Shown in pieces: positions 1-64,000 of a DNA stretch of 64,000 nucleotides; positions within the stretch are counted from its first letter, which is position 1; every line of letters begins with the position of its first letter. Source of the stretch: Vibrio crassostreae (GTDB lineage Bacteria; Pseudomonadota; Gammaproteobacteria; Enterobacterales; Vibrionaceae); assembly GCF_024347415.1 (NCBI RefSeq), contig NZ_AP025477.1:1674001-1738000 (forward strand). Direction: 5' to 3'. Position numbers and translations under genes: made by a program. Under the pieces are notes generated by a model, which saw only the letters and a program-made list of their open reading frames with translations, was not told where the DNA came from and ran no database searches.

Positions 1-564
1 GGTATCCATGTCTTTGCCGCTTGTATTCCAAAACTCGGTCGCCATTCCTCCAGGATAAACCGCCACGATTTTCATCGGGTGACCTTTTAGCTCTAATCTT
101 ACTGATTCGATAAAGCCTTTTACGGCCCACTTGGCAGCGCAATAGGTGGACTCTTCTGCCTTAGCGCCTTGGGCCGCAGTCGACATCACCACAGCAATGG
201 TGACAGGTTGATCCTTATAACGCTGAACAAGCTCGCGAATCAAAAAGATAGAAGAGTCGATATTGTTCTTCAGCATGTCGCTGATGGTAGCCGGGTCTTG
301 CTGTTCAATCTTACCGAAGTACCCACTGCCAGCACTGTGGATCACCAGCTTAGGCATTTCAGGTAACACATCCAATAACTCGCTCACTGAGTGTGGGTTA
401 CAGAGGTCACTCGCTTGGCTAATAGTATTCGCTGGTAGGTTTTGAGCCACTTCAGCTAAACGTTGTGCGTTGCGACCTGTAATGGCTACACGCTGAGCGT
501 CGTTAGCATATTGTTTCGCGAGAGCTGCGCCTAAACCGCTGCTTGATCCGGTAATTAAAATCAT
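1..564 (-). CDS. SDR-family oxidoreductase, C-terminus cut by window edge
   Basis: The reading frame starts at the ATG complementary to 562-564 and runs off the left edge. The N-terminus MILITGSSSGLGAALAKQYA is a Rossmann-fold TGxxxGxG dinucleotide-binding motif. Further on there is an HSAG segment in the place of the usual NNAG, a serine (VVMSTAAQ) and a YCAAK sequence matching the catalytic YxxxK. This is a classical short-chain dehydrogenase/reductase. About 188 of an expected 230-250 residues are visible, ending just after the PGGMAT segment. The substrate cannot be inferred. It is not part of the sigma/ChrR cluster, because that cluster ends in a terminator at 1228-1253. Confidence 0.85.
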   Translation of the reverse strand, partial: MILITGSSSGLGAALAKQYANDAQRVAITGRNAQRLAEVAQNLPANTISQASDLCNPHSVSELLDVLPEMPKLVIHSAGSGYFGKIEQQDPATISDMLKNNIDSSIFLIRELVQRYKDQPVTIAVVMSTAAQGAKAEESTYCAAKWAVKGFIESVRLELKGHPMKIVAVYPGGMATEFWNTSGKDMDT

Positions 565-762
565 ACTGTCTTAAATTTGTAGAGTTGATTCGAGATAGTA
601 AGGGGCTAGGCTAAGATTTTCTGAGATCTATGGCTAAAGTTAATCGACAGCTTGGGTGATAGGTTGAATGGTAGGGCTGAAATAAGAGTGTGGAGAAAGC
701 CGTTAAGGATCGACTTGTTTGGTCAGAAATAACACCGCTAAAAAGTAACAGAACTAACAAGT

Positions 763-790
763 AAAAGCGCCGGCATGGAGCCAGCGCTTT
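763..790 (-). terminator. Rho-independent terminator of the 87-aa gene
   Basis: An inverted repeat of AAAGCGCCGGC (763) with GCCAGCGCTTT (780-790) carries one mismatch. On the minus strand the T-rich tail follows it. It lies just downstream of the 87-aa gene that ends at 807. Confidence 0.7.
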
Positions 791-806
791 GAGTAATCAT
801 AAGTGA

Positions 807-1070
807 TTATTCGTCGTCGAACTGTTTGATCGTGAACGCGTCCTCGATACGGTTAAGCTCTTCTTGTTCTTTTACTCGCTTCTCTTCTTGAAGCGTTGCT
901 CTCGTTTCGTTGAAACGTTTCTTCTCTGACTTAGTCAGGAATTTTACAGCTTTTTTGTTGGTCAGTGCGTAAGCAACTACGTCTTCACCTTTTTCTCTGC
1001 GGTCGTTTACGCGTTGTGAGAAACGTTCATTGTCGCGAGCTTTACGCTCCGCTGAGGTCAACTTGCTCAT
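807..1070 (-). CDS. Small highly charged conserved-type protein, function unknown
   Basis: The protein has 87 aa and is very rich in Lys, Arg and Glu, with heptad-like spacing from residue 45 to 75 that suggests a helical, possibly coiled-coil segment. There is no signal peptide and no membrane segment. It has its own terminator at 763-790 and is a single gene between the left SDR and the sigma/ChrR cluster. It is accepted as real because of its length, the terminator and the absence of a competing frame. I do not recognise a named family with certainty. Confidence 0.6.
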   Translation of the reverse strand: MSKLTSAERKARDNERFSQRVNDRREKGEDVVAYALTNKKAVKFLTKSEKKRFNETRATLQEEKRVKEQEELNRIEDAFTIKQFDDE

Positions 1071-1227
1071 GCTTTAAAGCCTTTTCAATTATTCATGGTA
1101 GGGAATCTACGCTTAGCGAAACAAACAGGAACTACTGAGTATGAGTCTAGCCCATTTGTGTGCTGGTGGCGCATCTTAGCACAGAGGCTTGAGCTTGCAG
1201 GTATGCAATTCGCGGGAACAAACAAAA

Positions 1228-1253
1228 CAGCCCACAAATTTCATTGTGGGCTG
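1228..1253 (-). terminator. Strong terminator closing the sigma/ChrR gene cluster
   Basis: A perfect 10-bp stem (CAGCCCACAA at 1228-1237, TTGTGGGCTG at 1244-1253) has a 6-nt loop. On the minus strand it is followed directly by TTTTGTTTG. It lies 44 bp after the stop of the DUF3833 gene, and I see no comparable terminator between it and the sigma-factor promoter 10 kb upstream. Confidence 0.85.
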
Positions 1254-1296
1254 CGTGCAGCAGTGGCGAAGGTCAGAATCAGAAATGACAGTTAAA

Positions 1297-1839
1297 TCAT
1301 ATCTTCTCTATGTATAAGATGACTTCTCCGACTTTAAAGCCAAACTTGGACATCTCAGTCTTGTTGAACAAGCGTTTGTCGTCCATCAAGAACATCCAAT
1401 CATCGAGCACCACTTCATAGGTGCTGCCGTCGACTTCTATTTCTAAGTCGTATTTCCAATATAGAGCAGAACCTTGAGTCTCCCCATAAGCGGTTCCAAC
1501 GACATCGTTGGCGGTCCCAGAATAGGTGTTTTCGCCCGTTTTTATCAGATTCCAAACGCGAGTTGAGCGTTCGCCATCAGCAAAAGAGAACCACTCTTTT
1601 ATCTCTCCGTTGTCACCGTCCCAAGTCGCGATCAGTTTGGCATCGAAGCGTCGCAGTAGGTTACCAGAGCGGTCGAGCACCATGCCGTAGGCCATTAGCT
1701 CGCCATTAAAAAAGGTTTCAAGCTTTAGCTCTGGCGTAGTGTCGACATGGTCCTCTAAACTTGCAGAACCACAACCTGCCAGCCAAGTGAGTGAAAAAAG
1801 TGCCAGAGCGAATTTTATTATTGTTGTTTTTGGATTCAT
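1297..1839 (-). CDS. DUF3833 family lipoprotein
   Basis: This is a 180-aa protein with a lipoprotein signal peptide; the lipobox LAGC gives a lipidated Cys at residue 23. The mature part has the DUF3833 pattern: LETFFNGELMAYGMVLDRSGNLLRRF near the start, then a beta-rich body with WDGD and LDDWMFLMDD. DUF3833 proteins are outer-membrane or periplasmic lipoproteins of unknown biochemical role. Its start overlaps the stop of the chalcone-isomerase-like gene by 4 bp (ATGA), so the two are probably translationally coupled. It is the last gene of the sigma/ChrR cluster. Confidence 0.85.
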   Translation of the reverse strand: MNPKTTIIKFALALFSLTWLAGCGSASLEDHVDTTPELKLETFFNGELMAYGMVLDRSGNLLRRFDAKLIATWDGDNGEIKEWFSFADGERSTRVWNLIKTGENTYSGTANDVVGTAYGETQGSALYWKYDLEIEVDGSTYEVVLDDWMFLMDDKRLFNKTEMSKFGFKVGEVILYIEKI

Positions 1840-2411
1840 TTGTTTAAACCTAAAAGTTGTTTACGTAGGCCGGGTTCGGATGTGTTCTCAGATAACCAAA
1901 TCGCCAGAAACGCTTCGCCAAATTGTTTGTCTTGGATTACTCCGATAGGTTGCTCATCAAAGTAGAAGCGGCTGACATTATCTTCAGCGACACGTATGGT
2001 GAGAGTGCTTCCTGCTTCTACGTTCGGCCACATCGCGTATAACGGTTTCAACCAACGCTGAATACTGTTATTTGAGTAACCAAGCTTGTTCCATTGATCT
2101 TCGGTTGCATCGACTAAGTCTTTGCTGTCGATAGCGCGGTAATACTCGAGTTTCAGTGCGCGTTCTGAGTTGGTTGGTGTGGCATAAAATTCAGCAGAGT
2201 AGAGTGTCCAAAATAGGTAACTCATTTCGCCTTGGCCACGTTTATTTAAGTCATCGACCGCAGAGGCTTTAGTGTTTCCGGAAAATAACAGCGCAGCAAA
2301 AATTAACGAGAGAGTGATAAAGCTTAGAAGTGTGTTTTTTGCTTGCTGATGAGCGCGAACCATATCGTTCTCAGGTTTGAACGTTTGTGTCGGATTGCGT
2401 TGATAAGCCAT
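1836..2411 (-). CDS. Exported chalcone-isomerase-like protein
   Basis: This is a 191-aa protein. A hydrophobic stretch around residues 27-45 is followed by KASA, which looks like a signal peptide or an N-terminal anchor. The mature region (RGQGEMSYLFWTLYSAEFYAT, then LEYYRAIDSKDLVDAT) matches the bacterial chalcone-isomerase-like family, periplasmic proteins thought to bind fatty acids or other lipids. A shorter start at Met17 (2363) is possible. It lies 3 bp after the DUF2878 gene and overlaps the DUF3833 gene by 4 bp. Lipid binding would fit the fatty-acid-modifying genes upstream, but that is inference. Confidence 0.75.
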   Translation of the reverse strand: MAYQRNPTQTFKPENDMVRAHQQAKNTLLSFITLSLIFAALLFSGNTKASAVDDLNKRGQGEMSYLFWTLYSAEFYATPTNSERALKLEYYRAIDSKDLVDATEDQWNKLGYSNNSIQRWLKPLYAMWPNVEAGSTLTIRVAEDNVSRFYFDEQPIGVIQDKQFGEAFLAIWLSENTSEPGLRKQLLGLNK

Positions 2412-2414
2412 AAG

Positions 2415-2948
2415 TCACCTCGATATTGCCATTTTAGGTTGTACTAAGTTGGAGTAGGCGGCCACCAGTAAGGGCAACAAAATCCCCCAACTTATTGCAA
2501 GGGCAGCAACTACCGATGCATCTGGCCAAGTAGTCAGGAGGGCGCCTGCTTTGATGCCTCCCCAATAACTACTAGTACCTGCTACGAACCCTATGACAAA
2601 CAAGATCACTTTTGAGCATTTTAAAAGCCAATTTAGGCTGTGGTTAAAACTGATTAAGAACATGATCCACAGGCAAACAAGCCACACTGGAAACCACGAT
2701 TGATTAGCAATTGCAGAGTCGACGGCAAACACGCCGAAGTGAAAGAAGAGGCTATCAAGTAATAGCCCTAATGGTAATAAGATGAGTATCTTAAGATCGC
2801 TACTGCGAGTCGGTGATAGGAGGAAATGAACCACTACAATCAGTGGTGTGACGAACGGGGCTTGCGCGGTAAAGAAGGCACTGCAAACCCAGGTCGCTTG
2901 AAACAGTACGAGATTAATAATCCAAAACCGTTTCATCTTTTGCTCCAA
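2415..2948 (-). CDS. DUF2878 integral membrane protein
   Basis: The protein has 177 aa and about five or six hydrophobic segments. It starts MKRFWIINLVLFQATWVCSAF and contains LLPLGLLLDSLFFHFGVF, both typical of DUF2878. The start may be Met1 (2948) or Met5 (2936), and either way the frame overlaps the end of the CFA-synthase-like gene by 23-35 bp. The function is unknown. Its placement between the fatty-acid-modifying genes and two envelope proteins suggests a role in membrane lipid handling. Confidence 0.75.
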   Translation of the reverse strand: MEQKMKRFWIINLVLFQATWVCSAFFTAQAPFVTPLIVVVHFLLSPTRSSDLKILILLPLGLLLDSLFFHFGVFAVDSAIANQSWFPVWLVCLWIMFLISFNHSLNWLLKCSKVILFVIGFVAGTSSYWGGIKAGALLTTWPDASVVAALAISWGILLPLLVAAYSNLVQPKMAISR

Positions 2949-4194
2949 AGTAACGAGGTTTTCTTGCGATTAAATGGTGAGTGCTGATCACTCGCTCTTT
3001 GAATGCACCTTCACAGTAACAGAAGTAGAAGATCCATAAGCGCTTAAACTCTTCTGAATAGCCGAGAGACTCTAGTTCTTCCCAGCTATTCTCAAAGGCG
3101 ATATTCCAGTCGTTAAGCGTTCGAGCATAGTGCAGGCCAATGTCGTCAATTTCTTGAATCACAAGATCTGTACTAGTCGCAAGGTGTTGGGTCATCACTG
3201 AAACCGAAGGTAAACAACCGCCGGGGAAGATGTACTTCTGAATAAAGTCAACGCCCTTACGGTATTTATCGTAACGGCTGTCAGCAATCGTAATTGCTTG
3301 AATCAGCATCTTGCCTGAGGGCTTGAGTAGCGACGAACATTTTTCAAAGAAGGTTTGTAGATATTCATGGCCGACCGCTTCTATCATCTCGATAGAGACC
3401 AACTTGTCATACTCTCCTGTAAGGTTGCGATAATCCTCTTTAAGCAGGGTGATTTTGTCGGTTAAACCAAGTGCTTTGACTCTCTGTTCCGCAAGTGCGT
3501 GTTGGGCATCTGATATTGTGGTTGTGGTGACATGACAACCGTAGTGCTGCGCCATAAAGATGGCTAAGCCGCCCCAACCTGTGCCTATCTCAACCACGCT
3601 ATCCTTCTCAGACAACTCTAATCGCTCACAAATGGTTTTCATTTTGTTCTGTTGAGCTTTGGATAGGGTTTGTGCATCTTCGCTGTAGATAGCGGAAGAG
3701 TACTGCATCGAGCTATCTAAGAAGCGCTCATACAGCTCGTTGCCAATATCGTAGTGGGCGAGAATGTTGCGCTTGGAGCCTTGTTCGGTGTTGGCATTCT
3801 TACGACGCAGCAAGAGGTTTTTGATGCGAGAAATCCACTGTGTCTTGTCATCAAGTTCATCCAATTGGGCTTGGTTACGAGCCATGATTTGAATCACACG
3901 CGTCAGATTTGGACTGGTCCATTTGCCATCGATATAGGCTTCAGATGCCCCAATGCTACCGTTGATAACGACATCTCTAAAAAAGGTCGCATCATGAATC
4001 ACGATTCGACCTTTCAGTTCGGCTTCTCGATCACCAAATACTGAATGCTGGTCGCGCTCAATGATCTCAAGCGTCGCGAATTGTAGGCTTTCTAAAACCT
4101 TGAAAATTAAAGCTCGATATTTACAGTTGCTTGAAACAGCAACGGCTTTAGCTTGTTGTTCAATATTGTTGTTTTGTTTGGCAAGCTGTTCCAT
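2914..4194 (-). CDS. Cyclopropane-fatty-acid-phospholipid synthase family methyltransferase
   Basis: This 426-aa protein is the usual size for the family. It transfers a methylene or methyl group from S-adenosylmethionine to unsaturated acyl chains of membrane phospholipids. Visible motifs are the SAM-binding loop VEIGTGWGGLAIFMAQHYG (about residue 200), the family signature SIEMIEAVGHEYLQTFF (about 267) and the upstream HYDIGNELYERFLDSSMQYS segment. It is part of the leftward sigma/ChrR cluster; 105 bp separate it from the DUF1365 gene. CFA-like enzymes are known members of RpoE-ChrR regulons. It could also be a specialised paralogue, for example a methylase acting on a diene intermediate. 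Confidence 0.9.
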   Translation of the reverse strand: MEQLAKQNNNIEQQAKAVAVSSNCKYRALIFKVLESLQFATLEIIERDQHSVFGDREAELKGRIVIHDATFFRDVVINGSIGASEAYIDGKWTSPNLTRVIQIMARNQAQLDELDDKTQWISRIKNLLLRRKNANTEQGSKRNILAHYDIGNELYERFLDSSMQYSSAIYSEDAQTLSKAQQNKMKTICERLELSEKDSVVEIGTGWGGLAIFMAQHYGCHVTTTTISDAQHALAEQRVKALGLTDKITLLKEDYRNLTGEYDKLVSIEMIEAVGHEYLQTFFEKCSSLLKPSGKMLIQAITIADSRYDKYRKGVDFIQKYIFPGGCLPSVSVMTQHLATSTDLVIQEIDDIGLHYARTLNDWNIAFENSWEELESLGYSEEFKRLWIFYFCYCEGAFKERVISTHHLIARKPRYFGAKDETVLDY

Positions 4195-4299
4195 GTAAAC
4201 CTCGCTGATAACTCATTCTAATATTTTGTGCCAACTAAGCTGAGTTTTGCTCCTTGGTTGGAACAAACCCAAGCTTTAATTGAGTTCTTTCATGTGCGC

Positions 4300-5106
4300 T
4301 TAAGACGTTGAGTCTGGATGCGCCACAAACGGTACTTTTTTCAGGAATAATTTGAGAGCCTGATAATAAATTCCCATCACGACTTTTATCGTCATCGCCG
4401 GAATCTTGAACACCGTCCGTCTAATGTTTGTCTTGGTTACTGACTGTTTGGTCAGGGCCAGTGTCGCATCGAAAAGCTTGTTGTCTCGGCGGCTTTCGAT
4501 GTGAACTAACGTGCGTTTCGCTGGTGGCTTAATCTTCCAAAAATAAGTCATGTTCAAATCCATGAACGGCGAAACGTGAAACTCTTTTTCTACCTTCAAC
4601 TCTTGGTGCATGTCGATCAGATAGTAGTGTCTTTCTCGCCAAGGCGTGTTACTCACTTCTGCCAACATGTATTTACAATCTCCAGTTTCGTCATAGCAGA
4701 AGAAACAGTTGATTGGGCTGAAATAGATGCCTAAGCAGCGGCACTGAGCCAGCATCGTCACACGGTTTGAATCAGACCAAACCCCACCAAGTTGTTGCAC
4801 TTTGGAAGCTATACGTTGCTTAAGTGATTTTGGTTCATTCGTAGTGACATTTTGTTTTTTTTCAGTGAGATAATCCGATTCTACAAAGCGAATCGGGTTA
4901 TACCATCGAGTGCCGAACAGCGCACTGCGCGATGTGGTTTGGGGCAGTTCGTCAAGATCGAGCCCCATCATATACAGCTGATAGCTGAACTCATGTGTGA
5001 TGTTGCCAAAGCGGCGATGTCTGACGTTGCCCCAATAGATACCGCTGAGCTCTTCACTCTTTTCAGATGCGATCCCCATCTCGGGTGTCAGGGTTTGACT
5101 GTTCAT
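4300..5106 (-). CDS. DUF1365 domain-containing protein
   Basis: This 268-aa protein opens with the DUF1365 signature: GNVRHRRFGNITHEFSYQLY followed by LDLDELP. Later come CRCLGIYFSPINCFFCYD and TPWRERHYYL, also typical. The family has no firmly established reaction, but its members almost always sit between an FAD-dependent amine-oxidase-like protein and a CFA-synthase homologue, exactly as here. The start overlaps the FAD gene stop by 4 bp. It probably takes part in the same acyl-chain modification. Confidence 0.88.
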   Translation of the reverse strand: MNSQTLTPEMGIASEKSEELSGIYWGNVRHRRFGNITHEFSYQLYMMGLDLDELPQTTSRSALFGTRWYNPIRFVESDYLTEKKQNVTTNEPKSLKQRIASKVQQLGGVWSDSNRVTMLAQCRCLGIYFSPINCFFCYDETGDCKYMLAEVSNTPWRERHYYLIDMHQELKVEKEFHVSPFMDLNMTYFWKIKPPAKRTLVHIESRRDNKLFDATLALTKQSVTKTNIRRTVFKIPAMTIKVVMGIYYQALKLFLKKVPFVAHPDSTS

Positions 5107-6374
5107 AGCACTGAACTCGTACTCAAATCCAAACCGAAGCGTTTGGTCACATCGAGTGCACTGTGGACACCGTCTTCATGGAACCCGTTATACCAATAAG
5201 CACCAGCAAAGTGAGTCTGGTTTTTGCCACAAATCTGCTCGCGTTTGTGCTGAGCTTCAACCGTGTTCGAATTAAGTACCGGGTGATGATAAACAAAGCT
5301 GCGAATGATTTTCTTTGGGTCGATGGCTTCGCTCTGATTCAAGGTGACGCAGAAGGTGTCTTGGCTTTCGATGCCTTGCAGAATGTTCATGTTGTAAGTC
5401 ACACAGGCAGGTCGTTTACTGTCGCCATCTAACATGTAGTTCCAGCTTGCCCAAGCCAGTTTTCTGTCTGGTAATAAGCGAGTATCGGTGTGCAGAACCA
5501 CTTCATTGCGACTGTAAGGGATCTCGCCCAGTACCTGTTGCTCTTGTTCTGTCGCATCACCAAGCAGACGTAAGGCTTGGTCTGAGTGACAGGCAAAGAT
5601 TACTTCGTCGAAGTTTTGCGTGCTGCCATCTTCAAATTCAACAGTGACGCCCGGTTCTTGGCGAGTGACTTGTTTAATCGATGTATTCAATGTAACAGGC
5701 TTACTCAAACGTGAAAGGATAATTTCAACGTAAGAGCGTGAACCTTTTGGAATCACATACCATTGTGGACGGTTCGCAATATCGAGTAGCCCGTGGTTGT
5801 AGAAAAACTGGATGAAGAACTTCAGCTCAAACTCTTCCATTTCCTCTAAGCTTGTCGACCAAATCGCCGCGCCCATCGGCAAAATGTAGTGCTGACTAAA
5901 GAAGTCAGAAAAATGGTTTTCACGCAAGAAACGGCCAAGGGTAACGTCTGGTGTGAATTCATTGCTTTCAAACTGAGCCTTGCACAGTTTGTTGAACTTG
6001 AGAATGTCAGAAACCAAAGACCAGAACTGAGGTTTGAAGATGTTACTCCTCTGAGCGAACAACGAATTAATGCTGTGGCCGTTGTATTCAAACTTAGTAG
6101 TAGTGTTGTGGACGCTGAAGCTCATCTCGGTAGGTTGCCTTTCGACCCCGAGTTGTTCTAGAAGCTGATTGAAATTCGGGTAGGTTCGATCGTTGAATAC
6201 GATGAAACCTGTATCTATCGAAAACGCCGAGCCTTGATGTTCAATATCAACGGTCGCGGTGTGACCCCCAACATAATCGTTCTTTTCGAATACCGTTACG
6301 TCGTGGTGCTTATCTAATATGTGCGCGCAAGTGAGTCCAGAGATGCCTGAACCAATAATGGCGATTTTCTTCAT
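5103..6374 (-). CDS. FAD-dependent oxidoreductase (amine-oxidase/desaturase-like)
   Basis: The chosen start is the ATG at 6374, giving MKKIAIIGSGISGLTCAHIL. This puts the FAD-binding GSGISG at the N-terminus, has an AGGAT ribosome binding site, and leaves 2 bp after the SDR stop. A longer in-frame start at 6407 adds 11 residues without family support. A second dinucleotide motif follows (FEKNDYVGGHTATV). The protein is 423 aa. Homologues in sigma/ChrR clusters are paired with DUF1365 and a CFA-type methylase; in furan-fatty-acid synthesis a comparable flavoprotein acts as a desaturase on methylated acyl chains. Assigning that role here is inference. Confidence 0.88.
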   Translation of the reverse strand: MKKIAIIGSGISGLTCAHILDKHHDVTVFEKNDYVGGHTATVDIEHQGSAFSIDTGFIVFNDRTYPNFNQLLEQLGVERQPTEMSFSVHNTTTKFEYNGHSINSLFAQRSNIFKPQFWSLVSDILKFNKLCKAQFESNEFTPDVTLGRFLRENHFSDFFSQHYILPMGAAIWSTSLEEMEEFELKFFIQFFYNHGLLDIANRPQWYVIPKGSRSYVEIILSRLSKPVTLNTSIKQVTRQEPGVTVEFEDGSTQNFDEVIFACHSDQALRLLGDATEQEQQVLGEIPYSRNEVVLHTDTRLLPDRKLAWASWNYMLDGDSKRPACVTYNMNILQGIESQDTFCVTLNQSEAIDPKKIIRSFVYHHPVLNSNTVEAQHKREQICGKNQTHFAGAYWYNGFHEDGVHSALDVTKRFGLDLSTSSVL

Positions 6375-6376
6375 TG

Positions 6377-7108
6377 TTATACCATCCTTGAAGCGAGTTT
6401 TTGCCAAACTGGAGTTGGAAGCATTCTTAGTAGCTTCATCAACATGATGAATCGTCTTGGGAAATCGATTTCACTCTTTCCTTGAGCGATACCATTTACG
6501 ATTCTTTGAGTTGCGGCCTCACTACTAATAATCATAGGCATAGCGAACGTATTTCGCTCGGTTAATGGCGTTTCAACAAAGCCAGGGTGCACAATTGAGA
6601 CATGAATGTTGTGCGTTGCCAGATCAACCGAAAGTGTTCTGCCTAAGTAGGTGAGGGCTGCCTTTGAAGCGCCATAAGCCTCGGCTCTAGGTAAAGGTAA
6701 AAAGCTGGCGCTGGAGCTGACTATAACCAAACGGCCGCCGGGCTTGATGTTTTTTAACCAGGCTTTAAGGGCGTAGCCAATTGAAATTAGGTTTATGTTG
6801 ATGACGCGCTCGAAAAGTTCGGCATCAAAATTCAATGGGTCGTCGATGTATTCACAATCACCCGCATTTAGAATCAGCAGATCGAGCGGCTTGTCTTGGT
6901 CGAGTTCTGGGAAGTTGTGGTAATCGGTCAGATCGAAACAGAGCGGTGAAATGGATGAATGTGCGATGTCTGTATCGTGAGAATCAACTAAGGCTTGCAG
7001 TTTGTCTGGGTTGCGGCCACAAGCAATCACCTGATGCCCTTGCTGAGCGTAATCTTTAGCGAGGGATTGGCCGATACCTGAGGTCGCGCCTGTAATCATA
7101 ATACGCAT
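6377..7108 (-). CDS. SDR-family oxidoreductase
   Basis: This is a 243-aa short-chain dehydrogenase/reductase. It has TGATSGIGQSLA for NAD(P) binding, LILNAGD as the NNAG equivalent, the catalytic serine in VIVSSSASF, YGASK as YxxxK, and an HPGFVETPLT segment after the active site. It overlaps the NTF2-like gene by 1 bp (TAATG) and is followed after 2 bp by the FAD oxidoreductase, so it is a middle gene of the cluster. The substrate is unknown; SDRs are a common companion in the phr/ChrR cluster of Vibrionaceae and other proteobacteria. Confidence 0.88.
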   Translation of the reverse strand: MRIMITGATSGIGQSLAKDYAQQGHQVIACGRNPDKLQALVDSHDTDIAHSSISPLCFDLTDYHNFPELDQDKPLDLLILNAGDCEYIDDPLNFDAELFERVININLISIGYALKAWLKNIKPGGRLVIVSSSASFLPLPRAEAYGASKAALTYLGRTLSVDLATHNIHVSIVHPGFVETPLTERNTFAMPMIISSEAATQRIVNGIAQGKSEIDFPRRFIMLMKLLRMLPTPVWQKLASRMV

Positions 7109-7548
7109 TATCGGCTCGCTCTCTTTTTGATGGATTTAATCGCGCAGCCCAGTACTGGAATGTGTTCATACAACATAGAACCGACGTCGAGGTAGTCTCT
7201 GTGGTAAATCACCTGACCGTCGAACATCTTGAGGTGGCTGTGTCCTTGTACTTCGATCGGCTTTTGCCCATTTAGTTGCTTGTGAGCAAATTGCATCGTC
7301 CAGTAAACCGAAGCTTCATCGTTCACTTCGAAAGTGTGTTCAATGTGGAAGTAACAGCTCGTCACTTGGGTGTAGAGGTTCTCGAAGTAGTGAGTAAGCG
7401 CAGAAATACCGCTGACATGGTGCAGCGGATCTTGGAATTCAATATCAGGGTGATAAACCGTCTTCAGCACGTCGAAATTGTCTGTTCCGAGTTCTCGATA
7501 CATGTTGAGAAAGTTATCAAGCCATAGAGAGTTATCCATAATATTCAC
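7108..7548 (-). CDS. NTF2-like (SnoaL-type) fold protein
   Basis: The protein has 146 aa. The N-terminal half (FLNMYRELGTDNFDVLKTVYHPDIEFQDPLHHVSG) and the later EVQGHSHLKMFDGQVIYHRDYLDVGSMLYE have the spacing of the nuclear-transport-factor-2/SnoaL fold, a cone that binds small hydrophobic ligands or serves as a partner subunit. It is coupled to the SDR (1-bp overlap) and lies 5 bp after the photolyase gene. Catalytic activity cannot be told from the sequence. Confidence 0.8.
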   Translation of the reverse strand: MNIMDNSLWLDNFLNMYRELGTDNFDVLKTVYHPDIEFQDPLHHVSGISALTHYFENLYTQVTSCYFHIEHTFEVNDEASVYWTMQFAHKQLNGQKPIEVQGHSHLKMFDGQVIYHRDYLDVGSMLYEHIPVLGCAIKSIKKRASR

Positions 7549-7553
7549 TCTAA

Positions 7554-8999
7554 TTATTTGAAGAAGGCTAAGGCTCTCAATCGTGCTTGTTTGTGCTCAA
7601 CGATGGGTTGCCAGTATTCGCTGTCTATCCCGTTTTTAGCGATAAAGTCATGTGGAAAATGCACATGCTTATCAGGGATGTTTTGCAGCTCTGGTATGTA
7701 CTTACGAATAAAAATTCCTTTTGGATCAAACTTTTCACTCTGGGTGATTGGATTGAAAATTCGAAAGTAAGGTTGAGCATCGCAGCCAGTACTTGAAGCC
7801 CACTGCCAGCCACCGTTGTTGGCGCTAAAGTCACCGTCGATAAGGTGTGACATAAAGAAACGCTCGCCCCAGCGCCAGTCAATAAGCAGGTGCTTGGTTA
7901 GGAAGCTTGCCACCACCATTCTTAGCCTGTTGTGCATCCAGCCCGTTTCAACCAGTTGACGCATGGCTGCATCAACCAATGGATATCCGGTTTTTCCTTC
8001 GCACCATGCTTTGAAGCTAGGGTGATCTTGATACCAGTCTAATCCATTGTATTTTTGCTGAAAGTTCGCTCCTTTAACCAGTTTAGGATGGTGGAACATC
8101 AAATGCTTATAAAAATCACGCCAAATCAATTCATTAAGCCAAGAAAAGGCCGGCAGCTGAGTATCAAACAACAAATCGGGTTGTTGCTGAATCAGCTGAA
8201 TCGCTAGCCAACGTGGGCTCACAGCGCCAATCGCCAAATAAGGTGATAGACCAGACGTGCCTTTTACCGAGGGAATATCTCTCAGGCGCGTGTAGTCGTT
8301 GACTTTATTGGTTAAGAAATTCGGGATCACATTGCCCAATACATCTTGGCTTAATGGCCAGCGGCTTGAATCAACACGCGGAAAGTCAAAATCATAGTCA
8401 GCGGAGATTCTTGAAGCATTTAAGTCGTCAGGAAGTTGTGATTGTGGACGCTGAGTTTGTTGAAGCTGTGTTTGTTGAAGCTTAGCGGGCACGATAGGAG
8501 CCGGGCTACAGATGATACCTTTCACCTGAACTTCTTTTAACCAAGCGTTCTTAAATGGCGTAAAGACTTTGAACATCTCGCCTTGTTTGTTAAGAACGCT
8601 ACCTAATGGCAGCATAACGTCACAAGAGCTGATCTGAAGGTTTACCCCATTTGATATCAGTTGCTGGTCACGGGTTTGTTCATCTACCTCAGGTTCTGAA
8701 TTTGCGTATACGCACTTAGCATCAAGTTGTTCGTATAATTCGATGAGCTGTCGGGCTTGGTCATCAAAATCGCTGGCTTTGAGATGCAGCAATGAAATCC
8801 CAAACTCAGCGAGTTGGGATTCGAGCTGTTTTAGGTGACGATAAATGAAATCGGCTTTGATGGGGGCAAGGTGGTGTTGCTGCCATTGCTGTGGTGTTGA
8901 AATAAAAACGGCGATAGACACGCCGTTTTCAACTGCCGCGACGAGCGCTGGGTTATCGTGAATCCGCAGGTCTCGTCGTATCCATAGAATGTTGCTCAA
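7554..8999 (-). CDS. phrB: Deoxyribodipyrimidine photolyase (CPD photolyase)
   Basis: This 481-aa enzyme uses blue light and FAD to split cyclobutane pyrimidine dimers. The N-terminal antenna domain starts ILWIRRDLRIHDNPAL. The FAD-binding C-terminal domain carries the family signature WMHNRLRMVVASFLTKHLLIDW and DGDFSANNGGWQWASSTGCD with the conserved Asn and Trp residues, then PYFRIFNP. The start overlaps the stop of the DUF523/DUF1722 gene by 4 bp (ATGA). Photolyase is a classic target of the RpoE-ChrR singlet-oxygen response. A cryptochrome-like role is less likely given the intact photolyase motifs. Confidence 0.93.
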   Translation of the reverse strand: MSNILWIRRDLRIHDNPALVAAVENGVSIAVFISTPQQWQQHHLAPIKADFIYRHLKQLESQLAEFGISLLHLKASDFDDQARQLIELYEQLDAKCVYANSEPEVDEQTRDQQLISNGVNLQISSCDVMLPLGSVLNKQGEMFKVFTPFKNAWLKEVQVKGIICSPAPIVPAKLQQTQLQQTQRPQSQLPDDLNASRISADYDFDFPRVDSSRWPLSQDVLGNVIPNFLTNKVNDYTRLRDIPSVKGTSGLSPYLAIGAVSPRWLAIQLIQQQPDLLFDTQLPAFSWLNELIWRDFYKHLMFHHPKLVKGANFQQKYNGLDWYQDHPSFKAWCEGKTGYPLVDAAMRQLVETGWMHNRLRMVVASFLTKHLLIDWRWGERFFMSHLIDGDFSANNGGWQWASSTGCDAQPYFRIFNPITQSEKFDPKGIFIRKYIPELQNIPDKHVHFPHDFIAKNGIDSEYWQPIVEHKQARLRALAFFK

Positions 9000-9943
9000 T
9001 ATCCGTATCTCAGTTTAAGTTCTTGTGGGTGAGGGTTTAGGTAAACCTGTGACTCCAAGTACTCGTTTGGGTACTCCATTAGGTAGTGGTTGATCAGTGT
9101 CAACGGCACTAGTAACGGAATTACGCCCTCTCTGAATGATGTAATTTGGCTTGAGAGTTCTTGCTTGTGAGCACTGCTCAGCTGCTTCTTGAAATAGCCT
9201 TGCAGGTGTTGCAGAGTATTGGCGTGAGTACCACGGTTGGCATGATGTGATAACGCCGTCATCAGGCCTTTAATATATTGGTCTGCAAGCTCATTAATGT
9301 CGAGTTTATTGCTCGCTAGCAGATTGCCCAAACTTTTGTAACTCTCTACGTGGTGACACATCACTAGATACTTGTGCGCACTGTGGAACTGGATAAGCTT
9401 GTGTTTTGTTACACCCTCATCCACAAGGTCGAGCCACTTTTGATAGGTGAAGACACGAGTCATGAAGTTCTCGCGCAAAATAGGGTCGTTAAGTCGCCCG
9501 TTTTCTTCAACAGGAAGTAACGGGTTAGCGTCCATGATCTGCTTAGTAAACATGCCAATACCAGTCGACTCAGAACCACGACCATGGTGGTGGTACACTT
9601 TCACTCGCTCCATACCGCAAGTTGGGCTCTTTTGGCAAACAATGAATCCAGCAATGTGCTGATTGTTCTTCGAGTAGTTTTGACCGAACTCGATTAACTC
9701 ATTGGTCACATCACCAGAACCGTCTGGACGGGAGACGTGAATGATATCGTCTAACATCCGAGTCTGGCGAATAGTTGGGCGAGGCGTTGGCAGACCAACG
9801 CCCATCTCTGGACAAACGGGTTCCAACTCAACGTAATCTGCTAAGTCGTCTGTGCAGAAGCGAGAACGTTTATGGCCAGTATCGAACCGAACTTTATGAC
9901 CGGCGACACATGCACTAATGCCTATTTTTATTTTCTTATCCAT
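8996..9943 (-). CDS. DUF523/DUF1722 (YbgA-type) protein
   Basis: The protein has 315 aa and two domains. The N-terminal DUF523 (about 1-150) contains GISACVAGHKVRFDTGHKRS and the cysteine pair motifs VCPEMGVGLPTPRP and CQKSPTCGMERVKVY, suggesting metal or cluster binding. The C-terminal DUF1722/YbgA domain (about 190-315) contains LIQFHSAHKYLVMCHHVESYKSLGNLLA. E. coli ybgA is likewise next to phr. It is the first gene after chrR, 144 bp downstream. The exact function is unknown, but conservation beside photolyase suggests a photoreactivation-related role. Confidence 0.88.
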   Translation of the reverse strand: MDKKIKIGISACVAGHKVRFDTGHKRSRFCTDDLADYVELEPVCPEMGVGLPTPRPTIRQTRMLDDIIHVSRPDGSGDVTNELIEFGQNYSKNNQHIAGFIVCQKSPTCGMERVKVYHHHGRGSESTGIGMFTKQIMDANPLLPVEENGRLNDPILRENFMTRVFTYQKWLDLVDEGVTKHKLIQFHSAHKYLVMCHHVESYKSLGNLLASNKLDINELADQYIKGLMTALSHHANRGTHANTLQHLQGYFKKQLSSAHKQELSSQITSFREGVIPLLVPLTLINHYLMEYPNEYLESQVYLNPHPQELKLRYGY

Positions 9944-10087
9944 TGGTCAATTCCTTACGCTCATTGCTCATTATTGTTTTTATATTATGTGGCTTGTTGC
10001 TTATTCCAGTTTACTTTAGTCCGGTTGTTACCTTTCCACCTAGCCAACGCTGTGCATCTTGTGATCTACCCGGTAAATCCTTCTTAA

Positions 10088-10768
10088 CTAGTAAATGTAT
10101 TTACCTAGTGGGTTGAACAGTTGGCTGACACCTTTAGTGAAGTACAAGGCATCACTTGAAACGGTCAAGCACACACAACCTTCTTTGGTCGCAGGTTGAT
10201 GAGTGTGACTGCCATCTAGCCAGATGAAGTCGCCTTTGTTGTAGACGCCCATTTCGTCTTCGAAACTGCCTTCTAAAAGAAGTGTAATTTCGAAACCTTT
10301 GTGAGTGTGGCAAGGCACTTGTCCGTTTTTATCGATATGCAGCAAACTTGTGTGATGTGCTTCGTCATCGAAATCGAGTCTTGCGCGTGAAATTTTGCCT
10401 AGGTTCATCCAATCTTTTCTCGCCACCGAGTTCAGAGCGCGAGGAATAGTGAATGTGGTATCTGCAACGGTAACTTGCTCTACCTTTGGCTCAACTTCCA
10501 CTGACTGAGATAAATCAGCAGTAATCTGCTCAATTGCATCAAAGTCGAAATCCATGTCGTCCATTGAAAAGCCGCCTGACTCTTCGTTCGTGAACGCAGG
10601 TTCTTTATCAAAGGCATTGTTCGCCGCCTCAGCGGTAAGCTGCTTAACCTGCTGTTGGCAATGTTCACACAGTTCTACGTGACTAGAAACAATCAATGAA
10701 ACAGAGTCTGCAAGCGTGCCATCGACAAAATCTTTCAAAATTTCAGCATTTGGGTGATGTTTAATCAT
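10088..10768 (-). CDS. chrR: ChrR-family zinc-binding anti-sigma factor
   Basis: This 226-aa protein has the two-domain layout of ChrR. The N-terminal anti-sigma domain has His4/His5, His30, Cys34 and Cys37 (SSHVELCEHC), the zinc ligands that hold the sigma factor. The C-terminal cupin domain (about 120-215) has CHTHKGFE, a later Glu, and SHTHQP as metal ligands. In Rhodobacter sphaeroides ChrR releases RpoE on exposure to singlet oxygen. The start overlaps the sigma gene by 8 bp, as expected for a co-translated sigma/anti-sigma pair. Confidence 0.93.
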   Translation of the reverse strand: MIKHHPNAEILKDFVDGTLADSVSLIVSSHVELCEHCQQQVKQLTAEAANNAFDKEPAFTNEESGGFSMDDMDFDFDAIEQITADLSQSVEVEPKVEQVTVADTTFTIPRALNSVARKDWMNLGKISRARLDFDDEAHHTSLLHIDKNGQVPCHTHKGFEITLLLEGSFEDEMGVYNKGDFIWLDGSHTHQPATKEGCVCLTVSSDALYFTKGVSQLFNPLGKYIY

Positions 10769-11408
10769 GGCTTTGTTCCCCCATGTGAACCTTAAGTTTG
10801 GCTAAAGCGAGTCTTAGACGTGATTTCACGGTTCCAAGTGGGACGCCAAGTTGTTGTGCAAGCTGTTCTTGAGAGAGCTCTTGAAAGTAGACACCTTTCA
10901 CAATGGTTTTCTGAGCCAGAGGCAGCTTCTCTATTTGTGTCATTACGTGTCGGCTCATCAAATGATCGCCAAACGGTAATTCATCACTTTGAGATTCCGC
11001 AACCATCGCGTCAATAGGCCAGATGTCGTCTGCGATTGTCTGTTCCGCTTTGGCTTTTACTTTGCGTAACATATCAAACGCAGCATTTCGCATGACTGTG
11101 TAGACCCAAGTCGTCGCAGCGCCCTTATCTTCATTGTAAAGGTGGGCTTTCTTCCAAACGTTAGTCATGGTGTCTTGAACCAGCTCGTTCGCAGCAGCTT
11201 CACCGCCTAACTTGCTGATTCCGAAACGCTTTATCTTGGGGGCAAAGAACTTGAACAAACAGGTAAATGCCTGCTTGTCTCGGTCTGTACCAACTAAGAT
11301 CAACCAGCTTGAAAGCTCTGTTGGAACCTTGGATTCGTTCGTTGTTTTTTTGTCTGGGATAATGACATGCTCCTTGCCTTTCCCTGAACTTCTACTTTCG
11401 ACTTGCAT
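10761..11408 (-). CDS. rpoE: ECF sigma factor of the RpoE/ChrR (singlet oxygen) type
   Basis: The protein has 215 aa. The sigma-2 domain is visible in VQDTMTNVWKKAHLYNEDKGAATTWVYTVMRNAAFDMLRK and the sigma-4 helix-turn-helix in QELSQEQLAQQLGVPLGTVKSRLRLALAKLK. The N-terminus is about 20 residues longer than a minimal ECF sigma, so a later start is possible. The partner ChrR follows directly, which places it in the ECF11-like group answering to singlet oxygen. The promoter at 11440-11467 suggests it transcribes its own operon. This is a different protein from the envelope-stress RpoE that pairs with RseA. Confidence 0.92.
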   Translation of the reverse strand: MQVESRSSGKGKEHVIIPDKKTTNESKVPTELSSWLILVGTDRDKQAFTCLFKFFAPKIKRFGISKLGGEAAANELVQDTMTNVWKKAHLYNEDKGAATTWVYTVMRNAAFDMLRKVKAKAEQTIADDIWPIDAMVAESQSDELPFGDHLMSRHVMTQIEKLPLAQKTIVKGVYFQELSQEQLAQQLGVPLGTVKSRLRLALAKLKVHMGEQSHD

Positions 11409-11439
11409 AGTAAATAACCATCATGCGAATTTGAGTGGC

Positions 11440-11467
11440 ACTACGTGAAAGTTGAAGGCCGGGATCA
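11440..11467 (-). promoter_or_regulatory. Predicted ECF (RpoE-ChrR type) autoregulatory promoter
   Basis: On the minus strand TGATCC (11462-11467) is followed after 16 nt by CGTAGT (11440-11445), about 30 bp before the sigma-gene ATG. TGATCC with a CGTA/TA-type -10 about 16-18 bp downstream is the known promoter form for RpoE of the ChrR system. I found no second copy in intergenic DNA of the cluster, consistent with one long transcript. Confidence 0.7.
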
Positions 11468-11518
11468 CTTTAATTTAAATTATTTTCCACTATACAAAAT
11501 TATAGTGAAGAAAAGTGC

Positions 11519-12139
11519 TTATTGCCCCGTAATGATTTGATTCAAAAAAGGAACTAAAGAAGGAAAGCTAGCGGGCTCGGTGAACTCTGTTTTCTTTTCC
11601 AAAGGGATAGGCATCATTTCGAGTAGTCGCGCGCAAATCCATTGCGGGCTTTCGAAATCAGGAGTGGGGTAAAGGGTTCTTATCGAATCGTGGTCGCGAA
11701 ACAGCTGAACCAAAAACGCTGTAAACACGTTAGGCACGTCGTAGTCGAGAACCGGCCAATGGGGCAGTGGTCTGAATTTGCTTTTGATCAAGCCAGCAGT
11801 GTCTCTGTGAGAGGAGTGAAGCTGCACTAGCTGCTGGCCTTCCACATCGATTTCCAATATCTGATCATCAGCCATATTAAAGTCTACGATGGATACTTTT
11901 GTTCCCCAAGAGCTAAGGTGATCAGCGTTTACGTTGTCTTGAGTAGCAATGATAAAGCCATCGCCCTGCGCTGCGTGTGCGACCATCGCAAGGTATTTGG
12001 GCTCGAAAATGCGTAGCCTTTGACGACCTCTTGGTAACAGGAAGATGGGGAGCGGAAACACAGCGACTTCTAGCGAAGACTCTGCGGGTGTTTCTGGTTC
12101 GGCGTCTGTCCGTGTGGCCTTACTAGGTGAATTCGGCAC
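11519..12139 (-). CDS. LON peptidase substrate-binding domain protein
   Basis: This 206-aa protein consists only of the N-terminal (PUA-like) substrate-binding domain of Lon: VAVFPLPIFLLPRGRQRLRIFEPKYLAMVAHA near residue 27, then a beta-rich body and a helical end. There is no AAA+ or protease domain. Stand-alone LON-N proteins are common in proteobacteria with unknown roles. It ends 52 bp upstream of the ECF promoter, so it is probably not part of the sigma operon, although read-through is possible. Confidence 0.85.
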   Translation of the reverse strand: MPNSPSKATRTDAEPETPAESSLEVAVFPLPIFLLPRGRQRLRIFEPKYLAMVAHAAQGDGFIIATQDNVNADHLSSWGTKVSIVDFNMADDQILEIDVEGQQLVQLHSSHRDTAGLIKSKFRPLPHWPVLDYDVPNVFTAFLVQLFRDHDSIRTLYPTPDFESPQWICARLLEMMPIPLEKKTEFTEPASFPSLVPFLNQIITGQ

Positions 12140-12391
12140 ATAGTACTCCTTAATTCAAATGTGATTTTAGAAGATATACGCCGGGATAGCGGTGTTCGAT
12201 CAATTCGCTTCGACTTATGTTTGCAAAGGGATAAGTATTTTGTTGCACCTGTTCATAAATTCATTGTTTTTACCTTTTCTCACACGTGTCATTAGGTAGT
12301 ATATGTACAAATAGTAAGCGAATGGGTGGTCGCTAGACGATGCTTCTATCTAACGTTCCTCTATACCTAACATCGCATCAAAGGAATGGTC

Positions 12392-12778
12392 ATGATTGTT
12401 ATTTATGGTATCAAAGAGTGCTTAAATCCAATTAAGTTGCAACTATCAAACGTGTTGCAGCAGTGTTTAAACAGTGAAATGGGTTTGCCTGATGACAAGC
12501 GCGCACATCGGTTTGTGCCATTGGAACGGGATGACTTCTTTTACCCGGAAGGAAGAACAGAAGCCTATACCGTCATTGAAATCAATATGATGGAAGGTCG
12601 AGCGGTGAACACCAAGAAACGCCTAATAAAGAAGATATTTTCTGAAATAGAAAAGCAGTTGGCTATCTCTCCGATTGATATTGAAATCACCATCAAAGAA
12701 CAGCCATCGCACTGCTGGGGATTTCGAGGTATGACAGGCGATGAAGCTCAAGATCTTAAATATAAAGTGAAGGTCTAG
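12392..12778 (+). CDS. Tautomerase-superfamily protein lacking Pro1
   Basis: The ATG at 12392 is preferred over 12386 because AAGGA lies 6 nt before it. The product has 128 aa. The segments QQCLNSEMGLPDDKRAHRFVPLERDDFFYPEGRTEAYTVIEINMMEGR and IEITIKEQPSHCWGFRGMTGDEA are typical of the tautomerase_2/MIF-like fold. The mature N-terminus would be MIVIYG, so the catalytic proline that normally follows the initiator Met is missing. It either does something other than classical proton transfer or is non-enzymatic. Confidence 0.75.
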   Translation: MIVIYGIKECLNPIKLQLSNVLQQCLNSEMGLPDDKRAHRFVPLERDDFFYPEGRTEAYTVIEINMMEGRAVNTKKRLIKKIFSEIEKQLAISPIDIEITIKEQPSHCWGFRGMTGDEAQDLKYKVKV

Positions 12779-12786
12779 GGCTTAAA

Positions 12787-12821
12787 CTCTTAACTCTTAA
12801 CTCTTAACTCTTAACTCTTAA
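12787..12821. repeat. 7-bp tandem repeat array, 5 units of CTCTTAA
   Basis: Five perfect copies of CTCTTAA lie directly after the tautomerase stop codon (12776-12778) and before its terminator. It is one of three heptamer arrays in this window, each with a different unit. Confidence 0.95.
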
Positions 12822-12852
12822 CACATAAGACTTAAGCCAACCTATCGAGTGG

Positions 12853-12883
12853 CGGCTTTGGAGTTTGATGCCAAAGCCGTTTT
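12853..12883. terminator. Terminator between convergent tautomerase and DUF4344 genes
   Basis: CGGCTTTGG (12853-12861) pairs with CCAAAGCCG (12871-12879) and is followed by TTTTATC on the plus strand. It closes the tautomerase transcript. Confidence 0.8.
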
Positions 12884-12903
12884 ATCTCGTTCTTGACACA
12901 CCT

Positions 12904-13701
12904 TTAAGTATCGTCACTCTCTTTTAAATACTGATGCCAATTTTCATTGATCACATCAAAATGCTCCACACAGAACTCTTTCCGATCTTTCAAATAGTCA
13001 TTTTCCACTTCATCGAGCAAGTTCTTATAGGCATCAGGGTCGCTGCCATACACCAAGCATAAAGTAGAGAAGTAACGCTGCAGGTCGAAACTGTGCTCGT
13101 CGATGTATTCCCCTAAGTCGTAATATTCTGGGCGGTCTTCTGATTCGAAAGCGAACATGTCTGCTGCGCTGATCGCGGCATCGGCGCCATGTTCCACATA
13201 GTTAAGTAATAGGATGGTCGCTAGGTTGTCGACCGCATCTTCCTCTTTGCCCAAGATGGCAATCTTTTGGTCTTCAATATAAGCATGTCCTGCTTCGTGC
13301 AGCAGAGTGTGTAGTAAGGTATCGATAGCGCCAGTTTGCGCAGATTTTCCATACTCTTTTTCGTATTGGTTCTTCTCAAAGTAGTTAAGTGATTCAGCGT
13401 AAAAGCGGTAAGGGATCAGCACTTGATGGGTTTGTGGATCGTAGAGGGGCCCGTCCTCTCCGCCATATTGAATGGTTAATGGCTTCTCAAACATGAAGAG
13501 TTGGTTTGATAGATCGACCACGGTGTCATTAACGCCACTGATTTGAATCTCGCGTTTGAGCTGCTCTTCTTCGGAATTTGTCGGTGCAGAGTACTCGACG
13601 ATTAGGTTATTTTGGGGTGTTTGTTCACTAGATGCATAAGTTGCGGCAAACATTGAACTCAGGGCTAGACTGTAGGTCAATATTCTTTTCAATAATGTCA
13701 T
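12904..13701 (-). CDS. Exported DUF4344 putative zinc metallopeptidase
   Basis: This 265-aa protein has an N-terminal signal peptide (hydrophobic 7-20, cleavage near TYASSE). The zinc site is LLHEAGHAYI (HExxH) at about residue 137, followed by GKEEDAVDNLATILLLNY, the DUF4344 signature, where the acidic residues include the likely third ligand. It stands alone, convergent with the tautomerase gene. The protease activity is predicted only. Confidence 0.85.
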   Translation of the reverse strand: MTLLKRILTYSLALSSMFAATYASSEQTPQNNLIVEYSAPTNSEEEQLKREIQISGVNDTVVDLSNQLFMFEKPLTIQYGGEDGPLYDPQTHQVLIPYRFYAESLNYFEKNQYEKEYGKSAQTGAIDTLLHTLLHEAGHAYIEDQKIAILGKEEDAVDNLATILLLNYVEHGADAAISAADMFAFESEDRPEYYDLGEYIDEHSFDLQRYFSTLCLVYGSDPDAYKNLLDEVENDYLKDRKEFCVEHFDVINENWHQYLKESDDT

Positions 13702-13955
13702 CGGTTATCCTTGTGATTACGTTGCGAATCAGAGTCGTTGCAGGGGAGGATACCCCAAGCTGTGTACCCTGAGTTAGTTACTGCGTTAGAGTATAAGTTT
13801 AGACGGAATTTTGATGTATCGAGGACTGCAATTTTTGAGGTAGACGCTATCCTATCAATGAATAATCCGCTCAGAGGCTCGCCACAAAGAATAGGTAACC
13901 TGAATGAACGGTATCGATGTGATTTGTTTCTGTTGGTAATTAACAGATAAATTTC
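13702..13955. other. Intergenic region, no gene accepted
   Basis: A 70-codon frame at 13738-13950 on the plus strand has no ribosome binding site and no recognisable features; I do not accept it. A CTGTT...AACAG inverted repeat lies near 13930-13946, without clear meaning. Confidence 0.5.
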
Positions 13956-13982
13956 GGTTCAAGTGAACCCTTGTGCTATACT
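13956..13982 (+). promoter_or_regulatory. yibL promoter with GGTTCA/TGAACC palindrome
   Basis: GGTTCA (13956-13961) and TGAACC (13964-13969) form an inverted repeat separated by 2 bp. TATACT at 13977-13982 is a good -10. The palindrome would overlap the -35 region, so it could be an operator. Confidence 0.5.
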
Positions 13983-14027
13983 CCGCGCCCCAATCCGAAT
14001 TGGCTTGTTAAATCTTAGGAAATTATT

Positions 14028-14384
14028 ATGAGTGTTAAAAACGAACTTCAACAAATTAACAACCGTCTAGACAAGTGTCGCCACAAGTTAGATGCTGCTA
14101 AAACTCGTAATGATCGTCCTGTTGTTCGTCAATTCGAGGAAGAGATTAAGAAGCTAACTAAGAAAATTGCCCAGCTTAAACACAAAGAAAGCTACGATGT
14201 GAACCAAGAGCGTAAGTCTTTGGTTGATATGCCATTTAGCCGTGAGATTACAAAAGCTGAGCAAGCGGATATGGGTAAACTTAAAAAGTCTGTTAAAGGA
14301 CTCGTAATTGTTCACCCAATGACGAAGATCGGTAAAGAACTTCGCATTGAGGTTATGACTGGTTACGCACCGAAAAAATTCTAA
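14028..14384 (+). CDS. yibL: YibL family ribosome-associated protein
   Basis: The protein has 118 aa, is basic, and is helical at the N-terminus (residues 3-60, likely coiled coil: NELQQINNRLDKCRHKLDAAK). The C-terminal part FSREITKAEQADMGKLKKSVKGLVIVHPMTKIGKEL matches the YibL/DUF2810 family. E. coli YibL co-purifies with ribosomal subunits. It starts at an ATG preceded by TAGGAAA and has its own terminator at 14407-14439. Confidence 0.9.
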   Translation: MSVKNELQQINNRLDKCRHKLDAAKTRNDRPVVRQFEEEIKKLTKKIAQLKHKESYDVNQERKSLVDMPFSREITKAEQADMGKLKKSVKGLVIVHPMTKIGKELRIEVMTGYAPKKF

Positions 14385-14406
14385 TTACCAGCGATGGTAA
14401 TGAAAG

Positions 14407-14439
14407 AGGAGCTAGTAATAGCTCCTTTTTGCTTTTTTA
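14407..14439 (+). terminator. yibL terminator
   Basis: AGGAGCTA (14407-14414) pairs perfectly with TAGCTCCT (14419-14426) across a 4-nt loop, followed by TTTTGCTTTTTT. Confidence 0.92.
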
Positions 14440-14699
14440 GGTATTAAAAAAGCAGAGTCAGCGGCAAAATTACTCACGCCGCTTTTAACTTTTTGGAGGT
14501 GATTGTTGTCACAAATCCTTTTATCTCCTATAAAAGTTAACGAGCTACTAACATGGCACTAAGTGTTCGCAGTAATGTGTTCGCTTCTCGAATCTACAAT
14601 TTCTCTCCAGTTTGCATAAATATAGGTAGAGCAGCACAGATAATTACAGATAAAACTAGACTCATTAAGGAAGATGAGAACGTAAAAAATAGAGGTTAT

Positions 14700-15926
14700 A
14701 TGAATCAATTAATTTCAATTGGACCACTAGAATCCTTCCTAATCGCGATTAGTGTTTTGTTTCTAGGTCATTTCGTCAATGCAAAGCTTCCTGTTCTCAA
14801 AAAGTACAACATTCCAGAGCCCATTGTCGGCGGCTTGATTGTCGCTTTTGCTATTACAGCCCTGCACTTTAACGGCCTTGATCTAGAGTTTTCTTTGCCC
14901 TTGCAGAACACCTTTATGTTGATGTTCTTTGCAACGGTCGGCCTTGCGGCTAACTACACACAGCTGATGAAAGGTGGTGCTAAAGTATTCCTATTCTTAG
15001 GGGTAGCGTCGGTCTATATCATTATCCAAAACGGTGTAGGCGTAACCTTAGCAACGGCACTAGGCCTTGAACCCTTGATGGGTTTGATTGCTGGCTCTAT
15101 CACGCTTTCGGGTGGCCACGGTACAGGCGCGGCTTGGTCGCAAACTTTTGCAGACACGTTTGGCATTGCAAATACGCTAGAAATCGCAATGGCTTCAGCG
15201 ACCTTTGGTTTGATCATCGGTGGTATTATTGGTAGCCCAGTGGCGCAAAAGCTGATTGATAAAAACCAGCTTGAATCTGAGTACGGTACTGGCACGCAAA
15301 CGCACGAACGCTTCCCTGAACTTGTTACTTACAACGAGTATGAAGAAGACAAAGTGACGGCGAAGAAGGTGATTGAAGTGTTGTTCATCCTTCTTATCTG
15401 TATCACGGGTGCGAAGTACCTAGAGCAGTGGGTGGCGACTTTTGAAATTTCTTGGTTGATGATTCCTGACTTCGTTTACGCGTTGTTTATCGGTGTGTTC
15501 ATCACTAACGTGTTTGAAGTGACTAAGCTGCATAAGACTGACAGCGAAACGGTCGATATTCTTGGTACGGTATCATTGTCCCTGTTCCTTGCCATGGCGC
15601 TAATGAGCCTTAAGCTTTGGAACATCTTTGACCTTGCGATTCCGTTTTTGGCTATCCTTGCAGTTCAGGCTGTGGTGTTAGGTATTTTCTCTTACTTTGT
15701 GACATTCAAAGTAATGGGTTCTAACTACGACGCAGCGGTTATGGCGGGTGGTCACTGTGGTTTCGGTCTAGGTGCAACACCAACAGCGGTAATGAACATG
15801 GGTTCTTTGGTGAACAGATTCGGTCCGTCACCCCAAGCCTTCATGGTTGTGCCAATTGTTGGTGCCTTCTTTATCGATATCGTTAACCTGATTATTCTTC
15901 AAGGTTACATCTCGTTTATCGGTTAA
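14700..15926 (+). CDS. gltS: Sodium/glutamate symporter GltS
   Basis: The ATG at 14700 gives a 408-aa protein, close to the 401 aa of E. coli GltS, and has AGAGG just upstream. An in-frame start at 14553 would add 49 residues with no family match. About ten membrane segments are visible. Conserved features include GHFVNAKLPVLKKYNIPEPIVGGL at the N-terminus, SGGHGTGAAWS in the first half and MAGGHCGFGLGATPTAVMNM in the second: the two inverted GGH(G/C)-type reentrant loops of the ESS family. It imports glutamate with Na+ across the inner membrane. A terminator follows at 15981. Confidence 0.93.
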   Translation: MNQLISIGPLESFLIAISVLFLGHFVNAKLPVLKKYNIPEPIVGGLIVAFAITALHFNGLDLEFSLPLQNTFMLMFFATVGLAANYTQLMKGGAKVFLFLGVASVYIIIQNGVGVTLATALGLEPLMGLIAGSITLSGGHGTGAAWSQTFADTFGIANTLEIAMASATFGLIIGGIIGSPVAQKLIDKNQLESEYGTGTQTHERFPELVTYNEYEEDKVTAKKVIEVLFILLICITGAKYLEQWVATFEISWLMIPDFVYALFIGVFITNVFEVTKLHKTDSETVDILGTVSLSLFLAMALMSLKLWNIFDLAIPFLAILAVQAVVLGIFSYFVTFKVMGSNYDAAVMAGGHCGFGLGATPTAVMNMGSLVNRFGPSPQAFMVVPIVGAFFIDIVNLIILQGYISFIG

Positions 15927-15980
15927 AGTTCGCCTTTGTTTAAGTGCGGTAAGCTCATCGCACTAAGATGAATACAAGAA

Positions 15981-16005
15981 AGCCAGTCTGTTGACTGGCT
16001 TTTTT
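15981..16005 (+). terminator. gltS terminator
   Basis: AGCCAGTC (15981-15988) pairs with GACTGGCT (15993-16000) across a 4-nt loop, followed by TTTTT. Confidence 0.9.
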
Positions 16006-16012
16006 ATTGCTT

Positions 16013-16110
16013 GCTTATACTAGAGTTGCTCTAGTATAAGCATCAAATTTTCCCGAATTTGATGTGCATTTTTGTGTTGACTACAGTCGACCAATATAAT
16101 GAGTCGACTG
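16013..16110. repeat. Three consecutive perfect inverted repeats
   Basis: A 13-bp perfect stem with a 3-nt loop (16013-16025/16029-16041) is followed by a 9-bp stem (CATCAAATT 16041-16049 / AATTTGATG 16056-16064) and an 8-bp stem (CAGTCGAC 16084-16091 / GTCGACTG 16103-16110). They fill the space between convergent gltS and norW. None has a clear U-tract except, weakly, the last. Confidence 0.85.
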
Positions 16111-16127
16111 CTTTTACACCTTTGTGC

Positions 16128-17297
16128 TTATGATGGTGAACTTATTTGCAACTCCTTTAGCAAAGGAAATGCGGCTTTGATGTGCTCTCCTGTGACAATG
16201 AACCCAACCAACTGGTTATCTTCATTGAAGCCTTTGGCGACTATACCTTTAGGATCGAATCGAGTTTCCCAGCTCTGAGCAGTGTGAATATCGCGCCCTG
16301 CAAGCTGAATAGGATAACTCGGTGTTTTCACCTTGGTGATCATATGAGGCAAGCTGAGCTTTGCTTCGCCTACTTTGCTCTCTCCTTTATCCATAGTCAG
16401 CTGCTTCGCCAACACGTTTGCCGACAAGATTGCTGGCTGTAAATAGGCCATCACACGACCTTCAATTTCAGCGCAATCACCAATCGCATACACATTGTTG
16501 GCACTGGTTTTCAGGGTGTCATCGACCACAATACCTCTGTTGACCTCAATTCCCGCTTGCGTGGCTAAAGCTGTATTTGGCCTTAACCCTGCTGCGGCAA
16601 TCACGATATCTGCTCGTATTAATCGAGAGGCGGTAGTTTGTAGCCTGACTCCATCATGAAGATAAGTCGCTCGACAAATCGCAGAGTCGGTTTCGACGGT
16701 AACCCCTGCTTTTGCTAGCTCCTTTTCCAGCTCAAGTGAAACGAAAGGCGGCACTAAGTTATTCAATAGATAACTTGCGGGTTCGATTATCGTGACACTT
16801 TTGCCCGTAGTTTGAAGATCGAATGCAAGCTCGACCCCAATCAAGCCTCCTCCAATCACAGTGACTCGCTGTGCTTGATCAACCTGCGCTTTGTGTTTTT
16901 CGAACTCTTCCAAGCTATTTAACGTAATGGTCGCGCTGCGTTTAAGCCCTTCCGCTGGTGGTATGAAAGGTGTCGCTCCCGTTGCTAATACCAACTTCGA
17001 ATAGTGGATGATTTGCCCATCAACATGAACACACTGCTGCTTGGTATCGATTTCACTTACAAGCGCTTTGGTTTTGATAACGACGTTGTATTGCTCAGCC
17101 AACTGTTGAGCGCTATGTATTGCCAGTGTTTCTGGCGTTTGTGCTTGGCTGAACGCGTGCGAAAGATTTGGCTTACTGTACTCAACGCCAGCATCTGCCG
17201 TGATCATAGTAATCGCGATATCTTGGTCAATTTTACGTACCATCTTTATGGTTTGAAGGGCAGCGAAACCGCCGCCCACAATCACAATGTTCGACAT
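16128..17297 (-). CDS. norW: NorW, NADH:flavorubredoxin reductase
   Basis: The start at 17297 (MSNIVIVGGGFAALQTIKMV) places the FAD GxGxxA motif at the N-terminus; the frame opens five codons earlier without support. The 389-aa protein has a second NADH-binding GxGxxG (VTVIGGGLIGVELAFDL, about residue 148) and the late FAD motif VYAIGDCAEIEGRVMAYLQPAI. It passes electrons from NADH to the rubredoxin domain of NorV for NO reduction. The start lies next to the NorV stop (17299), so the genes form a norVW operon. Confidence 0.92.
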   Translation of the reverse strand: MSNIVIVGGGFAALQTIKMVRKIDQDIAITMITADAGVEYSKPNLSHAFSQAQTPETLAIHSAQQLAEQYNVVIKTKALVSEIDTKQQCVHVDGQIIHYSKLVLATGATPFIPPAEGLKRSATITLNSLEEFEKHKAQVDQAQRVTVIGGGLIGVELAFDLQTTGKSVTIIEPASYLLNNLVPPFVSLELEKELAKAGVTVETDSAICRATYLHDGVRLQTTASRLIRADIVIAAAGLRPNTALATQAGIEVNRGIVVDDTLKTSANNVYAIGDCAEIEGRVMAYLQPAILSANVLAKQLTMDKGESKVGEAKLSLPHMITKVKTPSYPIQLAGRDIHTAQSWETRFDPKGIVAKGFNEDNQLVGFIVTGEHIKAAFPLLKELQISSPS

Positions 17298-17298
17298 G

Positions 17299-18804
17299 TT
17301 ACTTCTCCACAAACACTTCTTTGCCTAGATGACATTCTGGGCAAAGGAAATCATCCGGCACTTGTGCCCATGGTGTTCCTGGTTCAACGCCTTGGTAGGG
17401 TTCACCCAGTTGTGGATCGTACACCCATTCACACACAGTACAGCGCCAGCAAGTGCAGTCTGCGCTATGTACAGGCTTATCTTGCGCTTCTTCTGGCTTC
17501 TGCTCTGCCGTGTCTTTGAGCTCGGAAGTGGTGTTCTCCGGTGCCGGTGTGGCTTCGAGCGGTGTTACATTGCGTGATACTTGTTTTGGTGTGCTCACTT
17601 CATCGGCTTCTGCACGCCACACCTCAGCCAATGTCATGCCGTAATCAATACATTGGCGAAGTGCGTCGGTATCCGGTTTCCAGTGAATATGCTGAGGTGC
17701 GCTCACTTCGAAGTTGGCTTCACGTAAGCGAGCATCGATGCGTTTTACTGCGCCGCCAGTCCAACCTGAAGAACCAAATGCTGCGGCTCTTTTTCCTGCA
17801 AAGCGCAGGCCGTGTATTTCTTCAAGTAGCGCTGCGATTTGCGGCATCATCACGTTGTTCATGGTCGATGACCCAACAAGCACACCCTTCGAGCGGAAGA
17901 TATTGGCAAGGATGTCATTCTTGTCGTGCTTAGAGATGTTGAAGACCTTGATTGCTGTTTCTGGGCTGCCTTTGCGGATACCTTTGGCGATCGCGTCAGC
18001 CATCATGCGAGTGTTGTTGGACATGGTGTCGTAGACAATCGTGATACGATCTTCTTTGTAGGCTTTCGACCACTCGTAATATTGCTCAACGATTTGAGTC
18101 GCATTGTCGCGCCAAATACAACCGTGAGAAGTCGCAATCACATCGATCGGCACACCTAAACTCAACACTTCTTCTATCTTCGCTTTTACTAGAGGTGCAA
18201 ATGGCGTCAGGATGTTAGAGAAATAACGCAGACATTGATCGTGAAGCTCTACTTGGTCTAGCTGGTCGTTGAATAGGTTTTCGTCACAGTAGTGTTGGCC
18301 GAATGCATCATTACTGAACAGGATTTCATCGCCAGTTAAGTAGGTCGCCATTGAGTCTGGCCAGTGCAACATCTTCATCTCAACAAAGATAAGTTGCTTG
18401 CCGTTACCGACATCGAGCGTGTCGCCGGTTTTTACGGTTCTGAAGTTCCAATCTGGTTGATGGTGATGGCCAACAATCGAGTTAACACCAGCTTCTGTGC
18501 AGTAAACCGGTGTGTTTGGAATTTTGGCTAATAGTGCAGAAAGGGCTCCGGAGTGGTCTTCTTCAGCGTGCTGGCAAATGATGTAATCGATCTCATTGAT
18601 ATCGATTTCCATCTCTAGGTTTGCAAGGAATTGCTCAGTAAAGCGATGATCGACAGTATCGACAAGCACTGTCTTCTCTTCACGGATCAGGTACGAGTTA
18701 TAACTCGTACCTTTGTTCATGTGGTATTCCTTACCGTGGAAGTGCTCGGTTTCCCAATCGTGGACGCCGACCCAGTGAACATTTGATTTAACGTGAATAG
18801 TCAT
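17299..18804 (-). CDS. norV: NorV, anaerobic nitric oxide reductase flavorubredoxin
   Basis: The 501-aa protein has three domains. An N-terminal metallo-beta-lactamase-like diiron domain (1-245) contains the ligands in [13 protein letters not shown] and later His residues. A flavodoxin domain (about 250-400) binds FMN through [20 protein letters not shown]-terminal rubredoxin (about 445-501) has [13 protein letters not shown] and LCPECHLG for the Fe(Cys)4 centre. It reduces NO to N2O under anaerobic conditions in the cytoplasm. Transcription probably depends on sigma54 and NorR (sites at 18841-18968), but norR itself is not adjacent. Confidence 0.95.
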
Positions 18805-18840
18805 AATGATAGTACCTTATTGAAATATCTAAGGCTCTCA

Positions 18841-18857
18841 TTGCACTAGTTGTGCCA
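18841..18857 (-). promoter_or_regulatory. Sigma54 promoter of norVW
   Basis: On the minus strand TGGCAC (18852-18857) is followed after 5 nt by GTGCA, so GG and GC are 10 bp apart as in -24/-12 promoters. It lies about 40 bp before the norV ATG. Confidence 0.75.
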
Positions 18858-18912
18858 TGTTTTTAAGTTATTGTTTTGGTTGTTTTTGTTTGATTTTTGA
18901 GCTCCTGTTTGT

Positions 18913-18968
18913 GTCTTTATGACTTGTTGGTTTTTGTAATCATATTGATTTTAACGTGTCTTTATGAC
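18913..18968. promoter_or_regulatory. Two NorR-like enhancer sites upstream of norVW
   Basis: The 11-mer GTCTTTATGAC occurs at 18913-18923 and again at 18958-18968, 45 bp apart. Each fits the GT-N7-AC pattern of NorR sites. They lie 56-110 bp upstream of the sigma54 promoter, which is a normal enhancer position. Confidence 0.65.
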
Positions 18969-19006
18969 TAGTCGGTGGGTAGTGGCTTGGATAAATAACA
19001 GATATA

Positions 19007-19031
19007 AAAAAGGCCAGACGAGCGTCTGGCC
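19007..19031 (-). terminator. Terminator of the nitroreductase gene
   Basis: GGCCAGACG (19012-19020) and CGTCTGGCC (19023-19031) form a tight stem. On the minus strand it is followed by TTTTTTATA. Confidence 0.88.
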
Positions 19032-19098
19032 AAATAAAGCAGTGCGATTTGTTTGTTTCAGCTATTACAGCGTTGTGCCTATTATAGCGCGGTAACTG

Positions 19099-19755
19099 TT
19101 ATAGCGTGGTAACGACTTCATCAAGAGCTAGACGCGCTTTTGGTTTACCGTGGTTGTAGTCTTCGCCGTCTTTGTGGTAGCCGATAGCTAGCGCTACATC
19201 AACAACGTGGCCTTCTAGTTCGTCAGCAAATTCTTCGCTGATCATAGCAGCGTCTACACCTTCCATAGGTGTTGAAGCGATACCTAGGCGAGCAAGTGTG
19301 TGCAGTGTGTTACCTAGTGCGATGTAAACTTGAGACTTAGTCCAGTTACCGTTGAAACCTGTTTCGTCTGTGTTCATTTCTGCAAATGCGTAAGCACCTA
19401 AGAATTGCTCGTACATTTCAGCTGGTAGGTGACCAGAGCTTACTTCTGTATCTGCACGCTTCGCGAATTTCTCTTTAGTGTATTTAGGATCGTGAGCAAA
19501 CAGGATCGTGTGTGACGCTTCTTTCGCATGTGGTTGGTTAAACTGGAACATGTTTTCGAAAGTATTGTGGAAGCGTTGTTTTGCTGCGTCACTCTCAATG
19601 ATGATGAATTTCCAAGGCTGAGAGTTGATAGAAGAAGCTGACAAACGAAGTGCTTCTTTGATTACTTCCATGTCTTCCGCAGAGATGCGCTTTTCTGCAT
19701 CGTATTTTTTAGCTGTGTAGCGAGTGTTTAGATCTGAAATGATTGGATGAGTCAT
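19099..19755 (-). CDS. NfsB-type oxygen-insensitive nitroreductase
   Basis: The 218-aa flavoprotein belongs to the nitroreductase/FRase I family: RYTAKKYDAEKRISAEDMEVIKEALRLSASSINSQPWKFI at the N-terminus supplies FMN contacts, and LGIASTPMEGVDAAMISEEF follows at about 160. It transfers two electrons from NAD(P)H to nitro compounds, quinones or FMN. It is monocistronic, with its own terminator at 19007-19031, and precedes norVW on the same strand. No regulatory site was recognised in the 291 bp upstream (19756-20046). Confidence 0.88.
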   Translation of the reverse strand: MTHPIISDLNTRYTAKKYDAEKRISAEDMEVIKEALRLSASSINSQPWKFIIIESDAAKQRFHNTFENMFQFNQPHAKEASHTILFAHDPKYTKEKFAKRADTEVSSGHLPAEMYEQFLGAYAFAEMNTDETGFNGNWTKSQVYIALGNTLHTLARLGIASTPMEGVDAAMISEEFADELEGHVVDVALAIGYHKDGEDYNHGKPKARLALDEVVTTL

Positions 19756-20046
19756 GTTGAATCCTAATATCTATCAATATATATGTTGTAGGGGTTTATG
19801 TTCGGTAACGTCAACAATAAACGGATAACGCATTTAGACGGCTCTCAATAGATTGAACGTCTAGATAGTTATCGAACATGCCCCAATTAAATCGAGTATC
19901 TGCGGTAGCTCAAGTCGATGGGTGTAAGATAATAGAAGATGGGGTGGGGAAAAATAGCGAACATATCAAATCACTATGGTAAATAATTTCCATAATGAGT
20001 AATTAAATGTGATCTTGATGTGTTATGGCGCGCTAAGATCAGTCGC

Positions 20047-20913
20047 TTAGTACGCCTTGATGCCATATTGACGCAATAATGGTGGAAGTACACTGTCTAG
20101 GTTTGGGATATCTTCTGGGGTGAGTTCAATTAAGCTGAAGCCGTGTTCTGCGTATGTTTCTCTCGTTTCAACGCGTTTGTCTTCTGGGATAGGTGCAGAG
20201 TCCGTTCCCCAGAACTGGATGTATACCTTGCCATTTGGCAGGTAAAAATCACTGATCACTTCTTTTGATATTGGTAGTGGACGCTCATACGCATGCACTA
20301 CTCCTGCCATATAAAGCCAGTTATCGATGATCAGCTCTCCCTTTGAACGAACATAGTGCCCATCTAAGGTTCGGTGTTTCGCCTCAAATTTCTGACGGAA
20401 GCTAGAAAACGACACATCGGTCGAGTGGCTTTCTGCATCGTGGCCTAAGAACTCGACAACAGATTGCTTTAATCGTTTATTGCGGACTAACGAGTCGTGC
20501 CACACCACAAATAAATTCTCAGTCGCTTTGTCTTCTCTTTGTTCACCTCCGGCTTTTAAGCCTGTGGAGGTGACGTGCCAGCCATCTTCTTCTTTCTTTA
20601 TCCACCCAAGTTCATTGAGCAATAAGTTGATCTTCTTGGCGCTGAGCTCAAAGGCGTGACCAAGTTGCGTCGCGGTTAATGTTTTGCCAGAGAATGACTC
20701 TAAGTCGATAAGCAGTTTTTCTGGCCATACGATAAAGACACCAAACTTTTTGTGCTCCACATACTCCCCACCAAAACTTTCCCCTCGCTCTGTCAGTACC
20801 CAACGCTCTTGTGAACGCACAATATAGCCAGCGGTTTTTAGATCACCAAATAGCGCTTTGGCTTCTACGCCTTTCTGTTTCGCGAGTGCTGATGTGGAAA
20901 TTTTGTCTGACAT
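20047..20913 (-). CDS. Winged-helix (antirepressor-like) plus PD-(D/E)XK-like protein, unassigned
   Basis: This 288-aa protein is not one I recognise by name. Residues 1-66 and 76-135 look like two related winged-helix modules (ALAKQKGVEAKALFGDLKTAGYIV and TATQLGHAFELSAKKINLLLNELGWI), similar to the C-terminal parts of phage antirepressors. Residues 187-265 resemble a PD-(D/E)XK nuclease: RSKGELIIDNWLYMAGVVHAYERPL (E193, E210), SDFYLP (D222) and VYIQFWG (Q233 where E is usual). Related domains occur in helicase-associated nucleases. Some databases may carry misleading names for it. It stands alone upstream of the mannitol region. Confidence 0.55.
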   Translation of the reverse strand: MSDKISTSALAKQKGVEAKALFGDLKTAGYIVRSQERWVLTERGESFGGEYVEHKKFGVFIVWPEKLLIDLESFSGKTLTATQLGHAFELSAKKINLLLNELGWIKKEEDGWHVTSTGLKAGGEQREDKATENLFVVWHDSLVRNKRLKQSVVEFLGHDAESHSTDVSFSSFRQKFEAKHRTLDGHYVRSKGELIIDNWLYMAGVVHAYERPLPISKEVISDFYLPNGKVYIQFWGTDSAPIPEDKRVETRETYAEHGFSLIELTPEDIPNLDSVLPPLLRQYGIKAY

Positions 20914-21133
20914 AGTCTTTTCTCAAAGCAGAGCGATCTGCGGATTCAGGTTGAGGCGGTGGTGAATATGAATAGGTAAATACAATAACACATCTCTTGT
21001 CGCTGACAGCAGTGCGTTGTGCTCAGCTTTTGCTGAAATAGTGTGGTGAAGGTGCGCATGATGCACAAGCCGATAGTGTAATCGAGAAGATGCGATAGGA
21101 TAATTTTGAGTGTGATCTATATCCCATTGGTTT
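20914..21133. other. Intergenic region, no gene seen
   Basis: Between the unassigned nuclease-like gene and the mtlA control region I see no convincing open frame, RNA or repeat. A half CRP-like TGTGATCTATATC occurs near 21111. Confidence 0.5.
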
Positions 21134-21148
21134 TGTAATTAAATTACA
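21134..21148. promoter_or_regulatory. Perfect HexR-type palindrome upstream of mtlA
   Basis: TGTAATTAAATTACA is a perfect 15-bp palindrome and an exact match to the HexR consensus known for gamma-proteobacteria. It lies about 380 bp before the mtlA ATG, so it could serve a distal mtlA promoter or a different transcript. Confidence 0.65.
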
Positions 21149-21247
21149 CAATGCCAATTCATACTCAAGAGTGTGCGTATATTTCACACTTTGTATGGCG
21201 TTCTTTTATACGTGGTTTATAGTTTTATGGAGTGAACTTTTATTAAG

Positions 21248-21423
21248 TGTGATTTTGATCACCATTTATTTTTTATGGTCGCGAGTGAAAGTGTGATCTT
21301 GATCGTGTGTTAATGAGAGTTATTCTCACTAATTTTGTTTTGTAATTTAAATTCATGACATTTTTGTGATCTAAGGCGTTACTGTTAACCACAAAGTGTT
21401 TTTTGTGTGTGATGGTTATCACG
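21248..21423 (+). promoter_or_regulatory. Cluster of three CRP sites upstream of mtlA
   Basis: TGTGA-N6-TCACC at 21248-21263, TGTGA-N6-TCGTG at 21292-21307 and TGTGA-N6-TCACG at 21408-21423. Two are strong matches to the CRP palindrome. Multiple CRP sites are also present in front of E. coli mtlA, fitting catabolite control of mannitol uptake. Confidence 0.8.
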
Positions 21424-21490
21424 AAAGTTGGGCTGGAGTGCATTTTGGGAATGTTGTGATACATTTTAATCAACTTTTGAGCACACACTT
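21360..21490 (-). ncRNA. Possible MtlS-like antisense RNA region (tentative)
   Basis: In V. cholerae an antisense RNA, MtlS, is transcribed from the strand opposite the mtlA leader and represses mtlA. The equivalent place here would be the minus strand of the leader. I see a TAAAAT hexamer near 21466-21471 as a weak -10, but no clear -35 and no clear terminator. This rests on position and knowledge of the relative, not on a clear sequence signal. Confidence 0.25.
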
Positions 21491-21530
21491 TCGGTCATTT
21501 GACCAACCAATACACTACGGGGTTCTACCT

Positions 21531-23423
21531 ATGTTATCACCAGAAGCTAAGATCAAGGTTCAAAACTTTGGTCGTTTCTTATCTAATATGGTAATGCCAA
21601 ACATCGGCGCATTCATTGCGTGGGGTTTCATTACTGCACTATTCATCCCAACAGGTTGGTGGCCTAACGAAACGTTAGCATCAATGGTTGGTCCTATGAT
21701 TACATACCTTCTACCACTATTGATCGGTTACACCGGTGGTAAAATGGTTGGTGGTGACCGCGGTGCGGTAGTCGGCGCTATCACAACAATGGGTGTTATC
21801 GTTGGTACTGATATCCCAATGTTCATGGGTGCAATGATTGTAGGTCCACTAGGTGGTATCGCAATTAAGAAATTCGATGAAGCTGTTCACGGTAAAGTGA
21901 AGAGTGGTTTCGAAATGCTAGTGAACAACTTCTCTGCTGGTATCATCGGTATGATCTGCGCAATCATCGCGTTCATCGTGATTGGTCCTGCAGTTAAAGT
22001 TCTGTCTTCTGGTTTAGCGGCTGGCGTTAACGTGATGGTTGAAGCAGGTGCACTACCTCTTGCATCTATCTTTGTTGAACCTGCGAAAATCTTATTCCTA
22101 AACAACGCAATCAACCACGGTATCTTCTCTCCACTAGGTATCCAGCAATCTGAAGAAATTGGTCGTTCAATCTTCTTCCTAATCGAAGCGAACCCAGGTC
22201 CTGGTTTTGGTCTTCTACTTGCTTACATGGTGTTTGGTAAAGGTAGCGCGAAGCAATCTGCTGCTGGTGCTTCTATCATCCACTTCCTAGGTGGTATCCA
22301 CGAAATTTACTTCCCTTACGTTCTAATGAACCCACGTCTAATCCTTGCTGTAATCGCAGGTGGTATGGCGGGTGTATTCACTAACGTAGTGTTCGATTCT
22401 GGCCTTATCTCTCCAGCATCTCCAGGTTCTATCTTCGCAGTATTGTTGATGACACCTAAAGGCTCTTACATCGGTGTGATTCTTTCTGTTATTGCTGCAA
22501 CGGCTGTGTCTTTCATCGTAGCTTCAATTCTACTTAAGACTTCAGCTCAAGGTGACGACGAAGATTCACTAGAAAAAGCCTCTGCTCAAATGAAAGACAT
22601 GAAAGCGTCTTCTAAAGGTGCAGCAGCAGAAACAAACGTAAACCTAGCGGATGTTAAAGCTGTCTATGTAGCTTGTGATGCAGGTATGGGTTCGAGTGCA
22701 ATGGGTGCTGGTCTACTTCGCAAAAAGGTAGCAGCAGCAGGCCTAGACATCGAGGTAACCAACTACGCAATCAACAACCTACCTGCTGATTCGCAAATCG
22801 TTATTACGCATAAAGACTTAACAGACCGTGCACGTAAAACCGTACCAGGTGCAATGCATATGTCTCTGAACAACTTCCTAGACGGTGGCGTATACGACCA
22901 GCTAGTCGCTGAGCTTACCGACGCTCAAAGTGGTGAAGCGAAAGTAGAAGCTCCGGCTCCTGCAGCCGCTCCAGCACAAGAAGGCAACAAGCTTGCACTA
23001 ACAGACGACAGCATCTTCCTTGGCCTAAAAGCGACTCAAAAAGAAGACGCAATCAAGTTCGCTGGCGACCAACTGGTAAAACTTGGCAACGTATCGCCTG
23101 AATACGTAGCTGGCATGTTTGCTCGTGAAGAGCTTGTGTCTACCTACCTAGGTGAGTCTATCGCAGTACCACACGGCACAATCGAAGCGAAACAATACGT
23201 ACAAAAAACCGGCATCGTTTTCTGTCAGTACCCTGAAGGTATTCAGTGGGGCGAAGATGAAGATGATATCGCTAAGATGGTTATCGGTATTGCCGCACAA
23301 GGCGATGAGCACAACATGGTGCTGATGGCTATTACCAATTCACTGGATGATGAAGAAGCTGTGGAATGCCTACAGAACACAACAAACCCTGCTGATGTTC
23401 TACGTATTCTCAACGGAAACTAA
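21531..23423 (+). CDS. mtlA: PTS mannitol transporter EIICBA
   Basis: The ATG at 21531 gives MLSPEAKIKVQNFGRFLSNMVMPNIGAF, the normal N-terminus; the open frame extends 45 codons upstream through the leader with no family match. The 630-aa protein carries the EIIC membrane domain (about 1-340, with the GGIHEIYFPYVLMNP motif), EIIB (about 375-470, phosphocysteine in YVACDAGMGSSAMGAG) and EIIA (about 490-630, phosphohistidine in VPHGTIEAK). It takes up mannitol and phosphorylates it to mannitol-1-phosphate. First gene of mtlA-mtlD-mtlR. Confidence 0.96.
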   Translation: MLSPEAKIKVQNFGRFLSNMVMPNIGAFIAWGFITALFIPTGWWPNETLASMVGPMITYLLPLLIGYTGGKMVGGDRGAVVGAITTMGVIVGTDIPMFMGAMIVGPLGGIAIKKFDEAVHGKVKSGFEMLVNNFSAGIIGMICAIIAFIVIGPAVKVLSSGLAAGVNVMVEAGALPLASIFVEPAKILFLNNAINHGIFSPLGIQQSEEIGRSIFFLIEANPGPGFGLLLAYMVFGKGSAKQSAAGASIIHFLGGIHEIYFPYVLMNPRLILAVIAGGMAGVFTNVVFDSGLISPASPGSIFAVLLMTPKGSYIGVILSVIAATAVSFIVASILLKTSAQGDDEDSLEKASAQMKDMKASSKGAAAETNVNLADVKAVYVACDAGMGSSAMGAGLLRKKVAAAGLDIEVTNYAINNLPADSQIVITHKDLTDRARKTVPGAMHMSLNNFLDGGVYDQLVAELTDAQSGEAKVEAPAPAAAPAQEGNKLALTDDSIFLGLKATQKEDAIKFAGDQLVKLGNVSPEYVAGMFAREELVSTYLGESIAVPHGTIEAKQYVQKTGIVFCQYPEGIQWGEDEDDIAKMVIGIAAQGDEHNMVLMAITNSLDDEEAVECLQNTTNPADVLRILNGN

Positions 23424-23451
23424 AAAGCTCTAGTCAAGCTCCTGAGTGAAG

Positions 23452-23483
23452 GAGGCCGGTATCCCCCTACTGGCCTCATTTTC
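23452..23483 (+). terminator. Hairpin between mtlA and mtlD (attenuator or processing signal)
   Basis: GAGGCCGGTA (23452-23461) pairs with TACTGGCCTC (23468-23477), one G-T pair, loop TCCCCC, then ATTTTCGG. The short tail suggests partial termination, which would lower mtlD relative to mtlA. Confidence 0.55.
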
Positions 23484-23606
23484 GGTCTTAATCTCTCTAA
23501 GAAGATTCAGTCTGAATAGCTTACTGCTTAATGCCTAGGGCACATCGTCAAGGCATGTTGTTGAGCAGTTAGCTATCTAGATTCAAATATTTATAAGGTC
23601 AAAATT

Positions 23607-24755
23607 ATGAAAGCGTTACATTTTGGTGCAGGTAATATCGGTCGTGGTTTCATTGGTAAGCTTCTTTCTGACGCTGGTATGAAGGTTACGTTTGCTGACG
23701 TAAATGAAACGGTTGTAAATGCGTTAATTGAACGCCAAGAATACCCAGTTAAGATTGTTGGCGAAGAGTGTGTTGTTGAAGTTGTTAAGAACGTAACGGC
23801 AGTAAACTCAGCAACAAGCGCAGTGGTAGATTGCATTGCTGAGTCTGACATTGTGACAACAGCAGTAGGTCCTACTGTTCTTAAAATTATCTCTAAGTCT
23901 ATCGCTCAAGGCATTGAAAAGCGTGCAGCAGCAAACAACACTGCACCAATGAACATCATCGCGGCAGAGAACATGGTTCGCGGTACTAGCCAATTAAAAG
24001 CAGCAGTTCTAGAGCACCTTTCTGATGACATGAAAGCCTTCACTGAACAGCACATTGGTTTTGTTGATTCAGCGGTTGACCGTATCGTTCCACCGGCAGA
24101 AGCTGGCGAAACAGACCCACTAGCAGTAACGGTTGAAACGTTCAGTGAGTGGATCGTAGACCAAACACAATTTAAAGGTGAGATTCCAAACATCCCAGGT
24201 ATGGAATGCACAGATAACCTAATGGCTTTCGTTGAGCGTAAACTGTTCACGCTAAACACAGGTCACTTGGTAACGGCATACCTTGGTGTGCTTGCGGGTC
24301 ACGAGACAATTAAAGATGCTATTGAAGACCAATCGATCTACTCTGAAGTAACAGCAACGATGGAAGAGAGTGGTGCAGTTCTGATCAAGCGTTACGGCTT
24401 CGATCCTGAAGCGCACGCGGCATACATCCAGAAAATTCTTGGTCGTTTTGCGAACCCGTTCCTACGTGATGAAGTGGATCGTGTTGGCCGTCAGCCTATT
24501 CGTAAGCTGAGCCCACAAGATCGTCTAGTCAAGCCATTGAACGGTACGCTAGAATACGGTCTTCCTAATGCACACCTAGTAAAAGCGATCGCAGCTGCGT
24601 TCCATTACAAGAATGAAGATGACCCACAAGCGGTTGAACTTCAGGCAATGTTCGCAGAAAAAGGTTTTGCTGAGACATTAGCGCATTATTCTGAGCTGAA
24701 TAGTGACTCAGAAGTTGTTAAACTAGCGGAACAAGCTTATCTAGCATTGAAATGA
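23607..24755 (+). CDS. mtlD: Mannitol-1-phosphate 5-dehydrogenase
   Basis: The 382-aa enzyme matches E. coli MtlD in length. The N-terminus [20 protein letters not shown] holds the NAD-binding GAGNIGRG. The active-site region contains [16 protein letters not shown] with the conserved K-x5-N-x2-H (about residue 212) and VDRIVPP. It oxidises mannitol-1-phosphate to fructose-6-phosphate. It lies 183 bp after mtlA and overlaps mtlR by 4 bp. Confidence 0.96.
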
Positions 24756-25342
24756 TAAATCATCAAAGTGCCACACCTGTGGCACTTTCTTATTACCGAG
24801 CCGTTATGCCAATACATCCTAGCCATGAAACTGAATTACTCGAAGCCCTATCAGAAGCTGAGAGTGCTGGCGCCTGCCTAATGGCGGCTTACGATGCATT
24901 GGATGACACGGTAGATGCCGTATTAAAGAATATCTTTAAGAAAGATGACACTGCAATTAAGTTCGTTGTAGAACCTCTTCTTAACAGCGGTGGCCCGTTA
25001 GGCGAGATTATGATTCGCGCTAAGCTACTATTAGGGCTTGGTGTCATCAGTAAAGAGCTTTATGACGATTTAGAGGTTTTCGTTACCTTGAAAGAGTGGG
25101 CGAAAATACAGGGTGACGACACCAGTTTCACAGAAGTCGACATTATATTTGAGCTTAATAAGGTACACGCGATTCAGCGTATTATGCCAATCGAATATGA
25201 TGTGGAGATGGTGGAGACCATGTCTGGTCCAATGCTTGAAATGTTTTTGGGGCGACATAATCAAAAAGTGAAGTCGACGATCGTTTTAGCTATCACTGAC
25301 ATTATCACTACCTTGTGCCGAGATAACGCGCTGAGTTCTTAG
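24752..25342 (+). CDS. mtlR: Mannitol operon regulator MtlR
   Basis: This 196-aa, all-helical protein belongs to the MtlR family: [31 protein letters not shown] then [32 protein letters not shown]. coli MtlR lowers mtl expression without having a recognisable DNA-binding domain. The start at 24752 overlaps the mtlD stop (ATGA), indicating coupling. A later Met at residue 19 is possible. Terminator at 25430. Confidence 0.9.
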
Positions 25343-25429
25343 CTTTAGTTTATAGTCTTGCTTATCTTGTTTTTCATCCTACATATCTTGTAGCTGTTCG
25401 TTCGTTTCAATCCAAAATTTAAAATGATG

Positions 25430-25461
25430 GCGGTTTCTCTAGTTTGAGAAATCGCTTTTTT
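25430..25461 (+). terminator. Terminator of the mtl operon
   Basis: GCGGTTTCTC (25430-25439) pairs with GAGAAATCGC (25446-25455), one G-T pair, followed by TTTTTT. Confidence 0.9.
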
Positions 25462-25593
25462 GTATTCACTCCAGCCCTCCTATTTCTTCCGAGCTAAGCA
25501 TGACACAAATTGACGATTCTTATGTCGATTACAATCTGCACGTTTTGTTTTAATCGTTGGATAGTCTTGTACCTTGACTGCGAAATTCAGGTA

Positions 25594-25620
25594 CAAAAAA
25601 AGCCACATAATGTGGCTTTT
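25594..25620 (-). terminator. nagB terminator
   Basis: AGCCACA (25601-25607) and TGTGGCT (25611-25617) with A-rich and T-rich flanks form a hairpin that can act in both directions; on the minus strand it is followed by TTTTTTT just after nagB. Confidence 0.85.
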
Positions 25621-25640
25621 TGTCTCAACAAAACCTGAGA

Positions 25641-26441
25641 TTATAGGTCTTGGATGTTTTCAGCTTCTAGCTCTTGGAAGTAGCGTAGAGTCTTAACTTT
25701 TAGCTCTTGTTGAGCAGGCTCATCAGCAACGATGATAGCTTTACGGTGCATCTGTAGAGCTGTAACAGTCCACATGTGGTTTACAGAACCTTCGATAGCC
25801 ATTTGAAGTGCTTGAGCTTTGTTGTGGCCTAGAGAAAGGATCATTACTTCTTCTGAATCTAGAAGAGTAGCAACACCGATAGTTAGTGCGTATTTAGGAA
25901 CTTGGTTGATGTCGCCATCGAAGAAACGAGAGTTCGCGATACGAGTGTCTTCAGTTAACGTTTTGATACGAGTGCGTGAAGATAGAGAAGAACCTGGTTC
26001 GTTGAATGCGATGTGACCGTCGATGCCTACGCCGCCCATGAACAGGTTGATTTTGCCGTATGAACGGATTTTCTCTTCGTATGCTGCACAGTGAGCATCG
26101 ATGTCTTCAGCTTGACCGTCTAGCAGGTTGATGTTTTCTGCTTGGATATCAACGTGGTTGAAGAAGTTCTCGTGCATGAATGTGCGGTAAGACTCTGGGT
26201 GGTTAGGGTCGATACCAACGTACTCATCCATGTTGAATGTTACAACGTGCTTGAAGCTAACTTCGCCAGCTTTGTAAAGTTCAATTAGCTCAGCATAAGT
26301 AGTTAGAGGTGTGCTACCAGTAGGAAGACCTAGTACAAATGGACGCTCAGCAGTTGGAGCGAATTTGTTGATCGAATCTGCGATATGACGAGCAGCCCAT
26401 TTACCTACTTTTGCTTTGTTGCTTAATGGAATAAGTCTCAT
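25641..26441 (-). CDS. nagB: Glucosamine-6-phosphate deaminase
   Basis: The start at 26441 ([20 protein letters not shown]) gives exactly 266 aa, the E. coli NagB length; the frame opens 18 codons earlier without support. Conserved features are [17 protein letters not shown], the active-site FNMDEYVGI (Asp), [17 protein letters not shown] with the catalytic Asp and His, and [16 protein letters not shown]. It converts GlcN-6-P to Fru-6-P and ammonia, the last step of chitin-derived amino-sugar use. Monocistronic. A NagC-type operator is likely at 26485-26505. Confidence 0.96.
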
Positions 26442-26484
26442 TGATTTTGCCCCTAGAAATAAAATTTTATAGTGTTCTGAAACA

Positions 26485-26505
26485 TTAATTCGCATTATAA
26501 AATAA
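26485..26505 (-). promoter_or_regulatory. NagC-like operator in front of nagB
   Basis: Read on the minus strand, TTATTTTATAATGCGAATTAA combines the TTATTT and CGAATTAA parts of known NagC sites. It lies 44-64 bp upstream of the nagB ATG. NagC control of nagB is established in enterics and Vibrio; the match here is by eye. Confidence 0.45.
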
Positions 26506-26982
26506 GTTATCAGGTTCCGCTATTGTTTTAGGTCAATTTTTTGCTTTTTTCGTTGTATCTGTGACTAGAACTCTCAAAATTGCACAATAATTGTATGGAT
26601 ATTTGGTGGCGTTAAACAAGATTAATACGCTTGTCATATACAGGAATGTTGATTTGATTCAGTGCCTGAAAGGGTCTGTGCGTTTCTGCAGATTTATAAG
26701 CTTTGGCGTATTAAAGAGCTGCTGCGTACTCACTGGCTTTGAGAGTATAGTTGAGGCGTGAAAAATAATGATGGCAATGTGCCACTATCGTGATAAAAGG
26801 AAGTTGTTGAGCGAGGTTCGAAGAATTTAGTCGGGTTAGACACACTTAGGGTGACTAGAATAGATGTTGATTCACGCTATCGCTATGAATTATCTATAAA
26901 TATTGGTAAATCCGAACAGGTTAGCTAAACTTACCAACTAAGAAGAAAAAGCGAGCTTGAAGTGTAAGCATTGAAGGAAAAA
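26506..26982. other. Intergenic region, nothing recognised
   Basis: About 480 bp between the nagB promoter and the maoP terminator. I see no frame with a ribosome binding site, no repeat and no clear RNA structure. Confidence 0.5.
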
Positions 26983-27016
26983 AAAAGCCCAAAGTGATGA
27001 GGTATCACCTTGAGCG
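26983..27016 (-). terminator. maoP terminator
   Basis: On the minus strand GCTCAAGGTGAT pairs with ATCACTTTGGGC (two G-T pairs) and is followed by a run of nine T. Confidence 0.8.
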
Positions 27017-27022
27017 ATTTTA

Positions 27023-27376
27023 CTAATCTTCTAACACTAACTCACTTTCGTATTCTTCCCTAGGCACTTCGCCGCGTTTGCAGCCGTTTAGGGTATGAAA
27101 GCGACGGCGTCCACGAGCTAGTTGAATGTACTTCAACCAAACACGCTCTAACTTGGACTTTGCCTTATGAGGGTGAGACAACACTTTAATGAAGTGTTTT
27201 TCTTCTGCATTGATTGGTGCTAGTTCACCAGTTTCAAGTGCAAGCATAGTGTCACCAAACAAGGTTAGGATTTCCTCTTCTGACAGAGTAAAATCACCCG
27301 ACTTAGCGAACCCTCGTGGGAATTTAATGGTGTCATAAAAACGTTTTTTTCCGTGACGGAATTCGGTCTCAGACAT
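27023..27376 (-). CDS. maoP: Macrodomain Ori protein MaoP (YifE/DUF413)
   Basis: This 117-aa protein has the DUF413 signature: GKKRFYDTIKFPRGFAKSGDFTLSEEEILTLFG and a C-terminal FIKVLSHPHKAKSKLERVWLKYIQLARGRRRFHTLNG. E. coli MaoP (YifE) acts on the maoS site to organise the Ori macrodomain. As in E. coli it is divergent from the hdfR LysR gene, which supports the assignment. Its terminator lies at 26983-27016. Confidence 0.9.
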   Translation of the reverse strand: MSETEFRHGKKRFYDTIKFPRGFAKSGDFTLSEEEILTLFGDTMLALETGELAPINAEEKHFIKVLSHPHKAKSKLERVWLKYIQLARGRRRFHTLNGCKRGEVPREEYESELVLED

Positions 27377-27530
27377 ATCAGCCTCAGTAATGTGGTTAGA
27401 TAGAAATTAGTGTTTATTGCTCACGCGAAAATATTGTTAAAAGGCTAAAATAGGAAACAAAACGTTTTTGCCTTTACGATAAACAATCCTAGATCGGCTA
27501 GTTAGCAGATTTATTACAGAGATGTATTTG

Positions 27531-28421
27531 ATGGATGTGAAAGTATTTAGAACCTTTCTTGAGGTTGCAAGGGTGCGCCATTTTGGGCGTGCAGCTGAAA
27601 ACTTGTATTTAACGCAAGCGGCGGTGAGTGCGCGAATCAAGCAGCTTGAAGGCTATTTTGATACTCAACTCTTCATTCGTGACCGCAATAACATCAAACT
27701 CACATCTTCCGGTGAACGTTTGATTGGTTATGCTGAAGTGATGGTTTCCACCTTACAACAAGCGAAATTTGAGCTGTCGTTAGAGAGTGGTAAAGCCTTG
27801 CAGTTAACGCTGGGCGGCACGCCGAATATTTGGGATGCGTATCTGCAAAACTGTTTAAGTGTTGTGACCGACTCTTTTGGTGGTTATGGCTTTATGGCAG
27901 AGGTGATGGGGCGCGAGCAACTGAACCGTAATTTGTTAGAACGAACCTTAGATATGGCTTTCGCGTTCGATCAGATCAAAGCGGAAGAGCTGAACTGTAA
28001 AAAAGTCGCTGATTTGGTTTTGGTGTTGGTATCAACGCAGCAAGATGACCTGGAATCTGTATTCCAACATAAGTATGTGTATGTGGATTGGGGAACGCGT
28101 TTTGGTTCTGAACACGCAGAACGTCACCCTAAAGTGCCAGCGCCGTATCTTCGTACCTCTACGGCTCGTATCGCCCTTGATTTCATTTTAGAGAAAGGTG
28201 GTAGTGCATATCTTCCGGTATCTCTAGTTGAACCTTTTATCGATTCGGGTCAGCTGCACAAGGTGAAAGGGGTGGAAGACTGGTATCGCCCAATTTATCT
28301 GAGTTACCGCAAGAGCAGCACCTCGGTGGATGCGATCATGCAGGTTGAGAAATTGGTTAATGAGATTGACCCATCGACCGCTTACACGCTGCAACAAGCC
28401 GCTGAACAAGCTCCTGAGTAA
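27531..28421 (+). CDS. hdfR: HdfR-family LysR-type transcriptional regulator
   Basis: The protein has 296 aa from the ATG at 27531 (MDVKVFRTFLEVARVRHFGRAAENLYLTQAAVSARIKQLEGYF), a canonical LysR helix-turn-helix; an upstream in-frame Met adds three residues. The C-terminal part is the ligand-sensing domain. The high N-terminal similarity to HdfR and the divergent maoP identify it. HdfR represses flhDC in E. coli; the role in Vibrio, which has a different flagellar hierarchy, is open. Confidence 0.85.
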   Translation: MDVKVFRTFLEVARVRHFGRAAENLYLTQAAVSARIKQLEGYFDTQLFIRDRNNIKLTSSGERLIGYAEVMVSTLQQAKFELSLESGKALQLTLGGTPNIWDAYLQNCLSVVTDSFGGYGFMAEVMGREQLNRNLLERTLDMAFAFDQIKAEELNCKKVADLVLVLVSTQQDDLESVFQHKYVYVDWGTRFGSEHAERHPKVPAPYLRTSTARIALDFILEKGGSAYLPVSLVEPFIDSGQLHKVKGVEDWYRPIYLSYRKSSTSVDAIMQVEKLVNEIDPSTAYTLQQAAEQAPE

Positions 28422-28465
28422 CGGCATTTGCTATAACCAATATGCTTTGTTGTTTAGGTTAAATA

Positions 28466-28499
28466 AAAAATGGCTCCTAATTAGTTAGGAGCCATTTTT
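28466..28499. terminator. Bidirectional terminator after hdfR
   Basis: A perfect 15-bp stem (28466-28480 with 28485-28499) has loop TTAG, and A- and T-runs on its flanks: AAAAATGGCTCC / GGAGCCATTTTT. It serves hdfR on plus and the small gene on minus. Confidence 0.92.
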
Positions 28500-28614
28500 G
28501 TTTTAAACCAGAGATGTACTTCTTTTCGGAACTAGAGATCGTTTCTCATTCCAATAAAATCGTTTAAGCCTGGTATATCTAGCCCTATTTTAAGGCTCTA
28601 TAGTGTTAACACAC

Positions 28615-28818
28615 TTATAGGTTCATGAGATTCTCAATAGACTCTTCGAGAGAGTGTGACATGTACGAATGGATTGTGTGGCCATCCGTTGCGTCAATCT
28701 CAATCTTAGAAATCCCGTTATCTGCTTTGTTTTCAAGAAAGCAAAGAGATTGCTCGACTGATTGACTGGTGAGAACCTGTTGGTTTGATAAAACAATACG
28801 ACATGTGTGTAGAACCAT
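28615..28818 (-). CDS. Small protein of unknown function (67 aa)
   Basis: The start at 28818 (MVLHTCRIVLSNQQVL) is preferred over 28854 because AAAAGGAAAAGG lies directly upstream. The 67-aa product is acidic at its end (SHSLEESIENLMNL), has no signal peptide or membrane segment, and matches no family I know. It faces hdfR across the shared terminator at 28466-28499. Confidence 0.55.
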   Translation of the reverse strand: MVLHTCRIVLSNQQVLTSQSVEQSLCFLENKADNGISKIEIDATDGHTIHSYMSHSLEESIENLMNL

Positions 28819-29054
28819 AGCCTTTTCCTTTTTATATTCGATAGGTCTCTGCATCTTGGCGTGCTAAGTACCGATCGTTGACGTTGTGAGAAGAATTTCT
28901 TCTCAAGATTAAATTTAGTCGAATTGAATAAAAAGAAAACCCTTTTTTGTGATTTATCTAACCTTCAGTTCCGAAAGTGGCTAGCGACTATGGTGGTTCA
29001 CGGTAAACTTTTAGTTATCGGATCGAAAGCGATGGCAAATGGGAAGAGTACAGC

Positions 29055-30431
29055 ATGTCGAAAAATATCAATCACAACAGCACCTTAACGAACGAGCAGT
29101 GTCATCTGGCTCGATATGCGCGAGATGCTCGCTTTGATGGAATGTTTTTCACAGCGGTGAAAACGACAGGGATATTTTGTCGCCCGATTTGCCCAGCAAC
29201 GCCACCTAAAGAGGAAAACGTCGAATACTTTTCCCATCAAGCTCAGGCGCTAAAGGCTGGGTATCGCCCTTGTTTACGTTGTCGACCAGACAGCGCACCT
29301 TTTTCTCCAGCTTGGAAGGGCGTCGAAACCACTTTCTTACGTGCGATGCAGTTGATTGATAATGGCGCGCTGAATTCAGGATCTATCGTCGATCTTGCGA
29401 CCCGTTTAGGCATTTCCGATCGTTACTTACGAACCTTATTCGACAATTACATCGGTGTGTCACCCAAGCAATATAGCCTTTATAGCCAGTTGATGTTTGC
29501 TAAGCAGTTGCTGCATACCAGTAGCATGAGCATTACCGATGTAGGTTTTGCGAGTGGCTTTAATAGCACACGTCGTTTCAATGATGCCTTTCAAAAAGAA
29601 CTGCAGCTTTCGCCAAGTCAAATTCGGCGGGCAAAGCTAAGTGATAGTGTGAGTAATCATATTCAGCTTGGTTTTCACGGTCCTTTGGATTGGAAGCACC
29701 TGTTAGCTTTCTATCGACGAAGAATGATTGAAGGCTTAGAAGAGGTAGGTGAGGACTATTACCAGCGAACGGTAAATGTGAACGGGTCGAAGGGCTGGTT
29801 CCAGGCGACTCTGGCTAAAGATAACCGCTTGGATATTGAATTTGAGTTGGACGATATAAGCCATTTAAGAAGCTTGATTGCGAATATTCGACGTATGTTC
29901 GATCTTGATGTCGATATTGCAAAGGTCGAGGCCTTCTTTGAGACTATCGATCCTAACTTGGTGGCCAAGAGTGGTATCCGTATCCCTGGCGTATGGAATC
30001 CTTGGGAAGCAGGAGTGAGAGCGATCCTCGGGCAGCAAGTCTCGGTAATCGCAGCGATTGGCCAGCTCAACTTATTGGTTAAAGAGCTTTCTGATGCATC
30101 CGAGAAAGCGTATTTCCCAACGCCAAAGCAGATAGCGGAGGCTGATGTTAGCTTCTTGAGAATGCCGGGAAGCCGCAAAGAGACCCTAAAGCGTTTTGCC
30201 GAATACATGGTCGACAATGAAGCTGAGCATCCTTCCAAATGGATTGAGCTAAAAGGCATTGGACCTTGGACGATTCAATATGCACTGCTTCGTGGGTTAA
30301 GCGAACCTAATCATCTGTTGGTTGGTGACTTGGTGGTGAAGAAGTTTATTGAGCATCGCCCTGCTATTAATACACAAAGCGTGTCGCCGTGGGGCAGTTA
30401 CGCCACATTCCATTGTTGGAATCAATCTTAA
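29055..30431 (+). CDS. alkA: Ada-type regulator fused to AlkA DNA-3-methyladenine glycosylase
   Basis: The 458-aa protein has three parts. Residues 12-85 form the Ada N-terminal zinc domain with four Cys (GIFCRPICPATPP and CLRCRPDSAPF), where one Cys accepts a methyl group from phosphotriesters. Residues 90-195 form an AraC helix-turn-helix (SIVDLATRLGISDRYLRTLFDNYIGVSPKQY). Residues 200-458 form the AlkA glycosylase with a helix-hairpin-helix (LKGIGPWTIQYALLRG) and catalytic Asp (VGDLVVKK). It lacks the O6-methylguanine methyltransferase domain, which is supplied by ogt 25 bp downstream. A self-contained alkylation-damage sensor and repair enzyme. Confidence 0.92.
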   Translation: MSKNINHNSTLTNEQCHLARYARDARFDGMFFTAVKTTGIFCRPICPATPPKEENVEYFSHQAQALKAGYRPCLRCRPDSAPFSPAWKGVETTFLRAMQLIDNGALNSGSIVDLATRLGISDRYLRTLFDNYIGVSPKQYSLYSQLMFAKQLLHTSSMSITDVGFASGFNSTRRFNDAFQKELQLSPSQIRRAKLSDSVSNHIQLGFHGPLDWKHLLAFYRRRMIEGLEEVGEDYYQRTVNVNGSKGWFQATLAKDNRLDIEFELDDISHLRSLIANIRRMFDLDVDIAKVEAFFETIDPNLVAKSGIRIPGVWNPWEAGVRAILGQQVSVIAAIGQLNLLVKELSDASEKAYFPTPKQIAEADVSFLRMPGSRKETLKRFAEYMVDNEAEHPSKWIELKGIGPWTIQYALLRGLSEPNHLLVGDLVVKKFIEHRPAINTQSVSPWGSYATFHCWNQS

Positions 30432-30456
30432 TCGGAATACTAAGCGAGGAGATATT

Positions 30457-30939
30457 ATGGCTAACCGTTTTACTTATTATGAGAGCCCATTGGGAACCGT
30501 AACTTTACAGGCGAACAATGAGGGCTTGCTCGGCCTTTGGTTTGAAACACATACCACCAAGCCGGAACAGTTGGGTGTTCAAGATGATAGCTTTCCGATC
30601 TTTGCATTGGCTATCGAGCAGCTTAATCGCTATTTCTCAGGCGAAGCTATCCAATTTTCTGTGCCGATTGCAGCCAAGGGCACGCCATTTCAGCAGTCGG
30701 TTTGGCAGGCGCTGACGACCATTCCTTATGGAGAGACTTGGAGCTATGCACAACTGGCCGATGCGATAGGCAATCCGAAAGCCGTTCGTGCTGTGGGTTT
30801 GGCGAATGGCAAAAATCCGGTTTCAGTGATTGTGCCGTGTCACCGTGTGATTGGCAAAAATGGCAAGCTGACGGGGTATGCAGGTGGCGTAGTACGTAAA
30901 CAGCGCTTGTTGGTGATAGAGGGAAGAGAGCAAGACTAG
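30457..30939 (+). CDS. ogt: Methylated-DNA-protein-cysteine methyltransferase
   Basis: The ATG at 30457 (MANRFTYYESPLGTVTLQAN) follows GCGAGGAG and gives 160 aa; the longer frame overlaps alkA and has no family match. The active site VIVPCHRVIG holds the acceptor Cys, preceded by RAVGLANGKNP and TTIPYGETWSYAQLA. It directly removes alkyl groups from O6-alkylguanine. It is in an operon with the Ada-AlkA gene. Confidence 0.95.
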   Translation: MANRFTYYESPLGTVTLQANNEGLLGLWFETHTTKPEQLGVQDDSFPIFALAIEQLNRYFSGEAIQFSVPIAAKGTPFQQSVWQALTTIPYGETWSYAQLADAIGNPKAVRAVGLANGKNPVSVIVPCHRVIGKNGKLTGYAGGVVRKQRLLVIEGREQD

Positions 30940-31110
30940 TAAGCGATTTGGCAACGAGCCTGTCGTGATGCTGGCTGAGGATTACGTAGCACTCAAGGAC
31001 AAAAGCTAATAGTTCTTAAAATGTGACTTTGCATTAAAATCAACGCTTTCTGGAAAATATCTATTTGGTTGCATATTCTTTGACTATGTTCTCTAGGCAA
31101 GGATGCCCAA

Positions 31111-31497
31111 ATGAATAGATTTCCCTTATTAATATCTGGCTGCAGCTGCGCATTATTGCTGACAGGTTGCTTAACTGATACCAGCCGACCTTTCGAGGTC
31201 CCACAACTTGTTATATTTAAAGGCGTGTACGAGAACGCTGACAATGACAGCTATTTGTATTTCGAGTCGGGACAAGTGATTTATCAAACAACGGATAATT
31301 CCGTGACTCGAACCTATCGTGTTGAAGGTGATTTGCTCAACATTAAGTTGAATTCAGCGAATAGCCGAGAAGATTCTGGATTGGTGATGCGAATACAACA
31401 CGAAGGCGCGGTGCTAACCTGCAATCGGTGTCCAGCGATGCAGTTAAGCAACGTCTGGACACGCGTTGAACAACCTTTGAAAGGATCATCGAATTAG
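31111..31497 (+). CDS. Small lipoprotein of unknown function
   Basis: The 128-aa protein has a lipoprotein signal (LLLTGC, lipidated Cys at residue 20). The mature part is beta-rich (FKGVYENADNDSYLYFESGQVIYQTTDNSVTRTYRVEGDLLNIKL), like a small beta-barrel or lipocalin-like sheet, and has a CNRC pair. The start may be preceded by GGCAAGGA. It converges on nhaD, overlapping it by 4 bp at the 3' ends. Family unknown to me. Confidence 0.7.
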   Translation: MNRFPLLISGCSCALLLTGCLTDTSRPFEVPQLVIFKGVYENADNDSYLYFESGQVIYQTTDNSVTRTYRVEGDLLNIKLNSANSREDSGLVMRIQHEGAVLTCNRCPAMQLSNVWTRVEQPLKGSSN

Positions 31498-32933
31498 AAA
31501 AGCCCGCCATTTAGCCATAAGTGAGCAGCGATACTGACGGCATAGCCAATCATGATCACTGGCATCCATTTCAAGTGGCCAAAGAAGGTGTATTTGCCAT
31601 GCGCTGCCCCCATTAATGCTACTCCAGCTGCACTACCAATAGATAATAAGCTACCACCAACTCCAGCGGTTAAGGTGATCAGTAGCCAGTTGCCCATCGA
31701 CATTTGTGGCTCCATGGATAACACGGCAAACATTACCGGAATGTTATCGACAATCGCAGATAGAATCCCGACCATAATGTTGGCCCAAATTGGATCCCAT
31801 TGGCTATACATCACACCAGACGCGAGTTCCAAGTAACCAAGCAAGCTTAAGCCACCGACACACATCACCACGCCGTAGAAGAACAGCAGGGTGTCCCATT
31901 CGGCATGCGACACTCTCCGAAATACATCAAAGGGCACGACTGAACCGAGTCGTTTCAATGCCCCCTCATCATTATTGGCAATCGCCACTGCCTTTTTCTT
32001 CGCTAGTGAATTCGGTAAGGTCTTACGCAAGAAATACCCAAAGAACTGTAGATACGCCAGCCCCATCATCATCCCCATGACCGGAGGGAAGTGGAGTACG
32101 GCATGGAAAGCAACCGCAGTGGCTATCGTCATGATGAACAAGAACACGATGCGTCTTGCACCACGTTTTAATTCAACGTGTTGATGCACCGTATCGGGTT
32201 GGGTTGTTGGAACAAAGTAAGACATGATCAGTGCAGGGACGAGGTAATTCATCACTGAAGGAATAAATAAGGGAATGAACTCACTGAAGCTCACATAACC
32301 AGCTTGCCACACCATCAGTGTTGTGATGTCGCCGAATGGGCTGAATGCGCCGCCAGCGTTAGCGGCTATTACGATATTTACACAGGCTAAGTTAACGAAT
32401 TTAGGGTTGGATCCTGCGACTTTCAGAACCACGGCACACATCAATAGAGCTGTCGTGAGGTTGTCTGCGATAGGTGAGATAAAGAAGGCCAGAATACCGG
32501 TTAGCCAGAACAGAGATCGGAAGTTAAAGCCTTTGCCGACCATCCAAGCTTGCAACGCATCAAACAGTCTTCTCTCTTCCATGGCGCTGATGTAAGTCAT
32601 AGCGACGAGTAGAAAAAGTAATAGCTCGGCGTATTCAAGTAAGTTGTGTTCGAGCGCTTGTTTAGCGACTTCAACGAGGTTGTGTTCTTGGTAGGTAAAA
32701 CCAATGATTATCCAAATCAGGCCGGCCGCAAGTAGCACAGGCTTGGATTTTCGGAGCTTTAGGTACTCTTCCATCATCACCACAATGTAGGCGATAACGA
32801 AAATGGTCAGTGATAGGTAGCCGACAAATGAGTTAGTTAGCTTGAGAGGCTCCCCTAATTGAGAGGTAGCCGCGCCTGCTACTGAAGAAAAGAAGAATAA
32901 AAAGAGAACAGCAGGAAGCTGGATACCTAACAT
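31494..32933 (-). CDS. nhaD: Na+/H+ antiporter NhaD
   Basis: The 479-aa membrane protein has about 12-13 hydrophobic segments. Typical NhaD features are the N-terminal LTIFVIAYIVVMMEEYLKLRKSKPVLLAAG, WLTGILAFFISPIADNLTTALLMCAVV with the conserved Asp in a transport motif, and NIVIAANAGGAFSPFGDITTLMVWQ. It expels Na+ or Li+ in exchange for protons, important in marine bacteria. The N-terminal hydrophobic VAGAA stretch could be a cleavable signal. Monocistronic. Confidence 0.92.
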   Translation of the reverse strand: MLGIQLPAVLFLFFFSSVAGAATSQLGEPLKLTNSFVGYLSLTIFVIAYIVVMMEEYLKLRKSKPVLLAAGLIWIIIGFTYQEHNLVEVAKQALEHNLLEYAELLLFLLVAMTYISAMEERRLFDALQAWMVGKGFNFRSLFWLTGILAFFISPIADNLTTALLMCAVVLKVAGSNPKFVNLACVNIVIAANAGGAFSPFGDITTLMVWQAGYVSFSEFIPLFIPSVMNYLVPALIMSYFVPTTQPDTVHQHVELKRGARRIVFLFIMTIATAVAFHAVLHFPPVMGMMMGLAYLQFFGYFLRKTLPNSLAKKKAVAIANNDEGALKRLGSVVPFDVFRRVSHAEWDTLLFFYGVVMCVGGLSLLGYLELASGVMYSQWDPIWANIMVGILSAIVDNIPVMFAVLSMEPQMSMGNWLLITLTAGVGGSLLSIGSAAGVALMGAAHGKYTFFGHLKWMPVIMIGYAVSIAAHLWLNGGLF

Positions 32934-33078
32934 GAATTACGCTCCAAAGTTAATAAGTTATTAACACGCGTAAAAGCGTAGACCTAAATAACCATGTGGA
33001 GTGTGATAGATATCTTAATAATTCAATAGATTATAGTGAAAGCAATAGACTGTGATGAAAACGAAATACTTGTTTGAA

Positions 33079-33134
33079 GAGAAAAGAGAAAAGAGAAAAG
33101 AGAAAAGAGAAAAGAGAAAAGAGAAAAGAGAAAA
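33079..33134. repeat. 7-bp tandem repeat array, 8 units of GAGAAAA
   Basis: Eight perfect copies. The array touches the hairpin at 33134-33165, so on the minus strand it supplies the T-rich tail of that terminator and continues beyond it. Any frame read through it is a repeat artefact. Confidence 0.95.
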
Positions 33135-33165
33135 AGCTCTATCGGATTTAATGCCGATAGAGCTT
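33134..33165 (-). terminator. Terminator of the 58-aa gene
   Basis: A perfect 12-bp stem: AAGCTCTATCGG (33134-33145) with CCGATAGAGCTT (33154-33165), 8-nt loop. On the minus strand it is followed by TTTTCTCTTTTC, lying 18 bp after the 58-aa gene stop. Confidence 0.9.
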
Positions 33166-33182
33166 ACTCGGAATTGCCAATA

Positions 33183-33359
33183 CTATGCAGCATTGAGATC
33201 AAACGTCAGTGTTTGTTCTGCAGCACATACTTCAACAGGCCAGCCATAGGATTGGTATTCAAGCGCAAGTTTGTCCGCTACTACGCGAGATACCGTTGCA
33301 GTGATCCACATGCCTTTGCCCATTACTTGATATTTAAGCGTTCTCATTTCCATAGTCAT
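33183..33359 (-). CDS. 58-aa protein of unknown function behind a GacA/VarA box
   Basis: The gene begins at the ATG at 33359, 8 nt after AAAAGGAGAACG, and encodes MTMEMRTLKYQVMGKGMWIT... ending TLTFDLNAA. A start at Met3 (33353) is also possible. It has one Cys, no membrane segment, and a KGMWITATVSRVVADKLALEY core. Evidence that it is real: a strong ribosome binding site, a TATAAT promoter at 33536, a perfect terminator just downstream, and a GacA/VarA palindrome upstream. No family recognised. The ribosome binding site contains GGA, so CsrA control is possible. Confidence 0.75.
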   Translation of the reverse strand: MTMEMRTLKYQVMGKGMWITATVSRVVADKLALEYQSYGWPVEVCAAEQTLTFDLNAA

Positions 33360-33456
33360 CACCGTTCTCCTTTTATATTGGCAGCGCGAAGTCTATAGCA
33401 CCTCTGAGGGCTGAAATTTCGAATCAAGCTCAAATGCTTTATAAAATGGCTCACTG

Positions 33457-33473
33457 TTTGAGCCTGGCTCAAA
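33457..33473. repeat. Palindrome TTTGAGCC-T-GGCTCAAA in the leader of the 58-aa gene
   Basis: An 8-bp perfect inverted repeat with a 1-bp centre. It would lie in the untranslated leader (about 170 nt) of the 58-aa gene transcript. It could be an operator or an RNA hairpin. Confidence 0.7.
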
Positions 33474-33535
33474 ACTCAATCAACTAAGGGTAAACGGTTG
33501 TATTTTGGAAGCGAAGTCACCATTTAAGTGTCTGT

Positions 33536-33541
33536 ATTATA
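33536..33541 (-). promoter_or_regulatory. -10 element (TATAAT) of the 58-aa gene
   Basis: A perfect TATAAT on the minus strand. At 17-bp spacing the -35 would be TTTCTG (33559-33564), a poor match, as expected for an activator-dependent promoter. The VarA box lies 5 bp upstream of that. Confidence 0.6.
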
Positions 33542-33569
33542 ATTGAATTAAAATTTAACAGAAAAGCAA

Positions 33570-33587
33570 TGTAAGAGATCTCTTACA
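33570..33587. promoter_or_regulatory. Perfect GacA/VarA (UvrY) box
   Basis: TGTAAGAGATCTCTTACA is an 18-bp perfect palindrome and matches the GacA-box consensus TGTAAG-N6-CTTACA exactly. Its centre is about 49 bp upstream of the predicted start of the 58-aa gene transcript. The near-identical box at 35606-35623 belongs to the CsrB-type sRNA. The rest of 33360-33885 holds no gene I can support. Confidence 0.85.
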
Positions 33588-33885
33588 ACATTACCAGAGA
33601 TTGCACTAGGTGAAAAATTTTCACTAGAAGCCAGATTTTTGTGGCGATTGTGTGCGTTTTTAGTTGCGCTGTTGAAGCAAGATTTGTTTAGTTTTGTATG
33701 TGAAATATTCTAATTTATTTAGCGTATGGTCCTGCTTTTAAATCCAAATCACAGTTTTATATGTTGCTGTGTTTCTTTTATTCAAACCGATACGCTATTT
33801 GATTTTGGTCATTAACCTTTCGCTCATTAGTTTGCACTATCTATACGTGTTCTGTTCCACATAAACGAGATGTATAGAGGTCCTT

Positions 33886-34623
33886 ATGACTAATCCAACC
33901 AAAACCGATCGTAAAGTCACGATCGGCAGCTATATCGCACTCGCTTTCGCGATTGTGTTCTTTTCAGGCTTAATGCAGTCCAATGAATGGTATGGAGTGT
34001 TCGATTTTACAACGCTCAACGGCTCATTCGGTAAGGTCGCTTACGATGTGAGTGAAACGGCCGATGGTATTCAAGCAGCAACGACGTCACTGCGTGGTAA
34101 AGGCGGTAGTGGTGCTCGTGACGGTTTCATTTTTGCTTTGACACTTATTCCGACCGTGATGTTTGCACTAGGTATGATCAACGTACTTGAGCATTACGGA
34201 GCATTGGATGCAGCTCGTAAACTGCTGACACCTCTGCTTCGCCCTCTGATGGGTATTCCGGGTAACTCAGGCTTGGCACTGATCGCTTCTTTGCAAAGTA
34301 CCGATGCGGGTGCAGCGATGACACGTCAGTTGAAAGACGAAGGGCATCTAACTAAGCGTGAAACTGATGTCTTCACCATGTTCCAGTTTACGGCGGGTGC
34401 AGCGATCGTTAACTTTTTCTCTTCAGGTGCCGTGCTGTTCACTCTAACGGCGATGGATGGTTCTTTAGCGGTAACATCGTCAATTGGCTTGGCTGTCGCT
34501 GTGATGTTCATCTTTAAGTTTGTCGGCGCGAACCTGTTCCGTATCTACCTGAATATTACTGAAGGCAAAGAAGACAAACCAAAATCAGACAAAGAACAAA
34601 AACTGGAAGAGGAAGTAGCATAA
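33886..34623 (+). CDS. yjiH: YjiH family nucleoside-recognition (SpmA-like) membrane protein
   Basis: This 245-aa inner-membrane protein has about five or six hydrophobic segments. It carries the Gate/nucleoside-recognition domain: GFIFALTLIPTVMFALGMINVLEHYGALDAARKLLTPLLRPLMGIPGNSGLALIASLQSTDAGAAMTRQL. Related to SpmA; the E. coli YjiH-YjiG pair has the same order. Substrate unknown. It ends in a charged Lys/Glu tail overlapping yjiG by 1 bp (TAATG), indicating coupling. Confidence 0.85.
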   Translation: MTNPTKTDRKVTIGSYIALAFAIVFFSGLMQSNEWYGVFDFTTLNGSFGKVAYDVSETADGIQAATTSLRGKGGSGARDGFIFALTLIPTVMFALGMINVLEHYGALDAARKLLTPLLRPLMGIPGNSGLALIASLQSTDAGAAMTRQLKDEGHLTKRETDVFTMFQFTAGAAIVNFFSSGAVLFTLTAMDGSLAVTSSIGLAVAVMFIFKFVGANLFRIYLNITEGKEDKPKSDKEQKLEEEVA

Positions 34624-35090
34624 TGAGCGAAGTTAAAGCAAAGAAACCAATGGTTACTGATATTTTCGTTGAAGGTGCTAAGAAAGGCTGGGTTATTGCG
34701 ACTACTTCTACAGTACCGAATGTTCTGATGGCGTTTGTGATCATCAAGGCATTGCAGATTACGGGCGCGTTGGATCTGATGGGCAGCGTATTTGCTCCAA
34801 TCATGGCGGTATTTGGTTTACCTGGCGAAGCGGCAGCGGTATTGATCGGTGCGTGGATGTCGATGGGTGGCGCAGTGGGCGTGGTTATTACGCTGTTTGA
34901 CCAAGGCATTTTGAACGGCAATCATATCGCTATTTTGGCGCCAGCTATCTACTTGATGGGTTCTCAAGTGCAATACATGGGTCGTATCATGGGACCAATT
35001 GGTACTGAAGGTCGCTACATCCCGGTGATGATCGCGATTTCGGTATTGAATGCCTTTGGTGCAATGTTCCTGATGAACATTATTTTGTAA
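34623..35090 (+). CDS. yjiG: YjiG family nucleoside-recognition (SpmB-like) membrane protein
   Basis: This 155-aa protein is the SpmB-like partner of YjiH: FVEGAKKGWVIATTSTVPNVLMAFVIIKALQITGALDLMG at the N-terminus and FGLPGEAAAVLIGAWMSMGGAVGV in the middle. The two short Gate-domain proteins probably form one transporter. The plus-strand operon runs into the inverted repeat of the CsrB terminator at 35143-35171, which may stop it as well. Confidence 0.85.
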   Translation: MSEVKAKKPMVTDIFVEGAKKGWVIATTSTVPNVLMAFVIIKALQITGALDLMGSVFAPIMAVFGLPGEAAAVLIGAWMSMGGAVGVVITLFDQGILNGNHIAILAPAIYLMGSQVQYMGRIMGPIGTEGRYIPVMIAISVLNAFGAMFLMNIIL

Positions 35091-35133
35091 CGTAACTTTT
35101 AACGGCTAGCTACTAATCGCTTTTAGGCGTTAT

Positions 35134-35171
35134 AAAAAAGGAAACCCCGTTTGGCTTTCACCAAACGGGGT
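35134..35171 (-). terminator. csrB terminator
   Basis: ACCCCGTTTGG (35144-35154) pairs perfectly with CCAAACGGGGT (35161-35171). On the minus strand it is followed by TTTCCTTTTTT. Confidence 0.93.
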
Positions 35172-35445
35172 CTATTCTTTTCGTAGCCATCCTGCTACTG
35201 CGCGTTACTTATCTTTCAATAGGTAACTAGTGCTCCCTGCATCGTTCCTTGACGTGGCTAAATCCTTTAACCTATCCAATTCATCGCCTTCCTAGCGGTG
35301 TCCTTGCAAACTCATCATCCTGATAAGCGACTCTATCCTAGAGCATAACTTCCTTGCTGATAACTCATCCTAAGCCATCAAATCTTCATCCTGAAGATAC
35401 CTAATCCGTTAGGCTTTTTCCTGTTCCTGCCAACTCCCTGTCGAC
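35134..35445 (-). ncRNA. csrB: CsrB-family small RNA (CsrA-sequestering)
   Basis: Read on the minus strand, about 312 nt contain 16 GGA motifs, many as AGGA or CAGGATG in small hairpin loops (for example TCTTCAGGATGAAGA). The 5' end GTCGACAGGGAGT is identical to the start of E. coli CsrB. A strong terminator closes it. No open frame covers this stretch on either strand. CsrB RNAs bind many CsrA dimers and so relieve CsrA repression; in Vibrio there are several copies controlled by VarS/VarA. Promoter and VarA box are annotated separately. Confidence 0.93.
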
Positions 35446-35451
35446 ATGTGT

Positions 35452-35480
35452 ATTAAACACTGCAGAGGCTTTACTCACAA
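35452..35480 (-). promoter_or_regulatory. csrB promoter
   Basis: On the minus strand TTGTGA (35475-35480), 17 bp, TTTAAT (35452-35457), then 6 nt to the predicted start G at 35445. Confidence 0.75.
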
Positions 35481-35605
35481 TCCACCTCAAGCAGATAATC
35501 TGCAGGTTTATCCAAAGAAAACTGTGCGGACTCATACAAAACAAGGGCTTGGGTTTGTAATCTAGGATTTTTCTGCGAAGCTTGATTGTAATCTCTTACG
35601 TTTTT

Positions 35606-35623
35606 TGTGAGAGATCTCTTACA
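35606..35623. promoter_or_regulatory. GacA/VarA box upstream of csrB
   Basis: TGTGAGAGATCTCTTACA differs from the perfect box at 33570 in one base. Its centre is about 170 bp upstream of the csrB start, like upstream activating sites of rsmZ and csrB in other genera. An extra half site CTCTTAC lies at 35593-35599. Confidence 0.85.
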
Positions 35624-35703
35624 CGTGCGCGGGCGTGAATGCTCATTATTTTATGAATACAGATACTATGAGGTAGCCCGCCGAATAAACTAACCAGTAG
35701 GAA

Positions 35704-36096
35704 ATGATAATGGTTACAGCGTTATATGCTGCGTTGCTCACTTTGGTTATGCTATGGCTTTCCATTGAAGTGATTAAGCAAAGAAGAAAGAATCAAGTGG
35801 CACACGCAGATGGTGGTATTGAATCGTTACAAGTGGCTCGTTCCGCTCAAAGTAATGCTATGGATTATATTCCGATTACAGTGATACTGATGGCGTTGCT
35901 AGAGTTCAACGGCGCTAATGTGTGGCTGATCCATGTTATTGGTATTGCTTTTGTTATTGGGCGTATTGTTCATGGAAAAAGTATTCTTGCTCGCAGTCTA
36001 AAGGGAAGAAAGCAAGGCATGTATTTGACCTTTGCCAGCATGGTATCTTTAGTTGTCCTAAACTTAGCTTACCTACCTTTTGATAAAATGTTCTAG
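35704..36096 (+). CDS. MAPEG family membrane protein
   Basis: This 130-aa protein has four hydrophobic segments. It has the MAPEG pattern: LYAALLTLVMLWLSIEVIKQRR, then VARSAQSNAMDYIPITVILMALLEFNGA, and a late GRIVHGKSI. Members of this family (microsomal glutathione transferase-like) act on lipophilic electrophiles or have unknown bacterial roles. The ATG at 35704 or the second one at 35710 could be used (ATGATAATG). Followed after 8 bp by a small membrane protein gene. Confidence 0.85.
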   Translation: MIMVTALYAALLTLVMLWLSIEVIKQRRKNQVAHADGGIESLQVARSAQSNAMDYIPITVILMALLEFNGANVWLIHVIGIAFVIGRIVHGKSILARSLKGRKQGMYLTFASMVSLVVLNLAYLPFDKMF

Positions 36097-36104
36097 GAAG
36101 CATT

Positions 36105-36629
36105 ATGGCGTTGCGCCTTCCACCTGCTTGGGCGATTGTCCTCGCAGGCTTGATACTCAACATCATGGCGATTGTCATGTCGAGCTTGGTGCTCGATAAA
36201 ATTGAAGCTGAGAAAGCGGAATATAACGATCGAAAATTCGGCAATGTGTACTCAATACAGCTTGCTTGGAATACGATTGAAACCCTAGAGCGCAAGCGCG
36301 AAGCGATTCTGATTCACCTTGATAAACCAGAAACGGTGCAGCCTACCACTGTTCTTGATGAAGCACTGCGTGGGCAACTTAGGCGTTGGGTGAGTAGCGA
36401 AGTGCCAAATATCTCTTTGGCTAAGTTGCCGAAACTGATGATGCTGATAAACAGTGCTCAAGAATCGCAACGAACTCGAATCGATGACTACTATTTGGAT
36501 AACCTGACCTTAGTTGAATTAATCCAAAGGCTTGATGAGAAAATGGCTTTCTATAAGAATATTGCCCTGTTTCTTCAGGTGTTTGGTTTGGCGCTTATCT
36601 TAGCTCGTGACCTCGCTAGAAGACCTTAG
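36105..36629 (+). CDS. Two-pass membrane protein of unknown function
   Basis: This 174-aa protein has an N-terminal membrane helix (AIVLAGLILNIMAIVMSSLVL) and a C-terminal one (IALFLQVFGLALILARDL), with a soluble helical domain of about 115 residues between them. Layout and spacing suggest an inner-membrane protein with a periplasmic or cytoplasmic helical loop. It is co-transcribed with the MAPEG gene (8-bp gap). Family not recognised. Confidence 0.7.
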   Translation: MALRLPPAWAIVLAGLILNIMAIVMSSLVLDKIEAEKAEYNDRKFGNVYSIQLAWNTIETLERKREAILIHLDKPETVQPTTVLDEALRGQLRRWVSSEVPNISLAKLPKLMMLINSAQESQRTRIDDYYLDNLTLVELIQRLDEKMAFYKNIALFLQVFGLALILARDLARRP

Positions 36630-36671
36630 TCTTTAACTTTATTTCCTCTATTTACTTGTCTACTTTTACCT

Positions 36672-37307
36672 TTAGCGAGACTCACTTGGCAGGTTAGGAT
36701 GCTGTTGGCCTTGGTACTTTGGTAACTGTTCTTTCAGTCCCTTAAACGTGCTCAGTGCACTGCCTATCGATAACTTGTTCATCAACCAATTCGGTAGGAT
36801 GCCACCTGCGTTCGCATAAGCGGTGTAGGTGATGTAGGTATTGCCATTAGTCAGCGGTTGCAGTGTCCAAAGTGCGTCCACATCATAGATTCGAATGTAC
36901 CCCGACTCTTTCGCCAAATAGTTCGACGCATCCTTTATCGACAAGACAAATTGCCCATCCTCGATACTGTATTTTGAGTAAGTCACCATGTCTCTATCTC
37001 TGGCAGGCCAAGGTGCTTTGAATTGGGTATAGACGATGTTTTCATCTTCAGATATCTGCATCAACACACGGCTTTGCGACACATTATCTATCCAGTTTGG
37101 CACGTTCTCGCTGTCTTCAAGCAACAACAAAAAACCGGAGTAAGTGGTGGGCGTTTGCATTTGCGCTCGTATTTCGACCAAGCCTTCACGGTGTGGCCTT
37201 TTATCAATCATGATGCCATCTTCACTTTTGACGAACTGCCATGGGTTGGCATAACTCAGTGTCGATAGGGCGCAGAGGCCGAGTACCAAAATCCTAGGTA
37301 ATGTCAT
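36672..37307 (-). CDS. Exported START-domain (lipid-binding) protein
   Basis: This 211-aa protein has a signal peptide (cleavage near SYANP, residue 21). The mature part fits the START fold: NVPNWIDNVSQSRVLMQISEDENIVYTQFKAPWPARDRDMVTY is a typical signature, with VDALWTLQPLTNGNTYITYTAYANAGG later. Bacterial START proteins of this type are thought to bind lipids or sterol-like ligands in the periplasm. Single gene. Confidence 0.85.
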   Translation of the reverse strand: MTLPRILVLGLCALSTLSYANPWQFVKSEDGIMIDKRPHREGLVEIRAQMQTPTTYSGFLLLLEDSENVPNWIDNVSQSRVLMQISEDENIVYTQFKAPWPARDRDMVTYSKYSIEDGQFVLSIKDASNYLAKESGYIRIYDVDALWTLQPLTNGNTYITYTAYANAGGILPNWLMNKLSIGSALSTFKGLKEQLPKYQGQQHPNLPSESR

Positions 37308-37418
37308 TATTCTTCCATAAAAAGAAAAGCTTATCTGCTAGGAGTATAGAATAAAATGGGCTTGGTAGGTGTTACCTATCGCTTTGGGTTCACCTCTTTT
37401 GGAAAAATCACAATGAAA

Positions 37419-37446
37419 ACGGAAGCGTTCGGCCGCTTCCGTTTTA
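37419..37446. terminator. Terminator downstream of the YHS gene
   Basis: ACGGAAGCG (37419-37427) pairs with CGCTTCCGT (37434-37442); T-rich on both sides. Confidence 0.85.
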
Positions 37447-37488
37447 TTCTTGGGTAATGGATAAGTGCTGTAGGCGAGAACTTAGAAC

Positions 37489-37965
37489 CTAGAGCTTATA
37501 GGCTTCTACGGTTTTGATGGTTGTCCAGTTGCTGTTAGCGTCTTGGATGAACTCTTGTGTGTTCTCCAGCCAGCGTTTTTGAACCGATTTGTCTAAGTTC
37601 AGATACAACTTCCCATCTTCCACCTTCCAAGCGAGAGGGTCGGTTTCAAACTTCTTACCCATCGCTACCCCAAACGCGCAGTAACCGCCATATTGAGGGG
37701 CATAGGCTTCTGGATTGGCTCGAAATTCATCTCTGTTTTCACTGCTCGCAAAGTTATAGATCGCATTCTTGTAGGTCGCTGTGAACTCTGATGTGCCTTT
37801 TACTGGGCCTTCATTGGCAAAGTAAGCGACAGGGTCATAACCTTTAATCGCGAGATCATTGCTGTCGACACTCATATCAAGGTCTGCTGCCATTAACGAA
37901 AAGCTGGTGCCTAGTAACGCGGCCAATAGAGTGATTTTTTGACTGGTCGATTTCATGTGTGACAT
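37489..37965 (-). CDS. Exported YHS-domain protein
   Basis: This 158-aa protein has a signal peptide (KITLLAALLGTSFSLMAADL). The YHS domain follows: LAIKGYDPVAYFANEGPVKGTSEFTATYKNAIYNFASSENRDEFRANPEAYAPQYGGYCAFGVAMGKKF. YHS proteins are found near metal-handling systems and can bind metals through the conserved Cys/Tyr region. Met4 is an alternative start. Single gene with its own terminator. Confidence 0.88.
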   Translation of the reverse strand: MSHMKSTSQKITLLAALLGTSFSLMAADLDMSVDSNDLAIKGYDPVAYFANEGPVKGTSEFTATYKNAIYNFASSENRDEFRANPEAYAPQYGGYCAFGVAMGKKFETDPLAWKVEDGKLYLNLDKSVQKRWLENTQEFIQDANSNWTTIKTVEAYKL

Positions 37966-38075
37966 ATCAAGTTCCTTGTCAGTGTTGGTTATCTTGTTTG
38001 AAATAATTTAGCCCACTCGCCCGGTCTATAGAGGGACAAAAGAACTAAAAACTAAGCGAATCGTTCGGAGGATGC

Positions 38076-38900
38076 ATGGATCTGCTTTCACAATTAATGG
38101 AACACTTCTCGATACGCACTGGCGTTTTCTATTCAGGAAACCTGTGTGGAGTATCGTCATTTAACGCGCAACAAGGTAAAGAGGGGCATCTTCATGTATT
38201 GAGCGCAGGGGAGTTGAGCTTGTCTAGTGCTCACACGGAACACCGGCATTTGTCGCAGCCTTGCATTGTTTATCTGCCGAATAGCACACCACATGCGATT
38301 GAAGGTGTGGGAGACGGTGCGGAGGTCGTGTGTGCGAACGTGGAGTATCGTTCAGGACAGATGAATCCTTTATTGTCGGCTCTGCCTGACGTAATAGTGA
38401 TTCCGTTTGAGGATGCGCCTAACTTAATGCCAGTGATTGAGGTGTTATCTAATGAATCGAGCCAAGAATCGTCGGGGCAGCAGTACTTAATGGATAAGTT
38501 GAGTGATGCCTTGATGGCTTTGATTTTCCGTCATCTCATTGAACAACAGAAAATTGATAGCGGCGTTTTCTCGGCTCTTGCTCACCCGCGATTGGCTTCG
38601 GTGGTCACGGCTATTCATCGATTACCTGCTCGTCATTATTCGATCGCCGAAATGGCGTCACTGGCCGCGATGTCTCGCACTCAGTTTATTGAAGCGTTTA
38701 AGCGAGAAGTGGGTGAAACGCCGGGAGACTATGTGCAAAAGTGGCGAGTCTCTGTGGCTCAATCCTTGTTATTGCAAAATAAGCCGATCAATTGGGTTGC
38801 TGATGAAGTGGGTTACAATAGCTACTCAGGATTCTCACGTGCTTTTCAACATGTTGCCGGAGTGTCGCCGCGTCTTTGGCTGAAGCAAAATGTGTCGTGA
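38076..38900 (+). CDS. AraC family transcriptional regulator with cupin N-terminus
   Basis: The 274-aa protein has a cupin-type sensor (residues 5-170: LSAGELSLSSAHTEHRHLSQPCIVYLPNSTPHAIE) and a C-terminal AraC helix-turn-helix pair (SIAEMASLAAMSRTQFIEAFKREVGETPGDYVQKWRVSVAQSLLL and INWVADEVGYNSYSGFSRAFQHVAGVSPRLW). This is the family that often controls quinone or oxidative-stress genes nearby. The start follows TTCGGAGG. The divergent neighbour is the YHS gene, a possible target. Confidence 0.88.
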   Translation: MDLLSQLMEHFSIRTGVFYSGNLCGVSSFNAQQGKEGHLHVLSAGELSLSSAHTEHRHLSQPCIVYLPNSTPHAIEGVGDGAEVVCANVEYRSGQMNPLLSALPDVIVIPFEDAPNLMPVIEVLSNESSQESSGQQYLMDKLSDALMALIFRHLIEQQKIDSGVFSALAHPRLASVVTAIHRLPARHYSIAEMASLAAMSRTQFIEAFKREVGETPGDYVQKWRVSVAQSLLLQNKPINWVADEVGYNSYSGFSRAFQHVAGVSPRLWLKQNVS

Positions 38901-39061
38901 AACGCCGGGCAACCTTACGCGATTTATGGCTATTCGCATGAGGCTGGCCTATGTTTTAGCGGAAATTGAGCGTAGTTTGTTCATTTCTCGAATGACGGTG
39001 TAAAAAGGTGGACTTTATAAGCTCGTTGTAACATCCTGCCCGTCCTATTTTATCAGACATC

Positions 39062-39110
39062 AATGAGACGAAGTGCCTGCTGAACATTATTCAGCCTCCC
39101 GTATCTCATT
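39062..39110 (+). promoter_or_regulatory. Structured leader in front of the T-fold gene
   Basis: An outer stem AATGAGA (39062-39068) / TCTCATT (39104-39110) encloses a hairpin GCTGAA-CATTA-TTCAGC (39079-39095). It ends 9 bp before the AAGGAG ribosome binding site. It does not look like a known preQ1 riboswitch. It could be an unknown regulatory RNA element. Confidence 0.45.
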
Positions 39111-39130
39111 AAAGCACTAAGGAGTTCCAC

Positions 39131-40009
39131 TTGAACCTATTTGTAAGAGACCTTACCGTTATCGATTCTTCATACATCTGTGAACACAGAGGGGTCGTAG
39201 GAGATAGTTGGATTTTAGATGTCACCATGTCTGGTGAATTGAATGAAATGAGCATGGTTCTGGACTTTAGTAGAGTCAAAAAGCAGATCAAACAGCTGGT
39301 TGATCAACATGTCGATCACCGCTTACTGTTGCCAATGAAAAACGCTGCAATCGTGCATCAAGCAAGTAAACCGGGCTACGCTAAGGTGGATGTACTGCGT
39401 GGTGACAAGAGCCTACACCTGCACTGCCCTGATGAAGCATACTGCTTGATTGATGCTAAAGCGATCACCATCGAGAGTGTGACCGCACACGTTTACAATA
39501 TTCTTCGCGATAACCTACCAAGTAACGTCACAGGGTTAGAGATCACCCTACGTCATGAGAACATTAATGGCGCGTTTTACCACTACACCCATGGCTTGAA
39601 AAAGCATGATGGCAACTGCCAACGTATCGCCCACGGTCACCGTTCTCCAGTCGAAATTGTGGTTGATGGTCAGCGTGACGAACAACGCGAGCAGGCGTTT
39701 GCTCAGCGCTGGGAAGACATCTATTTAGGCTCTAAAGAAGACCAAGTTTCAGTTTCATCACTTAACCTGAGTGAACACGCAAAAAGTGTTGATGACGAAA
39801 GTCACTATGGCTTCCGCTACACAGCGCCACAAGGTGAATTTGAGTTAGCGATTGCTAAGAGTGAAACAGAGATCTTGCCAACGGATACCACGGTGGAATT
39901 ACTGGCAGGCTATATTGCAGATCAAGTTGCTCCAAGTTTGGTAGAAAACCAATCACTACAAATTGTGGCTTATGAGGGGGTAGGTAAAGGCGCGATGGCG
40001 TTCCGATAA
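39131..40009 (+). CDS. Tandem 6-carboxytetrahydropterin synthase (QueD/T-fold) protein
   Basis: The 292-aa protein starts at TTG (39131), set by AAGGAG at 39119-39124, six bases before it. It contains two T-fold halves. The first (1-140) has SWILDVTMSGELNEMSMVLDFSRVKKQI, DHRLLLP and an ITIESVTAHVYNIL helix but no CxxxHGH. The second (150-292) has GNCQRIAHGHRSPVEIVV, the catalytic Cys and metal-binding HGH, then PTDTTVELLAGYI and IVAYEGVGKGA. It acts in pterin or queuosine-like chemistry; twice the length of ordinary QueD (about 120-140 aa). Confidence 0.8.
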   Translation: MNLFVRDLTVIDSSYICEHRGVVGDSWILDVTMSGELNEMSMVLDFSRVKKQIKQLVDQHVDHRLLLPMKNAAIVHQASKPGYAKVDVLRGDKSLHLHCPDEAYCLIDAKAITIESVTAHVYNILRDNLPSNVTGLEITLRHENINGAFYHYTHGLKKHDGNCQRIAHGHRSPVEIVVDGQRDEQREQAFAQRWEDIYLGSKEDQVSVSSLNLSEHAKSVDDESHYGFRYTAPQGEFELAIAKSETEILPTDTTVELLAGYIADQVAPSLVENQSLQIVAYEGVGKGAMAFR

Positions 40010-40050
40010 CACCTCACGGGTGACGCAAGTTCACTTTCTATCAGAACAAA

Positions 40051-40086
40051 AAAGGCAAGATAATCCGTTATCTTGCCTTTATTTTT
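40051..40086. terminator. Bidirectional terminator
   Basis: A perfect 13-bp stem, AAAGGCAAGATAA (40051-40063) with TTATCTTGCCTTT (40068-40080), loop TCCG, followed by ATTTTTT. It separates the T-fold gene and the acyltransferase gene. Confidence 0.93.
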
Positions 40087-40106
40087 TGTTGCTCTTTAAA
40101 ACTGAT

Positions 40107-41147
40107 TTAGCGAAGTAGCACGCGTCGTAATGGTGTTTTTTCGATCCCAACAACTAACCCGAAGCTCAACAATACGGTGCCAAAAAATACGGTCACGTCT
40201 TTTGCTAACTCAGTGATACCCAAAACTCCGCAGACGTTGAACAGCACGATAATGATCAAAAGGTGGCAAACGTAGATACCCAACATACGATTCGAGATCG
40301 CGCGAACCCACGCATAGTCGCCGATGTTTGGATTAGCCAAAAGCCACATAAACACGCCCATTCCCCATAGTGCCGTACCAAACAAGAAATCATTCATGTT
40401 GAACCCGACGTCGAACGTGGTGAGCCATGCCGCCTCAGCAAAGTGAATCAACATGCCTAACACTAATAACACCAACGCTTTGGCTGACGACACCTTCCAT
40501 TGATTCTGACGAATGAGGAAGCCTAAGGTCACCATTAACGTGCTAAAGAACGGGCCGTTACGAGTAAAGAAAGGTGCGCTCAGGTCGGTTAAGTTCGCGT
40601 AGCTGCCCGCTAAAACACCATAGACGTAAAGCAGAATAGCCGTTGGTAATAGTAGTTTGTCGAGTTTCATTTCGACCATTAGAGCGATGATCAAAACGGC
40701 ACACACAAGTGCAGGAATAAACCACAAGTGCACCAACCCACCCTCTAAGAAAGAGTTGAGCGGGGTGTTCATTAAAAAGCCCCAATAGCCTTGGCGTTCG
40801 CCTAAGTAACCGAACTCTTCCACCTTCGCGAGGTTGAATGGCATGACTAGGCAAATGATGCTCCAAACTAACCAAACCTTGAGTAGTGGCTTGGAGTAGT
40901 TGACCACGGTTGTCCAAGGCGATGCGGTCAGCTTAGGTTGAATCAGATACCCTGAGATAAGGAAGAAAAGAGGCACAGCGAAGCGAGCGGTTTGGTTAAG
41001 TACATAGCCAATCCAAGGCACTTCATCGATTTGCCAATAAGTAAGTGCCATTTGGCCATGTAAGCCGATGATCGCCAAGATAGCAATCACTCGACCCAAC
41101 TCAATACTGGCGATGCGTTGTGAAGGCGTATGTTGAACGGAAGACAT
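40107..41147 (-). CDS. Acyltransferase family 3 (OafA/YiaH-type) membrane protein
   Basis: The 346-aa protein has about ten membrane segments. It starts RIASIELGRVIAILAIIGLHGQMALTYW, with the conserved R and H of acyltransferase_3, and has AVPLFFLISGYLIQPKL and HLWFIPALVCAVLIIAL later. Such enzymes O-acetylate sugars, lipopolysaccharide or periplasmic glucans. The target is unknown; no glycan cluster is nearby. Single gene. Confidence 0.87.
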   Translation of the reverse strand: MSSVQHTPSQRIASIELGRVIAILAIIGLHGQMALTYWQIDEVPWIGYVLNQTARFAVPLFFLISGYLIQPKLTASPWTTVVNYSKPLLKVWLVWSIICLVMPFNLAKVEEFGYLGERQGYWGFLMNTPLNSFLEGGLVHLWFIPALVCAVLIIALMVEMKLDKLLLPTAILLYVYGVLAGSYANLTDLSAPFFTRNGPFFSTLMVTLGFLIRQNQWKVSSAKALVLLVLGMLIHFAEAAWLTTFDVGFNMNDFLFGTALWGMGVFMWLLANPNIGDYAWVRAISNRMLGIYVCHLLIIIVLFNVCGVLGITELAKDVTVFFGTVLLSFGLVVGIEKTPLRRVLLR

Positions 41148-41269
41148 ATCAGATCTCTAAGAAAATTTTCGTAGAATCTAACAGCCTTTTTATTGAACCA
41201 GTTAGCGCTAAATCAAGGGTTGCGACCTTTGTTTTAAGGCTTATCTTGATTCTTTGAAGCCTGTCGCAG

Positions 41270-42226
41270 CTATATTAAATCCATTGCAGTAAGTGCAAAA
41301 ATACCGAGAGTACAAGTGATAAGAGAAACAACGGTAGTAAGCGCGATAATATTGGCAGCCAATGTTGAATTCCCGCCCATCGCACGTGCCATAACATAGC
41401 TCGCAGCAGCGGTCGGCGCGGCGCTCATCAAGAAGATAAGGCCTAGATCTAATCCTCTAAAACCGAAGAACAGGGCAGCAAGCGTGATCAGTAGCGGAGC
41501 TAAAACCAGTTTGTATCCGGTAGAGAACCAAGTTGGGCCCTTATCTTTTTTCAGCGAGCGTATATCAAGCGACCCTCCCGTGCACAAAAGGGCTAACGGT
41601 AACGTCATGTTTGCGAAATATTGCCCTGCATCGGTCACCATTTTCGGTACTGGGATCGATAGTAAGTAGAACAATACACCTGAGGCGATCGAGATAATCA
41701 AAGGGTTTTTGGTGAGTGTTTTAACGATTACTTGAATGGCTTTGTCACCCGACTCTTGTCCCTTTGGAGTGAGCGCGATAACCGCCTGAATATTATAGAG
41801 AACCGTCAAGGAGGCGACATAAAGTGCTGCGAGTGCGACACCATCGTTGCCGTATATATTGGCGACGTAAGCAAGCCCGATAATAGCAGTGTTGGCACGA
41901 AATCCACCTTGCACTATCACACCTTGGTCTTGAGGCTTTTTAAAGGTAATTTTAGTGCTGACAGTGGTGAACACGAAGAAGGCCAGGTTGGCTAACAAGC
42001 CAAAGATGACGAGCTTTCCACTGGCGGCAAAATCGTGGTTAGATTGAACAATACTGAGGAATAACATCGCGGGTAGAGTGACTTGAAACACCACCTTGGA
42101 TGCGACATCAATGAAATTGTCATTGATTAAGCCAATTCGCTTGAGCATGACACCAAGAAACAGCATTAAACAGATAGGGCCCGTTACTGACGCCGAAAAC
42201 GCAAACTGTTCCCAAAGTGTGTTCAT
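41270..42226 (-). CDS. AEC family transporter (auxin-efflux-carrier fold)
   Basis: The start at 42226 (MNTLWEQFAFSASVTGPICLMLFLGVMLKRIGLI) with AAAGGAAGAAG before it gives 318 aa; the frame opens 23 codons earlier. Ten membrane segments are visible. Conserved parts: VFQVTLPAMLFLSIVQ, GGFRANTAIIGLAYVANIYG, and FFANMTLPLALLCTGGSLD in the second half. The family exports or imports carboxylates such as malate. A TetR gene lies divergently 160 bp away and may control it. Confidence 0.88.
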   Translation of the reverse strand: MNTLWEQFAFSASVTGPICLMLFLGVMLKRIGLINDNFIDVASKVVFQVTLPAMLFLSIVQSNHDFAASGKLVIFGLLANLAFFVFTTVSTKITFKKPQDQGVIVQGGFRANTAIIGLAYVANIYGNDGVALAALYVASLTVLYNIQAVIALTPKGQESGDKAIQVIVKTLTKNPLIISIASGVLFYLLSIPVPKMVTDAGQYFANMTLPLALLCTGGSLDIRSLKKDKGPTWFSTGYKLVLAPLLITLAALFFGFRGLDLGLIFLMSAAPTAAASYVMARAMGGNSTLAANIIALTTVVSLITCTLGIFALTAMDLI

Positions 42227-42386
42227 TCTTCTTCCTTTGTTAGTCGATTTCAATTTCCTTGAATACTGTCGCATTTTTCCACAATTATTAGACAAGAGAA
42301 ATTAATTCCCAGTGGTTAGGCAAAAAACTTTGAAAAAAAGAACGAACGTGCTAAAAATAATCCATCAGACTTATCATTGGTGAATA

Positions 42387-42980
42387 ATGAGCAAAGGAAA
42401 GATAACCAAAGAGTATATTTTGAGCCATGCATTTGCGCTTGCAAGTGAGAATGGGCTTGAGAGTTTGACGATTGGCGAGTTGGCCAAGCAATGTGGCATG
42501 TCTAAGAGTGGCTTGTTTGCACATTTCAACTCTAAAGAGAACTTGCAACTCTCTGTACTCGAGTATTCCAACGCCATATTCACCGAAAGAGTCATCATTC
42601 CCGCAAGAGTACTGGGAGATGGTGATATTGAAGCGAAATTGAAACAGCTGCTCGACAATTGGTTGGGCTGGAATCATTCGTTCCAAGGCAGTTGCATGTT
42701 TATTGATGCATGGAAAGATGCGGGCAGTGAAACGTCTGTGATTCAGAAAGCACTGCAGAAAACGATTTCAGTGTGGATTGATTACTTGACGATTCAGGTA
42801 GCAAAAGCGGTGGAGAGCAAACAGTTCAGAGCCGATTTAGATCCTAAACAGGCAACCTTTGAGTTATACGGCCTCTACTTGAGTGCGAACTTGTTCTACT
42901 CGTTACGAGGCCAACAAGCGAGCCACACGCATTTTTGGAGTGGTGTAGATCGCTTAATTGCTAGCTGGAGAGCGGTTTAA
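42387..42980 (+). CDS. TetR/AcrR family transcriptional regulator
   Basis: This 197-aa protein has a TetR helix-turn-helix at residues 7-52 (ILSHAFALASENGLESLTIGELAKQCGMSKSGLFAHFNSKENL) and a C-terminal ligand domain of the TetR_C type with GSCMFIDAWKD. The gene is divergent from the AEC transporter and upstream of an alpha/beta hydrolase; either could be its target. The ligand is unknown. Confidence 0.88.
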   Translation: MSKGKITKEYILSHAFALASENGLESLTIGELAKQCGMSKSGLFAHFNSKENLQLSVLEYSNAIFTERVIIPARVLGDGDIEAKLKQLLDNWLGWNHSFQGSCMFIDAWKDAGSETSVIQKALQKTISVWIDYLTIQVAKAVESKQFRADLDPKQATFELYGLYLSANLFYSLRGQQASHTHFWSGVDRLIASWRAV

Positions 42981-43155
42981 CTCGCAAACCATGTGACTTT
43001 GCTTAACTAAGGTTGCAAAAGACTTTAAGAGAAGTGGCGGCAAGCAGTCATAAAAAGCGCTATCGCCATTTTTTATATTAATAAATAGCACGGTCGTTCG
43101 TTTATTTTTGGCCGAGCTCGATCCGCCAATGATGATGGTGATACAAGGAACGGTC

Positions 43156-44004
43156 ATGAGTGACAAAATCTATTTTAATACATCGAACAAATTCAGCTTT
43201 AAGCGCAGCCTGATTGGTGCAACAACCAACCTGCATTACATTCTCGCGCCGAGCCATGCAAAGAAAACAGCGCGCAAGTTATTGCTCACGCCAATGCGTA
43301 CCGAGCAGAAAAATGCTGATCCACAAGGGTTGATTAAGAGTGAAATCAAAGGCCGTGATGGCGTGCTAAAAACGTACTCTCTGGGTACAGGCCCAGTTTG
43401 GGTGCTGACTCATGGTTGGTCTGGTACGGCGAGTCAGTTCTTTCCTCTTATGGAACATATCGCAGCCAAAGGCTTTACGGCTCTGGCTTACGATCATCCA
43501 GCTCATGGTGGTAGTGATGGTGTTCATGGTCATATCCCTGCGTTTGTGAATGGCTTGGAAGCGATTCTAGATTCGGTTGGCGAAGTGGCAGGCTTAGTAG
43601 GTCACAGCATGGGTACCGCTTCTGCGTTGGAATGTAAGCACGTTAAATTGGAAAACAAGCCATTATTGCTGATTGCACCTGTACTGGATTATCTAGAAAA
43701 CCTATTTGGCAGCGTTGCGCGTTCAGGTTACTCAATGAAACTGTTTGAGGCGGTAGTTGGAGAAGTAGAAGAGCAGTTTAACTACCCAATTCAGTCGGTG
43801 GATCCCTATGGAAAGCTAGCGCTTCGTGAGTCTCAAACGATCATCGTACATGATGAGCAAGATAAGTTTACTAAGTTTGATGTGTCTCAGCGTGCTGCTA
43901 ATGAAATGGGTCGCGTTACCTTGATTACTACTCAAGGACAAGGCCATGGGCGAGTGATGAAATGCCAGCAAGTGTTCGAGAGCTTTGATAACTTGATTGG
44001 TTAA
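43156..44004 (+). CDS. Alpha/beta hydrolase
   Basis: The ATG at 43156 (MSDKIYFNTSNKFSFKRSLI) follows AAGGAA and gives 282 aa; the frame opens 16 codons earlier. Fold features: WVLTHGWSGTASQF (oxyanion region), nucleophile elbow GLVGHSMGTAS (Ser in G-x-S-x-G), a late acid in VHDEQDKF (Asp), and His in GQGHGRVM, which completes the triad. Substrate unknown. It lies 175 bp after the TetR gene on the same strand. Confidence 0.88.
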   Translation: MSDKIYFNTSNKFSFKRSLIGATTNLHYILAPSHAKKTARKLLLTPMRTEQKNADPQGLIKSEIKGRDGVLKTYSLGTGPVWVLTHGWSGTASQFFPLMEHIAAKGFTALAYDHPAHGGSDGVHGHIPAFVNGLEAILDSVGEVAGLVGHSMGTASALECKHVKLENKPLLLIAPVLDYLENLFGSVARSGYSMKLFEAVVGEVEEQFNYPIQSVDPYGKLALRESQTIIVHDEQDKFTKFDVSQRAANEMGRVTLITTQGQGHGRVMKCQQVFESFDNLIG

Positions 44005-44053
44005 CTTTAACTAATCAAGCAAGTAGAACGTGGGTTGAGAAAAAAAACACTAA

Positions 44054-44090
44054 AAAGGCCAACCAGACATTATCTGGTTGGCCTTTGCTT
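44054..44090. terminator. Bidirectional terminator between hydrolase and chitinase
   Basis: A perfect 14-bp stem, AAAGGCCAACCAGA (44054-44067) with TCTGGTTGGCCTTT (44073-44086), T-rich on both sides. Confidence 0.93.
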
Positions 44091-44126
44091 TTAGGTGCTT
44101 AGTTGGTGTTTAGCTCAACCCTATTT

Positions 44127-46667
44127 TTAGTTAGCACAGCTTGCTGGGCCGATCTCTTTCCACACGCCCCATTGGCCTGTCGTTGTTGGATCTTCACCTG
44201 TTGTCCACCATTTCGCTTCCCAAACCTTACCGCCTTGAGTCACTTGGTCGCCGCCAGTGTAAACCGCGCCTGAATCCCAAGCGTTAGTACACGTACCGCC
44301 GCCTGTGGTTTTCTTAAGAACTTTCACTGATGCAGCCGCGACTGATGTATCGGTACCATCACTCACTGTCACAGAGAAGTTCAGTACTGTATCTTGCGTA
44401 TATTCCGCCGCGACAAAGCTTACTGAAGAACCTTGAATCGTCGCATCAATACCAGCAGGTACATCCCATGTGAAGGTCAATGTGTCTTGGTCTGCATCGC
44501 TTGAAGCCGAAGCATCAACCACGACTACATCACCCGCATTAACTTCAGCCGGAGCCGTAAGCACAGCAACTGGTGCTGTATTGACTGGGCCTGTGTCTTT
44601 AGGGGTTACCGTTATAACAACCGTGTCAGTTGACGTTGCGCCTTCGTTGTCTGTTACGGTTAGGCTGAATGTTAGAGCTTCTTGTTGTGCGACTTCAACA
44701 ACATCGAAGCTTGCAACAGCTGCATTGGCATTAGCCAGTGTTACGGCAGTTCCGCTTACTTGTGACCAAGCGTAGCTCGCGATTGTGCCGTCGCTGTCTT
44801 TTGAAGCGCTGCCATCTAGAGAAACAGAAGCTGGGCCTTCAACAGATTGGTCGGCACCTGCTGCTGCAGTTGGTTTACGGTTTACAGGATCGGTGGTGCC
44901 ACCTGCTAGACCTTCATGCATTGCATTTAGGATATCGCCGTTATCTGCATCAATTTCCCAAGAGAAGAGACCTGCAAGACCAAGACTACGAACGTACGCG
45001 CCTTTTGCTTTTACCGAGCGGTCATCATCAAATGTGATTAGCTGACCTGAGGTGCGATTCCAAACGTAAGGTGCTTCTGCCATTTCGTCGTAGCCGTATT
45101 CGAAGCCATTGATACCTTGGTTGTTAGCACCAAGCATGTTCGCCTTAATGCCTTTGTAGTCGATAACGCCATCTTCCCAGACACCTTGTACAGAGCTGCC
45201 TTTCAGTTTGCCGTTACCAACCCCTGTCATAGGGTCGCTCGGATCAGAAAGTGATGAGGGTAATACGCCTTCCCAACCACGACCGTACATCGCTGTACCA
45301 ACAACAAGCTTGTTGGCTGGAACACCTTGCTCAAGAAGCAGTTGGATGCCGTTGTCTGTGGTGTAAGCTGGGCCTGTGTATGGTTCGCCATTTTCATCAA
45401 GCCCAGTGCCATCACATTGACCAGGGCGCATGAAGTTACCGCAGTTCAATGCTGTTTGGTGACCCAATACGTTATTCCAACCGCCGTAGAAGTCATAAGT
45501 CATCGCAAAGATGTAATCCATGTATTGGATAGCATCTCCATAGTTCACGTCTTCAATTTTATCGTGGCCAACACCGATGGCTGATGTGAGTTCGTAAGTG
45601 CGACCATTTTCAGCTTCTAGCTCATCGAGCATCACGCGTAGTTCTGCCATCAGTGCTATGTAAGCAGGGCCATCGTTTACAGGATCACCAAGATCAGGTG
45701 CAGCACCGCCGCCACCAGGGAATTCCCAATCGATATCGACACCGTCGTAGAATTTCCATGTGTTGAGGAATTTCTTAACAGACGCGACGAAGGTGTCTCG
45801 GTTGGCTTTGGTTGTGAAATCAAAGAACGGGTCAGATAGCGTCCAGCCACCAATCGATGGGATGATCTTCAAATCAGGATTACGCTGTTTGAGCGCCATC
45901 ATCATTGCGTAGTTACCCTTGATAGGTGAGCTGTATTCGTGGCCCGCTTGAGGGAAGCTCTTCTGGAAAGCGGCCCATGGGTCATGAATCACCACTTCGT
46001 AATCGTTAACACCCTGACAAGCTGTCATTAGTGCGTTGTAGCTGTTTCCACCTACCGATTTTACTGATTCGTTAGGACCACAAATTGGGATGAAGCCGTA
46101 AAGGATGTGGGTCAAGTTATCAGCGGGTAGGTTATCTACCGTGTAGTCACGACCATAAATACCCCACTCAACAAAGTAAGTACCTACTACCGTGTTTGGA
46201 TCGGTGTTGTATGACTTGTTGTTTGGATCCACATTCATCGCAAGTGGTGCTAAGTGCGCGCCATCGGTATCGGCAATCGTGATTTTAGCGGGTGCGCTTT
46301 TGCTACAACCTGTTTCGTCACACGCTTCAATTTCCATATCGAACAAGCCGCCTTGGCCGTATTCGAATGAGGCCGTGGTTTGGCTGCCAGTGATTGGGCC
46401 TGTGGCGACTTTAACGCCATCAAAGTAGATGTTGTACGTGTTTCCTGACGTTCCGCTCCATTGGTTGAACTTGACGTCGACCTTTGCTTTATCGTGATAT
46501 TTCACCATCTGGTTGTAGCCAGAGGTGGTTTCCATCGCGAGTTCAATTTTGGAAAATTGCAGGTTGTTGGAACCGTACATGTCGATGCTAGGTGCTGTTG
46601 GAGCAGCTAATGCTGTACCAGATAGCGCTAGAGCAATGCTCGCAGCACAGGTATTTATACGAATCAT
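44127..46667 (-). CDS. chiA: Secreted GH18 chitinase with two PKD domains and a chitin-binding module
   Basis: The 846-aa enzyme has a signal peptide (ending ALA, about residue 22). Domains: chitinase A N-terminal fibronectin-like domain (24-145), GH18 catalytic barrel (about 155-580) with the signature DGVDIDWEFPGGGG (catalytic Glu) and YDFYGGW, two PKD domains (about 595-690 and 695-785) and a C-terminal CBM5/12 (795-846) with aromatic AKWW and WKEI. It cleaves chitin outside the cell. Chitin use would feed GlcNAc to nagB. The leader carries two CCAGTCAGT repeats. Confidence 0.95.
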   Translation of the reverse strand: MIRINTCAASIALALSGTALAAPTAPSIDMYGSNNLQFSKIELAMETTSGYNQMVKYHDKAKVDVKFNQWSGTSGNTYNIYFDGVKVATGPITGSQTTASFEYGQGGLFDMEIEACDETGCSKSAPAKITIADTDGAHLAPLAMNVDPNNKSYNTDPNTVVGTYFVEWGIYGRDYTVDNLPADNLTHILYGFIPICGPNESVKSVGGNSYNALMTACQGVNDYEVVIHDPWAAFQKSFPQAGHEYSSPIKGNYAMMMALKQRNPDLKIIPSIGGWTLSDPFFDFTTKANRDTFVASVKKFLNTWKFYDGVDIDWEFPGGGGAAPDLGDPVNDGPAYIALMAELRVMLDELEAENGRTYELTSAIGVGHDKIEDVNYGDAIQYMDYIFAMTYDFYGGWNNVLGHQTALNCGNFMRPGQCDGTGLDENGEPYTGPAYTTDNGIQLLLEQGVPANKLVVGTAMYGRGWEGVLPSSLSDPSDPMTGVGNGKLKGSSVQGVWEDGVIDYKGIKANMLGANNQGINGFEYGYDEMAEAPYVWNRTSGQLITFDDDRSVKAKGAYVRSLGLAGLFSWEIDADNGDILNAMHEGLAGGTTDPVNRKPTAAAGADQSVEGPASVSLDGSASKDSDGTIASYAWSQVSGTAVTLANANAAVASFDVVEVAQQEALTFSLTVTDNEGATSTDTVVITVTPKDTGPVNTAPVAVLTAPAEVNAGDVVVVDASASSDADQDTLTFTWDVPAGIDATIQGSSVSFVAAEYTQDTVLNFSVTVSDGTDTSVAAASVKVLKKTTGGGTCTNAWDSGAVYTGGDQVTQGGKVWEAKWWTTGEDPTTTGQWGVWKEIGPASCAN

Positions 46668-47061
46668 ACTTTTTCTCTCATTCCTTGAAGGTTACGAGAA
46701 CCAAATGGCCCCATAAAACGGCTCCAGTCAGTTTTGAAGGAGCTTCCCAGTCAGTATTCGAGAGAGTTTTAATTTTATAACTGAAAATAAATCCGTTTTC
46801 GATGGACAACTAAAAAATTGTATCTTGTTACAATTCTGTTGCTTAATGAGTGAGATGCTGAGTCCATGTTTTATAAAATAAAACATCCTTCAGTAGGAAA
46901 ATCTCACAAGTGAAAATTCACGACATGAAGTTATGAAAAGGTGCGACAAACTATAAGAAAATACTGTGAATTGAAGCAGAATCACAAAGTGAAGTGTGTT
47001 GAGCGAGCGAGGCCAATCGACGAGTAGGCTAATGCATCTGGAAGCAAGGAGAAGAGGAGGT
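46668..47061. other. chiA upstream region
   Basis: No gene accepted. The direct repeat CCAGTCAGT occurs at 46724-46732 and 46747-46755, 23 bp apart, about 60-90 bp upstream of the chiA ATG; a TTGTA...TTACAA inverted repeat lies near 46815-46832. Ribosome binding site AAGGAATGAGAG precedes chiA. The repeats could be regulator sites or leader structure. Confidence 0.4.
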
Positions 47062-47526
47062 TTATCTTTTGAATTGCTCAGCTAGGGAAGCACGTCGTTG
47101 TTGCATGACACTATGGGTATCACCAATTGCAGTATCTTCGTAGCCTTCTTTAACAAATTGCTGAGACGGTACGCTTGGCTCTAGTCGCTTCAAGCGAGGT
47201 GAATCATAGGTGCCGCTGATGGTGTAAACGGTGGTTCCAGATCCTGTGTTGATCGTGACAATCTTACCGTCAAAATCGAATGAGGTAGTGATAAGACGAT
47301 GATTCATCATCACACCTTTGTCTGAAAATGTCAGGATATCGGTGTTGTAAGGTGGAGCCGCAATCTCTATCCATGTGCCATAGACATTACTTGGACTGAC
47401 AGATTGCTGGTGGGCTTGGTAAGCAAAGTAGCCGGCGGTGAAGGCAACCATAAAGCCAACTAATAGGAAGCCGTAGAGTAACGAGTTGGCAAATAGGTCT
47501 CTGCTTTTAGTCGGATTTTTTGCCAT
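47062..47526 (-). CDS. DUF2850 domain membrane-anchored protein
   Basis: This 154-aa protein has one N-terminal membrane helix (LLYGFLLVGFMVAFTAGYFAY, residues 17-37) and a beta-rich periplasmic domain with VYGTWIEIAAPPYNTDILTFSDKGVMMNHRLITTSFDFDG, the DUF2850 signature seen in Vibrionaceae. Function unknown. Single gene. Confidence 0.8.
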   Translation of the reverse strand: MAKNPTKSRDLFANSLLYGFLLVGFMVAFTAGYFAYQAHQQSVSPSNVYGTWIEIAAPPYNTDILTFSDKGVMMNHRLITTSFDFDGKIVTINTGSGTTVYTISGTYDSPRLKRLEPSVPSQQFVKEGYEDTAIGDTHSVMQQRRASLAEQFKR

Positions 47527-47834
47527 TATCTCTTCATTTTTCGACTGATATTGTCTTAGATTCTATTAACTAAAATCTTAGTTTGCAAAAATTGTTATAA
47601 GAGTTAGAAGCAGGATCGAATGTTCTAATAGATTTGATTGCGTTAGTGGTTTTTTAGCCTTGCTCCTCAGTATTTACGTTATCAATGAAAGCGAATTCCA
47701 GAAATGCTTAAGCTATGCGTATTTATTTCTTGTAGGAAAGTCTCGAATTGGTTAAAACAATTATCACCTAAATTTACGCATAGGCTTACTCGGTGAGCTC
47801 AATAAGTGCAATTTGAAGATAACAAGGAAGTACA
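47527..47834. other. Intergenic region upstream of ppnP
   Basis: No gene or clear repeat is seen. The ppnP ribosome binding site AAGGAAG is at its right end. Confidence 0.5.
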
Positions 47835-48116
47835 ATGATTAAAGAAAATACATACTTTGAAGGTGGCGTTAAGTCGTTAGCGTTTAACCAGTCTGGTGCT
47901 GATGTGAGTGTTGGTGTCATGGCGGCTGGTGAGTACACGTTTGGTACTGCAGCTCCAGAAAAGATGACCGTTGTTAAAGGTGCTTTGATTGTAAAGCGTG
48001 TTGGCGATGATGATTGGACGACATACCAATCTGGTGAGTCTTTTGACGTTGCGGGTGACTCTTCATTCGACCTACAGGTAAAAGAAGCGACGGCTTACCT
48101 GTGTGAGTACTTGTAA
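47835..48116 (+). CDS. ppnP: Pyrimidine/purine nucleoside phosphorylase PpnP
   Basis: This 93-aa single-domain cupin matches E. coli YaiE/PpnP in length: KENTYFEGGVKSLAFNQSGADVSVGVMAAGEYTFGTAAPEKMTVVKGAL and GESFDVAGDSSFDLQVKEATAYLCEYL. It splits nucleosides with phosphate to bases and ribose-1-phosphate. Start ATG at 47835 after AAGGAAGTACA. Single gene. Confidence 0.93.
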   Translation: MIKENTYFEGGVKSLAFNQSGADVSVGVMAAGEYTFGTAAPEKMTVVKGALIVKRVGDDDWTTYQSGESFDVAGDSSFDLQVKEATAYLCEYL

Positions 48117-48170
48117 TCAGGTCTAAATTTGTTCAATCAGGGCATCGTTTGTCCCTGCTTGAATAGAAAA

Positions 48171-48193
48171 AACCACGCTCTAGGAGCGTGGTT
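48171..48193. terminator. Hairpin between ppnP and pirin genes
   Basis: AACCACGCTC (48171-48180) pairs perfectly with GAGCGTGGTT (48184-48193), loop TAG. On the minus strand it is followed by TTTTTTC. Likely terminator for the pirin gene and, more weakly, ppnP. Confidence 0.8.
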
Positions 48194-48292
48194 AAATAAG
48201 TGATAGTAACCGGCAGTGGATAGTGTCACTTGTTTTTGTAGTCATCAAATGGATGACCAAATCGTTGTTCGTTGCAAAATCTCTTCAATCTT

Positions 48293-48327
48293 CAAAGCTC
48301 AAAGCTCAAAGCTCAAAGCTCAAAGCC
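48293..48327. repeat. 7-bp tandem repeat array, 5 units of CAAAGCT
   Basis: Four perfect and one nearly perfect (CAAAGCC) unit. It ends 6 bp from the pirin stop codon. Confidence 0.95.
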
Positions 48328-48333
48328 AAGACA

Positions 48334-49206
48334 TCAGTAAGTCTCAAACACACCGTTGTTGTAGTCTTGAATTGTCTGTTCAATCTCTTCCATCGAGTTC
48401 ATGACAAACGGACCATAGTGAACAACAGGTTCATTAATCGGTTCACCGGAAAAAATTAGTACCCCTGAATCTTCCAAGCTACCCAAAGCCAGCAAGTCAG
48501 CTTTGGTAAGCAGGGCAAGTTGACCTTGGTTGATCACTTTGTCGCCGATCTTAATACTGCCTCGGTACACGTAAGTCATGGCATTATGATTAACATTAGT
48601 CCCTAACGTGACTTTTTGCCCAGAATGAGAGCGCCAATCCGCAACGCTTAATGGCACACCTGTTTTCTGTAATGGACCTTGCGATCGTAAAGCCTCTGAA
48701 TCATCGTCAGTTTGGTTGTGCAGTTCAAACTCTCCAGCAATCACTCTTAACAAACCACTTTGTTCATTTTGATGTTCCGCGATGCTTTCACTTTGATAAT
48801 CGTGATACTGCGCCGGTTGCATTTTGTGTGTCGCAGGTTGGTTTATCCAAATCTGAAAACCATGCAGCGCACCTTCTTCCATCATTGGCATTTCGCTGTG
48901 AATGACACCACGGCCTGCGGCCATCCACTGTGCGCCACCGCTGCGCAGCTCTCCAACATTCCCCATATGGTCTTTGTGTTGGAAGTGACCTTGGAGCATG
49001 TAAGTGAGCGTTTCTATCCCACGGTGAGGGTGTGGAGGAAAGCCGCCAACATAGTCTTTGCTTTCATCCGATTTAAGTTCATCAATCATCAAAAATGGAG
49101 AGAAGCGCGTGTTATTAAAACCCGTGAGTCGTTGGATTTTGACACCATCACCGTCTGAGGTGGCATGCGCTGCAATCACATGATCTACTGCTCTTACATT
49201 CGTCAT
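48334..49206 (-). CDS. Pirin family protein
   Basis: The 290-aa bicupin has the pirin signature: FNNTRFSPFLMIDELKSDESKDYVGGFPPHPHRGIETLTYMLQG, with metal-binding His residues, HKDHMGN and RSGGAQWMAAGRGVIHSEMP. Bacterial pirins can act as quercetin dioxygenases or regulators of central metabolism. The active site looks intact. Its 3' end is next to the 7-bp array. Confidence 0.92.
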   Translation of the reverse strand: MTNVRAVDHVIAAHATSDGDGVKIQRLTGFNNTRFSPFLMIDELKSDESKDYVGGFPPHPHRGIETLTYMLQGHFQHKDHMGNVGELRSGGAQWMAAGRGVIHSEMPMMEEGALHGFQIWINQPATHKMQPAQYHDYQSESIAEHQNEQSGLLRVIAGEFELHNQTDDDSEALRSQGPLQKTGVPLSVADWRSHSGQKVTLGTNVNHNAMTYVYRGSIKIGDKVINQGQLALLTKADLLALGSLEDSGVLIFSGEPINEPVVHYGPFVMNSMEEIEQTIQDYNNGVFETY

Positions 49207-49364
49207 TTTGAAACCCTCATATACTTGAATAGCTGTAGTTTATGTAATTTGATTGAAAAAGAAGATGGCACAGCGTTGAGTGACTTATTCGAAAATCTTG
49301 AACAGGTAACAATATGAAATTATGTCTATACTTGAATAGAGAGTAGACCGCCAAGGAGGCCGCT

Positions 49365-49649
49365 ATGGCAGTTCAGCAAAAACATGGCGAAAGGCATGGT
49401 CGGATGGGTTTTGATAACGACTTTACAACGGAGCAAAGTCAGCGTTTTACAGAAGTTGCAAACAGCGCGGTTAAACGCCGCGTCAAAAAACGTGAGATTG
49501 AAGCACCGTTTATTCAGTCGGCTAAGCAAGCTGCTTTTAAAACAGTGGTGAGGCGACCTAAAGGTAATAACCCAAACCGAACACGGCAAGTCATATGGAT
49601 TATTATGATCGGGTTAGTGAGCCTTTGGCTTATGTACCTTGCAGGTTAG
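49365..49649 (+). CDS. Small basic protein with C-terminal membrane helix, unknown
   Basis: This 94-aa protein is hydrophilic and basic up to residue 73, then ends in one membrane helix (VIWIIMIGLVSLWLMYLAG), so it is probably tail-anchored. The start follows AAGGAGG, a very good ribosome binding site, which supports its reality. No family recognised. It converges with the GGDEF gene. Confidence 0.7.
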   Translation: MAVQQKHGERHGRMGFDNDFTTEQSQRFTEVANSAVKRRVKKREIEAPFIQSAKQAAFKTVVRRPKGNNPNRTRQVIWIIMIGLVSLWLMYLAG

Positions 49650-49674
49650 CAGCGCCGCTAAGTTATAGGGCTGG

Positions 49675-50898
49675 CTAGCGTTGACGAGTTTTTAATAGCG
49701 TAACATTGTTCCCTTCGATCTTTGCTTCAAGACAATCTTCAAGTTCAGAAGAATCTGACCCTGAGCAGGTTAGATTCGTAGGTAGTTCTTCTATCAAGGT
49801 TGATACTGGGTTGTCGTGATAATAAGCGTATCGGTTTTTTCCTGAATGCTTGGCGACATACATCGCTTTATCAGCACACCTCGTCAGCTCATGTAATTCT
49901 TGGGCGTCTTGTGGGTATAAAGCAACCCCAACACTTAGCGTCAATTCCTTGATTCTCTCGTTTGTTTGGCAACCACTTTCGAACAGCCCGCAAATCCTAT
50001 CTAAAATACCGTCTAGATCTTTACGAGAGGGTACATCGTAGAGCATAAAAACAAACTCGTCTCCAGCAAAACGCGCAATCGAATAATCGTATTCATGGCT
50101 TTTTCTGTCTCGGGTTCGAATATTGTTGCTCAAGCGATTGGCAAAATGCTGCAAGACACTGTCTCCGACGTCGTGTCCGTAGCTGTCGTTAATGCCTTTA
50201 AAGTCATCAATATCCAAAAAGACCAGTGCGGTAAGTGATCGCTCACTATCCACCGTAATTAATTTTTCTGTCGCCCAGCGTTCAAAGCTCCAACGGTTAG
50301 CTAAGCCGGTAAGTTGATCTCTGTAGGCCAGATCTTCGATGCCTTCTTTATACAGACGTTGGATATAACTGACGGCTTTGGTGTAGTAATAGGCGGATGT
50401 GTGGCACACCAAGCTCATGGTAAATAAACTAAGAATAAATCGATGGGTACTGTTAAAGGGTAAAGAAAAGTTGTTTGGCATGGCGGTAATCAAGGTGCTG
50501 ATAAACAAGCAAAATGAGGTGCTGAAGATAATACCAATTCTGAAATCATTAATGAAAATGACCGCTGCTAGAATTGGGTAGAGCCAAAGTATTCGGTCGG
50601 GGATGGCGTGACTGTACAAGAATAGGATGACGCCCTGTACAAGAAGAACACTACTCAGAATCAATTCGGAATAATCAGAGCTGGCTACTTTTCTCACATA
50701 GAATGCATTGGAGATGGCAATAATCGCGAAGCACAGCTCGAAAATTGAAAGGGTATAGTGTTGGCCTTGGAAGTAAGCCCAAGTATAGAAAATGAATAAC
50801 GCAGCGGCAGTCAGTGAAAAGGAGTGGACAATTTTTTGTTTACGGGTGGATCGTATGTCCGCCATTTCTTCTAGGTGTCTGCCGACCAGCCTTTTCAT
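49675..50898 (-). CDS. Membrane-bound diguanylate cyclase (GGDEF domain)
   Basis: The 407-aa protein has about six hydrophobic segments in residues 25-175 (FSLTAAALFIFYTWAYFQG onward) and a GGDEF domain at about 190-365. The signature is FAGDEFVFM, an AGDEF variant known in active cyclases. DQLTGLANRWSFERW and LDIDDFKGINDSYGHDVGDSVL give the metal and nucleotide sites. An RTRD sequence resembling the RxxD I-site lies upstream but is separated from AGDEF by an insertion. It makes c-di-GMP. The C-terminal 40 residues are variable. Confidence 0.92.
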   Translation of the reverse strand: MKRLVGRHLEEMADIRSTRKQKIVHSFSLTAAALFIFYTWAYFQGQHYTLSIFELCFAIIAISNAFYVRKVASSDYSELILSSVLLVQGVILFLYSHAIPDRILWLYPILAAVIFINDFRIGIIFSTSFCLFISTLITAMPNNFSLPFNSTHRFILSLFTMSLVCHTSAYYYTKAVSYIQRLYKEGIEDLAYRDQLTGLANRWSFERWATEKLITVDSERSLTALVFLDIDDFKGINDSYGHDVGDSVLQHFANRLSNNIRTRDRKSHEYDYSIARFAGDEFVFMLYDVPSRKDLDGILDRICGLFESGCQTNERIKELTLSVGVALYPQDAQELHELTRCADKAMYVAKHSGKNRYAYYHDNPVSTLIEELPTNLTCSGSDSSELEDCLEAKIEGNNVTLLKTRQR

Positions 50899-51180
50899 GT
50901 GATTTGTGCCAAAGATTTTGATAATGGTGTTAATAGTAGATTAAATAATGAGCTATGCGGAGGTTTAGATAGCTATTTAGTGTGATTGTACTCAAGGTTT
51001 CATATTAAAAAATAATCAACCGAGAATTAATCGTGATGTGTATCACTGACGGTGCAGACCCATTCGAAAATAAGACTATCAAGATTCGAGTCATAAGAAG
51101 CGGCTTGGCGATTATCTACTTGCTTTCCAGAGAGTTACTCAACATAGTTTGTTGGTAACCAAAACTTAGAGAGGCTCATA

Positions 51181-51519
51181 ATGTTAATTACCTTTAGTTG
51201 CAAGGCTCATGCTAGCGTCACGATGTTTGGGGAAGTCGGTCTTCAGTTCATCAAGATGCTTGGGCATAGCGGCACCGTCCCAGGTGCCATTGATGCTTCA
51301 GAAGTTTCTCAAGCGTTAAATAACTTACGTGCAGCGATCGCCTCTGAGCAGAGCAAGCAGGTAGAGCAAGAAAATACTGATGACGACAATGAAGAAGAGG
51401 TTGTTGAAGCGCCTGTTAATCTCGGTAGCCGAGCATTCCCACTGGTGGAACTATTAAAATCAGCCATCAAAGATGAGTGCGAAGTGATGTGGGAAGACGG
51501 CAGCGGTAAACGACTGTAG
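51181..51519 (+). CDS. DUF1840 domain-containing protein
   Basis: This 112-aa protein matches DUF1840: MLITFSCKAHASVTMFGEVGLQFIKMLGHSGTVPGAI, an acidic linker with NTDDDNEEEVVEAP, then LGSRAFPLVELLKSAIKDECEVMWEDGSG. Function unknown. It has a good start after AGAGAGG and a hairpin downstream at 51535-51559. Confidence 0.88.
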   Translation: MLITFSCKAHASVTMFGEVGLQFIKMLGHSGTVPGAIDASEVSQALNNLRAAIASEQSKQVEQENTDDDNEEEVVEAPVNLGSRAFPLVELLKSAIKDECEVMWEDGSGKRL

Positions 51520-51734
51520 TACGATTCGTAAAAAGCCTATTGGCTCTATTTTAATAGGCATGAATGTTGAGTCAGTATCGGTCACACCTTGGGGGTTGAT
51601 GGTGATGAATCGATACTGGCGCTTTGTTTGTTGCGCAGTGTTTGGCTTGCTTCTGTTTGTTTAAAAGGTTCATCAGCCTTGAGATGAGTTACTTTTGTTA
51701 TCGTAATATCAATCCATAACAGATCGTAAACAAA

Positions 51735-51815
51735 GTGATGCTGTTCACGCTTTCTTGACTCCCAATTCTGAACTAAGAATTTTTCCTAGTTATTCTAAGA
51801 CCCTCTCTCATGCGG
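51735..51815 (+). promoter_or_regulatory. uhpT control region: CRP site plus repeated UhpA-type elements
   Basis: GTGA-N6-TCAC (51735-51748) is a perfect CRP core. Downstream CTAAGAA, TTTTCCTA, TTCTAAGACC and CTCATGCGG occur at fixed spacing. The same 81-bp arrangement with the same spacing precedes manA (57076-57156). The TCTAAGA elements are likely UhpA sites. The rest of 51520-51913 has only the hairpin at 51535-51559 and the leader. Confidence 0.75.
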
Positions 51816-51913
51816 TCGATTTTTAGACTCCTTATTATTTCACGGTCAACTAACAAAGATTGCATGGCCGCAATTATGCCGTGCAGACCTCACAAAAAAT
51901 AAGAGAGTTCACA

Positions 51914-53308
51914 ATGTTAAAGTTCCTAGATCAGGTTCGAAAACCGACACTGGATCTTCCGGTCGAAACCAGAAGAAAAATGTGGTTTAAACCATTCCTG
52001 CAATCTTACCTAGTGGTGTTCATTGGTTATTTAACCATGTATTTGATCCGTAAGAACTTCAATGTCGCACAAAACGACATGATTTCTACTTATGGGTTAT
52101 CGATGACGGATCTAGGTCTTATCGGTCTGGGTTTCTCTATCACTTACGGTATCGGTAAAACCGTCGTTTCCTACTACGCCGATGGTAAAAACACTAAGCA
52201 GTTCCTGCCATTTATGCTTGTCCTTTCTGGTATTGCCATGTTGGGCTTCAGCTTCAGTATGGGTGGCGGCAGTGCTAGCTTATTCATGATGGTTGCCTTC
52301 TATGCATTGAGTGGCTTCTTCCAAAGTACAGGTGGACCTTCAAGTTACTCAACCATCACTAAATGGACGCCTCGTAACAAGCGTGGTTCTTATTTAGGCC
52401 TTTGGAATATGTCACATAACGTGGGTGGTGCAGGTGCTGCTGGTGTTGCTCTGTTTGGTGCAAACTACCTATTTGATGGCAACGTGATTGGTATGTTCGT
52501 GTTCCCATCGATCATTGCGATTGTGGTTGGTTTTATTGGTATGCGCTTTGGTAATGACTCTCCAGAAGCATACGGCTTAGGTACGGTTGAAGAGTTGTTT
52601 GATGAAGAAGTCAGCGAAGAAGATACCGCTGCTGAAGAAAATCAAATGACTAAGAAAGAGATCTTTGTTGAATACATCCTTAAAAACAAAGTGATTTGGT
52701 TGCTCTGTTTCGCGAATATCTTCTTATACATTGTTCGTATCGGTATCGATCAATGGTCTACCGTTTATGCGTATCAAGAGCTAGGTCTATCAAAAGAAAC
52801 CGCGATTTCAGGTTTCACGCTGTTTGAAGTTGGGGCACTGGTCGGCACGCTAATGTGGGGTTATTTATCTGATCTTGCGAATGGACGCCGTGCTCTAGTT
52901 GCTTGTGTATCGCTTGGGTTGATTATCGTTTCTCTAGAGTTCTACCAGCATGCAACAAGTGAGTTCATGTACCTAGCATCCCTGTTTGTGCTTGGCTTCC
53001 TAGTGTTTGGCCCTCAGTTGCTGATTGGTGTTGCTGCGGTAGGTTTCGTGCCTAAGAAAGCAATCAGCGTTGCGGATGGTGTGAAAGGCACGTTTGCTTA
53101 CCTAATCGGTGATAGCTTTGCAAAACTTGGCTTAGGTATGATTGCGGACGGAACACCTATTTTCGGCTTAACAGGTTGGAAAGGAACGTTCGCTGCACTC
53201 GATACCTCAGCGGCTATTTGTATCGTATTGCTGCTATTTGTTGCGGTTGCTGAAGAGAAGAAGATTCGCCACGCGAAGAAAATGCACTTAGCGGCTCAAA
53301 ACGCCTAG
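51914..53308 (+). CDS. uhpT: Hexose-phosphate:phosphate antiporter UhpT
   Basis: The ATG at 51914 gives 464 aa (E. coli UhpT has 463); the frame opens 18 codons earlier. Twelve membrane segments of the MFS organophosphate:Pi antiporter group. Signature: [42 protein letters not shown] and [16 protein letters not shown]. It imports glucose-6-phosphate and similar sugar phosphates in exchange for phosphate. It precedes uhpABC here, the reverse of the E. coli order. A terminator at 53445 lies before uhpA. Confidence 0.93.
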
Positions 53309-53354
53309 CTTGTCTCGCGGACTTGTTTTCGCAAGCACAGTTTCGGGTAGATAG

Positions 53355-53388
53355 TCTCACGTGCTTTATTGCTTTAAAGCTCGTGAGA
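53355..53388. repeat. Hairpin in the uhpT-uhpA gap
   Basis: TCTCACG-T-GCTTTA (53355-53368) pairs with TAAAGC-T-CGTGAGA (53375-53388), one mismatch, without a T-tract. It probably stabilises the uhpT 3' end. Confidence 0.6.
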
Positions 53389-53444
53389 TCATACCAATCG
53401 TTAGTTCGATTCAGTATCATCTCTATCAATAAACTTAATTTTAT

Positions 53445-53470
53445 ATAGCTCCTGTTGGGGCTATTTTTCT
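53445..53470 (+). terminator. Terminator between uhpT and uhpA
   Basis: ATAGCTCC (53445-53452) pairs with GGGGCTAT (53457-53464), loop TGTT, followed by TTTTCTTTC. It lies only 28 bp before the uhpA ATG, so uhpABC is expressed either by leak-through or from a promoter overlapping it. Confidence 0.8.
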
Positions 53471-53497
53471 TTCTTACTCTTAATTTTGGTTAATATC

Positions 53498-54106
53498 ATG
53501 ATTAATGTTGCGCTTGTTGATGACCACGTCATTGTTCGATCTGGCTTTGCTCAATTACTCAGTCTTGAAGCTGATATTACGGTCGTGGGTGAATTCAACT
53601 CTGCTGCAGAAGCTCGTCTCGGACTGCCAAGCTGTCACCCTGATGTCGTGATCTTGGATATCTCGATGCAAGACGAAAGTGGTTTGAGCTTATTGGAAGA
53701 GATCCCATCAGGCATTGCCAGTGTTATGTTGAGCGTTCATGACTCTCCGGCGATGGTTGAGAAGTCATTAGAGTTAGGAGCCAAAGGTTATCTCAGCAAG
53801 CGCTGCAGCCCCGATGAGCTAATCCAAGCCGTACACACGAGCGCAAATGGTGGCTGTTATCTCACACCCGATATCGCTATAAAGCTTGCGACACCCATGA
53901 AGAATAAAGCCTCTTTAAATCAACTTACCCGCAGAGAGAGTGAAGTGTGTCAGTTATTGGCCACGGGGCTCGATGTAAAATCTATCGCCGTTGAGCTAGG
54001 GGTTAGCCATAAAACGGTGCATGTACACCGTGCCAATGCGATGGACAAACTCAATGTTAAGAACAACGTTGAGTTAGCTAAATTGTTCACACAAGACCAG
54101 TACTAA
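53498..54106 (+). CDS. uhpA: UhpA, response regulator for hexose-phosphate uptake
   Basis: The ATG at 53498 ([24 protein letters not shown]) matches the E. coli UhpA start; the frame opens four codons earlier. 202 aa. The receiver domain has the DD pair, the phospho-Asp in VVILDISM and the Lys in [11 protein letters not shown]. The C-terminal LuxR/FixJ helix-turn-helix is [43 protein letters not shown]. It activates uhpT. It overlaps uhpB by 1 bp (TAATG). Confidence 0.95.
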
Positions 54107-55602
54107 TGCGTTCCTATCTAGCCACCTCCCTATGTGGGGTTTTTATGGCTGGTTGTGCATGGTTCTGTTTGTGGGTTATTGCCTTCTATTTCATTAATGA
54201 CCCTGAGTTAGCCATTCTGCTTTTCCCATTTTCACTTCGACTGGGAATGACGCTGCACACTCGCACTCATTATTGGCCTGCTATCTATATTGCAGAGTGG
54301 GGGCTTGCTATCGCTTTAGCTTTACTGCTTGATGAGCCTCAATGGCTGACGATACTCATCGCCAGTGGATTGAGTATTCCTGCCACTCTAATTGCCAAGC
54401 GTTATTATTATGGTGACCAGAATCGTCACTTGTTAGTGATGGCGAGCTTAATCATGGTTACAGCATTCATTAATGTTGCAGTGGTGGGTTCTCATGTTCC
54501 GGCTGTTTACATGGTGTGGTTGGTGAGTATCACTGGCGGATTGATGTTGGTGCCGATGTGTTATCTGGTCTGGAACTACCTATTCCAAAACAAGTGGGCG
54601 CCACTGAGCTCTTACTTAATCAATAATGTCGTTGAGTTCAAAATCCGCCACATCGCTTTGTACAGCGTGTTGTTGGTCACCAGTATTTTGATTCAAACCA
54701 GCTTGCCAGATGAACTAAGACGCTTCGCCCCATTCTGTATGGCGATCCCTATCATCTTGCTCGCGGTTCGTTACGGGTGGCAAGGTGCTTTACTGGCGAC
54801 CCTGTTAAATAGTGTCGCGTTGATTGCTGCTCACAGTGGAACATCTAAACTCGAAATTACCGATTTACTCTTGTCTCTGTCTGCTCAAACCATCACCGGT
54901 ATTTTGCTTGGCCTTGCGGTTCAAAAACAAAAAGATCTCAATGCGAAACTACGAAGTGAGCTCTCCAGAAATCAAAACCTTTCACGCCAGTTAGTGACAG
55001 CTGAAGAATCGGTTCGTCGTGATATTGCGCGTGAGCTGCATGATGAAATCGGCCAAAACATCACGGCAATTCGTACTCAGGCAAGCATTATTAAACGCGT
55101 CGATGCCGCTGAGATGAGCGTTCGCTGTGCGGGGACGATTGAGTCATTGTCTTTGAATGTTTATGACACCACCAAACGTCTACTTACAAAACTAAGACCT
55201 AAGATGTTGGACGACCTTGATCTAAAAGATTCTGTTGAACAGTTAATTCGAGAGATGGAGTTTTCGGATCACGGCGTTGATATCCAGTTAGATTGGCAAG
55301 GTGATTACTCGTGTTTGAGTGACACGCTCAAGGTCACTATCTTCAGGCTGTGCCAAGAATCCTTAAACAATGCCCATAAATACGCGAGTGCGAGCGAGAT
55401 TAAAATTGAACTGATTTTAGATGATCAGGCTTATCTTCAGATATCAGATAATGGCGTTGGTTTTACAGCGCAAGATCTTCTCAAAGGAATGGGTGTTCGT
55501 GGTATGCAAGAGCGTGTTCAGGCGCTCGGCGGCAAGATGACAATTAACGCGAATGGCTCATCTTCGGGTACCAATATCAGCGTTACATTACCTAAAGTGT
55601 GA
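54106..55602 (+). CDS. uhpB: UhpB, membrane sensor histidine kinase
   Basis: The 498-aa protein has an N-terminal MASE1-like membrane part (about residues 1-270, eight or more hydrophobic segments) and a C-terminal HisKA_3 kinase: SVRRDIARELHDEIGQNITAIRTQA with the phosphorylated His, then LCQESLNNAHKYASASEIKIEL and ISDNGVGFTAQDLLKGMGVRGMQERVQALGG as N and G boxes. With UhpC it senses external glucose-6-phosphate. It overlaps the uhpC frame. Confidence 0.94.
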   Translation: MRSYLATSLCGVFMAGCAWFCLWVIAFYFINDPELAILLFPFSLRLGMTLHTRTHYWPAIYIAEWGLAIALALLLDEPQWLTILIASGLSIPATLIAKRYYYGDQNRHLLVMASLIMVTAFINVAVVGSHVPAVYMVWLVSITGGLMLVPMCYLVWNYLFQNKWAPLSSYLINNVVEFKIRHIALYSVLLVTSILIQTSLPDELRRFAPFCMAIPIILLAVRYGWQGALLATLLNSVALIAAHSGTSKLEITDLLLSLSAQTITGILLGLAVQKQKDLNAKLRSELSRNQNLSRQLVTAEESVRRDIARELHDEIGQNITAIRTQASIIKRVDAAEMSVRCAGTIESLSLNVYDTTKRLLTKLRPKMLDDLDLKDSVEQLIREMEFSDHGVDIQLDWQGDYSCLSDTLKVTIFRLCQESLNNAHKYASASEIKIELILDDQAYLQISDNGVGFTAQDLLKGMGVRGMQERVQALGGKMTINANGSSSGTNISVTLPKV

Positions 55603-55610
55603 GAACGAAT

Positions 55611-56951
55611 ATGTTTGGATTTCTGCGCTCAGCTACGTCAAAGAGTCATTCTCTAAGTGATGATGAGGTCAATCAGAGTTATCGCTACTGGCGCCTACAC
55701 ATCATGATAGGGATGTATGTCGGCTATGCAGGTTTTTACTTCACCCGTAAAACCTTTAATTATGCCGCGCCAGCCATGATTACTGACCTTGGCTTGGACA
55801 AAGGCGATATTGGCTTAATTGGCACGCTCTTTTATCTTTCTTATGGCTTATCGAAATTTATATCAGGCACGATATCGGATCGTTCAAACCCACGTTACTT
55901 TATGGGACTTGGCTTAATCGCGACTGGTCTGATAAACATCGCGTTTGGCTTTTCGAGTTCGTTAGCGGCTTTCATCTCGCTGTGGGTACTTAATGCATGG
56001 TTCCAAGGTTGGGGCTGGCCATCGTGTTCTAAGTTATTGACGACTTGGTATTCTCGCTCCGAAAGAGGTTTTCGTTGGGCAATCTGGAATACAGCACACA
56101 ACGTTGGTGGGGCGCTAATTCCTATTCTTGTGGGTTATCTGACGCTGCAATTCAGCTGGCGAGCAGGGTTTATCTGGCCGGGTGTGATTGGCGTTTTTAT
56201 TGGTCTGATTGTTTGTTGGCGTTTGCGTGATAAGCCCACCACCATGGGACTTCCAACGGTAGGAAAGTGGCGCAATGACCATCTAGAGTTGGCACAAGAG
56301 AGCCACGGACAAGGGTTAAGCTATCGAGAAATCCTGAAAACTTACGTATTCAGCAACAAGTACATTTGGTTGCTCGCTTTTAGCTATGTGCTGGTTTACA
56401 TCGTAAGAACGGCGGTTAACGACTGGGGTAACTTATACCTAACCGAAGAACACAATTACAGTTTGATCAATGCCAACGCTGCCTTATCTCTGTTCGAGAT
56501 TGGCGGTTTCGTTGGTTCACTTGTTGCTGGGTGGGGATCTGACAGGTTGTTTGGTGGCAACCGTGGCCCGATGAATATTTTGTTTGCCATCGGCATATTT
56601 CTTTCAGTCTCTGCATTGTGGTTGATGCCTTTGACCAACTTTGTGTTTCAAGCTGCTGGGTTGTTTTGTGTAGGCTTTTTTGTTTTTGGACCTCAAATGC
56701 TTATTGGTATGGCGGCGGCCGAATGCTCACATAAAGATTCTGCCGGGGCAGCGACAGGCTTTGTTGGCTTATTTGCTTACATGGGAGCAGCACTCTCGGG
56801 TTATCCATTAGCGCTCGTTTTAGAAACCTACGGTTGGAGTGGGTTCTTCATTACCATCTCTACTTGTGCTGCTGTTATCGGGTTACTGCTACTGCCTTTC
56901 CTGCAAGCTCAATCACCTCAGAAAAGTGCAGAGGCTCGTTCTGGCTTTTAA
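55611..56951 (+). CDS. uhpC: UhpC, transporter-like glucose-6-phosphate sensor
   Basis: The ATG at 55611 (MFGFLRSATSKSHSL) gives 446 aa; a GTG four codons earlier overlaps uhpB. Twelve membrane segments of the same family as UhpT. UhpC-specific segments: GYAGFYFTRKTFNYAAPAM, SYGLSKFISGTISDRSNPRYFMGLGLIATG and FVFGPQMLIGMAAAECSHKDSAGAATGFVGLFAYMGA. It senses external glucose-6-phosphate and activates UhpB. A terminator is seen at 56999-57033. Confidence 0.94.
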   Translation: MFGFLRSATSKSHSLSDDEVNQSYRYWRLHIMIGMYVGYAGFYFTRKTFNYAAPAMITDLGLDKGDIGLIGTLFYLSYGLSKFISGTISDRSNPRYFMGLGLIATGLINIAFGFSSSLAAFISLWVLNAWFQGWGWPSCSKLLTTWYSRSERGFRWAIWNTAHNVGGALIPILVGYLTLQFSWRAGFIWPGVIGVFIGLIVCWRLRDKPTTMGLPTVGKWRNDHLELAQESHGQGLSYREILKTYVFSNKYIWLLAFSYVLVYIVRTAVNDWGNLYLTEEHNYSLINANAALSLFEIGGFVGSLVAGWGSDRLFGGNRGPMNILFAIGIFLSVSALWLMPLTNFVFQAAGLFCVGFFVFGPQMLIGMAAAECSHKDSAGAATGFVGLFAYMGAALSGYPLALVLETYGWSGFFITISTCAAVIGLLLLPFLQAQSPQKSAEARSGF

Positions 56952-56967
56952 GGACCCTTCTCGATAA

Positions 56968-57047
56968 CAAGATAGTCACCATTGTTTGCATTGTAGAAGC
57001 TTGTATCACTGCTGTAACCAGTGTGATACAAGCCGCTATCTTATTTT
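56968..57047 (+). terminator. uhpC terminator structure
   Basis: GCTTGTATCAC (56999-57009) pairs with GTGATACAAGC (57023-57033), and an outer AAGATAG/CTATCTT stem encloses it, followed by ATTTTC. The loop is long, so strength is uncertain. Confidence 0.55.
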
Positions 57048-57075
57048 CGGCGCTTTCTATGCGTGATATTCAAAT

Positions 57076-57156
57076 GTGACTCTTTTCACGCTTTTCATCG
57101 TTCTCACCTGTTTCTAAGAAATTTTCCTATTGCGTCTAAGACCTCATCTCATGTGG
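57076..57156 (+). promoter_or_regulatory. manA control region, copy of the uhpT promoter module
   Basis: GTGA-N6-TCAC (57076-57089), CTAAGAA, TTTTCCTA, GTCTAAGACC and CTCATGTGG occur with the same spacing as in 51735-51815; both modules are 81 bp. This suggests manA is co-regulated with uhpT by CRP and UhpA. Confidence 0.75.
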
Positions 57157-57249
57157 GTTCTAGCTGCTCTCTGTAGTCTTTCTAATTATTTACGTTATTA
57201 GAAATCAGCTCTCTGAATTGTGTTCAAAGGGCTCACTACGGAAAACGCC

Positions 57250-58455
57250 ATGTCACTCAGCCACTTCTCAGAACACTCATTTTTCCCAATGGAAAACACC
57301 ATCCAGAATTATGCATGGGGGAGCATCTCTTCGATACGTGAACTGTTTGGTTTTAAGAATGAGTCACAAGAGCCACAAGCGGAAGTTTGGATGGGAGCGC
57401 ATCCGAAAGGTTGCTCAATGGTCAAGCTGGACCAACATTTGGTGCCTCTCTCTGAGCTGATTAACAAGAATAAACCGGCCTATTTATCAAACGATATTGC
57501 GCAGGAGTTTGGTGAACTGCCGTTCTTGTTTAAGATCTTAGCGGCAGAAAAAGCGCTATCGGTTCAGGTCCATCCAAATAAGCACCAAGCTGAGGTTGGC
57601 TTTGCGAGAGAAGAGCAAGCAAGAATCCCCCTAAACGCAGGGAACCGTAATTACAAGGATTCGAACCATAAGCCTGAATTGGTTTACGCGATCACTGAAT
57701 ATCAAGCGATGAATGGCTTTCGAGAGTTCGATGAAATATTAGGTTTGTTCAAAAAGTTAGATTCGAGCGAGCTGGCTGGTTTGGTCGATGAGTTTGGTAA
57801 CAATCTTGATTCTCTAGGTTTAGAAACGTTTTTCCGTGACCTTTTAACTCTAGATTACCAACATAAACACCGAGCATTAGAGCAACTTCTGACTTATGCA
57901 GTCGCTCACCAAGATCAATCTGAGTTTGCTTTGGTTGTTGAGCTTAGCCATCAGTACCCGAACGACATCGGTCTGTTTTGTGTTCTGTTGCTGAACTTGA
58001 TTACATTGAAGCCGGGTGAAGCGATGTATTTGAATGCGAACACTCCGCATGCTTACATTAAGGGAACCGGGCTCGAGATCATGGCAAATTCAGACAACGT
58101 GCTAAGAGCTGGTTTAACGCCAAAACACATTGATGTCCCTGAATTGGTCGCCTGCACAGAGTTTACGCCAATTCCGTTTAAACACTTGTTATTGGCGCCC
58201 TCCAAGCTGGGTCAATGTGATAGCTATGATATCCCGGTCACTGACTTTAATTTCAATATCTTTCATAGCCCCAAGCAAGAAGAAGTCATCACAAGCGGCG
58301 CTGAAATTTTAATGGCAATAGATGATGATTTAACGCTAGTGAGCCAAAGAGGTGAGCACTTAACCCTTACGAAAGGGCAATCGGTATTTATCCCAGCCTA
58401 TATTGGTCATTATGAATTGAGCAGCAACGGCCGCGTTGCCAGAGCGTTTAATTAA
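57250..58455 (+). CDS. manA: Mannose-6-phosphate isomerase, class I
   Basis: The ATG at 57250 (MSLSHFSEHSFFPMENTIQNYAWGS) gives 401 aa. Alternatives are GTG at 57220 or ATG at 57289. Motifs: NTIQNYAWGS, EVWMGAHPKGCS, zinc ligands in ALSVQVHPNKHQAE and NHKPELVYAI, and NTPHAYIKGTGLEIMANSDNVLRAGLTPKH. It interconverts mannose-6-P and fructose-6-P. Its location after uhpC and the shared promoter module fit use of imported mannose-6-phosphate. Confidence 0.94.
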   Translation: MSLSHFSEHSFFPMENTIQNYAWGSISSIRELFGFKNESQEPQAEVWMGAHPKGCSMVKLDQHLVPLSELINKNKPAYLSNDIAQEFGELPFLFKILAAEKALSVQVHPNKHQAEVGFAREEQARIPLNAGNRNYKDSNHKPELVYAITEYQAMNGFREFDEILGLFKKLDSSELAGLVDEFGNNLDSLGLETFFRDLLTLDYQHKHRALEQLLTYAVAHQDQSEFALVVELSHQYPNDIGLFCVLLLNLITLKPGEAMYLNANTPHAYIKGTGLEIMANSDNVLRAGLTPKHIDVPELVACTEFTPIPFKHLLLAPSKLGQCDSYDIPVTDFNFNIFHSPKQEEVITSGAEILMAIDDDLTLVSQRGEHLTLTKGQSVFIPAYIGHYELSSNGRVARAFN

Positions 58456-58654
58456 GGGATTCGCTGTCGTATAACGTTGGAGAGTTTTCGGCTGGGGATA
58501 TGTGGTAAAGCCTTGGAGATATGAGTAACAATAAACACTTCATAACAATAAGAGTTCTTTGGATTTAAAAACTGGCTTTCTCATAGGTTGACTAATAAAT
58601 GTAAACTGAAACAATAAGCTACATTTATAAAAAGTGTGTTGATCTAAAGGAAAT

Positions 58655-61573
58655 TTGATGAGCTCTTATTCTCACGTTCGCAGTTACGCCAGTTTGTTCA
58701 GTGCCTTATCGTTGGCGGTTGCGTCAGCTCCGAGTGTCGCTGATATATCAACAACGCCCGTCATTGGTGGCGTGTTTAGCTCCAGTGAAGTGTTGAAAAA
58801 TCAGGTGCTTTCAAGCCTAAGTTATTCTGCCAAACTCACTCGTGATGCGGCTCTTTTCACCATTGGTGGCGTTACATTAGATGCGTATATTCTCGCTCTT
58901 CCTTTAGATGTCAAAACAAAAGCCAGAGTCGTTGCTCAGTTATCTAACCCGACGTACTCAATTCCTTTGGGTTATTTTCTCTATAGTTATTACGACCGCT
59001 ATTCGGGTTTGGGCAGTGAAGATGTGTTCAAATCTTACTTGTCGACGGTTTATGATAAGCAGGCGCTAAAGGGCTTTGAACATAGCCTCTATCATGTTGG
59101 AGATAAGCCAACCTCAGAGCATCACGAGCCAGATACCTCGACTGAAGCAACGGGACATCATGAAGGGATTCGTATCGATGAACAGTTCATTGCCAACATG
59201 GTGGTTATCTACGATGCGTTATTCGAAATTGGTGTTTGGCAGGATATGGACACGCTCCCTGCGAATTACACATACTTAACCAATAGCCCTGAAGATCTAG
59301 CGATCATCGCTCAGATTCAACCGATCATCGTTGATTTGATCGGTAAAGCGGCATTGGGAATGGATGAAGGTGACATGAAGTCTGCAATGTTGGCGATTGC
59401 AGAAGATGGTAAACCAGAAAACGCTGATAAGCCGAATAACAAAGCACAAGCACTCACCATCACGCTTATTGATTTTGTGCGCTTAAACTTGCTTAAAGCT
59501 TATCGACAATTTGTGTTTAAAGAAGAGCGTGCAGAAGCGCTGGATGATTGGATGCAGCAAGCGTTTAGTGGCCAGCCTGATGCGCTCATTCAGTTCTTAG
59601 AATCCCAACAGCACAAACGTTTTGCGGTTCAAGTGACCGTCGATGGTTTACAGCAAGGATTGCTCGAGGGGTTGGTCGATGAGAATGCGCCTTTCATCTC
59701 AGTGGCTTACCAAAATCATAAAAACCGAGCGCAATACAAACCTCAGTTAGAAACGGTGATTGAGCCTGAGCATCAACAACAAGTGAGGTTCATGGAAGTT
59801 CTGTCTGAACAAACCTACCGTGATCCGAATTATCTTCCGTTCTTCAAAAAACTCTATCAAGAGCATCGAGACAATATTAGCCGAGTGGGTATCTCTTCAA
59901 CTCCCACAATCAGCGTACGTAACCTACCTATCATCAAAACGGGCGCAAAAGTGTCTGGTAACGGTGGTACGGGTATCCCTAATTTCCACTTTGTCGACCG
60001 AGAGATCGACCGAGCGTATTACTTCTTTGGTAATGATGCCCTGCAGTTAGATGTGCTGATGGCAGACAACAAGGTGCAAACCATGTTTGATCGCCTTGAT
60101 TACTTTAAAACGCTGAACTGCAACGCTCAATACGATTGGAATGCTCACACCACTTACGATGGGTTAGTAAACCTAGGTTTGGGTGAGTCACTGCGTGATT
60201 ATGGCGAGAAACGCTGCGTTAAAGAACTTCAGGAACGTTCTGAAGTCGAAGTAACACTGCGAGAAAAGCGTGCTGCCTTGATTGAAGATATCGAAGCGTA
60301 TCTGTCTATATCTGGCTTTGATTTTTTCACTAAGTTTTCAAAGAAGGCTCAGGTTAAACAATCGATTACTCAGTTTGCCGAGTTAGATGGAAAAGGGATG
60401 CCAGATTACACCTTGGTGTATAACCCATGGCCGGATCACTTTGCACACTTTACCGGTCCTTTTAGTGACGAAATTCTGATGCCGACCGGAGAGCTTAATC
60501 GACTAGACTATTGGATACGCCAGATTGAAGCGACCTACCGCAGTGCCGGCGTTTACGATAAAACGCTGTGGGGCATGGCAGGGGATCATGGTTTAACGCC
60601 GGTGTTCTACGCGCTCAATCCCGAAAAGCAGGTATTTGAAGGCTTACAAGCAGAGCTAGCGTATCCAATTTTGGTTAAGAAAATATCTTCAGACGAGGGG
60701 GAAGGGCCTAAAATCACCAATACCCTAAGCTACCCAAGTTCAAAGGCGTTGGATGTTGTGGTTGCTTCTACTGCTGGTGGTAACTTCATGATGGACTTCT
60801 TTAATTCGGCTCACGGGTGGCAGGTTCAGCCGGTTTACCAAGAACTCACGCAGTGGTCTCCGATTGCGGCGCCAACTGGTCAGAATATCGACATCATCAA
60901 TCAGATAGCGCAACGCTTGCCTGAGAGTCTTGATTATATGGTCGTCAGAGAAAGCATATGTGATCAACAACGTTGCGCTGTTCGTGTGATTGGCAACCGT
61001 GATTTAAAGCGGGTCGATGAATTGATCACACGTGAAGGTGACAAGCTTTTTTATGAGTCATTGGAAGACAACCGAGCGCCGATTTTGCTCGATACGCAAA
61101 GGTTAAATCCATACCTAGCATCACCAAGCGAAGCTGATTTTGCACAGTATTCTCGATTGGTTGAAAAATGTATTAACCGAGCGGTTAAGGCGGATGTGAC
61201 AACGTGGTGTAGCAGTGCTGAGTGGACTTCATTGACGCAACCAACACCTCGACCAGATTCAGTAAATCAACTGGCTAATATCTACCTTGAAGATAGGGCT
61301 GGCACGGTTAACTTGTTCCCTAAAGCGGGAATTGGCTACAACACTAAGGTACCGGGGCGTCATGCTGGTGAGGATTACTTAGAGAAAGATGCCTTCATCG
61401 GATTCTGGGGAGTGCCAATTGGCGATAACTCTCAGCAATTGAAAATCGAAGCTAATGGCTCTTTGGCTCCAACGCTGTTTGAGTATTTGACCGGAGAACC
61501 TGTGGTCGAAGGCGAGAACGGTTGGGGTTTTCCGTCGTTGCTGAATAATTTGGATGTGTCAGTTGATCGCTAG
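58655..61573 (+). CDS. Large exported alkaline-phosphatase-superfamily protein (972 aa)
   Basis: It has a signal peptide (SLFSALSLAVASAPSVADI). The first 400 residues are helical and unfamiliar. The C-terminal part looks like a type I phosphodiesterase/nucleotide pyrophosphatase: GGTGIPNFHF (candidate Thr nucleophile, compare TxxPN), NPWPDHFAHFTGP (Asp and His metal ligands), GMAGDHGLTP (Asp-His pair) and GRHAGEDYLEKDAFIGFWG (late His). These fit a two-metal phosphatase site. Substrate unknown. Single gene; no homologue is named with certainty. Confidence 0.7.
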   Translation: MMSSYSHVRSYASLFSALSLAVASAPSVADISTTPVIGGVFSSSEVLKNQVLSSLSYSAKLTRDAALFTIGGVTLDAYILALPLDVKTKARVVAQLSNPTYSIPLGYFLYSYYDRYSGLGSEDVFKSYLSTVYDKQALKGFEHSLYHVGDKPTSEHHEPDTSTEATGHHEGIRIDEQFIANMVVIYDALFEIGVWQDMDTLPANYTYLTNSPEDLAIIAQIQPIIVDLIGKAALGMDEGDMKSAMLAIAEDGKPENADKPNNKAQALTITLIDFVRLNLLKAYRQFVFKEERAEALDDWMQQAFSGQPDALIQFLESQQHKRFAVQVTVDGLQQGLLEGLVDENAPFISVAYQNHKNRAQYKPQLETVIEPEHQQQVRFMEVLSEQTYRDPNYLPFFKKLYQEHRDNISRVGISSTPTISVRNLPIIKTGAKVSGNGGTGIPNFHFVDREIDRAYYFFGNDALQLDVLMADNKVQTMFDRLDYFKTLNCNAQYDWNAHTTYDGLVNLGLGESLRDYGEKRCVKELQERSEVEVTLREKRAALIEDIEAYLSISGFDFFTKFSKKAQVKQSITQFAELDGKGMPDYTLVYNPWPDHFAHFTGPFSDEILMPTGELNRLDYWIRQIEATYRSAGVYDKTLWGMAGDHGLTPVFYALNPEKQVFEGLQAELAYPILVKKISSDEGEGPKITNTLSYPSSKALDVVVASTAGGNFMMDFFNSAHGWQVQPVYQELTQWSPIAAPTGQNIDIINQIAQRLPESLDYMVVRESICDQQRCAVRVIGNRDLKRVDELITREGDKLFYESLEDNRAPILLDTQRLNPYLASPSEADFAQYSRLVEKCINRAVKADVTTWCSSAEWTSLTQPTPRPDSVNQLANIYLEDRAGTVNLFPKAGIGYNTKVPGRHAGEDYLEKDAFIGFWGVPIGDNSQQLKIEANGSLAPTLFEYLTGEPVVEGENGWGFPSLLNNLDVSVDR

Positions 61574-61600
61574 GACTTCGCTTTCTACCTAACTGGCTGT

Positions 61601-62071
61601 TTATAAATGGTTAGTTAGGGTGAGAGTCATCCCTACAAAATTCTCATCGCTGTCATCAACAATTTGGTAGCCAAGCGCCTGATAAAAACTAATGCCGCGA
61701 GTGTTACTTCTAAAGCTCGACAGAGTGACTTGCTCACGTCGCTCTTCCGTGGCTCTCTTATGTATGAGAGTCATGGCTTGCTTGCCAAGTGAGCGGCCTT
61801 GGTTTTGAGGAAAAATGATCAGCAGATGAATATGGTATGCGTTGTCATAAGGCTTAAAACACACAAGCCCAACCCTTTGTTTTCCAAGGTATACCCAATG
61901 AAACCAAGAGGGATGGTAATCGTTTAAAAGTCGTTGGCGTTGGAAGTCGTCATCCCAGCCGAAAACGTTATCTACGTGTATGAAGAGCCCTTGCTTAACA
62001 AACGCAAACAGTTCTTCGAATTCAGAACTGGAAACGAGTTGGAGTTGTATATTCTCTTCTTTTATTGCCAC
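61601..62071 (-). CDS. GNAT family N-acetyltransferase
   Basis: The 156-aa protein has the GNAT core: VGLVCFKPYDNAYHIHLLIIFPQNQGRSLGKQAMTLIHKRA with the acetyl-CoA-binding Q-N-Q-G-R-x-x-G, and SFRSNTRGISFYQALGYQIVDD at the end. Substrate unknown. Single gene. Confidence 0.88.
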   Translation of the reverse strand: MAIKEENIQLQLVSSSEFEELFAFVKQGLFIHVDNVFGWDDDFQRQRLLNDYHPSWFHWVYLGKQRVGLVCFKPYDNAYHIHLLIIFPQNQGRSLGKQAMTLIHKRATEERREQVTLSSFRSNTRGISFYQALGYQIVDDSDENFVGMTLTLTNHL

Positions 62072-62165
62072 TTTACTTCCTTTTTAAACGCCTTTTGAAT
62101 AAGCAAACAGTAACATAATTGAATAGGTAGGCTGCACTTTAGGTGTGGGTTGTTTTGATGCAAAA

Positions 62166-62188
62166 AAGCCACGCGTAGTGCGTGGCTT
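62166..62188 (-). terminator. Terminator of the DUF5666 gene
   Basis: AAGCCACGC (62166-62174) pairs with GCGTGGCTT (62180-62188). On the minus strand it is followed by TTTTTTGC. Confidence 0.88.
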
Positions 62189-62218
62189 CTATACTTAATA
62201 TCAAGAATATTCTATGCG

Positions 62219-63397
62219 TTAGTTATTGTCTTCAGCTTCGATTTCGCTAGCGATGTATTGGTTACTCACCTTATACGTTTCTGCTTCAATACGTTGACCT
62301 TGTAAAGTATAGAAACTTAGACCATCTTCATAGCGAGTATTTTGGTTAACGTAGACGGTTTGACTACCTGCAGTTGTCTGAATAACAAAGCTCAATGTTT
62401 TGTCATCTGTGCTCTGAACTTCGCCTTCAAAATCAACGTCATTATCATTCCAATCTTGCGAATCATCGTTGTGTTCAAATTCGATTTCGGTAGCAACATT
62501 TTCGCCGTTCGCTTTTTTCGTTGTTACTTCGACTTCTGTACCTACGGTCAAGCTTGATTGGTTACCATCTTCGTAACGAGTGCTGTCATTGACAACAAAG
62601 CGCCCTTTGTAGCTTAAATCAAATGATGATTTGTCGTTAGCTACCCAAGTAATAATGCCTTCGATTTCCGTGTCATTGCTTACTTCGCTAAAATCTTCGA
62701 CTTCCACTTCATCTGCTTTCAATACAGAGCCTACCATTGAGCCTGTCACTTCAACCCAAAGACCGTTAGATAATCCGTTGCTGCTTCTATCGTTGTCGAT
62801 GTGGGAATTTGAATAATCAACGCTTAGGTTTGCGCCAAGTTTGAATGTTTTCGCGTTGCTGTCTAACTCGCTAATCAAACCTTCAACTTCAACCGACTCT
62901 GTTAAGTTAGAGTGCTCGAATTTCACTACAGACAATACTTTGTAACCTGCATTCGCTGTCGGTAAAGAAGAGACCATAACCCAATCGCCATTTTCAATTT
63001 CACCTGACAGATTTGTAAAGGTCAATGCGATGCCATTGACTTTAAATGTACCATTATTATGGTTGGTGTCTGAAATAAGACCAACGATGGTCGGCTCAAG
63101 GCCAACTTGAGTCCCGCCAGTGTGAGTTGAAGCGCTGCGAGCATTAGATGAAATGGAGACCATCATATTCTTTTCTAGGTCTGTAATAGCCACGTTTTCA
63201 CCTGCGTAGTTCGCACTGTCTACTTGATAGCTATAACCATTCACAACAATGGTGTTGCCAGAAACAGAGTCAATGGTACCTTGAACTGCTGATGGAGCTT
63301 GCGTGTTGTTATCGTTGCTTCCATTGCTATTGCTGTCACTACCGCCACAGCCAGTTAGAATTAAACCGACAACTGAAATCAGCGCTAACTTTTTCAT
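62219..63397 (-). CDS. DUF5666 repeat lipoprotein
   Basis: The 392-aa protein is a lipoprotein (VGLILTGCGGSDS, lipidated Cys at 17) with a Ser/Asn-rich linker. The body has about five repeats of 65-80 residues, each of the form VxGxIxxxxxxTFxVNG...LxxGxxVxV (starting near 38, 105, 170, 240 and 315), the DUF5666 OB-like unit. Two repeats share TRYEDG. Function unknown. It is divergent from an OmpR-type response regulator 84 bp away. Confidence 0.85.
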   Translation of the reverse strand: MKKLALISVVGLILTGCGGSDSNSNGSNDNNTQAPSAVQGTIDSVSGNTIVVNGYSYQVDSANYAGENVAITDLEKNMMVSISSNARSASTHTGGTQVGLEPTIVGLISDTNHNNGTFKVNGIALTFTNLSGEIENGDWVMVSSLPTANAGYKVLSVVKFEHSNLTESVEVEGLISELDSNAKTFKLGANLSVDYSNSHIDNDRSSNGLSNGLWVEVTGSMVGSVLKADEVEVEDFSEVSNDTEIEGIITWVANDKSSFDLSYKGRFVVNDSTRYEDGNQSSLTVGTEVEVTTKKANGENVATEIEFEHNDDSQDWNDNDVDFEGEVQSTDDKTLSFVIQTTAGSQTVYVNQNTRYEDGLSFYTLQGQRIEAETYKVSNQYIASEIEAEDNN

Positions 63398-63481
63398 CTA
63401 TATACTCTTTATTTAGTTTATTGAGGGTGTATCTTATAAACTCAAACGTGAAGCACTCGTGAAGAAAGGTGAAATAAATCG

Positions 63482-64000
63482 ATGAAAGTTTTGCTCGTTG
63501 ATGACAGCCACAATGTTGCAGAAACCATTGCCGATTACCTAGAGCTGGAAGGGATGGTGATCGATTGTGCTTATCATGGTGAAGCGGCATTGAAGTTAGC
63601 GTCTGAGAATCATTATGACGTGATTATCATGGACATCATGATGCCTAAATTGGACGGTATTTCTGCTGTCAAAAAGTTACGAGAAGAAGTGCAATGCCCT
63701 ACGCCAATTCTTTTTTTAACCGCTAAAGATAGGTTGGACGACAAGATTGCGGCCTTTCAAGCGGGCGGAGATGATTACTTGGTTAAGCCTTTCGCCATGC
63801 AAGAGCTCAGTTTAAGGCTCAACGCATTGGCAAGCCGAGGGCCACGCCAAGGTATAGGAAAGCTGAGTTTTGCCGATATCTCTCTCAACTCGCAGACCGA
63901 CGAGGTATACCGAGAAGGTAGGCTTATTAAGTTGAGTCGTATTCAGCTCAAGATACTAAAAGTCCTTATGCGTCATGCTCCAGCGATTGTTTCAAGAACT
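63482..64000 (+). CDS. OmpR-family response regulator, C-terminus cut by window edge
   Basis: Starts at ATG 63482 (MKVLLVDDSHNVAETIADYLELEGMVIDCAYHGEAALKL). The receiver domain is complete: the DD pair, the phospho-Asp in DVIIMDIMMPKLDGISA, Thr in ILFLTAKDR and Lys in DDYLVKPFAMQEL. The winged-helix domain begins at IGKLSFADISLNSQTDEVYREGRLIKLSRIQLKILKVLM and is cut. A partner histidine kinase is expected to the right. About 173 residues are visible. Confidence 0.92.
   Translation, partial: MKVLLVDDSHNVAETIADYLELEGMVIDCAYHGEAALKLASENHYDVIIMDIMMPKLDGISAVKKLREEVQCPTPILFLTAKDRLDDKIAAFQAGGDDYLVKPFAMQELSLRLNALASRGPRQGIGKLSFADISLNSQTDEVYREGRLIKLSRIQLKILKVLMRHAPAIVSRT

Follow-up and report, generated by a model that had tools for sequence, protein, structure and literature searches.

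Organization of the locus

The window analyzed here (the whole 64,000-nucleotide stretch of Vibrio crassostreae contig NZ_AP025477.1, positions 1,674,001 to 1,738,000) contains a short gene on the minus strand and, upstream of it, an 18-bp palindrome resembling the sites of VarA, the Vibrio GacA/UvrY (Table 1). This palindrome (the box, read here from 33587 to 33570) and the start codon of the gene are separated by a 216-bp region. Divergent from the small gene are two genes that are tentatively named yjiH and yjiG, based on a 'Gate' domain and a match to PRK10519. The csrB gene (35135-35416) is convergent with yjiH-yjiG, and nhaD is the neighbor on the opposite side of the small gene.

The preliminary description of this DNA had noted both a GGAGA ribosome binding site and a terminator for the small gene, and both are present. 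The terminator (a 12-pair stem with a T-rich tail) has a folding z-score of -5.4, with 0 of 200 shuffles equally good. A tandem GAGAAAA-type repeat follows it directly (approximately 33080-33135). Just upstream of nhaD is a degenerate box-like palindrome with five mismatches (approximately 33003-33020). In relatives this element reads ATTAAGATATCTATCACA. It is located at approximately 3560 in L112 and was found in 9/20 of the yjiH loci examined.

Table 1. Features of the small-gene locus and of the neighboring csrB region (window coordinates)
Feature	Position	Strand	Remarks
VarA/GacA/UvrY-type box, TGTAAGAGATCTCTTACA	33570-33587	.	Candidate upstream activating site, 18-bp palindrome
TATAAT, P1 -10 proposed in the preliminary description	33541-33536	-	Possible secondary promoter
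Direct-repeat half T1, TGAGC	33449-33453	-	Probable site of a putative activator; identical in 31/31 orthologs
Direct-repeat half T2, TGAGC	33428-33432	-	21 bp from T1; identical in 31/31 orthologs
CGAAAT element	33416-33421	-	Expected -35 position of P2; CGAAAT in 28/31, TGAAAT in 3/31
TGC before P2 -10	33400-33398	-	Extended -10 form
TATAGA, proposed P2 -10	33392-33397	-	TATAGA 28, TATAAA 2, TATACC 1 (n = 31)
Shine-Dalgarno AAGGAG	33367-33372	-	AAGGAG in 16/31 orthologs, AAGGAA in 7/31
GGAGA	33370-33366	-	Ribosome binding site region
ANGGA motif within Shine-Dalgarno, AAGGA	33372-33368	-	Possible CsrA site
ATGGA motif at start codon	33353-33349	-	Possible CsrA site
ORF including upstream in-frame alternatives GTG 33362 and ATG 33359	33183-33362	-	
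Small-protein gene, 56 aa	33183-33353	-	Most likely start ATG 33353-33351; family methionine aligns there
Intrinsic terminator	33134-33165	-	12-pair stem, then T-rich tail
yjiH-like gene, then yjiG-like gene	33886 onwards	+	Divergent from small gene
CsrB RNA, RF00018	35135-35416	-	Covariance match
Box of neighboring csrB	35606-35623	.	For comparison; one base different from the 33570-33587 box

The small-protein gene

Orthologs of the small gene (E-value of 1.4e-19 or lower) were identified in 31 of 227 genomes of the genus, and relatives at a wider cut-off (E-value of 0.01 or lower) in 79/227. The reading frame is under purifying selection (median dN/dS of 0.133 over 404 scorable pairs of 465) and the gene is real. 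The preliminary description was thus right to call a gene at this position, although its length of 58 codons probably includes two codons too many. The first methionine of the family alignments coincides with ATG 33353, all 31 orthologs have 56 codons from this ATG, and the G056 ortholog, a divergent one, has an open frame upstream of the ATG that contains no methionine, GTG or TTG. Based on these observations, a protein of 56 aa is the best call and ATG 33353, rather than 33359, is most likely the start codon. The gene had also been described as falling below usual gene-calling limits. This is incorrect because relatives are already annotated by NCBI, under names such as 'hypothetical protein'.

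The window protein has no match above cut-off to any Pfam, NCBIfam or PHROG profile, and a profile scan of its paralogs gave weak matches for one paralog only. A structure model (pLDDT 84) predicts a beta-beta-alpha-beta arrangement, for which no clear structural relative was found. Paralogs of the small protein, such as those at C2:1575801 and C2:482761 of the same genome, share with it the family pattern Y-x3-GxGxW-x4-[VI]S-x3-A-x2-L-x2-EY-x4-W, which was read from 19 aligned sequences. The paralog matches of G083, G123 C21 and G140 have an in-frame stop, and only the part before the stop was aligned.

The transcript of this gene might act mainly as an RNA (either a csr-like sponge or another sRNA), with the frame being incidental. 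VarA-type boxes usually drive RNAs, and the gene forms a short monocistronic unit with a strong terminator. This interpretation is highly improbable given the strong codon-level constraint (56 codons in 31/31 orthologs, median dN/dS of 0.13). In addition, an Rfam search of 33000-33900 gave no match up to an E-value of 1, and only two ANGGA motifs were found by eye from the predicted P2 transcription start (discussed below) to the start codon region.

Sequence and genomic distribution of the box

The box is a perfect example of the form TGTAAG-N6-CTTACA (PMC8523701) and differs in one base from the published VarA consensus TGTG[AC]GAGATCTCT[TC]ACA (PMC6262261). It also differs in one base from the box of the neighboring csrB; both the exact match and this single difference had been pointed out in the preliminary description. 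It is the sole perfect copy in the 5.80-Mb genome. The gapped consensus alone is a weak criterion. With two mismatches or fewer it has 4 matches in the window, where 2.9 are expected, and 0.49 perfect matches are expected per genome, where 1 was found. The full 18-mer, with 1.4e-4 exact copies expected in the genome, is not a chance match; its conservation across orthologs (see below) also argues against chance.

At three mismatches or fewer the 18-mer occurs at nine places in the genome, compared to two for a backwards control. Four of these places precede the four CsrB matches of the genome (three above the Rfam cut-off and one below it at 65.3 bits), four are inside long ORFs, and the last is the small-gene site. 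Outside long ORFs, the four csr sites and the small-gene box are therefore the only occurrences in the genome. The long ORFs (L014, L024, L026 and L027) are presumed from their translations to be glmS, rpoA, a GntR-type regulator gene and a phosphonate-type permease gene.

A census of the same type was made in eight relatives with the degenerate pattern (two mismatches or fewer). All of the CsrB matches (31/31) have the box, and so does the small gene in the four genomes (4/4) that carry it. The 18-mer that is located in the glmS-like frame in V. crassostreae recurs in 6/8 relatives (it has one base different in G051 and is absent in G112), and that in the rpoA-like frame recurs in 7/8 (absent in G112). 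Besides these there were seven singleton matches, six of them with two mismatches and one with a single mismatch. The latter (TGTACGAGTTCTCTCACA, G208 C1:90992-91009) is not near a CsrB match, and its genome lacks the small gene.

Conservation of the box and its linkage to the small gene

The preliminary description had suggested that conservation of box and gene together be checked across Vibrio. Among the 31 orthologs, the box is present at three mismatches or fewer in 30 and at four or fewer in all 31 (L057 has four); L106, L107 and L110 are the same places as L060, L061 and L057, respectively, and were counted once. The named contigs L001-L011, which partly overlap the numbered genomes, have the small-gene box at three mismatches or fewer in 11/11 cases. 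The variant bases (TGTGAG, TGTGCG and CTCACA) are those of csr boxes and of the published VarA consensus.

The constraint on the box was estimated from 13 divergent sequences, hand-chosen from the 31 orthologs, in several pairs of which the gene approaches saturation at synonymous sites. The box ranks first among 291 upstream 18-mers, with an identity of 0.89. The background, made up of 144 windows located over 130 bp from the start and clear of the box, leaves out the P2 block; it has a mean of 0.55 and a maximum of 0.75. The second-best 18-mers, with identities of up to 0.86, are those of the P2 block. The view that a VarA-type box is conserved together with a genuine small-protein gene is supported.

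Among the many paralog matches, 16 loci were examined (L093-L105, L108, L109 and L111), and none of the 16 has a box at three mismatches or fewer in the 500 bp upstream. In L101 (G157) and L102 (G220), the box-like sequence TGTAAGATCTCGATCACA is found approximately 242 bp upstream of the paralog match, with five and six mismatches, respectively. This sequence, the closest approach to a box among these loci, is spaced like the real box. It may be either a chance occurrence or a VarA site of another paralog that has decayed or diverged, so some paralogs may not be entirely without the box.

Ortholog and yjiH searches left 88 genomes with yjiH (E-value of 1e-60 or lower) but without an ortholog (119 less 31). 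Twenty of these were examined, namely the 10 whose yjiH is most identical and 10 selected among the others; 10/20 were aligned to the window. The box (three mismatches or fewer) is absent from the 700 bp upstream of yjiH in 20/20, such that no case of a box conserved without an intact small gene, which the preliminary description had named as a refutation, was found in these loci.

It could be argued that the box serves the divergent yjiH-yjiG operon and that the small gene is a mere neighbor. The box is 299 bp upstream of yjiH, the distance is constant to 1 bp in 25/31 orthologs (298-299 bp), and the DNA on this side of the box also contains conserved stretches, with 20-bp means of up to 0.86 in 30 orthologs. 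However, the box is absent in 10 relatives from the same clade with yjiH 95-100% identical (in the 8 of these 10 that were aligned, the DNA upstream of yjiH is still homologous to the window for 149-268 bp), and it is also absent from the 10 more distant yjiH loci. Furthermore, the yjiH side is 5-58 bp shorter in the other six orthologs, and in five of these six the distance from box to TATAGA stays within 1 bp of 172. That this spacing is held when the yjiH side changes favors action on the small gene via the proximal promoter, although the argument draws on few independent lineages. Control of yjiH-yjiG as the sole function of the box is quite improbable.

A second possibility is that the box was left over from, or arose as a by-product of, the duplication of the adjoining csrB4 and has no regulatory role of its own. 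The csrB with its near-identical box is 2 kb away, and a box at three mismatches or fewer is also found approximately 2 kb away in 9/11 named relatives (L002 and L010 end before that point). Such an origin without function is very improbable for three reasons. First, G123 (protein 61% identical, box with three mismatches) has the box and the small gene without csrB beside yjiG, its nearest CsrB match being on the same contig approximately 90 kb from them. Second, the constraint on the box is stronger than that on its surroundings. Third, the loci that lack an intact small gene have no box, although 9/20 of them retain the csrB-side box.

Box and gene were lost in deletions of adjacent DNA, for which several end points were observed. 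Homology to the window ends at 33627 and restarts at 33063 in L114, and ends at 33618 and restarts at 33240 in L117. In G179 (L113) and G192 (L117), which have lost the box and the front of the small gene, remnants of its 3' part can be recognized, at the protein level in the former and as DNA homology only in the latter. Co-loss is consistent with a function for the pair but, because it can be explained by single deletions, does not count as independent evidence of it.

Two candidate promoters

The preliminary description had proposed that the small gene is transcribed from a promoter next to the box (P1), with a leader of 170 nt. The TATAAT of P1 is present, but it is exact in only 21/31 orthologs and degenerate in the divergent ones (TTAAAT, TACATT, TAAAAA, TTAAAA or TACCAA), a match to the -35 element is absent, and a second candidate (P2) is better conserved. 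The P2 block (TGAGC-N16-TGAGC-N6-CGAAAT ... TGCTATAGA) is near-invariant and is located approximately 40-100 nt upstream of the coding region. The distance from the end of the box to the TATAGA of P2 is 171-173 bp in 30/31 orthologs and 186 bp in G123, in which the P2 -10 is TATACC. Neither P1 nor P2 was reported by a scan for the sigma-70 consensus. From the position of its -10, transcription from P2 is predicted to start at approximately 33385, which would place the center of the box at approximately -193. The decay of the TATAAT, together with the invariance and fixed spacing of the P2 block, predicts a leader of approximately 32 nt, in place of the 170 nt proposed, and a distal box like that of the csr genes.

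Part of the P2 block is common to a subgroup of the paralogs. Paralogs L100, L104, L108 and L109 have the direct repeat upstream, with one mismatch, at a similar distance from the start. In L101, L102 and L103 it is found at other distances, and it is absent in the remaining paralogs scanned. The repeat in the form TGA[GC]C-N16-TGAGC, as found upstream of several members of the family, is possibly the site of a family-specific regulator or of autoregulation. When the direct repeat and CGAAAT are searched for together, the small gene is the sole perfect match in the genome. The paralog at C2:1575801 is found with two mismatches among four other matches, which is no more than in the control.

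P1 and P2 are both compatible with control of the small gene by VarA, and the two explanations overlap, differing only in the promoter. If P1 were used, transcription would start at approximately 33529 and the center of the box would be approximately 50 bp upstream. P1 has a perfect TATAAT that is kept in 21/31 orthologs, the box is directly upstream of its -35 position, and in E. coli UvrY also crosslinks near the csrB promoter (PMC4682653). Nevertheless, the TATAAT decays in divergent orthologs in which the box and P2 persist, the -35 match is missing, and it is P2 that has elements in common with paralogs. A P1 transcript would also cross a terminator-like hairpin (33464-33448, minus strand) that lies between the two promoters and overlaps the first TGAGC; such hairpins arise 0.7 times per shuffle on average. 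VarA control through P1 is therefore unlikely, and P2 is favored by a clear margin.

Comparison with csr genes and other regulated genes

A candidate regulator for the box is encoded in this genome. The UvrY/VarA homologue (76% identity, 214 codons, contig C1) is intact and adjoins a uvrC-like gene. The four csr genes (C1:146839, C1:2708460, C1:3396690 and C2:1709135) have 167-169 bp from the center of the box to the presumed RNA start. For the latter, GTCG was taken as the 5' end of csr RNAs, based on E. coli CsrB; by the same analogy, the true 5' end of the CsrB in the window is presumably approximately 29 nt further upstream (GTCGACAGG) than the covariance match. Each of the four genes has an IHF-like site with one mismatch on the same strand, 53-54 bp past the box; in the small-gene region, sites with one mismatch arise in 12-44% of shuffles. 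Among 41 genomes, at most four CsrB matches were counted per genome. In G123, five CsrB-family matches can be listed, each with a box (C19:202345, C10:19510, C1:319756, C12:50883 and C24:140616).

The small gene resembles the csr/rsm sRNA genes with distal sites (E. coli csrB and csrC, Vibrio csrB1-4) in having the same 18-bp palindrome and core far upstream of a promoter, which for the small gene is the predicted P2. In E. coli, the regions crosslinked by UvrY are -222 to -142 of csrB and -223 to -143 of csrC (PMC4682653). In V. tasmaniensis LGP32 there is a VarA site at each of the four csrB genes, and csrB2-4 are strongly reduced in the absence of VarA (PMC6262261). No mention of the small gene was found in the available sections of the LGP32 csrB/VarA study (PMC6262261). 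The small gene differs from the csr genes in that it encodes a protein, has no IHF-like site that stands out at the csr position and has its own conserved TGAGC repeats in the promoter. With regard to IHF, sites between the box and the promoter were not above shuffles in most orthologs. Among the points that weigh against VarA control of the small gene, the center of the box is approximately 193 bp from the predicted start compared to 167-169 bp at the four csr genes, P2 is not recognized by the sigma-70 scan, G123 departs from the other orthologs in both the spacing and the -10 of P2, and the distance from the box to yjiH is equally constant in 25/31 orthologs.

VarS/VarA (GacS/GacA, BarA/UvrY) is generally regarded as acting almost entirely through csr/rsm RNAs. 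The preliminary description had stated that known direct targets of such regulators are almost only these sRNAs. Protein-coding targets have been reported in other genera. In Pseudomonas aeruginosa, direct protein-coding targets of GacA were identified by ChIP-seq and EMSA (PMC6610081). For Dickeya, PMC12724241 cites direct action of TzpA on vfmE through a Gac box, and Marinomonas csrA1 has a box-like sequence upstream (PMC8523701). Direct action of VarA on V. vulnificus acsR was left open (PMC4409781). In E. coli, none of the putative UvrY targets besides csrB and csrC has the 18-nt repeat. Regulation of the tested ones was slight or absent, except for a modest effect on cspA (PMC4682653). 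As is proposed for the small gene, the Pseudomonas, Dickeya and Marinomonas cases have a response regulator of this family acting, or proposed to act, directly on a protein gene. The targets described in the sections of these studies that were available are regulators, enzymes, transporters and the like, whereas here the target would be a short protein with a near-perfect, clade-conserved box. Box-linked protein-coding targets have thus already been reported in other genera, and the small gene would add a Vibrio case.

Proposed model for regulation of the small gene

It is probable, at a good level of confidence, that VarA controls the small gene by whichever promoter. VarA binding, the direction and sign of regulation and the transcription start site are predicted from the DNA sequence. 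The proposed model is as follows. Phosphorylated VarA would bind the palindrome as a functional distal site and would activate leftward (minus-strand) transcription of a single gene encoding a 56-residue protein, most likely from the gene's own promoter in the P2 block. As the direct repeat of P2 is common to a paralog subgroup without boxes, an existing family promoter, with a putative activator at the TGAGC repeats, may have gained a csr-type VarA site in one lineage, approximately 190 bp from the start site. The signal that controls the CsrB RNAs would thereby also control the small protein.

CsrA may add a further layer to this regulation. If the AAGGA and ATGGA motifs are CsrA sites, then induction of CsrB would also relieve translational repression of the small gene, and VarA activation together with relief from CsrA would form a coherent feed-forward loop. 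CsrA sites of this type are typically found in hairpin loops. The fold of the leader is no better than that of shuffles, so this proposal has no structural support.

These results suggest that in a group of marine Vibrio the VarS/VarA system directly controls production of the small protein. It is speculative and on balance unlikely that the 56-residue protein serves the VarS/VarA-Csr circuit as a dedicated protein arm, which is produced alongside the CsrB RNAs and binds and tunes a component of the circuit (for example CsrA, VarS/VarA or an RNA-decay factor). If it were true, the protein would provide a feedback or feed-forward step that is not provided by csr RNAs alone. The small-gene box was found in one census with every csr gene, and it may provide a precise handle on direct protein output of this system in Vibrio. 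The locus would also illustrate how a promoter already present at one gene of a family can acquire a box.
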